Source of the DNA: a virus
Strand: one strand, 5' to 3'
Virus record (IMG/VR): IMGVR_UViG_3300036801_000312
Coordinates: 1 to 38,010 of that record
Length of the DNA: 38,010 bases
Positions within the stretch are counted from its first letter, which is position 1. Each line of letters begins with the position of its first letter. Shown in pieces: positions 1 to 38,010 of this stretch. The notes beneath the pieces are model-generated. The model was not told the DNA's origin. It was given only the letters and a program-made list of their open reading frames with translations, and did not search any database. Both the position numbers and the translations under genes were made by a program.

Positions 1-483
1 CGCCGAGCCTTGCCGGCCATACCGCGTCTCACACTGCCTCGCCTAAACCACCCATACGTAACCATGCCAGCCAAGCCTTGCCCCGACGACCTAGCCAGGC
101 CGCGCCACCCAAGCCGTGCCAGCCATGTCCCGCCCGACCAAACCCGAACCAACCGGACCAGGCCCAACCAGGCCAGCCCTGCCTTACACCACCTAACCTT
201 GCCCAGCCGTATCTTGCCCCGCCAGCCACACCGCGCCGAGCCGAGCCTTAACGTGCCACGGCATGTCACGCCGAACCGCGCCAGCCGCGACGCACCGCGC
301 CTTGCCTTGCCAAGACCCGCCTCGTCGTGCCACGCCCAACCAAGCCAGCCATACCCCGTCTAATCCCGCCCCGACCCAACGCGCCGGGCCGTGTCTCGCC
401 TAACCTTGCCAGCCCCGCCGCGCCGCGCCGCACCTAGCCCTGCCCCATCATGCCGGACCCAACCTTGCCAGCCATGCCATGCC
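1..483. repeat. Degenerate pentamer-like CC/GG quasi-repeat, non-coding
   Basis: No convincing gene lies here. On the plus strand a CC dinucleotide recurs every 4 to 6 bases, mostly every 5, with words such as GCCAG, CCATG, CCTTG and CCGCG; the other strand therefore shows GG every ~5 bases. The pattern ends sharply at the stop codon of the leftward gene at 484. Because leftward transcription from the early operon would run into it, the RNA would be the GG-rich strand, with runs of the form GGNNN. Open frames in this block exist because the repeat lacks stop codons and have no protein-like composition. Function is unknown. Confidence 0.8.
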
Positions 484-1017
484 TCATACCGTCTTGCCCT
501 GATCGCCGATGACAAGCGAGCAGACCGGGGCGAACTCCTCCCACTGCCAGCGCGCGTAGGTCTCGACAAAGCGGCGCAAGCTTTGCCAGGCGTCCTCCTT
601 CAGCCGGGCCTGCATCTGCTCATCGCCCGCCACCTCCGCCGCGAAGTGATAGCTGCGTTTGTTCCCGCCCTTATCGTCCTCGCCCGTCACCACCACCGAA
701 TAGAGCGCCTTCTCCACCACCTTCTGCCCGTCCTGCATCGTGACGACCTCCAGGTGATTGAGTATCTGTCTCGCCTCGTGCAGCCGGTACTTCGCCGCCG
801 CCTCCTCGGTGTTCCACGTGAAAAGCGCGTGCAGTACACTCTCGGGGTCGCCGGCACGCAGGAGCAAATTCGAGGGCGTGATAGTCAGCCCCTCCGAGAG
901 CATCGATTCCACCTCGCAGCCCACCTGCTGCGCCGTCTTCACGCCGTACTTTGCCCCGAGCGCCGGACTGTAGCGCACCGCCCGCGTCAACGCCGCTTCC
1001 AGAACCTTTCGTCTCAT
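484..1017 (-). CDS. Conserved phage early protein of unknown function, 177 aa
   Basis: Last gene of the leftward early operon. The ATG follows a strong GGAGGAGAAAGC Shine-Dalgarno stretch and overlaps the stop of the upstream gene as ATGA, so the two are translationally coupled. The middle shows the segment LHALFTWNTEEAAAKYRL followed by an EARQ stretch. I recognise this pattern (LH..F.W....AA..YRL..AR) from small phage proteins encoded near recombination and replication genes whose role is not established. There is no signal peptide or membrane segment. It is most likely a cytoplasmic accessory to DNA metabolism, but that is inferred from position only. Confidence 0.8.
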   Translation of the reverse strand: MRRKVLEAALTRAVRYSPALGAKYGVKTAQQVGCEVESMLSEGLTITPSNLLLRAGDPESVLHALFTWNTEEAAAKYRLHEARQILNHLEVVTMQDGQKVVEKALYSVVVTGEDDKGGNKRSYHFAAEVAGDEQMQARLKEDAWQSLRRFVETYARWQWEEFAPVCSLVIGDQGKTV

Positions 1018-1520
1018 GCTTTCTCCTCCTCCCGAACCGTTGGTACTGTCTTCGTCACCCGCCGGCAGCCCGCCAGGAACGTGCGCCAGCCTGTCTCGTC
1101 CATCTCCTCCTCCAGATAGAGCCGACCCAGCGCTTTGAGCGCGACAACCCGCGCCTCCGCGCCGTCCGGCAGCGCGCCCTCGGCATCCGCGCCCTGGTCA
1201 ATCAGGTCCACCCACCGCTCCATCTGCCCCGCGCTCGCCCGGAACCAGCGCCCGTCCTTGCGGCAGACCTCCGAGATCGTGCGAAACTGCAGGCGCTGCC
1301 GCCACGCCGGCCTGTCCGGCGGTCCCTCGCTGCTGCCCGGCGCCGTCTTAGCCCGGTGCATCCAGAGCTTCCACGCGTCGGGGTCCACCGGCTCCGGAGA
1401 GACGCCCGTCGCCGTGGAGAGGCCCGTCCAGAGCGAGACGAGCGCGAGGAACTGCCGGGGCGAGACGACGCCGTAGGCTTGCAGTACACAGTCCGCCGCC
1501 TGCTGCTCCTCCCGTTCCAT
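1014..1520 (-). CDS. Hypothetical early protein, 168 aa
   Basis: Sits between the replication-initiator-like gene and the gene at 484-1017, overlapping the latter by four bases. I chose the ATG at 1520, giving MEREEQQAADCVLQAYG. A GTG at 1544 in the same frame would overlap the stop of the upstream gene and is a possible alternative; neither has a good Shine-Dalgarno. The protein is soluble, rich in Trp and Arg in the middle (WRQRLQFRTISEVCRKDGRWF) and acidic near the C-terminus. I do not recognise a family. Operon position suggests a replication or recombination accessory. Confidence 0.7.
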   Translation of the reverse strand: MEREEQQAADCVLQAYGVVSPRQFLALVSLWTGLSTATGVSPEPVDPDAWKLWMHRAKTAPGSSEGPPDRPAWRQRLQFRTISEVCRKDGRWFRASAGQMERWVDLIDQGADAEGALPDGAEARVVALKALGRLYLEEEMDETGWRTFLAGCRRVTKTVPTVREEEKA

Positions 1521-1533
1521 CGTCCCGACGCGC

Positions 1534-2418
1534 TCAGTGTCCACGGGCCTGCCGCAAAGCGAGCGCGCGCTCCGTCGCTTCCGCCGCCGCCGCCAGGCGC
1601 TTCTGCCTTGCATTATCCTCCAGCGACGCTCTGCCACCCTGCGTCTCCGAGAGCAGCGTCATCTCCCGCTGCTGCTCCCGCTTGCGCTGCTGCTTGAGCT
1701 GCGGAGGCAAAAAGCCTCCCTTGTGTACAAAGGCGATGGCCCAGGCCACCGGGTTCTCGATTTTCGTGGTCGAGTACGGCATCGATTCCAGCGCGTCCCG
1801 CCAGCACTGCTCCCCCTGCCGGGTAACGCGTCGTATCGCCTCGCCCCGTTCCATGCCTATCGCCACCAGCTGCTCCACGACCGTCAGGGGAACCGAGGCG
1901 CGCAGTTCCGTCGTCTCCCCATCGGATCGGATCGGATCGGATTCCGAATTCTTATATATATCCGAATCGGATCGGATCGGATCGGGATCGGATTCGGAAT
2001 CCGAACCGCGTGCGCCCGCGCGAGGAAGCGTGACAGAGGGCGTGACGGAGGGCGTGACGGAGGGCGTGACATCGTGACCATTTTTGCCGTTGCGATGCCG
2101 CTGCTGACGCTGGCGGGCCGCCTCCTTCGCGTCTGGGGAAGGGGTCGCGTGCGCGCGTGTAAAGCGCAGGGCGATTGCGTCCGGCAGAATAAGGCCCATC
2201 TCCCGAAGCACGGCCAGGTCCTTCTTGAACTGCCGCTCGCCCCGGTCCAGCTGCACCGCCCAGATGCCCTCCGTCCAGTGCGCCACGTCGTCCGGCTGCC
2301 AGAGCGTGCGTAACCGCTCTATGTCGGCGAGCAGCTTCCAGAGCCGCAATCGCCGTCGCATAAGGTACTGACAGACGGGGTCCGTCCAGAGCGCATCCGG
2401 CAGGCACGTGGTATGCAT
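1534..2418 (-). CDS. Replication initiator-like protein (DnaD/O-like layout), 294 aa
   Basis: Probable phage replication initiator or replisome organiser. The N-terminal ~90 residues look like a winged-helix DNA-binding domain ending in VLREMGLI. The linker is low-complexity, first a VTPS repeat and then Ser/Asp/Glu-rich. The C-terminal part (VEQLVAIGMERGEAIRRVTR, later IENPVAWAIAFVHKGG) resembles the C-terminal module of DnaD-like and plasmid Rep proteins, where a conserved NP(V/A)xW segment precedes the end. The start at 2418 is preferred because AAAGGA lies nine bases upstream; an ATG at 2427 touches that site and is less likely. The linker is encoded by tandem DNA repeats around an AT-rich island (see 1921-2077), the arrangement of an origin inside its own initiator gene as in lambda O. 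Confidence 0.7.
   Translation of the reverse strand: MHTTCLPDALWTDPVCQYLMRRRLRLWKLLADIERLRTLWQPDDVAHWTEGIWAVQLDRGERQFKKDLAVLREMGLILPDAIALRFTRAHATPSPDAKEAARQRQQRHRNGKNGHDVTPSVTPSVTPSVTLPRAGARGSDSESDPDPIRSDSDIYKNSESDPIRSDGETTELRASVPLTVVEQLVAIGMERGEAIRRVTRQGEQCWRDALESMPYSTTKIENPVAWAIAFVHKGGFLPPQLKQQRKREQQREMTLLSETQGGRASLEDNARQKRLAAAAEATERALALRQARGH
1921..2077. other. Candidate replication origin: iteron-like repeats and AT-rich island inside the initiator gene
   Basis: Tandem ATCGG pentamers fill 1921-1940 and 1965-1990. Between them is an AT-rich run (TTCTTATATATAT, 1949-1961) in an otherwise GC-rich genome. Two palindromes with a one-base centre flank it: ATCCGA-A-TCGGAT (1960-1972) and TTCGGA-A-TCCGAA (1993-2005). 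Next come three to four copies of a 12-bp direct repeat built on GTGACGGAGGGC (about 2028-2077). Repeats plus an AT-rich unwinding element in the linker of a replication initiator is the known layout of lambdoid and several Gram-positive phage origins. Origin function here is inferred. Confidence 0.55.
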
Positions 2419-2477
2419 GTTGCTCATTCCTTTTTCGAAAGAGGCGTCTTACAACAGCGACAGAGGATGGGTTGAAG

Positions 2478-2570
2478 GCCGGGGACGCGTTGGCAGACGC
2501 ATCCCCGGCGTGCTTTGCAGCGCAGGGAGTGTCCGCTCCCTGCCCCCTGCGGCCCGTAAGCCGCACGGGG
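2478..2570 (-). promoter_or_regulatory. Three consecutive hairpins in the leader of the initiator gene
   Basis: The 178-base gap between the membrane-protein gene and the initiator holds three stem-loops. The first pairs 2478-2485 (GCCGGGGA) with 2502-2509, extended by an inner GCGT/ACGC pairing. The second pairs GCAGGGAG 2522-2529 with 2536-2543. The third pairs TGCGGC 2548-2553 with 2560-2565, extended by CCCC/GGGG. None is followed by a U-tract in the leftward RNA, so they are not simple terminators. Possible roles are translational control of the initiator, an antitermination (put-like) RNA or RNA processing. I see no promoter. Confidence 0.5.
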
Positions 2571-2596
2571 CAAAGTCTTTAACTCCCCTGCTTTCC

Positions 2597-2842
2597 TTAT
2601 CGGGCCGCGCTCTGCGGACGATTGCCGGCGCCATCCTGGGACGAGGCGTCTACGGACATCACCACCGCGCACCAGCCCCAGAGGAACAGCACGACGGCGC
2701 AGACCACGCACACGAGGACGTAGACGACGCCGTTAGCCTGGCGCGCGGGGTCTTCAAATCGCTCGGTGCCTCCACTCTCGTCGAGGTCGCCGTAATCGTA
2801 GAGCTTCGGCTCCACGACGTGGACTATAGGTCGCTCAGACAT
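2597..2842 (-). CDS. Small single-span membrane protein, 81 aa
   Basis: Begins at an ATG sharing one base with the upstream stop (TGATG), showing coupling to the zinc-finger membrane protein before it. The first ~38 residues are hydrophilic (MSERPIVHVVEPKLYDYG onward). They are followed by a strong hydrophobic segment at about 39-61 (VVYVLVCVVCAVVLFLWGW) and a short polar tail. One membrane span with the N-terminal part probably cytoplasmic is likely. I do not recognise a family. Two adjacent small membrane proteins in an early lysogeny-associated operon could act in superinfection exclusion, but that is only a guess from position. Confidence 0.65.
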   Translation of the reverse strand: MSERPIVHVVEPKLYDYGDLDESGGTERFEDPARQANGVVYVLVCVVCAVVLFLWGWCAVVMSVDASSQDGAGNRPQSAAR

Positions 2843-3135
2843 CAGCGTAACCGCTCCATTCTCTCCACCATCTGCGCCTGACGCGCGTTCTCCCGATGCA
2901 GCACGCCGAAGAAAGCCACCAGCAGCGCCACGCCGAGCGCCAGCAGCGCGATCTGGCGGGAAGAGAGGCCCGAGGGCTGCCGCAGCGGCGCATCGAGCGC
3001 GTTGCTCCTTCCGTACTTCGTCAGCGACTGGTCCCGACGCCGGCAGATAGGGCAGACATCGCGCGGGTCGAGCGTTCGCGTGAATCCGCACTTCAGGCAG
3101 GGCACAACGGTTTTATCTCGCGTTTTCAGGTACAT
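2842..3135 (-). CDS. Zinc-ribbon plus transmembrane protein, 97 aa
   Basis: The N-terminal region carries two CxxC pairs (C13/C16 in PCLKCG and C28/C31 in VCPICR), a classic zinc-ribbon arrangement. A hydrophobic segment at about 61-79 (QIALLALGVALLVAFFGVL) is followed by a basic, amphipathic tail (ENARQAQMVERMERLR) that may be a short coiled coil. It starts four bases after the stop of the DUF488-like gene and ends overlapping the next small membrane gene, so it belongs to the same transcription unit. The exact role is unknown; a membrane-anchored nucleic-acid or protein-binding zinc ribbon is the best description. Confidence 0.7.
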   Translation of the reverse strand: MYLKTRDKTVVPCLKCGFTRTLDPRDVCPICRRRDQSLTKYGRSNALDAPLRQPSGLSSRQIALLALGVALLVAFFGVLHRENARQAQMVERMERLR

Positions 3136-3139
3136 CGTC

Positions 3140-3607
3140 TTATCCCGTCAGCACGAGGTCATTCCAGTCCGCAAGCAGCGCGTCCACCCGCACCTGCCGG
3201 CCCCACGGCAGCTCCCGCACCCGGTAGCCCTTCTCCCGCAGGAGGCGCGCGATAAGCCCGCGATGGCACTGCACCTGCGAGCGGCAGCAGCAGAGGATGA
3301 TAACGGGCCGGGCCGGCAGCTGCTCGAACTGCGTGAGGCCATACGCCCAGTTCGCGACCCGCATCTCCCCGCCGCAGAGCCGGTTGCGGTTCCCCCAACT
3401 CTTGAAATTCAGGTAGCGCCCCGGCGTCTCCGGACAGTAGAGATGCCCGAACGTCTTGACCAGGGAGGGCAGGGACCACTGCGGGTACTTGCGCGACCAG
3501 GGCATCACCCGGATGTCCAGAACGATCGCGTCCATCGCCCCCACCACCGCCGCGAAGCGGGAGAGCGACCTGCCGGCATATCCGAAGGTAAAGATATTGG
3601 AAGGCAA
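3140..3607 (-). CDS. DUF488-family-like protein, 155 aa, TTG start
   Basis: The start is TTG at 3607, giving MPSNIFTFGYAGRSLSRFAA. It is preceded at good spacing by AAGAGG, while longer versions would begin inside the terminator hairpin just upstream. Family features visible are the opening (I)FTFGYAGRS, the DIRVMPWSRKYPQW stretch (DVR-P-S-like motif), and the cysteine-rich ILCCCRSQVQCHRGLIA segment that resembles the CxE...CHR signature. DUF488 proteins are widespread and of uncertain biochemical function, so I give no reaction. It sits between RecT and two membrane proteins in the early operon, directly downstream of an intrinsic terminator, so its expression may depend on read-through. Confidence 0.75.
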   Translation of the reverse strand: MPSNIFTFGYAGRSLSRFAAVVGAMDAIVLDIRVMPWSRKYPQWSLPSLVKTFGHLYCPETPGRYLNFKSWGNRNRLCGGEMRVANWAYGLTQFEQLPARPVIILCCCRSQVQCHRGLIARLLREKGYRVRELPWGRQVRVDALLADWNDLVLTG

Positions 3608-3619
3608 GGGCGAACCTCT

Positions 3620-3669
3620 TAACAATAAAGAGGGGCGAATGCCGAAACCCACTCAGGCATCCGCCCCTC
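3620..3669 (-). terminator. Intrinsic terminator downstream of recT
   Basis: In leftward RNA, an eight-base stem GAGGGGCG/CGCCCCTC (3662-3669 with 3630-3637) continues after one mismatch into a five-base stem (GGCAT/ATGCC), with a 12-base loop. It is followed by TTTATTGTT. It lies between the RecT stop at 3689 and the Shine-Dalgarno of the DUF488-like gene. Confidence 0.75.
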
Positions 3670-3688
3670 CGTCCGGGGCACATACAGA

Positions 3689-4489
3689 CTAAACTGCGGA
3701 CGTATCTGCCCCACCCGAAGCGGGAGACGGAGTAAGGTTCTCCTGCTCCGAGTTTGCCGGAGCCAGGGCCAACGAGCAGCGCCTGCCGTGCGGCTTGCCC
3801 TTCGGCGCATGGCATTCCGGACACTGGTCGCCCTCGTTCACCGGAGCCGGGGCGCTGCGCGAACGAGAGGCGGGCACCGTCCCGGTCGGGCGGCGTCCGG
3901 GGTCCATCGGCGAGCGTTCCAACTCCTCCTGCGCGTAAATCCCGTACATCTCCGCCGGGAACGCCTTCCGCAGAGCGAGCGCCTCCGCGCACTTGCCGAG
4001 CTGCCCGTGCGGCATCCGTCGCCACATCGCCCCCGAGGCGTCGTCCCCCGGATAGTATTCGGCCCAGCGCGCCGTCGCGGTGAAGGCGCAGCGGTTGCCC
4101 TGCACCAGCCGGTAAACCGTCACCGTCGCGGCCGCCGGGTACTCCTCCGCCTCGCCCTCCCAGCCGACAAAGAGCGCGTCCGCGCAGCCCGCGTAGGAGC
4201 CCGTGCGCGCCGCCATCGAGCGCAGGCCGTCGATGCCGACCTGTATCGTGCCCTTGCCGCCGCGCTTTATCCAGTAGATTTGACGCAGGAGCGGGTCCAG
4301 CCCGGAGCGCCGGGCCGTGTACAGAAAAATCTGCAGCTCCTCGTCACTCGCCCCGACAGCCACCGTCGCCTTGATCAGATCAATCTGCTCACGCCGCCAC
4401 TGAGGCGGCAGCAGGCCAGCCGACTTCTGATCGTTGGTCAGCAGGCCGGGCGCGGTCTGCGCGTTCGTTACCGAAAGTTCAGCGGACAT
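3689..4489 (-). CDS. recT: RecT/Bet-family single-strand annealing recombinase, 266 aa
   Basis: Anneals complementary single strands during phage recombination. Family segments are clear: DEELQIFLYTARRSGLDPLL at 49-68, RQIYWIKR followed by GTIQVGIDGLRSMAARTG (about 80-97), and YYPGDDASGAMWRRMPHG with LGKCAEALALRKAFPAEMYG (145-183). The ATG at 4489 is preceded by a strong GGGAGGGGAGT ribosome site. After the annealing core there is a proline/serine linker and an added C-terminal CxxCH...H...C cluster (C223, C226, H227, H234, C238) that looks like a zinc knuckle. No partner exonuclease is recognisable nearby, which is unusual but not unique. Confidence 0.93.
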   Translation of the reverse strand: MSAELSVTNAQTAPGLLTNDQKSAGLLPPQWRREQIDLIKATVAVGASDEELQIFLYTARRSGLDPLLRQIYWIKRGGKGTIQVGIDGLRSMAARTGSYAGCADALFVGWEGEAEEYPAAATVTVYRLVQGNRCAFTATARWAEYYPGDDASGAMWRRMPHGQLGKCAEALALRKAFPAEMYGIYAQEELERSPMDPGRRPTGTVPASRSRSAPAPVNEGDQCPECHAPKGKPHGRRCSLALAPANSEQENLTPSPASGGADTSAV

Positions 4490-4502
4490 GACTCCCCTCC
4501 CA

Positions 4503-4709
4503 TCACGGCAACCCCCGGAGATATTCAATGGCCTCCGGATGACGTTCTGCATAACGTTTGAACGCCGCAAGCAACACCCGGCAGAACTCATCGGACTGAG
4601 ATGCTGTCAGTTGTCGGCGCCCTGGGTGCGGCCGTTGCGTGCGAACGCGGCTCGTATCCTCGTGGCTCTGCGGCTCCGTCGGATTAGTATTAGACTGTAA
4701 GTGTGGCAT
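4503..4709 (-). CDS. Small hypothetical early protein, 68 aa
   Basis: Starts at the ATG at 4709, ten bases after a strong GGAGG inside the end of the HTH gene, which it overlaps by 20 bases. The N-terminal half is polar and probably disordered (PTEPQSHEDTSRVRTQRP). The C-terminal half looks helical (DEFCRVLLAAFKRYAERHPE). It is cotranscribed between the HTH regulator and recT. I do not recognise a family. Confidence 0.65.
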   Translation of the reverse strand: MPHLQSNTNPTEPQSHEDTSRVRTQRPHPGRRQLTASQSDEFCRVLLAAFKRYAERHPEAIEYLRGLP

Positions 4710-4989
4710 TACCGACCTCCGTCGTATCGGGCCGAGAGGACACATGAAACACATCCTCCGTAGCCATGTGAAACTTGGTCATCATGTAGATGGCTGCACG
4801 CTTTGACTTGTTAGGATTTCGCAGCGCGCGGCGAACCGTCTCCGGGTGGCAGTGCATTTCAAGAGCGATGTCCTCGGGTCGGAGGCGATGGAGCTTGAGC
4901 GCGGCTGCCAGAGGTGCGCCGTCTGCCAGAATGGTACAGAGCCTGGCATCTTCCCTGCGACGCGCTGTTCGGGTGAGTTCCTTGTCCAT
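4690..4989 (-). CDS. Cro-like helix-turn-helix regulator, 99 aa, predicted leaderless
   Basis: First gene of the leftward early operon, divergent from the repressor. A helix-turn-helix is visible at about residues 36-57 (LRPEDIALEMHCHPETVRRA), followed by a basic stretch (NPNKSKRAAIYMM). Its place opposite the repressor suggests a Cro, antirepressor or early-activator role. The ATG lies only ten bases past the -10 box of a consensus promoter, so the mRNA should begin about three bases before the start codon. The GAGGG upstream is within the promoter spacer and would not be in the transcript. Confidence 0.75.
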   Translation of the reverse strand: MDKELTRTARRREDARLCTILADGAPLAAALKLHRLRPEDIALEMHCHPETVRRALRNPNKSKRAAIYMMTKFHMATEDVFHVSSRPDTTEVGNATLTV

Positions 4990-4998
4990 AATGCGCGC

Positions 4999-5027
4999 AT
5001 TTTACACCCTCTCTGTGGCAGAGTCAA
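4999..5027 (-). promoter_or_regulatory. Early leftward sigma-70 promoter
   Basis: TTGACT (-35, plus-strand 5022-5027), a 17-base spacer and TAAAAT (-10, 4999-5004) read on the minus strand. The predicted transcription start is near 4992, three bases before the regulator's ATG, so the transcript would be essentially leaderless. Confidence 0.8.
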
Positions 5028-5050
5028 TACCCTGAAATGTGCGATTTCCT

Positions 5051-5126
5051 CACGAAATGTTGAAATTTTCGTGTGTTTTAGCTTAGTTATATTGGGTGAA
5101 AGCAACATCCTTTGTGTGATTCACAC
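5051..5126. promoter_or_regulatory. Operator-like palindromes between the divergent promoters
   Basis: An inverted repeat CACGAAA-N9-TTTCGTG spans 5051-5073. A perfect palindrome GTGTGA-T-TCACAC spans 5114-5126, and an overlapping looser one continues through ACACGTAATATGTGT. These lie upstream of both the early leftward promoter and the repressor promoter, in the AT-rich intergenic region, as expected for repressor/Cro binding sites. Which protein binds is inferred. Confidence 0.5.
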
Positions 5127-5154
5127 GTAATATGTGTAAAATGTGCATAAAGTG

Positions 5155-5183
5155 TTGAATTGAATCGCCCTGTATGATATAAT
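5155..5183 (+). promoter_or_regulatory. Repressor/integrase sigma-70 promoter with extended -10
   Basis: TTGAAT (5155-5160), 17-base spacer, perfect TATAAT (5178-5183) preceded by TG one base away (TGATATAAT). The predicted transcript starts around 5190 and has a leader of about 60 bases containing long A and G homopolymer runs (A9G6, then A8). Confidence 0.85.
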
Positions 5184-5248
5184 CGAGATGCAAAAAAAAA
5201 GGGGGGCCACGAAAAAAAAGATCGGGCACCCCGAAAGGAGAGCCTCCG

Positions 5249-5737
5249 TTGAGCGACACGACCCTTCCCTCAGAGAGCGCCGGCATCCCACGATCGCCGG
5301 AATCTCCTATCCCACGAACGCCGGAACCTCCCCCGACACCAGGCCAGGCGCTGCGTCATCTCCTGCGTGAGCGCGGCATGAACAACGCTCAGTTCGCAAA
5401 GGCGTGCAAGCTGTCCACAGGGCATATCAACAGGCTGGTGAACGACGACGGATACACGAGCCCCGGTTCGCTGGCAAAGATGATTGCCATATTGAACCCC
5501 ATGACCGACGAGCAGAAACGCACCCTGTCTCAGTTTATACGCGACCTTGACCTGCTGGACACCGAGACGAGCGGCTCCGGTTCCCCGGAGCCGCAGGCAT
5601 CCAAACGCAGGCGCAATCCCAAGACGCCCAGGCGGGGAGTAGACACGCACAATTTCAGCGTGTTCGGCAACGTCCACAACCACGTGGTCATCAATCTGTG
5701 CTGTAAGTCCAGGCCCTGCGATACTGAGGAAACTTAA
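5249..5737 (+). CDS. XRE-type HTH transcriptional repressor, 162 aa, TTG start
   Basis: Probable lysogeny repressor. The TTG start at 5249 has AAAGGAG eight bases upstream. Residues 1-32 are proline/serine-rich (SPESPIPRTPEPPPTPG) and likely flexible. A Cro/CI-type HTH spans about 33-85 (LRHLLRERGMNNAQFAKACK then STGHINRLVNDDGYTSPGSL). The C-terminus has a basic patch (SKRRRNPKTPRRG) and ends in HNFSVFGNVHNHVVINLCC. No LexA-like Ser/Lys protease domain is visible, so RecA-driven self-cleavage is not evident and induction may work differently. The integrase gene begins three bases after its stop, so both share the upstream promoter. Confidence 0.8.
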   Translation: MSDTTLPSESAGIPRSPESPIPRTPEPPPTPGQALRHLLRERGMNNAQFAKACKLSTGHINRLVNDDGYTSPGSLAKMIAILNPMTDEQKRTLSQFIRDLDLLDTETSGSGSPEPQASKRRRNPKTPRRGVDTHNFSVFGNVHNHVVINLCCKSRPCDTEET

Positions 5738-5740
5738 AAA

Positions 5741-7573
5741 GTGAAAATCATACCGGCCATACTCCTGCGAAAATCGCGTCCCGTGGACGGCCGCACGGAG
5801 GCGGAGCAGTTCGAAAAAGACCGTCACATTCTGCTCGACGAGATGCTCCCGAAAGTCGTAGGAGAGGGGGCCGTCGAGGGGGTCGACCACTTCTTCTTTC
5901 AGGAGATCATCTCCGGACATCGGGCGCACGAAAACGGCAAGATACTCGCCAAAACCTACAATCTGCTGCGGGCCGGTCGCGCAAACGCCATCATGGTCAC
6001 CGATGTCACGCGCATTACCCGCGATGCAGAGGTCGCCGTCGCCCTCTTGAAGCTGGGCAATGAGATGAAGATCAGCGTCATCACACGCGACCGCCTCACG
6101 CATCCCTTCCGGCTCTGGAACCACGCCAGCCGCAAAGAGTTCGTCATGCACATGAGTTATGCGCTCATGGAGGGCGAGACATCCCAGGAGCGTTACGACC
6201 GTTCCTTCGATTCGGCCTATCCCATGAGCGACGAGAGCGACGAGGAGGGGAGGAAACTTGCCAATGAGGAGCGCACGAACCGGTTCCAGGGGCTCGGCCG
6301 CCATGTCACCACGGTCTGCGGCCTGGGCTACAAGCCCCACCCGGAGACCGGAAACCCGGAGCCCTTCACCACGGAATGGCGGCGTAAGAACGGCAAAGTA
6401 GTGCCCGCCATACCGTGCCCGGACTACATCCCTCCCGGCGCGAAACGCGCGCCGGCGTACAACTGGTACGAGATACTCGGGATGGCGCTGCAGTACGGCA
6501 AACGCCTCGGTCGCGACGAGATAAGCCGGCTTCTGAAACGGGAGACGGGCGTCAGTCTGTCGGCCGACGTGATAAACTACACGCTCCGCAACCCGTTCAA
6601 CGCAGGCCGCCCAACCTCGCGCATCGAGATGATCAACCACAAGGAGCGCAAGCGCGAGCAGCCGGTGTTCACCATCGGCAGCTACCCGACCCACATCACC
6701 TACGAGGAGTTTCAGGACCTGCAGGCGGCCCTCGACGCCAGGATGAACTCCCGAGAGAAGACCGGCAGCGTCTGCTGGGCTTCCGGACTGGCCTACTGCG
6801 CCTGCGGAGAGCCGTTTGTGGGCCTGAACGCGCACTACTACTGCTGCCGGGGGAAGGCCAGCTACCACAACCGGAACAAGTCAGACATAAATGCGTCGCT
6901 GCTGAAAACGTGGCAGTCCACACCCACCTGCGGCAACCTGCACAAAGTCAAGCTGCACACGGCTTTAGAGGGTCATCTGCGCGCCGCGTTTTCCGCTCCG
7001 GACCTACTGGAGCGGGTAGAGCGCTACGAAACCGCCCAGCTGGAATCGAGTTCCACACGCGAAATGCAGCGACTGGAGGAGGCGCGTCTGGAGATGCAGC
7101 TGACCGAGATCGAGGGGCGTCGCGAACGCGAACTCAACCTCTATTCAACCGGGTTTATCACCTTTGAGGAGTTGGGCAAGCGTCTGAAGGGGGTGGACCG
7201 ACATCGCGACGGGCTCTGCGCGAGACTGTCGAGCCTGCGCGAAAGTCTCGACATTCCGGTCCTGACCCCGGATACCGTCACGCTGATTCGCAAACTGGTC
7301 AGCACGGATGCGCTGCGGCAGTTCGACCATTTCTGGCAGGTCTGCACCCCGGAGGACAAGCGCTGCATCGTGCGCGCCATAGTCGATCGTATCGAGGTGG
7401 GCGGCACGGGCAAGCGCCGTGTGGTGGGCCTGCCGGTCTACACGGCGCTGGTCGGGCCGGACACGCCCTGCGGCCCGGAGTACAGCAGCCTGCATCTGCC
7501 GGGTTACGAGCGCAAACCCTATGGGAAGCCGGGCAAGTGCAAGAACGGGGCGCGCGATGTGAGGGGAATATGA
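5741..7573 (+). CDS. int: Large serine recombinase (phage integrase), 610 aa, GTG start
   Basis: Catalyses site-specific integration through a 5'-phosphoserine intermediate. The N-terminal resolvase-type domain opens with IIPAILLRKSR, whose Ser12 is the expected nucleophile; later ISGHRAHENGK and AIMVTDVTRITRD match the catalytic core. The recombinase domain follows (LGMALQYGKRLGRDEISRLL and NPFNAGRP). A zinc ribbon lies at about 345-397 (CACG ... YYCCRG ... TCGN). A coiled-coil segment follows at about 430-505 (EMQRLEEARLEMQLTEIEG and LKGVDRHRDGLCARLSSL). Length and domain order are normal and it appears intact. It is cotranscribed with the repressor. attP is expected beside the gene, most likely in 7574-7806. 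Confidence 0.95.
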   Translation: MKIIPAILLRKSRPVDGRTEAEQFEKDRHILLDEMLPKVVGEGAVEGVDHFFFQEIISGHRAHENGKILAKTYNLLRAGRANAIMVTDVTRITRDAEVAVALLKLGNEMKISVITRDRLTHPFRLWNHASRKEFVMHMSYALMEGETSQERYDRSFDSAYPMSDESDEEGRKLANEERTNRFQGLGRHVTTVCGLGYKPHPETGNPEPFTTEWRRKNGKVVPAIPCPDYIPPGAKRAPAYNWYEILGMALQYGKRLGRDEISRLLKRETGVSLSADVINYTLRNPFNAGRPTSRIEMINHKERKREQPVFTIGSYPTHITYEEFQDLQAALDARMNSREKTGSVCWASGLAYCACGEPFVGLNAHYYCCRGKASYHNRNKSDINASLLKTWQSTPTCGNLHKVKLHTALEGHLRAAFSAPDLLERVERYETAQLESSSTREMQRLEEARLEMQLTEIEGRRERELNLYSTGFITFEELGKRLKGVDRHRDGLCARLSSLRESLDIPVLTPDTVTLIRKLVSTDALRQFDHFWQVCTPEDKRCIVRAIVDRIEVGGTGKRRVVGLPVYTALVGPDTPCGPEYSSLHLPGYERKPYGKPGKCKNGARDVRGI

Positions 7574-7628
7574 GTAGCGACGAGAAGGGAACAGAACGCG
7601 CGACGAGAGGGAATTATGAGTTGCAAGA

Positions 7629-7660
7629 GGAGGCCGCTCTTGCCAGTGGCCTCCCTTTCC
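7629..7660 (+). terminator. Probable terminator after the integrase
   Basis: GGAGGCC (7629-7635) pairs with GGCCTCC (7648-7654), followed by CTTTCC and then AAATCTTTATT. The U-tract is imperfect. It lies 56 bases past the integrase stop. Confidence 0.5.
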
Positions 7661-7706
7661 AAATCTTTATTGCTCCCCCTCCGTACTGGCCGTTCCCACG
7701 CACACA

Positions 7707-7745
7707 GCGCGGCCCGTCGGGAGTTAAGTTCCCGGCGGGCCGCGC
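7707..7745. repeat. Long perfect-type hairpin: bidirectional terminator or attP candidate
   Basis: A 16-bp stem (7707-7722 with 7730-7745, one T-G mismatch) with a seven-base loop GTTAAGT, located between convergent integrase and late-operon genes. There is no real U-tract on either side, so it may be a bidirectional transcription block. Alternatively the ~40-bp imperfect dyad beside a serine integrase could be part of attP, which for this enzyme class is a short dyad near the gene. The rest of the gap 7574-7806 shows no gene I can support. Confidence 0.55.
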
Positions 7746-7806
7746 TTATGTCAGGGACCATCATCCGCTTCTGTCTACGTCCTGAACGCCGCGTTCGTTG
7801 CTCCCC

Positions 7807-8205
7807 CTACGCTTTCTGCACCGTTATGTGGCCCAGCGCGGGAGGCACCCGCTTGACGCTGCCGTCGGCCTCCTGACCTGTCCAGTACTCCTCCGCGCCG
7901 TTCCTGTCCATCGTCTTGATGCCCAGAGACCCGTCCTTTGCGTGCAGTTCGAGCGTGCCGCCGGCCAGCGTGTCCGGGGTCGCGGAGTTGTCGATAGTTC
8001 CCGTCACCACCCCCACGCCCGAGGGGTCAAACACAGAGGAGGTAATGACAGAAGACAGGAACATCCCCTTGCCGTCCCAGACCAGCAGGACCACCCCCGA
8101 GGCTTTCCCCGACATTACCACGTCCGTGCTTGAGTAGATAAGCGGGGGGGATTCCACCGCCGTGACCTTGCCCGTGCCGTTCACAATCACATCTGAAGTT
8201 GCCAT
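7807..8205 (-). CDS. Hypothetical late protein, beta-rich, 132 aa
   Basis: Last gene of the late operon. It opens MATSDVIVNGTGKVTAVE and alternates Val/Thr/Gly-rich stretches (GVVLLVWDGKGMFLSS, GVGVVTGTIDNSAT), suggesting an all-beta fold. There is no signal peptide or membrane span. Such small beta proteins at the end of tail modules are often minor structural or fibre-associated proteins, but I do not recognise a family. AAAGGACAAAGAGAA precedes the ATG. Confidence 0.65.
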   Translation of the reverse strand: MATSDVIVNGTGKVTAVESPPLIYSSTDVVMSGKASGVVLLVWDGKGMFLSSVITSSVFDPSGVGVVTGTIDNSATPDTLAGGTLELHAKDGSLGIKTMDRNGAEEYWTGQEADGSVKRVPPALGHITVQKA

Positions 8206-8239
8206 TTCTCTTTGTCCTTTCGTCTGTCTTGCCTGTCTC

Positions 8240-8701
8240 TTATGTCTTCAAACGGCTTTCCCCACTCCCGTTTGCGCTTTGCTTCTGGCCCAGCTTGTCC
8301 ACCAGCAGGAGGTTCCCCAACCTCTCGATCAAGGGCTTCGCCGGCCCCAGGTCGTACCCTCCGCACATCTGCAGCTTGACCGCTGTCCGCAGTATCTCCA
8401 GGCACTCGATGCCAAGCAGTATCCAGACCGCCGCCTCCAGCTCCATCCAGTGCCCCATCGCCAGGGCCACCGCCGCCGCCACGCTGTAGAGCAGCACGAT
8501 CTGCACAAACCCGGTCAGGAAGCGCTGCACGCCGCTCCGCTGCTGTGTCTCCTTGCAGACCATCGCCCGGTAGGCGCCTGCCACGCTCGATATGACCAGG
8601 AACAGGAGCATCAGGTCGATAAGCCCCGGCAGGGAAGCGGGCGGCGGGCTGCCGATGCTGCCGGCGAGCCACGAGAGTACCGGGCGCGGACGCTCACCCA
8701 T
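8240..8701 (-). CDS. Holin, Phage_holin_4-like, 153 aa
   Basis: Probable holin that permeabilises the inner membrane at lysis. Hydrophobic segments occur at about 24-43 (LIDLMLLFLVISSVAGAYRA), 58-78 (FVQIVLLYSVAAAVALAMG) and 84-96 (AAVWILLGIECLE), followed by a polar tail. The order, with an early LIDL...VAG.YRA motif and a later ECLEIL segment, resembles the Phage_holin_4 family. The ATG at 8701 has AAGGGGAAGAGG directly upstream and overlaps the end of the small acidic gene before it. The endolysin is encoded some 5 kb upstream in the same operon. Confidence 0.7.
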   Translation of the reverse strand: MGERPRPVLSWLAGSIGSPPPASLPGLIDLMLLFLVISSVAGAYRAMVCKETQQRSGVQRFLTGFVQIVLLYSVAAAVALAMGHWMELEAAVWILLGIECLEILRTAVKLQMCGGYDLGPAKPLIERLGNLLLVDKLGQKQSANGSGESRLKT

Positions 8702-8852
8702 CCTCTTCCCCTTCCCGCGCGTGCGCCTCCACGCGCTCCTCTTCATCAGGCCAGGGCATCACGATCGGCAGGAAGGGCGGGACAGGCTGCGGGGAGTCGC
8801 CCGTCTCGTCCCGAATAGTCTCGGCCGGCAAATCCTGGGCTGCGTCCGACAT
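8694..8852 (-). CDS. Small acidic protein upstream of the holin, 52 aa
   Basis: ATG at 8852 with a strong GGGGAGAGG ribosome site. The frame ends by overlapping the holin start by eight bases. The sequence begins MSDAAQDLPAETIRDETG, has a proline-rich centre (PQPVPPFLPIVMPWPDE) and an acidic tail. Coupling to the holin suggests a lysis-timing role, but no family is recognised. Confidence 0.6.
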   Translation of the reverse strand: MSDAAQDLPAETIRDETGDSPQPVPPFLPIVMPWPDEEERVEAHAREGEEDG

Positions 8853-8866
8853 CCTGACCTCTCCCC

Positions 8867-8911
8867 GGACGTTATGGACACGGGCGTTATGGGCAAACGC
8901 CCTGAACGTCC
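8867..8911 (-). other. Nested hairpin after the tail-fibre gene
   Basis: In leftward RNA an outer GGACGT/ACGTCC pairing (8906-8911 with 8867-8872) encloses an inner seven-base GGGCGTT/AACGCCC stem. It begins directly after the fibre-gene stop and has no U-tract. An mRNA-stabilising or processing element at the fibre/lysis boundary is plausible. Confidence 0.45.
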
Positions 8912-8912
8912 T

Positions 8913-10370
8913 CTACGCGACCGCGATCTGGCCCGTCTTGACCGTTCCCGTCGCGTCCTTGACCCGCACGTTGACGAAGGCGTTCGCCGTGTTGTAGTAG
9001 AAGCAGAACTCGCCGTTAGCCAGGTCGGCCCCCACGGGAGAGTTGTTGTGCTGCACCAGGATGCCCTGGTACTGGATGCGCGTGTTGGTCGCCCCGGCCG
9101 CCCCTTTCGTCTGCAGCAGGTCGTGGGTCGCGCCCGCCGTGTCGGCCTGCAGCACGAGGAGCGGCCCCGTCTGCGAGGCGATGCCGTCCAGTTCGAGCGT
9201 GGTCGAGGCGACGTTTATCGGGATACTCTTCACCTGCATCGTCGCGGTCGGAATGACGTTTGCGCCCAGGTTGAAGCCGAACCTGCCATCCCCCGTGAAC
9301 CTTACCTTCTCGGCCGTGATGCTCGGCAAGTTCCAGGTGGTCATGAACACCAGGTCTACCGGAATGCGGCCCGTCCCCGCCGTGTCCGGCGTCCCCCGAA
9401 TGACCGCGCGAATGACCGCGGAGTTAAAGAAGGCGCTGCCGTCGTGGAAACTCAGGTTCAGGCTGGACAGGTCCCCGCTTACCACCACCAGCGGCGACGC
9501 TGCCGTCCCTCTGGCGCGGCGCAGGAACCACGCCGGGTTCCCCGTGGAGTAGGTGTCGAACATCGGGGAGGCGTCGCCTGACGCCCCCGAATAGACCGTG
9601 TGAAACATCTTCAAGGGGTTGCTTGTCCCCAGGCCCACGCGCCCCAGGCTCGTCAGGCGCATCCTCTCGATGGGAACGTCCGTGCCGTCGCTCGTGCCGT
9701 ACACGATGTCGGAGGCGACCCCGAAACCCGTCGGCGCGGCCGTCGTGATCGACTCGATGGAGGTGCCCTGCCGCCACGCGGTCCCGTCGTATCCCCCGCC
9801 GAACAAACTCCACAGTTTATCCCCCGAGACCAGCACCCCCGGCGCGGCGAGCGTGCCCCTGGCGGAGCGCATCGTCATCACGGGCCGGTTCCCCGCTCCG
9901 TAGGCGCTCGCGATCAAACTCGCGTTGGCCGTGTCCACTATCTCCAGCTTCGCGCCCGGCGCGCTCGTGCCCAGCCCCAGCAGACCCGCCGAGGTCAGGC
10001 GCATCGCCTCGGAGAGTGTCGCCACGTCCGGCGCCGTGTACCAGATATGCGAGGCCGCGTAGGCCTGGATGGACCCCCGGTCCGTGGCCGAGGCGTTCCC
10101 GAGCAGCGTCAGCGCCTCGCCCGGTCCCGTCCCGCCCGACACCTGCTGCCCGCCCTGCCGCCCCGCCTGCAAGACGTCCCCGTAGGTTCCGATCGGGACC
10201 GGAGGCTGCGTCGCCGCTGGAGGCACGGCCGCAGCCGCGCCCTTCAGCGTCGCGACCTGCGTCGAGAGCGCGCCCACCTGCGTCTCCAGCGCCTTGATGC
10301 GCGTCAGCAGGAACTGCAGCTGCACGTCGAGCGCGTCGTTGCCGCTGCTCTGTATCGCCCAGTCGCTCAT
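8913..10370 (-). CDS. Tail fibre/spike-like protein, 485 aa
   Basis: Probable receptor-binding fibre or spike. Residues 15-45 form a heptad-like coiled coil (LDVQLQFLLTRIKALETQVG), followed by an Ala/Pro linker. The body carries repeated units of the form (M)RLTSxGxxGLGTSxP (RLTSAGLLGLGTSAP, RLTSLGRVGLGTSNP, and the degenerate RFTGDGRFGFNLG). This motif recurs in trimeric phage and bacterial fibres. The C-terminal ~100 residues (GPLLVLQADTAGATHDLLQT onward) look like a terminal beta domain. It lies between a block of small genes and the lysis genes. Confidence 0.8.
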   Translation of the reverse strand: MSDWAIQSSGNDALDVQLQFLLTRIKALETQVGALSTQVATLKGAAAAVPPAATQPPVPIGTYGDVLQAGRQGGQQVSGGTGPGEALTLLGNASATDRGSIQAYAASHIWYTAPDVATLSEAMRLTSAGLLGLGTSAPGAKLEIVDTANASLIASAYGAGNRPVMTMRSARGTLAAPGVLVSGDKLWSLFGGGYDGTAWRQGTSIESITTAAPTGFGVASDIVYGTSDGTDVPIERMRLTSLGRVGLGTSNPLKMFHTVYSGASGDASPMFDTYSTGNPAWFLRRARGTAASPLVVVSGDLSSLNLSFHDGSAFFNSAVIRAVIRGTPDTAGTGRIPVDLVFMTTWNLPSITAEKVRFTGDGRFGFNLGANVIPTATMQVKSIPINVASTTLELDGIASQTGPLLVLQADTAGATHDLLQTKGAAGATNTRIQYQGILVQHNNSPVGADLANGEFCFYYNTANAFVNVRVKDATGTVKTGQIAVA

Positions 10371-10379
10371 CTTCTCTTC

Positions 10380-10619
10380 TCAATCCACGGGCATGACGAA
10401 AAGCACTTCGCGCTCCTCGATAGCTTCTCTGATCTGGTCAACGACCGCCTGCGCGCGTTCGACAGAATCGTATTTACCAAGAACTACTCCCGTAGAAAGC
10501 AGGGTGCCGGGGATAGGAGAATGAATCGCGACTACCGTCGTCTTACATGTCCCATCGAGCCCAATGCTGTAAAAACGTTGTAGATTGTGAAGATGGTTGT
10601 CCGCACTTGTAATCCACAT
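10380..10619 (-). CDS. Small conserved phage-type protein, 79 aa
   Basis: The ATG at 10619 follows GGAAGGGAACAGG. The sequence pattern MWITSADNHLHNLQRF ... VVAIH ... GKYDSVERAQAVVDQIREAI resembles small proteins common in phages that have a beta-strand start and a terminal helix; their function is not known to me. It is cytoplasmic with no membrane span. Confidence 0.7.
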   Translation of the reverse strand: MWITSADNHLHNLQRFYSIGLDGTCKTTVVAIHSPIPGTLLSTGVVLGKYDSVERAQAVVDQIREAIEEREVLFVMPVD

Positions 10620-10631
10620 CCTGTTCCCTTC

Positions 10632-10805
10632 CTAACGTATCGGCGGGCCGAAGGCGTGCCAGCCCAGGAGCGCCAGCAGTATCCACAGCACCAGGCTTCC
10701 GCCGAAACCGGCGAAGTCAAACTTGCCCTCCGCGCCCCGGTTCGACCAGGCTCCGAACAGGAGCGCGATGATCATAATGATCCAGAAGAGTAATCCGATG
10801 CTCAT
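10632..10805 (-). CDS. Small two-span membrane protein, 57 aa
   Basis: ATG at 10805 overlapping the upstream stop as ATGA, with GGAGGCGGAAGA as ribosome site. Two hydrophobic segments, about 2-20 (SIGLLFWIIMIIALLFGAW) and 37-50 (SLVLWILLALLGWH), are joined by a charged loop, and the protein ends AFGPPIR. This looks like the tiny conserved LLGW.vFG membrane proteins seen in phage tail/lysis regions; a role as holin partner or membrane accessory is possible. Confidence 0.7.
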   Translation of the reverse strand: MSIGLLFWIIMIIALLFGAWSNRGAEGKFDFAGFGGSLVLWILLALLGWHAFGPPIR

Positions 10806-11023
10806 TCTTCCGCCTCCATCTCAGAAAGAGGCGTGCCCATACCGTACGGGAAGACTTGCTCAATGAGTGCCTGTGTCTTAGCGGAGAGTTTCGTCTCCTG
10901 ACGCAGGAAGCTAAAGCATCCCACGAAGTGGCTGTCGTCCAGGACCAGGACGGCGTCCACTTCAAAGGGCACGCTGTAGATGTCCTCAAAGCTGCCCCGA
11001 TGCATAGTCACCACGATCATCAT
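10802..11023 (-). CDS. Small hypothetical protein, 73 aa
   Basis: Starts directly at the stop of the nozzle-like gene (TAAATGATG) and ends overlapping the next gene by four bases, so it is translationally coupled on both sides. Mixed alpha/beta composition (FEVDAVLVLDDSHFVGCFSF) with an acidic C-terminus (PLSEMEAEE). No recognised family. Confidence 0.65.
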   Translation of the reverse strand: MMIVVTMHRGSFEDIYSVPFEVDAVLVLDDSHFVGCFSFLRQETKLSAKTQALIEQVFPYGMGTPLSEMEAEE

Positions 11024-13393
11024 TTACACGCCCTCCCCCGCCGTCGGCAGGCGCTGCCACATCGCCCTTCTCAGTGCCGTCAGGTTCGAACCGCTAAACT
11101 GTAGGCTGAACTTGTAGGCTGTGATCATGGGCGTAAACTGCGCCTGCGACTCCCCCGCGCCCACGAAGGAGAGGCTTGCGGAGGTAGACGCATCCTTGAA
11201 CGCCGTCACCGTTACATCGCCTGTGCGGTCCAATAAGACGCCTTTAATGCGCGCCTTGCTCTCCCCCACCACGTATCCCGTCCGGTAGGTCCAGTTCGGT
11301 ATGGCCGCCCCCGCATCCGAGGTCGCCCGGTTCGGGTCCCCCGCGCCCGTCCCCGGCTGCCAGCGGTAGAGGTTGCCGTTTGTGGAAAGGAACCAGAGCT
11401 GCTGGATCGTCCCATACGGGTCGCGCCAGAAGGCGCACATGCCCATCGCGTGGGACAGGTTGTGCCGGCTCCACCTCTCTGTCACAAAGTCGTAGCGCAG
11501 CATCCGCACGCCCCGCACCAGGTAGAGCCGCCGGTCCTGATACCCCAGCACCACGCTCGGGTCCGGCAGGAACCAGTTGCGGTAGAGGAAGCGAATAGCC
11601 CCCGTCATCTCCTCCGGGGCCACCCGGTTGCGGGCGTAGTAACACGCGTCTGTCGCCGCCCAGTAAACCTGGCGCTCCGCCCAGATCGCCGCCTGCCTCC
11701 CGCTTACACCGCGCACCCATATCTTGGTCGGAACGGAATACGGCGGGGTCAGGTTGGGGGAGAGGTCGGCCAGCAGGTACATCGCCTCGTTCGTCCCGAT
11801 AAACAGGCTGAGGTCGCCCTCCCCGAGCCAGAGTATCTGCTCCGCGCTCGTGCTGGCGATGTCGAAGGCGTTGCCGTCCGAAGTCTGCAGCGGGACCGCC
11901 GGGTACTGCGGGAACGGGTCCACTACTTGCCCGAAGGGAAGGTAACTACTGATATTGAGGCGCGGCGGGTTCGCCGGGTCCCCGCCCGAGATCAGCCGCC
12001 CCCCCACCGCCGCGAGCGCCGTCGCCGCCGAGGGAGAGCCGCCCGCCACGTAACTCTGATGCGAGAGCGTCGCGTCCCCCGTGTCGTCCGTAATTGAGTA
12101 GCCCGCGCCAATGGCGGCCAGGGGCGTCGCCGGCGCCTCCTTGACGAGCCGCGTCCCCGTCGCCGTCACCCGGTAGAGCCGTGCCTTATCGTAGCTCCCC
12201 GCCGGCATCACCGCCGCGTTCGAAAAGGTCCGCACGCTCGAAAACTCCGCCGCCAGCGGACTTGCTTTCCCGGCCCCCTTGTTAAACAGAGCGGACTGGT
12301 CGAGCGTGTCGGGGTTCGTACTCTGCGAGCCCGCGCCCACGAAGGAGTTCCCGCTGCTCCTGGCCGCCCCAAACGTCGGGAACGCGATCCCGTCACTGCT
12401 ATAGACCACCGGGATCACGGCCGAGAGGTCGCTCTCCTGCCCGGTCGTGGAGTTGCGGTACGTAACGTAGTAGTCCACCTCCCCCGGACCCGGCGCGGAA
12501 GGCGCGAACATATAGCCGGACAGGAAAAACGCGTTCGCATTGGTGACCTGCGTGAACCGCAGACGCCGGATATGACCCCGCGTCAGCGTCGTCAGGCCCA
12601 CCAGCGACGCGTAGACCGCGTAGGGCGCGTCGTTTCCGGGCGTGTCGAACATATCGGTAATCGACTCGAACGCGCCCGCCGCCGACGCCACCTCGATGCG
12701 AAACGTCCCGCCGCCCCCGCCCTGCGTCGAGGGAGAGCAGGCTATGAACAGCCACTTGATGCCCGAGGCGTCCACGTCGCTGCCCAGGTCGAAGGTGATC
12801 GTGCCCCCGATCGGGCTCGTCACCTGCAGCCAGGAGCCTATCGCCGACGCCGCTATTGTCGCCCCGCCGCCAGGGGTCGCCGTTCCCGTCGTGAGGAGGA
12901 TGAAGGCGAGGCTGCTTGTCACCACGGAGGGCGCACCCGGTTTCGCCAGTGATGCGAACGCTTCCGCCGTGAAGTCCGGCTTGATGCGCTGCCAGTTCTC
13001 TGAGGCCACACTGCTGGACGCGTACATGTACTTGCCGAACTGCACCAGCCTTATCAGGGACGCGTCGGAAAACGGGGGATTGGGGGAGCAGACGATCTCG
13101 GTCGCCACGCCGTCGCTCGCCGTCTCGCTGGAGGGGTCCGTCACTGCCCACAGATGCCCGCCCCGTGCCACGATCGTCCTCGCCGCCACCGCCGTGGGTC
13201 GGAACCTGGCGACCGCCTGCACCGTGCCGCTGCCGATGGCCGCCGCCGTCGCCGCGCGGTAGCCGTTGCGGCCCTGCACGCCGTCGCGGTCCGTGTAACA
13301 GTCGTCCTGCAGGAGGGCCGCCTCGAAGGGCACCCGCTCGTCGTACTCGCGGGACTGTAGGCTCCCGAACGGCACCTCCTGCATGTCGGGCAC
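11024..13393 (-). CDS. Large tail protein, putative nozzle/tubular protein, 789 aa
   Basis: GTG start at 13393, six bases after GAGGA, inside the end of the endolysin gene. The protein is beta-rich with repeated strand/turn segments, such as LNISSYLPFGQVVDPFPQY, QILWLGEGDLSLFIGTNEAMY, AIWAERQVYWAATDACYY and LVRGVRMLRYDFVTERWSRH. This suggests a propeller-like core. In podoviruses the nozzle (T7 gp12, about 790 residues) and P22 gp10 are comparable in size and in beta-propeller content. Position downstream of two adaptor-like genes fits. Sequence homology to those is not visible by eye, so the nozzle assignment is inference. Confidence 0.65.
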   Translation of the reverse strand: MPDMQEVPFGSLQSREYDERVPFEAALLQDDCYTDRDGVQGRNGYRAATAAAIGSGTVQAVARFRPTAVAARTIVARGGHLWAVTDPSSETASDGVATEIVCSPNPPFSDASLIRLVQFGKYMYASSSVASENWQRIKPDFTAEAFASLAKPGAPSVVTSSLAFILLTTGTATPGGGATIAASAIGSWLQVTSPIGGTITFDLGSDVDASGIKWLFIACSPSTQGGGGGTFRIEVASAAGAFESITDMFDTPGNDAPYAVYASLVGLTTLTRGHIRRLRFTQVTNANAFFLSGYMFAPSAPGPGEVDYYVTYRNSTTGQESDLSAVIPVVYSSDGIAFPTFGAARSSGNSFVGAGSQSTNPDTLDQSALFNKGAGKASPLAAEFSSVRTFSNAAVMPAGSYDKARLYRVTATGTRLVKEAPATPLAAIGAGYSITDDTGDATLSHQSYVAGGSPSAATALAAVGGRLISGGDPANPPRLNISSYLPFGQVVDPFPQYPAVPLQTSDGNAFDIASTSAEQILWLGEGDLSLFIGTNEAMYLLADLSPNLTPPYSVPTKIWVRGVSGRQAAIWAERQVYWAATDACYYARNRVAPEEMTGAIRFLYRNWFLPDPSVVLGYQDRRLYLVRGVRMLRYDFVTERWSRHNLSHAMGMCAFWRDPYGTIQQLWFLSTNGNLYRWQPGTGAGDPNRATSDAGAAIPNWTYRTGYVVGESKARIKGVLLDRTGDVTVTAFKDASTSASLSFVGAGESQAQFTPMITAYKFSLQFSGSNLTALRRAMWQRLPTAGEGV

Positions 13394-13394
13394 G

Positions 13395-14090
13395 TTAAAT
13401 CCTCACGTAGTGGCAGGAGGCCACCGGCCGGCCAGGGCTGCGCGCCGCCACCTTGTAGCCGTTGCTGCTACCGTCGTTATTACTGTTCCCCTCCACGGTG
13501 GCGAAGTAGCCGTTCACCGGGTCCCGGCTCACAAACCCTGTGTGATAGTGCCCCGTGTCGCCCCCGATCACGAGGAAGATGTCCCCCGCCTTCGGGCTGG
13601 TCACGAGGTATCCGTTCTGCTTCGCCCAGCTGTAGAGGTCGGAGCAGGAACCCGTCTGCTTCATCGGGTTCGGCACGCCACGCCCCTTCGCCTCGCGAGA
13701 GAAACAGTAGAAGACGAAGACGACGCACCAGAAGCAGGGAGAGGGAGGAGTGAAGACGCTGGCAATGTACTCGGAGACGCGCGGACCCCAGTTGCTGCCG
13801 CACGGCACCTCCTCGACATCGACCTCGCCCTTCGCCCAGGAGAGCGCATTGACCCCCAGGCCGGCCGGCGGTGGCGGCGTGTTGAACAGCGCGTCCCACG
13901 TCTGATTACCCACCTCTCCTGTCTGGCCGATGCTGTTCTGGCGCTGGAAGTCGAGGACGCACTGCTCCGTCGTCGGACCATACACCTCCGTCCGCTGCAC
14001 GCTGAGAACGTCCTGCACGTCGCCCACGTCGGCCGGGACATTGGTCGGGTTGTCCCGGTAAAGCACATACCCCGGATACGGTTTGCTCAT
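13395..14090 (-). CDS. Endolysin: peptidoglycan-binding plus CHAP-type domain, 231 aa
   Basis: Cleaves host peptidoglycan at lysis. Residues ~20-70 form a peptidoglycan-binding module (VGDVQDVLSVQRTEVYGPTT ... QTGEVGNQTWDALF). Residues ~95-231 form a CHAP-like domain with CGSNWGPRVSEYI, the catalytic-Cys segment PCFWCVVFVFYCF (C122 expected), TGSCSDLYSWAK, GDIFLVIGGDTGHYHTGFVS (His) and ATVEGNSN (Glu/Asn). This matches the CHAP group often annotated TIGR02594. There is no signal peptide, so export would rely on the holin. The start overlaps the upstream stop as ATGA. A tail-associated role is a less likely alternative. Confidence 0.88.
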   Translation of the reverse strand: MSKPYPGYVLYRDNPTNVPADVGDVQDVLSVQRTEVYGPTTEQCVLDFQRQNSIGQTGEVGNQTWDALFNTPPPPAGLGVNALSWAKGEVDVEEVPCGSNWGPRVSEYIASVFTPPSPCFWCVVFVFYCFSREAKGRGVPNPMKQTGSCSDLYSWAKQNGYLVTSPKAGDIFLVIGGDTGHYHTGFVSRDPVNGYFATVEGNSNNDGSSNGYKVAARSPGRPVASCHYVRI

Positions 14091-14851
14091 TGCCAGGCCC
14101 CTCCGGCGAACTCGCGCCCCAGGCCGCCATTGTAGAAGTTGGCGATCTGGGCGTTCGTCAGGCTGGCCCCCTTCCAGATACCGAAGGCGTCGATGCGCCC
14201 GTCCATGTAGAGGCCGCTTACGACATTGCGCGCCCCGATCTGGAACGGGCCACCGAAGTTGGCGGGCAGGCTCGCCGCCGTCACCGGTGTCCACGCCGCG
14301 CCATTGAGTGAGGCGTATAGCTGCGCACTGTCCCACTTGAAGCCCAGACAGTACCACGTAGATACGCTGGGGTTGGGCAGGATGTTGACCAGGAAGTTGT
14401 TGCCGCCGGTGTCGTTGAAATTACACTCGATGCGGTTATTGGTGCTGCTGAAGTAGCACCCGACGTCCTGCGACAGGGTGGTATTACCAGTCCCTTTGTA
14501 GAAGAAGTAGCGAAACGTCGTTTTATCGTTCAGGTAGGCCCAGAACGCGACGGTGGCCGTCGTGTTGAGGCGTACTGGCGCGCTGTCGGGCGTCGTCAGA
14601 TACTGACTGGACGCCGCCACAAAACTGCGGGAGGTCCCTGTGCCGCTCCCCGCTCCCGCCGCGCTCCCCGAGGAACCGGTAGTCGTAAGGACAAGCCCAC
14701 CCACCGTATCCGTCTCGTTTGCGCCCGCCGACCCGTTCATACTCCAGAAGGAGGTTGGCGCGGGCAGGTCTATCGAAGGAGCGCTGGCGCCGGAACCGGC
14801 TCCGCGCACCACACTCTTCACCGTCGTATCCACGCTCACGACGCTTGGCAT
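14087..14851 (-). CDS. LamG/concanavalin-like structural protein, 254 aa
   Basis: Residues ~25-250 form a LamG_3-type jelly roll: PAPTSFWSMNGSAGANETD, SRSFVAASSQYLTTPDSAPV, TATVAFWAYLNDKTTFRYFF, STWYCLGFKWDSAQLYASLN and IDAFGIWKGASLTNAQIANF. Such domains on virions bind glycans, so a receptor-binding or decoration role is likely. The start shares one base with the upstream stop (TGATG) and the end overlaps the endolysin start. Confidence 0.8.
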   Translation of the reverse strand: MPSVVSVDTTVKSVVRGAGSGASAPSIDLPAPTSFWSMNGSAGANETDTVGGLVLTTTGSSGSAAGAGSGTGTSRSFVAASSQYLTTPDSAPVRLNTTATVAFWAYLNDKTTFRYFFYKGTGNTTLSQDVGCYFSSTNNRIECNFNDTGGNNFLVNILPNPSVSTWYCLGFKWDSAQLYASLNGAAWTPVTAASLPANFGGPFQIGARNVVSGLYMDGRIDAFGIWKGASLTNAQIANFYNGGLGREFAGGAWQ

Positions 14852-15123
14852 CAGTAGAAGCCCACCAGGCCGCCACAGGTGGTGGCTGTGGCGCGTATCA
14901 GCCGCGCTCGCACCGGATGCCACCCGACCGCAAGCCCCGCGAGCGTTACCACCGTCGGCACGGCGTTCATGTCCCCGACCGGCACGAACGACAGGTCGCC
15001 CGTCGTCCCCACATAGATATGGCTCGTCAGGTGCAGAAGCGGCGTCGCGTCCGAAGGCGTTATCGCGAACGCATTGTCCTTTGGCGTCCCGTGATGACAG
15101 ACCACCGGGTCTTCCAGCGCCAT
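14851..15123 (-). CDS. Spike-base-like protein (RCAP_Rcc01079-type pattern), 90 aa
   Basis: Sequence order DNAFAITPSDATPLLHLTSH, IYVGTTGDLSFVPVGD, then VGWHPVRARLIRATATTCGG follows the pattern of small spike-base proteins found in phages and gene transfer agents. These proteins link a fibre or spike to the baseplate or capsid. GAGGTACTTTAAT precedes the ATG. It lies directly before the LamG gene, which could be the spike it anchors. Confidence 0.75.
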   Translation of the reverse strand: MALEDPVVCHHGTPKDNAFAITPSDATPLLHLTSHIYVGTTGDLSFVPVGDMNAVPTVVTLAGLAVGWHPVRARLIRATATTCGGLVGFY

Positions 15124-15124
15124 A

Positions 15125-15808
15125 TTAAAGTACCTCCCCGAAGATGAGCGCCTGCGTCGTAAAGTCTATCGCGCCCGACACCTCCGCCGCGCCGGCGTTG
15201 TAGACATGCAGTTTCTGGCCCGGAATGTCGGGCACGAAGCGGTAGAGCGGCGTGTCCTGCACGTCGATGAAGCGGGGCACCCCGACCCCATGCACCGCCG
15301 GCCCGAAGTCGAACCCGCCCGCCGGGTAGGTTCCGGTGAAGGAGACCCCCAGAACAAGCGCCGGATGCGGGGCGAGCGGGCTGCCCGCGCGGCGCGAGAG
15401 CGTGGGCGGCACGAGCGCGGCCTTCGGCTCCCCGACCACTAGCGAGCGCGTCGGCAGGCCCGGCAGCCTCCAGGCGTAGTGGCCCGGCCGCGGGAACTTC
15501 ACGCGCCAGAACCCGACCGCCGCCTCCACGGGCGACAGGTACACGGGCTCGCCGTCCGCGTTCCAGCCCATCTCCACCCGCAGCCTCTCCCCCGTGTCCA
15601 GCAGATGCCGCTCCTGGCCCCGGTACGCCGGGTCTATCTCCAGGTCCGGCAGAAGCTCCAGCAGAAACACCTCCACCGCGCCGTTCTTGCTTCCGACCGG
15701 CAGCCCATAGGCCATATCGAGCGTGTACCAGACCTCCGCCTCCAGCGGGTCGTCCAGACCGCCGTCCTGGCGGATCACTGCGTCGAAGAAGATCACCTCG
15801 GGGTCCAT
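15125..15808 (-). CDS. Hypothetical structural protein, 227 aa
   Basis: GGGAGGG precedes the ATG, and the gene ends one base before the spike-base gene. Beta-rich composition (EAEVWYTLDMAYGLPVGSKN, FWRVKFPRPGHYAWRLPGLP, PLYRFVPDIPGQKLHVYNAG). No recognised family. Position between the adaptor block and the receptor-binding genes suggests a tail or neck component. Confidence 0.65.
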   Translation of the reverse strand: MDPEVIFFDAVIRQDGGLDDPLEAEVWYTLDMAYGLPVGSKNGAVEVFLLELLPDLEIDPAYRGQERHLLDTGERLRVEMGWNADGEPVYLSPVEAAVGFWRVKFPRPGHYAWRLPGLPTRSLVVGEPKAALVPPTLSRRAGSPLAPHPALVLGVSFTGTYPAGGFDFGPAVHGVGVPRFIDVQDTPLYRFVPDIPGQKLHVYNAGAAEVSGAIDFTTQALIFGEVL

Positions 15809-15818
15809 CCAACCCTCC

Positions 15819-16544
15819 CTAGAAAATGACCCTACAGATGTCCACGCCCGCCATCGCCACGCCCGGCGTCAGCTCCACCCCGCCCGCCCCGTAGACCCGC
15901 AGAATATTGCTCACGACCGTCGCCAGGAGACCTCCGCGCGGCCGCACGATGTCGTAGTGCTTGCCGTCCGGTTGCGGAGCGTAGGTGGTCACGTTCTGGC
16001 CCGGCACGTACCCGGCGGGGAAGGGTACCACGAACATCAGGAAGCTGACCCCATGCCGGCGCTTCAGCGGGTAGATATAGGCCCCGGAGCCCGACGGACC
16101 CGGCAGCGTGTAGTCCACGAGCAGGTCGCAAACCGTGTCCGTCAGGTGGAGAATAAAGGTACTCCCCACGGCGTACACATAGACCGTGATGCGCGCCCCC
16201 GCCAGGTAGTCCGCCTGCAGCGGGGCGAGCATCGTCTGTTGAAACCCCCCGATCCAGATGGTGGGCGGAAGGTTGGCGTCCGTGTCGAAGGGCAGCCCGA
16301 GCCCTTGAGGGAACACGCAGGTCATCACATTGGCGCTCAACTGACCGTGGTAGATGAAGTTCGGCCCCCCGACCCCATTGCCGCCCGACACATCGTAGGT
16401 TCCCGCCTGGTGGACGCGCGCCCCCGTGATGGTCGCCCCGGCCGGCAGGCGGGTCAGGTCGAAGGTGACGGGCGTGTTGGTGGAGCCCCCCGTGCTGACC
16501 TGGGCTGGCGGCAGCGTGTCTGCCGAGATCGTGGTCGTCGGCAT
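15819..16544 (-). CDS. Hypothetical structural protein, 241 aa
   Basis: TAGGAGCG precedes the ATG. Beta-sandwich-like composition with many Gly/Thr/Val (LPAGATITGARVHQAGTYDV, ARITVYVYAVGSTFILHLTD). The C-terminal segment GGVELTPGVAMAGVDICRVIF looks like a compact end domain. No recognised family; it is cotranscribed with virion genes and probably a tail-associated protein. Confidence 0.65.
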   Translation of the reverse strand: MPTTTISADTLPPAQVSTGGSTNTPVTFDLTRLPAGATITGARVHQAGTYDVSGGNGVGGPNFIYHGQLSANVMTCVFPQGLGLPFDTDANLPPTIWIGGFQQTMLAPLQADYLAGARITVYVYAVGSTFILHLTDTVCDLLVDYTLPGPSGSGAYIYPLKRRHGVSFLMFVVPFPAGYVPGQNVTTYAPQPDGKHYDIVRPRGGLLATVVSNILRVYGAGGVELTPGVAMAGVDICRVIF

Positions 16545-16553
16545 GACGCGCTC

Positions 16554-17027
16554 CTAGCCTGCGCCGTGCCGCTTCGCCTGAACCGTGAGGCTTGCCGGCA
16601 GCTCCACCACATAGCCCTGCGGCTCGTCCGTCGAGGTCCCGTTCGCCTGCACCTCGCGCCTAAAAAAGACCACCTCGTTCCCCGTCATCGGGAACACGCT
16701 GTAGCGGTAGGCGACGTCGCCCCTGATGGGCACGCCCGCCGCCGCACAGCAGCAGACCGTCAGCTCCTCCAGCGAGAGGTCCAGCGCCACCAGTTCTTCC
16801 TCCGCAGGCGGCTCGGGCCCCCTCCGGGGCGTACGGTCCTCCGGACCTGCCCCTTCGTCGGGCTCGGGCTCCGGTTCCCACGGGTCGGTCTCTGCCGGCA
16901 GATGCTCGGGCGTCCCTCCGGGCGAAACGGACTGAGACGAGCGGGACGCCAGTCCCTCGCCTGTCGTCCGGACCTTCGTCTCGTTCTCGGTCGAAGCCGG
17001 GTGGGTATTGTGTGTCTTTCGGCTCAT
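16554..17027 (-). CDS. Hypothetical protein with disordered acidic N-terminus, 157 aa
   Basis: The ATG at 17027 is preceded by AGGAAACG. The first ~75 residues are polar, Pro/Glu-rich and likely disordered (PAETDPWEPEPEPDEGAGPE). The C-terminal ~75 residues form a small domain with CCCA (92-95) and a beta-rich end (GDVAYRYSVFPMTGNEVVFF). Role unknown; probably a minor virion protein. Confidence 0.65.
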   Translation of the reverse strand: MSRKTHNTHPASTENETKVRTTGEGLASRSSQSVSPGGTPEHLPAETDPWEPEPEPDEGAGPEDRTPRRGPEPPAEEELVALDLSLEELTVCCCAAAGVPIRGDVAYRYSVFPMTGNEVVFFRREVQANGTSTDEPQGYVVELPASLTVQAKRHGAG

Positions 17028-17029
17028 CT

Positions 17030-17575
17030 TTACGTTTCCTGTATCTCCACGCCCAGTATCAGCACATCGCCCGCCACCGTGTCGGCCGCCGACGAGAGCG
17101 AGAGGCGGCGCAGGCGCATCCGGCACAGCTCGTGCGCGCCGAGCGACGCCCCCGTGCCCCCGCCGAAGTTCGCCTTCGGCACCGCAATCGTCGCGTAGAC
17201 CACCCGACCGCCCACCGTCGGTACCGCCGTCGTTACCGCCACCGGCGTGCCCCAGCTGTCCGCGTTGATGACCGAGCCGGCCACGTTGGAGGCGAGCCGT
17301 TCGAAGGAGGCCTCCAGCACCGCGCTCCCCGCCGCGATGGGCAGCTCCGCCGCGAAGAGGATGTTGGCGGTCAGGCCCGTCGCCGCCGAGTAGAGGTGGC
17401 TCACCATAAACTCGTAGGTCGCCTCGGTGTCCTGCCCGCGTGTCGCGCGCAGCAGCCGGCGCTTCCCGCCCGCCCCGGACGCACCGTAGCTGCGGACCTC
17501 CTTCACCATCGAGAGCGGATTGTCGCGCGCCCCTTCCCACAGGTCGGGCACACTGAGCGTGTTACCAGTAGCCAT
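17030..17575 (-). CDS. Hypothetical structural protein, 181 aa
   Basis: I chose the ATG at 17575 because AAGGAG lies eight bases upstream; a GTG six bases earlier is too close to that site. Beta-rich, with ATYEFMVSHLYSAATGLTAN, VLEASFERLAS and a closing GDVLILGVEIQET. It lies between adaptor-like proteins and tail genes. The pattern recalls small virion proteins of unknown role; I do not assign a family. Confidence 0.65.
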   Translation of the reverse strand: MATGNTLSVPDLWEGARDNPLSMVKEVRSYGASGAGGKRRLLRATRGQDTEATYEFMVSHLYSAATGLTANILFAAELPIAAGSAVLEASFERLASNVAGSVINADSWGTPVAVTTAVPTVGGRVVYATIAVPKANFGGGTGASLGAHELCRMRLRRLSLSSAADTVAGDVLILGVEIQET

Positions 17576-17593
17576 GATCACTTCTCCTTATCA

Positions 17594-18280
17594 TCATCTA
17601 AAGCCCACGCTGCGCGCATCAATCCGGTCTGGCAACCTCCGCCGCGTCCGACGCTGCAGCTGCGCGTCGTCCTCTGCCAACCACGATTTGCAGTCCTTCA
17701 CCTGCCCGTCGTACTGCTGTCGGTACAGGTTCATCCTCGACCAGTCCTGGGGCTCGCTCGCGTACTGCTCCAGGTGCAGCGTCGCCGCCCGCACCGCAAT
17801 CGCCTCGTGGTAGGTTCCGGGTATCGCCGGAACGTCTGTATCCAGCACGAGTGGAGGCGCTTCCCGCACGCCCCGCACCGTCAGGGTCACCCCGCCCTGC
17901 GAGGGCTTGGCGACCAGGCGCAGCGTCGAGGGCTTCACCAGGTAGTAGCGCGCCGGCGTGTCGGCCGGCCTGACCAGCCAGAGCGGGTCCTTTGCGCGCT
18001 CCGTCTGCTCCGTGGTCTCGTACAGGCTCGAGGTCGTCCCGTAGGCCACGTCCGAGATGAACTTCCACCCCCGCGGGTCGCCTACAGTCGCCAGCGGGTA
18101 CTCCGCCTGATTGACCACCGTCGGGAAGGTCGTCTCCTCGACGTTGTACTCGGTGTCCCAGGAGAAGTCCGCGATGGCGCCGTTCACCAGGTCGCCCCAG
18201 TCCGGGTTCGGCAGGGCCTGCAGGTAGCCGGGCCGCGACGCCAGGAACGCCGCGCGCTGCTGGAGTTCCAGAAAGTTCAC
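17594..18280 (-). CDS. Adaptor-like (head-tail connector) protein 1, 228 aa
   Basis: Probable head-to-tail adaptor. The N-terminus NFLELQQRAAFLASRPG ... PNPDWGDLVNGAIADFSWDT is a clear paralogue of the protein at 18501-19142. Helical N- and C-terminal regions (YHEAIAVRAATLHLEQYASE near the end) enclose a beta-rich middle, the usual plan of gp6/T7 gp11-type adaptors. The GTG start overlaps the KTSC gene stop as GTGA. Its basic C-terminus (LQRRTRRRLPDRIDARSVGF) could contact DNA or the portal. Confidence 0.75.
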   Translation of the reverse strand: MNFLELQQRAAFLASRPGYLQALPNPDWGDLVNGAIADFSWDTEYNVEETTFPTVVNQAEYPLATVGDPRGWKFISDVAYGTTSSLYETTEQTERAKDPLWLVRPADTPARYYLVKPSTLRLVAKPSQGGVTLTVRGVREAPPLVLDTDVPAIPGTYHEAIAVRAATLHLEQYASEPQDWSRMNLYRQQYDGQVKDCKSWLAEDDAQLQRRTRRRLPDRIDARSVGFR

Positions 18281-18495
18281 CGACCCCTCACCTTCTCACA
18301 GGCGCACGCGGGCTTGATGACCCGGTTGATGTGCGCCCCCACCGAGCGCGCCTCCAGCACGTCCCGAAACATCGCCGGGGTCACGTTCTGATAGCGGTAC
18401 AGCCCCCCGTTGTGGAAGCGGACCTCCAGCACGCTCTTCTCGGCATCGTGCGCCACGCTCGCCACGGTCGAGCTTTCCACGCCCACATGCTCCAT
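18277..18495 (-). CDS. KTSC-domain protein, 72 aa
   Basis: A complete KTSC domain: VESSTVASVAHDAEKSVLEV, RFHNGGLYRYQNVTPAMF and EARSVGAHINRVI match the family pattern (SS.i..v.yd...L.v.F..G..Y.Y..V....f..l..A.S.G.f.n). KTSC proteins are small, common in phages, and some fused forms occur with lysyl-tRNA synthetases. The biochemical role is not settled. It is inserted between two paralogous adaptor genes. Confidence 0.88.
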   Translation of the reverse strand: MEHVGVESSTVASVAHDAEKSVLEVRFHNGGLYRYQNVTPAMFRDVLEARSVGAHINRVIKPACACEKVRGR

Positions 18496-18500
18496 GCCCG

Positions 18501-19142
18501 CTACGCTCCTGCCCCGGCCGGGGCCGGCTCGTCCAGACGGCCGTTGTTCACGAGGCAGTCGCGCACGTAGGACTGGTACTCGTCGAGGTAGTCCTTCATG
18601 CGGGCCGAACTCTCGCCCTGCATGGCGATCTTGCCCTGGTACACCGCCGCCATGAGCGCTATGGCCTCGTGCAGATTGGTCGGAATGGCCGTCCCGACCC
18701 CCGACACCTGGCCCGGCTGGTCCGTCGAGGCTACCATGTCGCTGCCCTGCACAACCCCCCAGACCACCATCGCCGAGGCCGCCGAGGGCGCCGGCACCAG
18801 CGCCACGCTGTTCACGCTCTCCTGCACAAACCGCTTCGGCGTGCCCGCCACCGTGCGCCACCCAGGGCTGAGGAAGCGCTCGAAGTCCTGTGAGGAGCGC
18901 AGGAGCGGCGTGCCCGCGAAGATAACATCCAGCACCCGCTTCATCGCCGGCGAGAGCGTGTAGGCGCTCTGGCTGATGACGCTGGTCGTGTTCATCGAAC
19001 CCGACATCACCTCCGCCTCCCAGGAGAAGCGCCGCCACGCCTGATTGACCAGCGCCGCCCAGTCGGGGCTGGGGACCGTGTTCGTCCAGCCGTCGAAGGA
19101 GGCGAGTGTCGCTGCGCGCAGTTTGAGGTCGTCGAAAGTCAT
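18501..19142 (-). CDS. Adaptor-like (head-tail connector) protein 2, 213 aa
   Basis: Shares with the gene at 17594-18280 the opening pattern (L..RAA.LAS), then P.PDW..LVN.A...FSW..E (PSPDWAALVNQAWRRFSWEA), a similar length, and a helical C-terminus (LHEAIALMAAVYQGKIAMQG). It is the first gene after the capsid, the usual position for the portal-proximal adaptor. The two paralogues may form successive rings or act at different stages. Confidence 0.75.
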   Translation of the reverse strand: MTFDDLKLRAATLASFDGWTNTVPSPDWAALVNQAWRRFSWEAEVMSGSMNTTSVISQSAYTLSPAMKRVLDVIFAGTPLLRSSQDFERFLSPGWRTVAGTPKRFVQESVNSVALVPAPSAASAMVVWGVVQGSDMVASTDQPGQVSGVGTAIPTNLHEAIALMAAVYQGKIAMQGESSARMKDYLDEYQSYVRDCLVNNGRLDEPAPAGAGA

Positions 19143-19149
19143 GTGCGTC

Positions 19150-20250
19150 TCAGAGCGTCGAGAGGTCCACCTTCGCGTGGCGCGAATGGACGAACCCCAG
19201 GTGATTGCACATCAGCTGCAGCGTGTGCGAGGCGATCCACGATTTGAGAAGTTTGCGCGGCTCGTTCACCGCGCGCACTTCCGGCCGCTTCTGGTTGTAG
19301 CCGAGCTGGAAGTAGTCGGTGTTGAGGCAGAAAATCTGGCCGACCGTCGAGGTATCCGGCATCCCGGCGTCGTGGACCACATCCGCGTTGCGCCACTGGA
19401 ACGCCCCGAACACCTTGCCCATCGTCGTCTCGTTGGCGGGCGTGATCTGCCCCTGCAGCGTCGAGAGGTAGTAGTCGTAGAGGGCGTTGCCCAGTATCAC
19501 GAGGTCCGGCTTGTCCTTGCCGCGCTCGGCCGAGGTGAACAGGCCGTTCAGGAGCCGCACCGAGGGCGGGGCCGCCGTGCCGGGGTTGAACAGCTGCGGG
19601 ACGACATAGGCGCCGCCGCTCTGGTTGCGTTCGATGCCCCCGACCTTCGTTAAGGGCGTGGTCCCGACCGCCGTCAGCACGCCGCCGCCCGGCCAGGTCG
19701 GGGCGTTCCGCGAGGGCTGCGCGCCGCCGTCTGTTGTGTTCGCGCCGCCGCCGTTCACGTAGGTCCGGATGGAGCCGAGAACGTTCTGCGCCTCGCCGCC
19801 CGAGCCCGCCGCGCCTTCCGCAGCCCACAGCATCGCCTGGTAGGCCTCGTTGAACTTGGTGTTCTCGATCATCATCTCTTTCTGCACCAGGTTCAGCTTC
19901 TCGGTCAGCGACCCTTGCGCGTCCAGGTCGTACTCCCTCACGCCAAATTTCATCGCGAACTGCGCCGGTTTGTAGGAGGCCATCGTCGTGCCGCCGGTCT
20001 CTGTCGCCTCCGGCAAATCATTAAACGCCTCGGTCACGCCCTGCACCTGCGGGCCCGTCGCCACGGGATAGTAGAGCGGGGTGTTCCAGTTGTAGCCGGT
20101 GCCCCCCTTGACGTAGTTGCCCTTGTCGAAAATCCGGAGCAGCAGCGGATGGTGGGTCGAAAACGCGTCCGCCCAGTTCGTCTCCATCCACCGGTCGATG
20201 GTCATCATCGTCAAGTTGTCAAACTTCGCGTTCAGGCCTCCAACAGCCAT
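19150..20250 (-). CDS. Major capsid protein, 366 aa
   Basis: Forms the head shell. Length, position after portal and scaffold, and strong GGAGGTACGGAC ribosome site fit a highly expressed capsid gene. Segments such as AMKFGVREYDLDAQGSLTEK, LVQKEMMIENTKFNEAYQAM, PDLVILGNALYDYYLSTLQG and FQWRNADVVHDAGMPDTSTV followed by QIFCLNTDYFQLGYNQ resemble HK97-fold capsid proteins of scaffold-using phages, including the late DA.MPD.T....I..LNT-type motif. No N-terminal delta domain is obvious, consistent with a separate scaffold. Confidence 0.88.
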   Translation of the reverse strand: MAVGGLNAKFDNLTMMTIDRWMETNWADAFSTHHPLLLRIFDKGNYVKGGTGYNWNTPLYYPVATGPQVQGVTEAFNDLPEATETGGTTMASYKPAQFAMKFGVREYDLDAQGSLTEKLNLVQKEMMIENTKFNEAYQAMLWAAEGAAGSGGEAQNVLGSIRTYVNGGGANTTDGGAQPSRNAPTWPGGGVLTAVGTTPLTKVGGIERNQSGGAYVVPQLFNPGTAAPPSVRLLNGLFTSAERGKDKPDLVILGNALYDYYLSTLQGQITPANETTMGKVFGAFQWRNADVVHDAGMPDTSTVGQIFCLNTDYFQLGYNQKRPEVRAVNEPRKLLKSWIASHTLQLMCNHLGFVHSRHAKVDLSTL

Positions 20251-20332
20251 GTCCGTACCTCCTACGGAACCGTGCTATCTCCGCCTGACAGCGCACTTCC
20301 TGACCATAAATCGCCCGTGTTGTCACTCGCCC

Positions 20333-21199
20333 CTATTTCACCGGGGCGGCCAGGCCGTTGCGGACCAGCGCCGCCGCGATCTGGCTGAAACTCTTTCCTT
20401 TCGCGTCGATCTTGGGTTCGCCCCCGCCCACACTGCGGGGCGTCCCCGGCACCGGCCGGCCCTTCGCCTTCGCCGCCTTCGCCGCTTCCTGCAGCACCGG
20501 CTTGTACAGCTCGTCCACCGCCTGCCACGGGTTTTTGCCCTGATTTATCGCGGCTCCCACTTTGTTCACATCGGGCATCGGCAGCTCGAAGTCGAGCATG
20601 TCCGCGATCACCCGCAGCTGCGCGAAGAGTGACGCCATCTCGAAGTTGGTCTGTGTCGCCTGCAGCGTGAGCGCCTGCGCCGCCTGGTGCGCCTCCTGCA
20701 GACGCCGCTCGCCGTGGATGAGGAAATCCTTGCGCTCCGCCACCGCCCGCTCCACCGGGGTCATCTCCTCCGGGTCCATCCCCTCGAACGGGTCCGGCTC
20801 GGCCACCTGGGCGCCGGCCCCGATAGCCGCCAGGTAGCGCGCCTGCGCAGCCGGGTCCAGCATCTGAAACCAGGCCGCCAGCTCCCCCGCCGGGTCGCGC
20901 TGGAACCGCGCATCGAACTGGTCCACCAGCTCCGCGCGCCCCCGGATTTTCTCGAACTCATCCTGCGAGGGCGGCGTCCACGCCTCGGCCGCCTCCTCCG
21001 CCTCTCCCCCGGTCGCCGCCTTCCGGGCGGGCTTCCCCGCCTCCGGGCTCTCCGGCTCCTCCCCCGCCAGGGCGCGCTCGGTCTCGTCCATCTCCTCGAC
21101 CCGCGACGCCCGGTCCAGCTCGGCGGTCTCCACGGACGCCTCTTCGCCGGCCTCCTTCAGCACCGCCTCGGAAATCTTTGTCAGATCGTCGTCTGCCAT
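20333..21199 (-). CDS. Scaffolding protein, 288 aa
   Basis: Placed between portal and capsid as scaffold genes usually are. Highly charged and helical: an acidic N-terminal half (EAGEEASVETAELDRASRVE, EEPESPEAGKPARKAATGGE), a Gln/Ala-rich helix (RRLQEAHQAAQALTLQATQT), and a basic Gly/Pro C-terminus (AKAKGRPVPGTPRSVGGGEP) that could bind the capsid. GGAGG precedes the ATG. About 80 bases without a gene separate it from the capsid gene; I see nothing there except the capsid ribosome site. Confidence 0.8.
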   Translation of the reverse strand: MADDDLTKISEAVLKEAGEEASVETAELDRASRVEEMDETERALAGEEPESPEAGKPARKAATGGEAEEAAEAWTPPSQDEFEKIRGRAELVDQFDARFQRDPAGELAAWFQMLDPAAQARYLAAIGAGAQVAEPDPFEGMDPEEMTPVERAVAERKDFLIHGERRLQEAHQAAQALTLQATQTNFEMASLFAQLRVIADMLDFELPMPDVNKVGAAINQGKNPWQAVDELYKPVLQEAAKAAKAKGRPVPGTPRSVGGGEPKIDAKGKSFSQIAAALVRNGLAAPVK

Positions 21200-21205
21200 C
21201 GCTGC

Positions 21206-22870
21206 CTAACCTCCACTCCCGTTCCTCGCTCCCGCCATCATTGCCACCGGCGCAGCCCCCATGCCGGGAGGCGGCCCTCCGCCCATCATGCCCGGAGGCG
21301 GACCTCCCATCATGCCCGGCGGCGGCCCCTGCGCGGGTGGGCCGGTCATGGGAACCGGCCCGCCCGACGACGCACCGTCCGCGGCGGATTGCGGAGCAGG
21401 CACGCCTGCGGCCTGCTGCGGCGGGGCGAAGTAGCGGCTCATGTCGCGCTTGCCCCGCGCGCGCAGGTAGTCTTCCACCAGCGCCTGCATGTTCAAACCG
21501 ACCATCGGCGCGATAGGCGCGAGCAGCTGTATGTCCTGCGCCGCCGCCGCCGTCTCCAGCGCCGGGTCCTTGTAGGAGGTGGACTGCTCGACGGCCGTCA
21601 CCTCCGTCACCGCCTCCACCGCCTGCAGGAGTATCTGCTCCTCCGGCGTCGTCGCCTGCGCGAACTTCGCCGTCATCGACAAAACCGCCGTCGCCAGCTC
21701 GTTCAGGAAATACTCGTACTCCAGCCGCTGCTGCGTGCCCCTGGCCCCCGACATCTGCGAGGTGGCGCCCACCTGCGTCGCGAACTTCGGGTCCTGGGTC
21801 ACCACGCCGCGCATGTACTGGTTCACACCCTGCGCGGCGTCCATCGCCGCCTCCATGCGCCCCTCCGCGGTCATCACCGTGGGCGAGAGGTCCTCGGCCG
21901 GGACGCGCTTGATCGCGTCTTCGAGGTCCTTGCACTCCAGAAGCCCCTGCTCGCGCCCGTCCTCCAGCTCCTGTCGGCCCTTCGTGCTGAAGGCCGCCGC
22001 GTTGTAGAGCGTGAGCGTCCCGCCGTGCTGCGCCTGGTTGTTGATCACATCCGTGAGCCGGGTCCGCATCTCCGCGATCCCGCCGCAGATGTCCATGTCG
22101 CCCTGCGGGAACTCGGTCGTCGCGCGCGGGTCGTAGTCGCCCAGGAGGAACACCAGCGGGACCTTGCCGTACAGGTTCTCGGTCTTGGAGAGCAGCGTCT
22201 CCCCGTAGCGCACCGCCTCCGTCGTCTGGTCCCAGTAGACATCCAGCTCGATGCCCTGCGTGCGCTTGTAGTCGGCCCCCGCGCCCTCGTCCTCTTCCAG
22301 TCCCGGCCCCAGTTCGTCCGCCTTGTCGGGCCACTTCGCAAGCGCCTCGTCTCTTGGCATCGTGATGGTGCGCCCGGCGTACCGGAGGTCGTGCCACTCC
22401 GTCACGAACGGGTCCACGAACAAGTCGCTCAGGGACACATGCTCCAGCTCCGGACCCGTCTTCTCGTCCCACAGGTAGGCCAGGCAGCCCAGCCCGCTCA
22501 CACACCGCTTGATCAAGGCCTTCTCGGTGAGCCGCTTCCACTTGCGCGAGGTCCAGAGCGACTGCAGGTAGAGCTTGACGATGAAGGCCGTCTCGGGCTG
22601 CTGGCTGTCCACGTACCAGTCGGGGTTGCCGAACGCGACGGCGGCCGCCTTCGTGTGGATGTTGGTCTGCAGGTAGGGCACGTCCCCGACCGCCTGGTCC
22701 AGCACGCCCAGGTTCGGGTCCTCGCTGTAGAGGCCGAAGCTCTGGCTGCCCTCCTGCGAGGGGTCCACGTAGCGCAGGCAGTTGGCACGGTCACGCGAGG
22801 CGTGCGATTCGATGGCCTCTTTGGCCGCCTCGATGCGCGAAATGATTTTCTGGTCGTCGGTCAGGGCCAC
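21206..22870 (-). CDS. Portal protein, 554 aa, GTG start
   Basis: Forms the dodecameric vertex ring for packaging and ejection. The N-terminal half is helical with the typical portal pattern (RDRANCLRYVDPSQEGSQSF, VPYLQTNIHTKAAAVAFGNP, LTEKALIKRCVSGLGCLAYL, VSLSDLFVDPFVTEWHDLRY); the clip/stem region is CGGIAEMRTRLTDVINNQAQ. The tail is low-complexity, with repeats of PPPGMMGG that could project from the ring. The GTG at 22870 has only a weak AAGAAG site and lies four bases after the upstream stop, suggesting translational coupling. Confidence 0.88.
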   Translation of the reverse strand: MALTDDQKIISRIEAAKEAIESHASRDRANCLRYVDPSQEGSQSFGLYSEDPNLGVLDQAVGDVPYLQTNIHTKAAAVAFGNPDWYVDSQQPETAFIVKLYLQSLWTSRKWKRLTEKALIKRCVSGLGCLAYLWDEKTGPELEHVSLSDLFVDPFVTEWHDLRYAGRTITMPRDEALAKWPDKADELGPGLEEDEGAGADYKRTQGIELDVYWDQTTEAVRYGETLLSKTENLYGKVPLVFLLGDYDPRATTEFPQGDMDICGGIAEMRTRLTDVINNQAQHGGTLTLYNAAAFSTKGRQELEDGREQGLLECKDLEDAIKRVPAEDLSPTVMTAEGRMEAAMDAAQGVNQYMRGVVTQDPKFATQVGATSQMSGARGTQQRLEYEYFLNELATAVLSMTAKFAQATTPEEQILLQAVEAVTEVTAVEQSTSYKDPALETAAAAQDIQLLAPIAPMVGLNMQALVEDYLRARGKRDMSRYFAPPQQAAGVPAPQSAADGASSGGPVPMTGPPAQGPPPGMMGGPPPGMMGGGPPPGMGAAPVAMMAGARNGSGG

Positions 22871-22874
22871 AGTG

Positions 22875-23102
22875 TCACTTCTTCTTGCCCCTGCCGGACT
22901 TGCCGAGTACCGCGTTCGCCTTCGCCCGGATGGTGGCCGCCGCCCCCGGCGACAGGTTCCCCGCGTTCACCTGCTGGGTCGCCCTGGCCTTCGCATTGGC
23001 GGCGTGCGCTCTGTCGGGGATCGGATAGGCGCGCTTAGAGGGAAGGGCGAAGGTCGAAGTCGGCAGGGATTTGCGCTGTTTCGAGGTCAGTTTTGCCACC
23101 AT
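22875..23102 (-). CDS. Small basic phage protein (DUF6582-like), 75 aa
   Basis: The ATG at 23102 follows GGAGGTGC; an upstream in-frame TTG would start within the terminator tail and is not used. The sequence KLTSKQRKSLPTSTFALPSK then RAYPIPDRAHAANAKARATQ and GAAATIRAKANAVLGKSGRG matches small phage proteins whose pattern (LP...FA.P..R.YPI.D..HA.NA.AR) is grouped as DUF6582. Very basic, so DNA or RNA binding is possible. It is the first gene after a strong terminator and precedes the portal. Confidence 0.8.
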   Translation of the reverse strand: MVAKLTSKQRKSLPTSTFALPSKRAYPIPDRAHAANAKARATQQVNAGNLSPGAAATIRAKANAVLGKSGRGKKK

Positions 23103-23118
23103 GCACCTCCAGAAGACC

Positions 23119-23164
23119 AAAAAAAAGCCCGCCTCCCCTGCGGCATTTCGCAGGAGAAGCGGGC
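23119..23164 (-). terminator. Strong intrinsic terminator inside the late operon
   Basis: In leftward RNA, GCCCGC pairs with GCGGGC (23159-23164 with 23127-23132) and an inner CGCAGG/CCTGCG stem continues it, with a six-base loop, then eight consecutive U's (23119-23126). It separates the packaging genes from the portal/capsid genes, only about 16 bases before the next start codon. Confidence 0.88.
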
Positions 23165-23204
23165 GGTGACGGAGTTATCGCGTCAGTTGCCGAACACTAT
23201 TCGA

Positions 23205-23327
23205 TTAGGACTTCGTGACGTGCAGGTTGCAGACCTGGGCGATCACGTCCGCGAGAAGGAGTAAAGCGCGGCGGAGACCGATCAGGAGCGTCCGCACGTA
23301 CAATGGCATCTCAGTATTACTGCTCAT
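23205..23327 (-). CDS. Possible small protein, 40 aa
   Basis: ATG at 23327 to TAA at 23205, reading MSSNTEMPLYVRTLLIGLRR and then a helix of Leu/Ala (ALLLLADVIAQVCNLHV). It lies alone in the 230-base gap between the zinc-ribbon gene and the terminator, and the terminator follows it. The ribosome site is weak. Tiny Leu/Arg-rich proteins like this are common in phages; it may equally be chance. Confidence 0.45.
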   Translation of the reverse strand: MSSNTEMPLYVRTLLIGLRRALLLLADVIAQVCNLHVTKS

Positions 23328-23357
23328 GACTATTTTAGTCAGTCCGTACCATTCTTG

Positions 23358-23663
23358 TCAACTACCTTCCGATAATTTCTTCCGCTCGGCCCAGGCGGCT
23401 CGGTCCGTTTCGTACCTCTTCGCGTCCGCGCGGTCCATCTCCAGCTTGTCCTTATCGCTGTAGGTCTGGCCGTCCTTCAGCCACCAATACTTGTTATCCG
23501 CCCGGAGCCGATCCGGCTGCCCGATGACCTGGGGCATCGTGAAGAGCCGTCCCATCACCCCGTCGCAGATCGGGCATACGAACTCCGAGGGAGCCTGCCC
23601 GACCGGGAAGTTCTCATCGACCCGCCATCGGCACTCCCGGCACTCGTACAGATATTTTGCCAT
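23358..23663 (-). CDS. FmdB-like zinc-ribbon protein, 101 aa
   Basis: The N-terminal ribbon is MAKYLYECRECRWRVDENF with CxxC at C8/C11 and a second CPIC at C30/C33, the FmdB-type putative regulatory zinc ribbon. The rest is helical and charged (YWWLKDGQTYSDKDKLEMDR, DRAAWAERKKLSEGS). The ATG at 23663 overlaps the radical SAM stop as TGATG, so it is coupled to that enzyme. It may be its partner or a DNA-binding packaging accessory. Confidence 0.8.
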   Translation of the reverse strand: MAKYLYECRECRWRVDENFPVGQAPSEFVCPICDGVMGRLFTMPQVIGQPDRLRADNKYWWLKDGQTYSDKDKLEMDRADAKRYETDRAAWAERKKLSEGS

Positions 23664-24688
23664 CACATCGGCCCCCCTGGAGAGAACCTGAGAAACTCCT
23701 GCGCCAGTCGCTTGACGGCTATCTCCCGAAACGGCGGCGCTTCACCTTTGCGGTTGCTGTACTCCCAGATAGGAATCGCCCGCCAGATACCCGGTCGGTT
23801 GTAGTAACGGCAGAAGTCCTTGCCCTTCTGGTAAGTCCAGTCGAAGCGCGGTTTCAGCTCTTGCGGATCACCCAACCAGTGAAGCGGCAGCACATACTGA
23901 CAGTGCGGCTCCCCGCCCCATTCGATGACGCGCTGCGCCCGTGCGTAACAGGCTTCCACCGGCTCGTTGCCCACGAGGACATAGACCCGTTTCTTGCGCG
24001 CAGACACCTCTTTCAAGAGACTCATCATCCGATGCACGTCTTCGGTCTCGCTCGTCTCGTCGTAGGCAAAGCGCCAGGGGCCGCGTAGCACCGGCTTCCA
24101 ACGCAAGTAGGTCTCAGCATCGAAGGAGCGCGGCTCGAAGCCGCTGTTGGCATCCAGCAGCGTGACACCCGTCTCCTGATAACGCCGGAGGATATGCTCC
24201 TGAAACTCCACGGGCAGCGCGGACAGGTTGTTGTCACACAGCACCGGCGCCGGCTGGAAGTCCGAGTAGAGCGTGAATGTTTTCCCCTCCATGCGCGGCA
24301 CGATGCAGAAATAGCATCCGACCGGACAGCCACGGCTTGCGAAGGTCATGCGGTAATCCCCGCGCTGACGCTCGAACCTGTCGTCCACGCCGCGCTGCGC
24401 CGTCATCCCGGTTTCGCGCTTCCACCAGTGGTGGAGCATATACATTCCCGGCCCACCGCACCAGACGTCCGCATCCCCCTTCACACGCAGTGCGATCTGG
24501 CGTGCCAGGGGCGCGTGCCAGGAGAAGATGACCGACAGACACACCAGATCGTAGCCCAGGCAGAGCAGCGGTCCAGGGTCGCCACAGGAGAAGTCTACGC
24601 AGTGCCCCTCCTGACGCAGGTAGTCCGCGAGTTTTGCCGCGCCCAGGTTGTAGTGGCTGGCGGAGCAGTTGACTACCAGAGTGTTCAC
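23663..24688 (-). CDS. Radical SAM enzyme with N-terminal Rossmann/B12-like domain, 341 aa
   Basis: The radical SAM signature CPVGCYFC (C121, C125, C128; CxxxCxxC) should bind a [4Fe-4S] cluster that cleaves S-adenosylmethionine. Residues 1-110 look like a Rossmann, B12-binding-like module (LVVNCSASHYNLGAAKLADY ... YDLVCLSVIFSWHAP ... ADVWCGGPG), although the usual DxHxxG cobalamin motif is not visible. Conserved-looking core strands follow (TLLDANSGFEP, RRVYVL-like segment, LHWLGDPQELKPRFDWTY). The substrate is unknown. The GTG start overlaps the terminase stop as GTGA. Its place between large terminase and portal is unusual for an enzyme; it might modify DNA, protein or tRNA. Confidence 0.85.
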   Translation of the reverse strand: MNTLVVNCSASHYNLGAAKLADYLRQEGHCVDFSCGDPGPLLCLGYDLVCLSVIFSWHAPLARQIALRVKGDADVWCGGPGMYMLHHWWKRETGMTAQRGVDDRFERQRGDYRMTFASRGCPVGCYFCIVPRMEGKTFTLYSDFQPAPVLCDNNLSALPVEFQEHILRRYQETGVTLLDANSGFEPRSFDAETYLRWKPVLRGPWRFAYDETSETEDVHRMMSLLKEVSARKKRVYVLVGNEPVEACYARAQRVIEWGGEPHCQYVLPLHWLGDPQELKPRFDWTYQKGKDFCRYYNRPGIWRAIPIWEYSNRKGEAPPFREIAVKRLAQEFLRFSPGGPM

Positions 24689-26055
24689 GCCGCCCTCGCC
24701 ATCTCGTCCCAGTCGCTCGTTTCCGACTGCATGTGCTTCAAGCCTATCGTCTGACAGGCTATCGCTCTAATGCAGTCCAGATTGTGGTCCCCCGTCGCGT
24801 CGTCGAGGTCGCTCCCGACCTGGCCGCCGACCTTCGCGTGCTGGGCGTCGCGCATCTCCTGTATCAGCGCCCGGCAGCCGGGGTCCATCGTCATCTCGTT
24901 GTGGGCGAGCAGGTAGCGTATCAGCATCCAGCCGTCGAGCCGCCCCCACTTCCTCGCCGTCTGCGTGTTCAGGCCGTGCTTCTGCCAGATGCGCTTTGTC
25001 GTCTTGGTCACCTGCGCGCTCTCCGAGGGGATGCGGTGCCCCGTACTCCAGTCCGCGAACCGGCGCAACTCCGGGTTCAGTCCCTTGATCGTGCGCTCGA
25101 TCTCCCGCACCTTCTTCGCCTGCTCGTCCAGCTCCAGCCGCCACGCCTTGTAGTCCTTGACGCAGTGCAGGTGCAGGCCGCCGTCCACGTCCTCCCACTT
25201 CGCCGCCCACACCACCGCGAAGGGATCGGGATAGTAGCCCGCGTCCAGGTGCGCGAACCACTGCGCCCAGTAGGGGACCTCGATGTGGCGCACGTGCCGC
25301 CCGCCCGGCTTGCTGTCGAACGCGAAAAACGAGGTCGGCGAGGCGTTCCAGTTCCCTTCGAGCCACTGTTCGATGATCCAGGGCTGGTCCCGGTACTCGT
25401 CCCGAAGCCGCGCCTTGAAGTTCGGGTCCGAGCGTAGGAATATCTGATTATCGTCCACGAACGCCTGGATAAAGACACTGCGCGGACGGCGCGACGCCTC
25501 CTCCACGAAGTCCTCCAGCACCCAGCCCGCCCCCGGCCCGCCGGGGTTGCAGGTGTAGAAGTCCTTCGTCACCGTCTCCGGCCAGTATTCGTTGGCGAGG
25601 CTGCCGTTCGTCCTGGTCACCACCTCTTTCGGAAAGTTCGTGGCCTCGTCCCAGAAGATGTCGAGGTACGGGTTCCCCATGTACCGGCGCACATGGTCGA
25701 GCGTCTTGCCGTACCCTAAAAAGAGCTTCGAGGGCGTGCGCCCCCGGCGGAACTGCGGGAACGTGAACACGGCGTCGTTGACGTTGTAGCTGCACTCCAG
25801 ACCGCCCTGGCCCCACTCGTAGACCAGCTGGAGTATCTGCTCCTGATGATTGGCCTCCACCTCCGGCATCGTCTCGCGCATCAGGAGCCCGAACGAGCCG
25901 GGGAACGCCAGACGCCGGAACACACTTGCCGCCCGCCCCACATACGACTTTCCGCCCTTGCGGCTCCCGCCGTAGCAGATGTGGTCGATCCCGTTGTCGT
26001 GGAGCGCCTCCCAGAAAAGCGTCTGTTTTGGCTGCAGTCCAAAATCGATGTCCAT
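24685..26055 (-). CDS. Terminase large subunit, 456 aa
   Basis: ATP-driven DNA packaging motor and nuclease. Walker A GGSRKGGKS is at 29-37, Walker B LDIFWDEA at 131-138 (D136, E137), and the coupling-type segment KDFYTCNPGGPGAGW at 164-178. The RNase H-like nuclease has FAHLDAGYYPDPFAVV with D271, FADWS with D335, and a C-terminal DDATGDHNLDCIRA at 419-431. Length and motif order are normal and all key residues appear present. The start shares one base with the small-terminase stop (TGATG). Confidence 0.95.
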   Translation of the reverse strand: MDIDFGLQPKQTLFWEALHDNGIDHICYGGSRKGGKSYVGRAASVFRRLAFPGSFGLLMRETMPEVEANHQEQILQLVYEWGQGGLECSYNVNDAVFTFPQFRRGRTPSKLFLGYGKTLDHVRRYMGNPYLDIFWDEATNFPKEVVTRTNGSLANEYWPETVTKDFYTCNPGGPGAGWVLEDFVEEASRRPRSVFIQAFVDDNQIFLRSDPNFKARLRDEYRDQPWIIEQWLEGNWNASPTSFFAFDSKPGGRHVRHIEVPYWAQWFAHLDAGYYPDPFAVVWAAKWEDVDGGLHLHCVKDYKAWRLELDEQAKKVREIERTIKGLNPELRRFADWSTGHRIPSESAQVTKTTKRIWQKHGLNTQTARKWGRLDGWMLIRYLLAHNEMTMDPGCRALIQEMRDAQHAKVGGQVGSDLDDATGDHNLDCIRAIACQTIGLKHMQSETSDWDEMARAA

Positions 26056-26633
26056 CAGCGCTCAATCTCGCTCAGCGTAGACGAGCTGCGCTCGCCGCTT
26101 CGCTCCGCCACCGGCTCCCCCTCCCCGACCCGGTAGACCCGGAAGTTGAAGACCGGCGCGAACTCCTGCGGACCCTTCTCCTCGATAAGACCCGCCAACT
26201 GCGCGTAGAGCTTTCTCGCCTCCGCGTTGTCCTTCTGCAGCCCACGCTCCAGCGAGCGCGCGAACTCCACCTTGTCCACCACCCCCACCAGCGCGCGCGC
26301 CACCTGCGCCTTCTTTGCCTCCTCGGGCTCGTCCGACGCCTCGATCTCGTCCAGTTTCGCCTGCAGACGCGCCCAGCGCGCCTCGTCGGCTCGCCCGACA
26401 GTCCCCGCGCGGCCCGGCCGTTTCGCCCGCTCCATCTCCTCGCGCAAGACCGCGATCTCGCGCTTTATCCGCGTCTGATACACCTGCATCTGCTGGCGCA
26501 GGGCACGCCACTGCTTCCCCGCCGCATGGGGCACCAGCAGGCCAAACGTGTCGAGATGGTCCATCGGTATCCCGCAGAGGCTTGCCGCGTCGAACAGGGG
26601 CTCCTCCGCCTGCGTCGCTTCCGCATCGCTCAT
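26055..26633 (-). CDS. Putative terminase small subunit, 192 aa
   Basis: Identified mainly by position directly upstream of the large subunit with overlapping codons. The sequence opens MSDAEATQAEEPLFDAASLC and has a small helical N-terminal region (GIPMDHLDTFGLLVPH). A long basic coiled coil follows (QWRALRQQMQVYQTRIKREI, VLREEMERAKRPGRAG), then RLQAKLDEIEASDEPEEAKK and an acidic end. N-terminal DNA binding plus a coiled coil is the usual small-terminase plan, but no specific family was recognised. The ATG at 26633 is preferred; a GTG 12 bases upstream sits on the ribosome site. Confidence 0.65.
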   Translation of the reverse strand: MSDAEATQAEEPLFDAASLCGIPMDHLDTFGLLVPHAAGKQWRALRQQMQVYQTRIKREIAVLREEMERAKRPGRAGTVGRADEARWARLQAKLDEIEASDEPEEAKKAQVARALVGVVDKVEFARSLERGLQKDNAEARKLYAQLAGLIEEKGPQEFAPVFNFRVYRVGEGEPVAERSGERSSSTLSEIER

Positions 26634-26654
26634 AGGTTGCCGCACTCCTCATTC

Positions 26655-26770
26655 AACCACAAAGGACACAAAGGACACGAAGACACACAAAGACACCCAA
26701 AATTCTTCTTCTTCTGCTTCTCTTTGTGTCCTTTGTGTCCTTTGTGGTTCAAATGTATCCTTTGTGGTTA
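26655..26770. repeat. MITE-like inverted repeat with ~29-bp arms
   Basis: The left arm (26655-26683) starts AACCACAAAGGACACAAAGG. The right arm (26721-26749) is its reverse complement with one mismatch in 29. The 37-base loop is pyrimidine-rich (CTTCTTCTTCTGCTTC). A partial third copy (TCCTTTGTGGTTA) lies at 26758-26770. It is the largest gene-free spot between small terminase and the giant protein gene, in an operon whose other junctions mostly overlap. The A/C-rich composition differs from its neighbours. In RNA it would form a long hairpin, so a transcription or processing effect is also possible. Confidence 0.8.
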
Positions 26771-26776
26771 AAATCC

Positions 26777-29700
26777 TCATCGCTTCTTCTGCGCCCGCTC
26801 GTGCGCCCGCTCCCGCCGCTGCACCGCCGAGAGGACCTTCTGCTCCGGGGCCGCGGGGCGCATCTGCGGCAGCCCGAAGATGCTCCCGGCCAGGTTCGCC
26901 CCCCGCAGCCAGGGCGACTTCGGCAGGTTGTAGCCCTCCCCGGTCACGCTCTCCCCGAACGCCCTCGCGAGCGGGTTCGCCGATTCCAGGAGCGAGAGCA
27001 GGCGCTGCGGGTTCGAGTAGTTGAGCCTGGCCGTGGGCGTCTCCGTCGTAATCGAGGGCGGAAGGATGCGCTCGCCCGCGCGCACGTTCGGGAACAGGCC
27101 GAAGAGCTGCTCCCCGAAACTCGCCCCCGGACCCGAGAAACCCGGCTGCAGGAGTGCCTGGTTCGCCACCTCGCCCCCCAGGTTGACGCCCGCCTGCAGC
27201 GCGCCCTGCTTCGAGGACTTCGCCTGCATCAGCTCTCTGATCCAGGCTTCCGCATACGCCTCCGGCCGGTCGAGAAACCCCGTGGAGACCCGCACCTGCG
27301 TCCCGTCGCTGTCGTGTATCGGGAGCGGCACGTCGTCAGGGCGCGCCCCCGCCACCTCCCACGGCCAGCGGTGCTTGTCGTCGCCGAGTTTGAAGAGCGC
27401 CGAGTGCAGCACGAGGGAGCCGACCAGGCCCGCCACGTAGGCGCGCGGGCCGAGCTGGTACGAGACCGCCCGGTTCTTCACCCCCGTCTGCCAGAACGTG
27501 CCGAGCCCCACGCCCCGCAAGGCCTTCCCGAGCGTGGACCCTTGCGTGCGCCCGTGGGTGTTCAGCATCCGCAGGGCGTCGCGGGTCATCATCCGCCCCG
27601 CCTGCGTCTCCAGCGCGCCGTTTGACTTGTAGTGGTCGTAGATGGCGGTGATGGCGTTCGCGATAAGTCCGTTCTCGCCGTGCAGGAAGCGCGAGCCGGT
27701 TTTCAGGAGCCCCGGCGAGGAGACCGGGAACTCCGGGGGGAGCGCCCCGACCCGCGAGCCGAACCGCAGCGCCTCCAGCCGCTCCGCCGGCGTGAAGACC
27801 CTGGCGCCGGGGAACCGCTTCCCGAGGGCGCCGAGCGCGCCTCGGGCCGCCGCCCCGACCGGACCCTTCGCCCCGGCGAGCGGACGCGAGAGCGCCAGGA
27901 ACTCCTGCGCGACGCTCCGGCCAATCATCGCCGCGTTCGCCACGTCTGAGCGCAGGCCCGTCTGCTGGTCCAGGCTCATGGCCCTGGCCGCGCGGCTCCC
28001 CTGCGCCGAGCCGTGCAGGATGCTGTCGGCGATGCCGCCCACGAACAGGTTGATCATCTTGCCCACATGGTTGCTGGCCCAGCGGTCCAGCGCGTCCGGG
28101 GCGTTGTCGGAGAGGAGCGGCCGGAGATGGTTCCAGACCCGGTTCGGCGTCGCCACCGTCGTCGGCAGCGTCGGGTCGATGACCCCCTTCCCGTACTGGA
28201 ACTTCGCGCGTCCCTGCAGCGGGAAAACCCTGGCCTCCTCCCACTCGCCCCTCTTGTTCTTCACCTGCCACTGCGGGCGCGCGTGACCCATCTCGTCTTT
28301 CACCGCCACCTTGCGGACGAACGCGTTGTTCGGCACGGTCTCCGTCACGGGGTCGCCGTTGCCGTCCGTCACCGGGTTTCCGGCCTCGTCGAGCTTCGGC
28401 TGCTGCACGGTCGTCGGGTGCAGCGCGCCGTCGTCGAGCATCTGCTGGTACATGGCCCGGCGCGTCGCCCGCGAGTAGTTCTTCCGCAGGCGCCCCGTCA
28501 CCGCCTCGTCGTAGTCCTTCAGGTAGTCCCCGGCCTGCCCCGTAAACTGTTCGCTCCCGGCCGCCCGTGCGATCTCGGGGCGTCCCGGCACGGTCCCCGG
28601 CGTCGAGACCGGAAGCGCCTCCTCCCCGCCCTCGATGTCCGGCGTCGCTTCCGCCGCCACCTTCGGCAGCCACAGGTCGCCGTGCGTGCCCCGTAACCCG
28701 AGCGTCTTGCCGCCCGCCGCCCGGTAACTCTTCTCCAGTTCGGGCTCCACCAGCTCCTTATGCAGCCGGTTCGCCTCCACCACGTTCGGGCGCTCCATGA
28801 AGTCCCTGATGGCGTTCTCGGTCAGAATACGCTTTTTGCCCTCGAACTGGTAGGAGAGCGGGTCGCGGTAGTTCCCGTCCGGCCCCTTCCTCTCCAGGGC
28901 GATATTCTCCTTATCGCGCTGCATCGCCCGCATCCCCGCCGCGTGCGCCCGGCCCGCCTTCGAAAGCTCCTCGATCTGCGCGTCGAGTTCTCTTAGGGGC
29001 GCGTTCGCCTTGCGGACCCCGACCCCGGCCGCGATGTCGCGCCTCGTCTTTGTCTCCGCCCTTCCCCGCGCGTTGCGTAAGACACGCGCCTGCTCCTTCA
29101 GGTCCAGCGCCCGCTTCTCGCCCTTCGCGATCTCGCCCGTGAGCCGCGCGCGCTCGGCGATCATCGCGTCCCCGATATGCGCGGTCTGGAACGCCGCTTT
29201 CTCCCGTGCCGAGAGCCCCTCGGTGACTTTTGGTATAACGAGGTGCGCCAGCAGGTCCACCTCCTTCTGGTTCGTGTCGTGCCGGAGGATGGCCGCCTCG
29301 GAGACCGGGAACTCCCGGCGCGTCTGCGAGGTGTCCCCGTAGTAGAAGTGGCCGAAGCGCCCGAGCAGCTGGTCGCGCAGCTCCTTCGTCGCCCCGAAAC
29401 GCGCTCTGGCCGCCTTCAACTGTTCCGCGATGGCCCGCGCCGATTCCAGCGCCTGCTTCGGGGTGACGCCCGAGCCGAACTCCACGATGTTGCGGGGCCG
29501 ATACCCCGGCGGGAACCGCTCCGGAAACTGCTCCGACAGGCTCTTCATCCCCTCCGGGCCGAGCAGCGTCTCCAGCCCGCTGAGAGCGCCCTCCGAGAGC
29601 GGTTTCCCCGGCGCGATCTCCTTCATCAGACGCGCCGGCAGCGCCCCCTTCAGGGTGTGGTCCGCCTCCGCCACCAGGCGCGCGATCTCAGACGCGCCGG

Positions 29701-32700
29701 CCCCCGGATTGCGCTCCTTCATAAACTCCCCGTAGAGGCGCGCGCGCTCCGCGGCGAAGGCGTCCTCGAAACTCAGAGGCCCGGCGACCTTGCCTTCGGG
29801 CGTGCCTTCGGACGGGGCGGTTCCCTCCTGTCCCAGATGCTCGGAAACCAATCGGTTGAGCGCCTCCCGATTGAAGGTCGGCAGGTTCTTATACCCGGCA
29901 CGGTTCAAAACGCCTGCCAGTTCGTCCGCCATCCGCATAGTCCCCCGGATGGCGGACGCGTTGCTCCTCCTGGCGGCCTCGGTCGCAAAACGGTCCCCGA
30001 TGGTGGCCGCCTTCACACCCAGGCCGCGCACGATGTTGTCGTACTCTTTGCGCCACTGTCCGGCATTTTCGCTAGTGACCTCTATGGTCGTATCGCCCCG
30101 CTTGAAAGTCCCGTACGAGGTTGGCGTACTCAGATTTTGCGCTTCGGGCGTGCCTTCGGTCGTGCGGGCAGCGGCCCCGGCAGCGGCCCCGGCCTCTGTA
30201 CCGGCGGTCTCGACGGCAGCTGCAGCGGGGACGGACCCGGAAACGGGGGGAGCGCCTGATTCGGCGGACCTGCCGGCGGCACGGGCGGCGGCGGAGCCAG
30301 CGGACGCTTCTGTGGACGCGCCTGCCTCGGCGGCCGCGCCTGCAGTTGTATCGGCGGCTGCGGCGGCGGTTCCCCTAGCGCCTGCGCCCGGCGGAACGCC
30401 GCCAGGCGGCGCACCAGCGCCTTCACCACCTCCGGGCGGGTTCGCACCCGCTCCTGCTGCATCACCGGCAAAGTCGAGCCCTCCGGTCGCGTTTTCGTTC
30501 TTGGCTTCATTTCTCTCCAGGTAGGTACGGGCGGCCTTAAGGACCTCGCCCTTTGTGGGTATCGCCTTGCCGCTGAACAGCTCCGTCTGGTTCGGGTCGC
30601 CCAGGCTCGTCACCGTATCCGCGTAGTTCGAGAGCAGCTGCGTAATCGACTTACTCTTGCTCTTGTAGGTCTCAAAGAGGCGCAGCAGCTCCTGCGCCTC
30701 CGGCCCGAACGTGTCGTCGAAGACGGAGAGCTGCTCCAGGTGCTTCTCCACCGGCACGCCCCGGTCCCGCAGGTAGGAGAGGCGCTTGGCGGCCTCCGCC
30801 ACCTCCGGGGTGATGTCGAGCGGGTAGAGGTTGCCCTGCTCCACGCCCCGGCGCAGCTTCGCCATCTCCGGCGCGGCCGCCTCCAGCGCGTTGCCGACGT
30901 TCTTGATATTGTTGTCCGGGTTCTCTATCAGTTTCTGTAAGAGGTCCGCATCCCCGTAGGCCGCCCCCAGGATGCCGCGGCGTATCCGCTGCGCCCCCTG
31001 CGTACTGAGGCTGCCGTCGTCCATCTGCATGTCGCCCCGCTCCGCCTCCGGCACGCTGTCCATGTAGCCGCGCACGAACGGCAGGTTCGCCTGCGAGTGT
31101 ATCCCCTTTTCCGCGTCGTACATGTCGAGCAGGCCGCTGTCCGTGAGCCGCCTGGCGTCCCCCCGCGCCGTCTCCGGCGCGCTCATGCGCGAGACCGTCG
31201 GCCGACCCATCTCCTCCGCGAGACCGGCGCGCTCCGCTGGAGCCAGTTCGCCCTGCCGCACCCGCACCAGCGTCGGGTTCTTCATCGCCTCCACCGCGTT
31301 CCGGTCCAGTCCGAAGTCTGCGGCGTGTTCCACCAGGTAGCGCCGGTACTCCTCTGCGCCCGGCAGCGCGTTGTCGTAGGCGTGTCTTACCGCCAGCGCC
31401 CTGCCGTTCCCGCTCTCCACCATCACGTCCGGGCCGGTGACCGGAGCGCCCTCCGCCGTTGTCGCCGACCCGGCCAGCCGCTCCGGCTGCAGCTGCGTCG
31501 CGATCTGGGACACCTGCGCGAACGAGGCCACCCGGCTTCTGTCTCTGGGCTGCAGCGCCGGGTCGTAGTCCGGATTGACGCCTCCGCCCACGTTGTGCGA
31601 GGTGACCAGTTCGTCTGCCGGAACCACCGCCCACCGGAACCTGACCGGCGTGTTCGCGGGCGTGAACGTCGTCTCCTCCTTGCCGATCAGACCCGGCGCA
31701 AACTCCCTCGGCGGCAGTTCCGGCCTCGGGGCGACAGGCGCAGGCGGGACCGGCGTAGGAGGAACCGGCGTCGGCGGCTCAGGAGTGACCTGCGCGGGCG
31801 GTTCCGCCGAGGGTGGCTCTGTGATGCGAAAGCGATTGTTCAGTTCCTGCTGGGCGGTCTCCATCGCGTTGTGCGCGAACGCCCCGAGGCCCGTCTTCGG
31901 CAGCGGCGGCATCACCACGCCCACCTGCCCCGTCGCCTCGCGCGCCGCCTCGTAGTTGCGGCGCATCAGGTTGCTGCCCGGCTTCTGGCCCGATTCAAAC
32001 GCCCCGCGCAACAGGTCGAGCGTGTCGTGGGCGTTCTGCACCTGGGCGTGGCGCGTGCTGCCCGCCACCACGTCCTCCGGAGCCGAGGGAGGCGGAGCCG
32101 GCGTCTCGAACGAGACCGGCGGTGCGGAAGGAGACGTCGGAGCGGTCTCCACAGGAGCAACGCCACCGCCCGGTTCGCCCCCGCCCGGAGGCGTGATGCC
32201 CCGCTGCGGCAGGGTCGGTTTCCCGAGGTCCACGCCCTGCTGCCGGAGCGCCACCGTGCGTCCCACCGCCTGCTCCTGCAGACGCTGCATCACCTCTGCC
32301 GCGCGCTCTCGCTCCGCCTGGTCCGCCGCCTCCTTTGCCTGCCTGGCCTGCTCCTGGCGGTAGCCCTCGCCCCGCGCGTTCAACTCCTCAAACACGGACG
32401 GGACACCCGGCGGTTCCCCCGGAGCGCCGCCCGTCTCCGGAAAGCCCATCGGCTGACGCAGGAAGGGCGTCTGCGGCGCGAGCATCGAGGAGCGCGGAAT
32501 AAACCCGGCCGGCCTTCCCATCGGCGGCGGCCTGCGTCCGGGCGCACCCGTCAGGTCCGGCAGCGGCGGCTCAAAGAGCGGCTCGAAAAGCTGTCTCTGC
32601 AGGAGCGCCTCCTGCTCCGGCGTCCGAAACCCCGGCCGCACGTCGCCCGGAACCGGGATCGTCTCCTGCCCGTAGACCGTCGGCGGACGGGAGAGGCCCG

Positions 32701-33799
32701 GCTCCACGCCCCCCGGTCCCGCCGTGAAGCCCCGTGGAGCCGGCGGCAGGGCGAGCGGCGGCAGGGGCGGTCCCTGCTGCGGCATCGGTCCCGGCCTCGG
32801 CAGGGGAGGTTCGGTCGGCGCGGGAGGGAGCAGACCCCGGATCGTGGCGTCGTGGGGCAGCGTCGGCTCCGCATCCGTGAGCGTGCCCGAAATCGGCAGC
32901 CCCCGCGTGCGCTCCAGATACCGCGCCTGCTGCACCCCCGGCGAACGCGCGTACAACTCCCCGGCAGCGCCCGCGCCCGCGAAAGCCAGCGGAACCGTCG
33001 CCTCGCCCGCGTAAGCCCCCGGATCGCGCCTCAACAGGTCCAGGTTCGACAGATGCTGCCCCGCGCCCACCGCGCCCTGCGCCAGAAACAGTTTCCCCAG
33101 CAGCCCCTCCACTCCCAGCGCCGGGCCGACGAACGGCGCGGCGGCGATGGTCGCCAGGGTCTCCTTCGACAGCCCCTCGCTAACCCCGCGCGCCAGACCG
33201 CCGGTGTATCCCGTCCCCTCCTGAAGCGACTGCGCGTACTGCTGCGGCGTGAACCCCAGCGCCGGCCCCGCCACCGCGCCCACCACATCCGCATAGGCCG
33301 GGTACTTCTGCTGCAGCGCCGCCAGATGCGCCTGCTGCGCGCGCCGCATCCAGTCCGGCTTCGGTCCTAACGCAACCTCCTCCTGCTGCCGGCGCAGGCG
33401 CTCTCGCACCGGGTCTGCACTCCCCGGCCCGACGCCCAGCTGCCGCTGCAGATACGGTATCTGCGCCTGCTCCGCGTCCTCCTGCGTCGCCTGAACCGCC
33501 TGCTGTCCCGTCACCGCTGTATGGATGCCCTGCGTGCGGGCCGCCATCGGGCTGATGCCGAGCGCCTGGGCCGCCCGCGCCGTCTGCACGTCCGACTGGA
33601 ACGGACCCTGCAGGGGTGCGCCCGTCAGCGCCGGATGCTCTCCCGCCGCCCGCAAGGCCCTGCGCTTCGCCTGCAGGACCGGCGAGGTCGTCAGGAGCTG
33701 CTTGCGGTTCTGAGCGGCCCACTGCCGCACATCGTCGTCGGTCGCCCCCTCCGGCGCGTTGATGGTCAGGTCGAGGTCGCTGAGATAGACGTCCGGCAT
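26777..33799 (-). CDS. Giant polyvalent-type protein with DdrB-like ParB domain, 2340 aa
   Basis: Probably packaged in the virion and delivered to the host. It opens MPDVYLSDLDLTINAPEGAT, the short N-terminal motif common in phage internal/injected proteins. Residues ~230-700 are Pro/Ala-rich and disordered. At about 715-850 there is a DdrB-like ParB-superfamily domain (FRWAVVPADELVTSHN, VMVESGNGRALAVRHAYDNA, YRRYLVEHAADFGL, NPTLVRVR). A second long Ala/Gly/Glu stretch spans ~1113-1223. The rest is mostly helical (KRFGHFYYGDT-like region, LDAQIEELSKAGRAHAAG). The C-terminal ~400 residues contain a Gly/Leu region (AYVAGLVGSLVLHSALFKLG) and end in basic ERAHERAQKKR. This layout matches the large polyvalent proteins described for phages and conjugative elements, which carry several conflict-related domains. 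Confidence 0.85.
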   Translation of the reverse strand: MPDVYLSDLDLTINAPEGATDDDVRQWAAQNRKQLLTTSPVLQAKRRALRAAGEHPALTGAPLQGPFQSDVQTARAAQALGISPMAARTQGIHTAVTGQQAVQATQEDAEQAQIPYLQRQLGVGPGSADPVRERLRRQQEEVALGPKPDWMRRAQQAHLAALQQKYPAYADVVGAVAGPALGFTPQQYAQSLQEGTGYTGGLARGVSEGLSKETLATIAAAPFVGPALGVEGLLGKLFLAQGAVGAGQHLSNLDLLRRDPGAYAGEATVPLAFAGAGAAGELYARSPGVQQARYLERTRGLPISGTLTDAEPTLPHDATIRGLLPPAPTEPPLPRPGPMPQQGPPLPPLALPPAPRGFTAGPGGVEPGLSRPPTVYGQETIPVPGDVRPGFRTPEQEALLQRQLFEPLFEPPLPDLTGAPGRRPPPMGRPAGFIPRSSMLAPQTPFLRQPMGFPETGGAPGEPPGVPSVFEELNARGEGYRQEQARQAKEAADQAERERAAEVMQRLQEQAVGRTVALRQQGVDLGKPTLPQRGITPPGGGEPGGGVAPVETAPTSPSAPPVSFETPAPPPSAPEDVVAGSTRHAQVQNAHDTLDLLRGAFESGQKPGSNLMRRNYEAAREATGQVGVVMPPLPKTGLGAFAHNAMETAQQELNNRFRITEPPSAEPPAQVTPEPPTPVPPTPVPPAPVAPRPELPPREFAPGLIGKEETTFTPANTPVRFRWAVVPADELVTSHNVGGGVNPDYDPALQPRDRSRVASFAQVSQIATQLQPERLAGSATTAEGAPVTGPDVMVESGNGRALAVRHAYDNALPGAEEYRRYLVEHAADFGLDRNAVEAMKNPTLVRVRQGELAPAERAGLAEEMGRPTVSRMSAPETARGDARRLTDSGLLDMYDAEKGIHSQANLPFVRGYMDSVPEAERGDMQMDDGSLSTQGAQRIRRGILGAAYGDADLLQKLIENPDNNIKNVGNALEAAAPEMAKLRRGVEQGNLYPLDITPEVAEAAKRLSYLRDRGVPVEKHLEQLSVFDDTFGPEAQELLRLFETYKSKSKSITQLLSNYADTVTSLGDPNQTELFSGKAIPTKGEVLKAARTYLERNEAKNENATGGLDFAGDAAGAGANPPGGGEGAGAPPGGVPPGAGARGTAAAAADTTAGAAAEAGASTEASAGSAAARAAGRSAESGAPPVSGSVPAAAAVETAGTEAGAAAGAAARTTEGTPEAQNLSTPTSYGTFKRGDTTIEVTSENAGQWRKEYDNIVRGLGVKAATIGDRFATEAARRSNASAIRGTMRMADELAGVLNRAGYKNLPTFNREALNRLVSEHLGQEGTAPSEGTPEGKVAGPLSFEDAFAAERARLYGEFMKERNPGAGASEIARLVAEADHTLKGALPARLMKEIAPGKPLSEGALSGLETLLGPEGMKSLSEQFPERFPPGYRPRNIVEFGSGVTPKQALESARAIAEQLKAARARFGATKELRDQLLGRFGHFYYGDTSQTRREFPVSEAAILRHDTNQKEVDLLAHLVIPKVTEGLSAREKAAFQTAHIGDAMIAERARLTGEIAKGEKRALDLKEQARVLRNARGRAETKTRRDIAAGVGVRKANAPLRELDAQIEELSKAGRAHAAGMRAMQRDKENIALERKGPDGNYRDPLSYQFEGKKRILTENAIRDFMERPNVVEANRLHKELVEPELEKSYRAAGGKTLGLRGTHGDLWLPKVAAEATPDIEGGEEALPVSTPGTVPGRPEIARAAGSEQFTGQAGDYLKDYDEAVTGRLRKNYSRATRRAMYQQMLDDGALHPTTVQQPKLDEAGNPVTDGNGDPVTETVPNNAFVRKVAVKDEMGHARPQWQVKNKRGEWEEARVFPLQGRAKFQYGKGVIDPTLPTTVATPNRVWNHLRPLLSDNAPDALDRWASNHVGKMINLFVGGIADSILHGSAQGSRAARAMSLDQQTGLRSDVANAAMIGRSVAQEFLALSRPLAGAKGPVGAAARGALGALGKRFPGARVFTPAERLEALRFGSRVGALPPEFPVSSPGLLKTGSRFLHGENGLIANAITAIYDHYKSNGALETQAGRMMTRDALRMLNTHGRTQGSTLGKALRGVGLGTFWQTGVKNRAVSYQLGPRAYVAGLVGSLVLHSALFKLGDDKHRWPWEVAGARPDDVPLPIHDSDGTQVRVSTGFLDRPEAYAEAWIRELMQAKSSKQGALQAGVNLGGEVANQALLQPGFSGPGASFGEQLFGLFPNVRAGERILPPSITTETPTARLNYSNPQRLLSLLESANPLARAFGESVTGEGYNLPKSPWLRGANLAGSIFGLPQMRPAAPEQKVLSAVQRRERAHERAQKKR

Positions 33800-33800
33800 A

Positions 33801-35798
33801 CTACCCGCCTCCCGTCAGACCGCTGTTCACGCTGCGCGTTCCCTGACCCGGCTTGCCCGCCTTCACGCCCCAGCCCGGCGCATGGCCGCGCCCGTTCACA
33901 TTCCCGCCCGGCGTCTGCGGCGTGTTACGCCCCTTCCGGTAGTTCTCACGCGCCGTCGAAAGAGCCGCCCGCGCCGCCTCCGCATCCCGCTTCGCGTTCA
34001 AAAACGCGGAGTTGCCGTAGATGAAATTGTTCATCTTCGTCCGGTCATTCGGGTCGCCCCCACTCGACAGATAACTCGCCGTCAGCTGCCGCACCAGCGT
34101 ATCCTGCGCGGCCGCCTTGCGGTTGTACGCGGCATAGGTCGTTATCACATCCGGGTCGTGCGCCTCCGCCTGCGAGAGCGACCTCTCCAGCTTCGACGCC
34201 GTCAACTGCCGCTGCAGTCCGCCCGCCGCGCCCAGTCCCGCGGGAACGCTCACGTCCGGACCCATCACCTCCTGAATCTCGTCCTTGCTGAGCCCCATGT
34301 TCGCCAGCTGGATCGGAAGATGAATCTTCTGATACGGCGTCAGAGGCTTCGTCCTGCCGTCCGCGCCGGTCCGCATCGCCGCGATCTGCTGCTGAATCTG
34401 CCCCCGCCACTGCGCCCGCCGGTCCAGACCTTCCTGCCCGGCCGCGAAGCGCCGGTCAATCGCGCCCTGCGTCGTATCGACAATTCCCTCCCGGCTCGCC
34501 CGGTTTGCATCGCCCTGCGCCGCCGCCGCATTGAGACGGGCCGACTGGAGCAGGTAGCGGTTGTAGGGCGAATACTGCTGCTCCCACTGACGCTCCGCCT
34601 CCTTGAACGTGTCGCCCTTCAGCGCCATAAGACCCTCAATGTCCGCCTGCGTACTCCGCGCCAGGAGCCGGTTCTGCTCCGTCTGGTCGAGCCCCGGATA
34701 GGCCCCGAGAAGCGAACCCGCCCTCGTCTGCTGGCCCGCGATGTCGGCCCGCTGCCGAAGGTCCGCCTCCTGCGCCCCCGCCCCGGCCCGCGCCGCCTCC
34801 TGCGCGCCCTGAAAGTTAAACAGGCCCGCCTGGTTCTGCTGGTTCACCTGCCGCAAGGCGTCGTCGTAAGTGATGTCGGCCTGACCCTGCAGCATCTGCT
34901 GGCGCTGCAAATCCTCGAAGTGCTGCTGCTGGCGCTGCCTGAGCGCCGCCTCCAGGGGCACCGCGTTAATCGCCCCCGCGTGAACCGGCGAGATAAACCC
35001 GCCGATACCCGCCAGTATCTGCGAGAGCGGGTCCACGCGCACCTGTGGCATGTCGGGGAGCGGCACGATCGGATGCGACGGGAGCGCCTCGGGCGTGTAG
35101 GGCGTGTAGTTGTAGCGCGGGTCCTGCGGGTTGTAGGCCGGGAGCTTCGCGAGGTACTCCTTCAGCCCGGCCTGCGTCGCCGCACCTTCGGCCTCCTGCG
35201 GCGCATACGGGTGCGTCGCCCTGATCTCGTCCCGTCGCGCCAGCGAGAGCGCGTCCTGGTCGGCCGTGTAGTCCGGAGGCGTCGGCGGGGGCGGAGGCGG
35301 CGGCAGTTCCCCGATCCCCATCGCGGTCGGCTTCACGGCCGCTCTTGTCGGCTGCACCTTCGGCCCCCACGGGCTCGTCAGCCCCTGCGGAAGCAGGAGC
35401 GCGCTCCCCGGCATGTTCCACGACGTTTGACCGCCCTGGCCCGCGCTTGAGAGAATGCGGTTCACATAGTCCGTCACCCCCGGTATCTTCGACCCTTGCG
35501 CGTAGGGCTTGCCCGAGTTGTAGTAGGAGAGCCAGTCGCGCGGGTCGTTACCGAACTTCGAGCGCCCCTGCGCCAGATACTTCGCCGCGCCCATGATGTT
35601 CTGGCGCGGGTCGTACCGGTTCGTCACCCCGAGTTCCTGCGCCGTGCGGGGCATCAGTTGGCCGAGGCCGACCGCGCCTGTTCGCGACACGTCGTTGGGG
35701 TTGCCGCCACTCTCCCACCGGATGACACTGTGCAGGAAGCCCCGCGGCAGATTGTACTGCTGCTCCGCCTCGTCTATGATCGGCGTGTAGTCAGGCAT
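33801..35798 (-). CDS. Internal virion protein with lytic transglycosylase domain, 665 aa
   Basis: Residues ~5-110 form an SLT/lysozyme-like transglycosylase: FLHSVIRWESGGNPNDVSRT with catalytic E29, GAVGLGQLMPRTAQELGV and LAQGRSKFGNDPRDWLSYYN followed by SGKPY. The remainder is Gln/Ala-rich and helical (RQRQQQHFEDLQRQQMLQGQ), ending in a Gly-rich tail. In podoviruses (T7 gp16) an ejected internal protein carries such a domain to drill the cell wall during entry. It stands between the gp14-like protein and the giant protein, so all three probably form the ejection apparatus. Confidence 0.85.
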   Translation of the reverse strand: MPDYTPIIDEAEQQYNLPRGFLHSVIRWESGGNPNDVSRTGAVGLGQLMPRTAQELGVTNRYDPRQNIMGAAKYLAQGRSKFGNDPRDWLSYYNSGKPYAQGSKIPGVTDYVNRILSSAGQGGQTSWNMPGSALLLPQGLTSPWGPKVQPTRAAVKPTAMGIGELPPPPPPPTPPDYTADQDALSLARRDEIRATHPYAPQEAEGAATQAGLKEYLAKLPAYNPQDPRYNYTPYTPEALPSHPIVPLPDMPQVRVDPLSQILAGIGGFISPVHAGAINAVPLEAALRQRQQQHFEDLQRQQMLQGQADITYDDALRQVNQQNQAGLFNFQGAQEAARAGAGAQEADLRQRADIAGQQTRAGSLLGAYPGLDQTEQNRLLARSTQADIEGLMALKGDTFKEAERQWEQQYSPYNRYLLQSARLNAAAAQGDANRASREGIVDTTQGAIDRRFAAGQEGLDRRAQWRGQIQQQIAAMRTGADGRTKPLTPYQKIHLPIQLANMGLSKDEIQEVMGPDVSVPAGLGAAGGLQRQLTASKLERSLSQAEAHDPDVITTYAAYNRKAAAQDTLVRQLTASYLSSGGDPNDRTKMNNFIYGNSAFLNAKRDAEAARAALSTARENYRKGRNTPQTPGGNVNGRGHAPGWGVKAGKPGQGTRSVNSGLTGGG

Positions 35799-35801
35799 CG
35801 G

Positions 35802-36689
35802 TTAGCCCCTTCCGTAGTTCGGGGTCGCGTAGGAGGACCCGCCGCCAAACCACTGCGCGCGCTGCCTCTCTGCCTCCAGCTCCGCCGGAGACCTTCCCGT
35901 AAAGGTTCCCGTCCCGAGTGGCAGCTGGTAGGGCCGCTGGAACCCCAGCGCGCCTCCCCCCTCCGATTGTTGTATCACCGGCAGGTAGGGACTGGTAATG
36001 TGCTGCAGGGTAGGCGAGGCCGGCTGAAACGTCTGCATAGCGGCCTGCGCCGTGCTGCCCGTCCCGTAACTTCCCAGGTTTCCGACCCCGTAACGCAGCG
36101 CGTTCCCCGGCAGGTTCTGCGCCTGGTTCACCGTCCCTTGCTGCACCGGCAGCGTCGCCCGGTACGCGTTGGCGCCGGATCGCGCCAGGTTCGCCTGCGA
36201 GAGCGCCCCGAGGAAACTCTGCAGCCCCCCCGTCGCCGTGCTGATGTCGTTGTAGGACTGACCCACGTTCTGCCCGGCCACCCCCAGCTGCATGTTCGCC
36301 AGGTTCTGCTGCTGCTGGGCGTGCATCTGCGCCGCCGCCTGGTAGTTGCGGCTCGCCAGGTCCGTCAGGTTCGAGCCGATCTCACGCTGGCCGAGCGCCA
36401 GCGCCCCTCCCACCGCCGACGGATTGTAGACGCCCCCGGCCGCCAGGTTCGCCCCCATCGACGATCCCAACGCCCGCAGGGCATCCGCCCCCTGACCGGA
36501 CGCCGCCATCAGCCCCTGCCCCCCCGAGGAGAGCGCCTGCTGGTACGCCGTGTCCGACGCCCTGCCGTAGTTCGCCAGAGCCGCCTGCTGCGCGGCCTGC
36601 GCCTGCCGACGCTCGTTCTCCGCCGTCAGCGCCCCGTACAGGCTGCCCACGCCTCCGACCACGCCACCCAATATGTCCAGAAAGCTCAT
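35802..36689 (-). CDS. Putative internal virion/ejection protein (T7 gp14-like in character), 295 aa
   Basis: Opens MSFLDILGGVVGGVGSLYGA, a short Gly-rich hydrophobic segment, followed by long Ala/Gln/Gly helices (ENERRQAQAAQQAALANYGR, QAAAQMHAQQQQNLANMQLG). The C-terminus is Pro/Gly-rich (RPYQLPLGTGTFTGRSPAEL). This composition and the position before a transglycosylase-containing protein recall podovirus ejection proteins that insert into the host envelope. Sequence homology to a named family was not recognised. GCGAGGTGCAGC precedes the ATG. Confidence 0.7.
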   Translation of the reverse strand: MSFLDILGGVVGGVGSLYGALTAENERRQAQAAQQAALANYGRASDTAYQQALSSGGQGLMAASGQGADALRALGSSMGANLAAGGVYNPSAVGGALALGQREIGSNLTDLASRNYQAAAQMHAQQQQNLANMQLGVAGQNVGQSYNDISTATGGLQSFLGALSQANLARSGANAYRATLPVQQGTVNQAQNLPGNALRYGVGNLGSYGTGSTAQAAMQTFQPASPTLQHITSPYLPVIQQSEGGGALGFQRPYQLPLGTGTFTGRSPAELEAERQRAQWFGGGSSYATPNYGRG

Positions 36690-36701
36690 GCTGCACCTCG
36701 C

Positions 36702-36896
36702 TTATCCACACTGCCTGCCCCGTGAAACTACCGGCGCCCCTGTGCCTTTGCACCCTGCCCACCTGTCTACCCAGCACAACAAGTGGACGGGCTGCGGGTC
36801 GGGATAACGGCGAGACTTTTCCCCCGACCATCGCCTGAACGCGGGGCAACGCGCTCGCCACTCCGTGCAGTCCTTGCCCTGGACGCCGCAGCCCAT
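36702..36896 (-). CDS. Cys-rich small protein, first late-operon gene, 64 aa, predicted leaderless
   Basis: MGCGVQGKDCTEWRARCPAF then RRWSGEKSRRYPDPQPVHLL and CWVDRWAGCKGTGAPVV. Six cysteines (C3, C10, C17, C41, C49 and one near the end) and a basic charge suggest a small zinc-binding protein. The ATG lies nine bases past the -10 box of the late promoter, so the transcript would start two bases before it. The TAA is 12 bases before the ejection-protein start, a normal operon spacing. A regulator or transcript-processivity factor is conceivable; no family recognised. Confidence 0.6.
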   Translation of the reverse strand: MGCGVQGKDCTEWRARCPAFRRWSGEKSRRYPDPQPVHLLCWVDRWAGCKGTGAPVVSRGRQCG

Positions 36897-36904
36897 TCCA
36901 CACC

Positions 36905-36933
36905 AGTATATTCTTTCGTTTAATTCCTGTCAA
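36905..36933 (-). promoter_or_regulatory. Late-operon sigma-70 promoter
   Basis: On the minus strand: TTGACA (perfect -35, plus-strand 36928-36933), 17-base spacer, TATACT (-10, 36905-36910). The predicted start is near 36898, immediately before the ATG at 36896. It is the best visible promoter for the late genes. Confidence 0.85.
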
Positions 36934-36961
36934 TCCTGCCCCGCCTTCCTCCCCCCTTTCT

Positions 36962-36987
36962 CTTTTTTTCTTCGCATAGAGCGAGCG
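36962..36987. repeat. Direct repeat, copy B (after the Mom-like gene)
   Basis: 26 bases beginning CTTTTTTTCTTCGCATAGAG on the plus strand. It abuts the stop codon of the Mom-like gene and matches 37507-37532 at 24 of 26 positions. Confidence 0.85.
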
Positions 36988-37500
36988 TCACGACTTCGGC
37001 GGCCACTGCCAGATGCGCTTGCTGCGCCCCCGTCTCCCACTGCGGGCATCCGACCCGCTCCGACTGGCCCCCACACACTGCCATCCGTCAAACCGATACG
37101 TGTTGCCACTGTGCAAGTTGGCATCCTGATACGAGATGGCGTACTCGAAGGGCATCTCCGGAAAGACAAACTCCCGCCACAATCGCAGCGCCACACGACA
37201 CAGACCCGGACGGCAAGCGCAGAGCCGGGACAACTCGCACGCGCTCTCCCGCGTCAGATACTCCATCCCTGGACCCAACTGAGGCGTTATCAGACGGCTC
37301 GCCACCGTCACCGCCATCGGTTCGTCCCCATGCCGCAACACGTGACACCACTCCGCCTGCCCGAAGCACGGCCGGTTCAGCGCGCCCATCCGGTGCCCCC
37401 ACTGCACCAGCAACTCGTTCGCCTCCGGCAGACAGATGCTCTCGAAGGTTACCAGCGGAAACAGTCCCACCCCTCCCTCCTCTCTCACTCCCCACCTCAT
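36988..37500 (-). CDS. Mom-like GNAT-fold DNA-modification candidate, 170 aa
   Basis: The ATG at 37500 has AAGGA six bases upstream. The sequence order resembles Mom-type phage acyltransferases: GHRMGALNRPCFGQAEWCHV (36-55), EPMAVTVASRLITP, EYLTRESACELSRLCACRPG, a helix (CRVALRLWREF), then YAISYQDANLHSGNTYRFDG and W-QCVGASRSG, and a basic end (ARSGRRGRSKRIWQWPP). The core SY.D...H.G..Y...GW..vG..R with a terminal K..W is the part I rely on. Mom of phage Mu converts adenine in DNA to a carbamoylmethyl-modified form that resists restriction. Whether this protein does the same is inferred. It is bracketed by 26-bp direct repeats and precedes the late promoter, like a separable moron. Confidence 0.72.
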   Translation of the reverse strand: MRWGVREEGGVGLFPLVTFESICLPEANELLVQWGHRMGALNRPCFGQAEWCHVLRHGDEPMAVTVASRLITPQLGPGMEYLTRESACELSRLCACRPGLCRVALRLWREFVFPEMPFEYAISYQDANLHSGNTYRFDGWQCVGASRSGSDARSGRRGRSKRIWQWPPKS

Positions 37501-37506
37501 TATGTC

Positions 37507-37532
37507 CTTTTTTTCTTGGCATAGAGCGAACG
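37507..37532. repeat. Direct repeat, copy A (before the Mom-like gene)
   Basis: 26 bases, CTTTTTTTCTTGGCATAGAG onward. It contains the polypurine stretch that provides the Mom-like ribosome site on the minus strand; copy B stands at 36962-36987. Confidence 0.85.
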
Positions 37533-37676
37533 GTTGTAGCAAACTTTTCCGGCAACCGGGCTACCCCCCCCCGGCCCCCCGGCAGCCAGGCCCGGCCAGC
37601 GTGCGAGGCCGGCAAGAATACCAGGCTCGGCCAGGGCGGCAGGCCGACGGCTCGACAGGCTGACGGCCCCCTCCCC

Positions 37677-37708
37677 GAACTCTTGATAATGGGGATTATA
37701 GAGAGTTC
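37677..37708 (-). promoter_or_regulatory. Palindrome overlapping a possible leftward promoter
   Basis: A symmetric 32-base element: GAACTC...ATAAT-GGGG-ATTAT...GAGTTC. On the minus strand it contains TATAAT (plus-strand 37695-37700); the matching -35 (TTCTGA, 16-base spacer) is poor. An operator over a weak or activated promoter feeding the Mom-like gene would fit. Confidence 0.4.
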
Positions 37709-38010
37709 CCCCCTCGTCAGAAGGGCGGGAAGCATTATCAGGAGCGAGCGCGTGGGCGTCCGCCTTGCGCCAGCGCGGAGGAGCAAGAGAGACGCCGGAC
37801 GGTCTAAGCCGCTTGCTCTAGACCGTACGGACGTGGACGCCATAAGAGGACGGGCGTACGCGCGCGCCCGTGTGTGTGTGAGGGCAAACCACGCGGCTAG
37901 GGCAGACCTCGGGGAAAACTATTTTCCGGGGTGGGGAACTATCCGGTCATTCCATCTGTATTAGGCTATATCCGTATTCCAATACGGAATACAGCGACGA
38001 GAGGGGAATG
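37709..38010. other. Non-coding right end with several palindromes
   Basis: No convincing gene. Inverted repeats: ACGGTCTA/TAGACCGT (37799-37806 with 37819-37826), GGAAAA/TTTTCC (37913-37918 with 37922-37927), and two overlapping ones near the end, CCGTATT-CC-AATACGG (37972-37987) and GTATTCC-N5-GGAATAC (37974-37992). The region between 37543 and 37676 is a GC-rich stretch with C-runs and shows nothing I can name. If the genome is circular this joins the pentamer-repeat block at position 1. Confidence 0.6.

What the first reader, a model, noticed from the sequence alone, without database searches (positions are those of the whole stretch)
36962..37532. Mom-like gene exactly bracketed by 26-bp direct repeats
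Repeat copies (24 of 26 identical) lie immediately before the ribosome site and immediately after the stop. This is the structure of a swappable cassette: recombination between repeats would remove the gene cleanly and leave one repeat beside the late promoter. The gene itself resembles Mom-type DNA modification enzymes that defeat restriction.
Basis: partly seen in the sequence, partly recalled or inferred. Interest (0 to 1): 0.7.

Follow-up and report, generated by a model that had tools for sequence, protein, structure and literature searches.

The report
Repeat-bracketed Mom-type phage gene cassette
A bacterial virus carries a gene for a Mom-type enzyme, which in the known case disguises viral DNA from host defences; the gene sits neatly between two copies of a short repeat, and in another virus a related gene is inserted the same way while a sister virus has the untouched one-repeat site.

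Summary
Two 26-nt direct repeats (24/26) lie at 37507-37532 and 36962-36987. The first overlaps the Shine-Dalgarno site of a 170-aa gene and the second begins at the base after its stop codon. There is no third copy in the record even at 9 mismatches, and simulated sequence never exceeded 20/26.

The gene is Mom-type. A pattern scan fetched 65 distinct homologues (36-64% identical). 53 of the 66 family members hit PHROG 1384 "Mom-like". The profile matches a Mu-Mom-based profile (hhalign 94%). The AlphaFold model (pLDDT 89.6) is a GNAT fold that matches the solved Mu Mom, 8bv8. It is a divergent subfamily: Mu residue S124 has no clear counterpart.

The phage itself has no close relative in the collections, so its own empty allele could not be sought. 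A sister case was found. In locus L071 a Mom of this subfamily is bracketed by an exact 21-bp direct repeat, and near-identical phage L275 carries the empty site with one copy; three further relatives are also empty. Flanking repeats are otherwise rare (2 of 60 relatives), so they are not a fixed regulatory partner of the gene.

Best reading: an accessory gene acquired by short-homology recombination. Excision of this copy and modification of the DNA are inferred, not shown.

The parts
36988..37500 (-). Mom-type GNAT gene, 170 aa, ATG start
   Evidence: translation; phrog_1384 E=2e-4; family A4; AF2 pLDDT 89.6; Foldseek to 8bv8; only its minus-strand frame scores as coding here
37507..37532 (-). 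upstream copy of the 26-nt direct repeat; its last 3 bases are part of the SD AAGGA (37509-37505)
36962..36987 (-). downstream copy of the 26-nt direct repeat, starting at the base after the stop codon
36905..36933 (-). sigma-70-like promoter TTGACA-17-TATACT, presumed late promoter, 28 nt beyond the downstream repeat
   Evidence: 11 of 12 consensus bases; 0.3 expected in shuffles
35802..36689 (-). first gene of the late (virion) block downstream of that promoter, 295 aa, no family match
37695..37700 (-). TATAAT, possible -10 of a weak promoter for mom (inferred; poor -35)
   Evidence: sequence; did not pass the promoter scan
37680..37744 (.). inverted repeat CTCTTGATAATG ... CATTATCAGGAG (arms 37680-37691 and 37733-37744) around the TATAAT, operator-like (inferred)
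   Evidence: perfect arms only here

Best explanation
The gene is a Mom-type, GNAT-fold DNA-modification enzyme carried as an accessory gene ('moron') at the front of the phage's late region. It most likely entered the genome as a unit by recombination at a short stretch of homology, which left a copy of that stretch on each side. One copy sits at the ribosome-binding site and one right after the stop, so loss by recombination between them would remove 545 bp and leave one repeat just upstream of the late promoter. SHOWN: the repeats, the gene, its family and fold, and for a homologue in another phage the filled and empty alleles with two and one repeat copies. INFERRED: that the same process made the repeats here, that the cassette can still be lost, and that the enzyme modifies adenines in phage DNA and so blocks restriction.
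For: Repeats abut both ends of exactly one gene, with no third copy. The Mom subfamily is scattered: large same-strand neighbours include terminase, DNA primase, DNA methyltransferase and RecE-like exonuclease, and one member is on a conjugative plasmid. L071 versus L275: flanks 99.6-99.9% (left) and 96% (right) identical, interrupted by 718 bp holding mom, with the 21-mer ACCGTCCCCAAATACATCGCC twice in L071 and once in L275; L276-L278 are also empty, so the empty state looks ancestral; no Mom elsewhere in those records. The phage encodes its own RecT; RecT/Red-beta-type recombinases drive phage mosaicism at short, diverged homologies (PMC3945230). No inverted repeats lie at the cassette ends, arguing against a transposon.
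Against: No close relative of this phage was found, so no empty allele is known here. 26 bp with 2 mismatches is below the minimum of 30 bp given for Red-beta in PMC3945230. Codon usage of mom (0.225) is below the structural genes (about 0.39-0.49) but like other non-structural genes of the phage, so it is not clearly foreign. 58 of 60 homologues with enough flank lack repeats above the control maximum. In L071 the right flank is 96% and the left above 99% identical to L275, so that event may be an exchange with a related phage rather than a simple insertion.
Confidence: 0.6

Rival explanations
1. The repeat is a regulatory element used twice (protein-binding site, start-associated sequence or transcript leader), one copy serving mom and one serving the late promoter; the gene lies between two control sites by layout, not by insertion.
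For: Both copies are on the same strand and upstream of a transcribed unit; the upstream copy overlaps the SD; repeated start-associated sequences exist in Cluster K mycobacteriophages (PMC3203893).
Against: Spacing differs: copy 1 is 6 nt before ATG with no promoter after it; copy 2 is 28 nt before a -35 box and about 270 nt before the next ATG. No further copies before other genes even at 9 mismatches, whereas the Cluster K repeats occur throughout those genomes. No significant RNA fold at either copy (z about -0.1 to -0.2). The repeat core has no hit in viral contigs.
Confidence: 0.2
2. Internal duplication: a [leader+gene] unit was once tandemly duplicated and the second gene later lost, so that copy 2 is an orphan ribosome-site leader.
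For: Copy 1 is the gene's own leader and overlaps its SD; the bases after both copies are purine-rich and loosely alike.
Against: Similarity after the repeat is not above shuffled sequence (fraction 0.12); no minus-strand frame after copy 2 fits the phage's codon usage.
Confidence: 0.12
3. Target-site duplication by a transposase or other dedicated mobile element.
For: Direct repeats flank a single gene, as after transposition.
Against: No inverted repeats at the cassette ends and no room for a transposase between the repeats, which hold only mom; repeat lengths differ between the two cases (26 and 21 bp) and exceed usual target duplications (own knowledge).
Confidence: 0.04

Closest known systems
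Mom of phage Mu (PDB 8bv8, 'Methylcarbamoylase mom')
   Same: GNAT fold (TM-score 0.62 by query length); E-L-x-R, S-x-x-D and G-x-x-Y positions align; accessory phage gene
   Different: 170 versus 241 aa; Mu S124 and D116 have no counterpart in the profile alignment; no overlapping com gene found; Mu's mom is not known to be repeat-bracketed (own knowledge)
Mom-like DNA modification proteins of PHROG 1384
   Same: 53 of 66 members of this subfamily match (best 7.5e-11)
   Different: The subfamily has its own near-invariant block (ELSRLCA...CRVALRLWRE...SYQDxxxHxGxxYRFDGW), and the window's protein meets no Pfam or NCBIfam model
Phage morons and mosaic gene acquisition at short homology (PMC3945230)
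   Same: Single accessory gene with its own ribosome site; the phage encodes a RecT
   Different: Here the presumed short homology is visible as direct repeats on both sides of the gene
Start-associated sequences of Cluster K mycobacteriophages (PMC3203893)
   Same: Short repeat overlapping the SD
   Different: Only two copies here, one of them not at a start codon

Membership tests
Mom family (GNAT DNA modification) | GNAT fold | tested here: met
   AF2 pLDDT 89.6, pTM 0.82; 189 PDB matches at E<=0.001, the top ones GNAT, Mu Mom 8bv8 at rank 10
Mom family (GNAT DNA modification) | Sequence relationship to known Mom proteins | tested here: met
   phrog_1384 E=2e-4 alone, 53 of 66 of the subfamily; hhalign 94.2%, E=1e-7. 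Single-sequence comparisons alone are not significant
Mom family (GNAT DNA modification) | E-L-x-R, S-x-x-D and G-x-x-Y residues invariant in the Mom alignment | tested here: met
   E89 L90 R92, S123, D126, G132, Y135 in the window; invariant or nearly so in 66 homologues
Mom family (GNAT DNA modification) | Ser124 of Mu Mom (the solved S124A is titled an inactive mutant) | tested here: inconclusive
   The profile alignment has a 7-residue gap there and pairs S124 with P98; the alignment is loose and Cys101 lies nearby; no structural superposition was possible
Mom family (GNAT DNA modification) | Modifies adenine in phage DNA and protects it from restriction | not testable with these tools
   needs virion DNA or expressed protein
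Repeat-bracketed removable cassette | Direct repeats at both gene borders | tested here: met
Repeat-bracketed removable cassette | Empty single-repeat allele in a relative of this phage | tested here: inconclusive
   no close relative found; shown only for the homologue in L071/L275
Repeat-bracketed removable cassette | Excision at read level | not testable with these tools
   no reads available
Start-associated sequence (Cluster K type) | Many copies, each just before a start codon | tested here: not met
   two copies only, one not before a start codon

The most novel reading that the evidence does not exclude
Mom-type genes of this subfamily travel between unrelated phages as minimal one-gene cassettes bounded by short direct repeats, gained and lost by phage recombinases at 20-26 bp of homology, giving a population-level on/off switch for DNA modification.
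Probability: 0.15. Interest if true: 0.65.

Novelty: new member of a known kind. Interest (0 to 1): 0.42.

Why it matters
How single accessory genes enter phage genomes is usually invisible because the borders have decayed. Here one gene has visible borders, and a homologue elsewhere offers a natural before/after pair. Mom-type modification blocks many restriction enzymes in the case of Mu (own knowledge), so gain or loss of the gene may change sensitivity to restriction in one step. The divergent subfamily without a clear equivalent of Mu's S124 could also inform how Mom catalysis works.

Tried and rejected
The search for related loci with the Mom, terminase, first late gene and capsid proteins found no relative in viral contigs; its exact 8-mer seeds miss even 60%-identical homologues, as the motif pattern scan then showed. 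Capsid-alignment and terminase-alignment scans gave only distant relatives of about 23-37% identity. The repeat core has no hit in viral contigs. The cassette region against the phage collection gave nothing relevant. L029's 20/22 flanking repeat lies inside two coding regions and is not used. L108's 113-bp repeat begins at a contig end, so it may be an assembly effect and is not used. L097's 16/17 repeat is coding and within the control range. An RNA hairpin at the mom start is not above shuffles. An overlapping alternative reading frame (a Com-like arrangement) is not supported by codon usage. I considered a transposon and found no inverted repeats at the cassette ends and no transposase between the repeats.

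Full report
WHAT IS THERE. The window is a whole IMG/VR virus record of 38,010 bases, classed linear. On the minus strand a 170-aa gene runs from ATG at 37500 to TGA at 36988. Two direct repeats of 26 nt, 24 identical, lie at 37507-37532 and 36962-36987. The upstream copy ends six bases before the ATG and shares three bases with the Shine-Dalgarno sequence AAGGA; the downstream copy begins at the base after the stop codon. The record has no third copy, even at nine mismatches. Simulated sequence of the same dinucleotide content never gave more than 20 of 26, and among 210 random segments of other phage loci none scored as high. Similarity does not extend significantly beyond either end. The only sigma-70-like promoter of the area, TTGACA-17-TATACT at 36933-36905, lies just past the downstream copy and faces the virion genes.

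PHAGE CONTEXT. The genome encodes a terminase, portal, capsid protein, a virion protein with a transglycosylase domain, RecT, an HTH repressor candidate and a weak match to serine recombinases, so it is probably temperate (inference). The mom frame is the only minus-strand frame in the area that fits the phage's codon usage, less well than the structural genes but like other accessory genes; no such frame follows between mom and 36689.

WHAT THE GENE IS. Alone, the protein matches only PHROG 1384, 'Mom-like DNA modification protein', at E=2e-4, and no Pfam or NCBIfam model. A DNA pattern for its motif YQDxxxHxGxxYRxxxW fetched 95 viral loci; 65 distinct proteins from them are 36-64% identical to it. 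Of these 66 proteins 53 match PHROG 1384, the best at 7.5e-11, and their profile matches a profile of nine Mom-type proteins including Mu Mom with 94% probability, E=1e-7. AlphaFold with this alignment gives pLDDT 89.6. Foldseek finds GNAT acetyltransferases and, at rank 10, the solved Mu Mom 8bv8 (identity of the entry). The E-L-x-R, S-x-x-D and G-x-x-Y positions are kept; Mu's S124, whose S124A mutant is deposited as inactive, falls next to a gap and has no clear counterpart. It is therefore a divergent Mom subfamily; that it makes the same modification is inferred.

WHERE THE FAMILY SITS. The neighbours vary: terminase large subunit, DNA primase, DNA methyltransferase, RecE-like exonuclease; one homologue is on a conjugative plasmid of Chelativorans. 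Apart from one distant terminase match, none of the 95 loci shares a gene with the window. This is the pattern of an accessory gene that moves.

ARE THE REPEATS PART OF THE GENE'S WAY OF MOVING? Most relatives have no flanking repeats: only L071 (score 21) and L029 (16) of 60 exceed the control maximum of 15, and L029's are coding. L071 is the telling case. There mom lies between portal and an S49-protease-like gene (names by my reading of the sequences, not by a database search), bracketed by an exact 21-mer. A search for relatives of that phage found L275, whose left flank is 99.6-99.9% and right flank 96% identical to L071 over kilobases, with the two flanks joined at a single copy of the 21-mer and no mom. 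Three further relatives (about 90% identical DNA) are also empty, and none of these four records has mom elsewhere in what is held. So a gene of this subfamily lies in one phage genome between direct repeats, and the single-copy site survives in its sisters. The differing flank identities suggest recombination with a related phage rather than a simple insertion.

FOR THE WINDOW ITSELF the same reading is the most economical, but it is by analogy. No relative close enough to show an empty site was found. The phage's RecT would fit: Rad52-like phage recombinases work at short diverged homology (PMC3945230), although 26 bp with two mismatches is below the size given there for Red-beta (30 bp). 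A regulatory role of the repeat is not excluded; it is made less likely by the different spacing of the two copies to start codon and promoter and by the absence of other copies, unlike the start-associated sequences of Cluster K phages (PMC3203893).

VERDICT. This is an accessory Mom-type gene with visible borders that are best read as recombination scars: a new member of a known kind, of moderate interest, with a useful natural before/after pair in another phage.

Noticed in passing
L071 (L274) 8609-9350 versus L275 around 4001: Natural filled/empty pair for a Mom-type gene: 718 bp start to start between exact 21-bp direct repeats at the start of a protease-like gene; the insert also leaves a 48-aa fused small ORF.
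   Followed up: yes
window 26650-26755: Near-perfect 32-nt inverted repeat (AACCACAAAGGACACAAAGGACAC...) between two late genes; folds at -53 kcal/mol, z = -8.7. May be a terminator or a host-derived palindromic element.
   Followed up: partly
window 37680-37744: Inverted repeat TGATAATG/CATTATCA around a TATAAT upstream of mom; looks like an operator with a weak promoter.
   Followed up: partly
window 23663-24688: Radical SAM protein gene (phrog_9298) inside the packaging cluster, between terminase and portal; role unknown.
   Followed up: no
window 1-500: GC-rich degenerate repeats built on GCC/CCTTGCC at the left end of the record (family D1).
   Followed up: no
window 1921-1998: Two short ATCGG pentamer arrays inside the gene at 1534-2427, possibly slippage-prone.
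   Followed up: no
L108, whole contig end and 3139 (minus strand): 113-bp near-perfect direct repeat (112/113) 3.1 kb apart around a mom-containing segment, one copy at the contig end; real cassette or assembly effect.
   Followed up: partly
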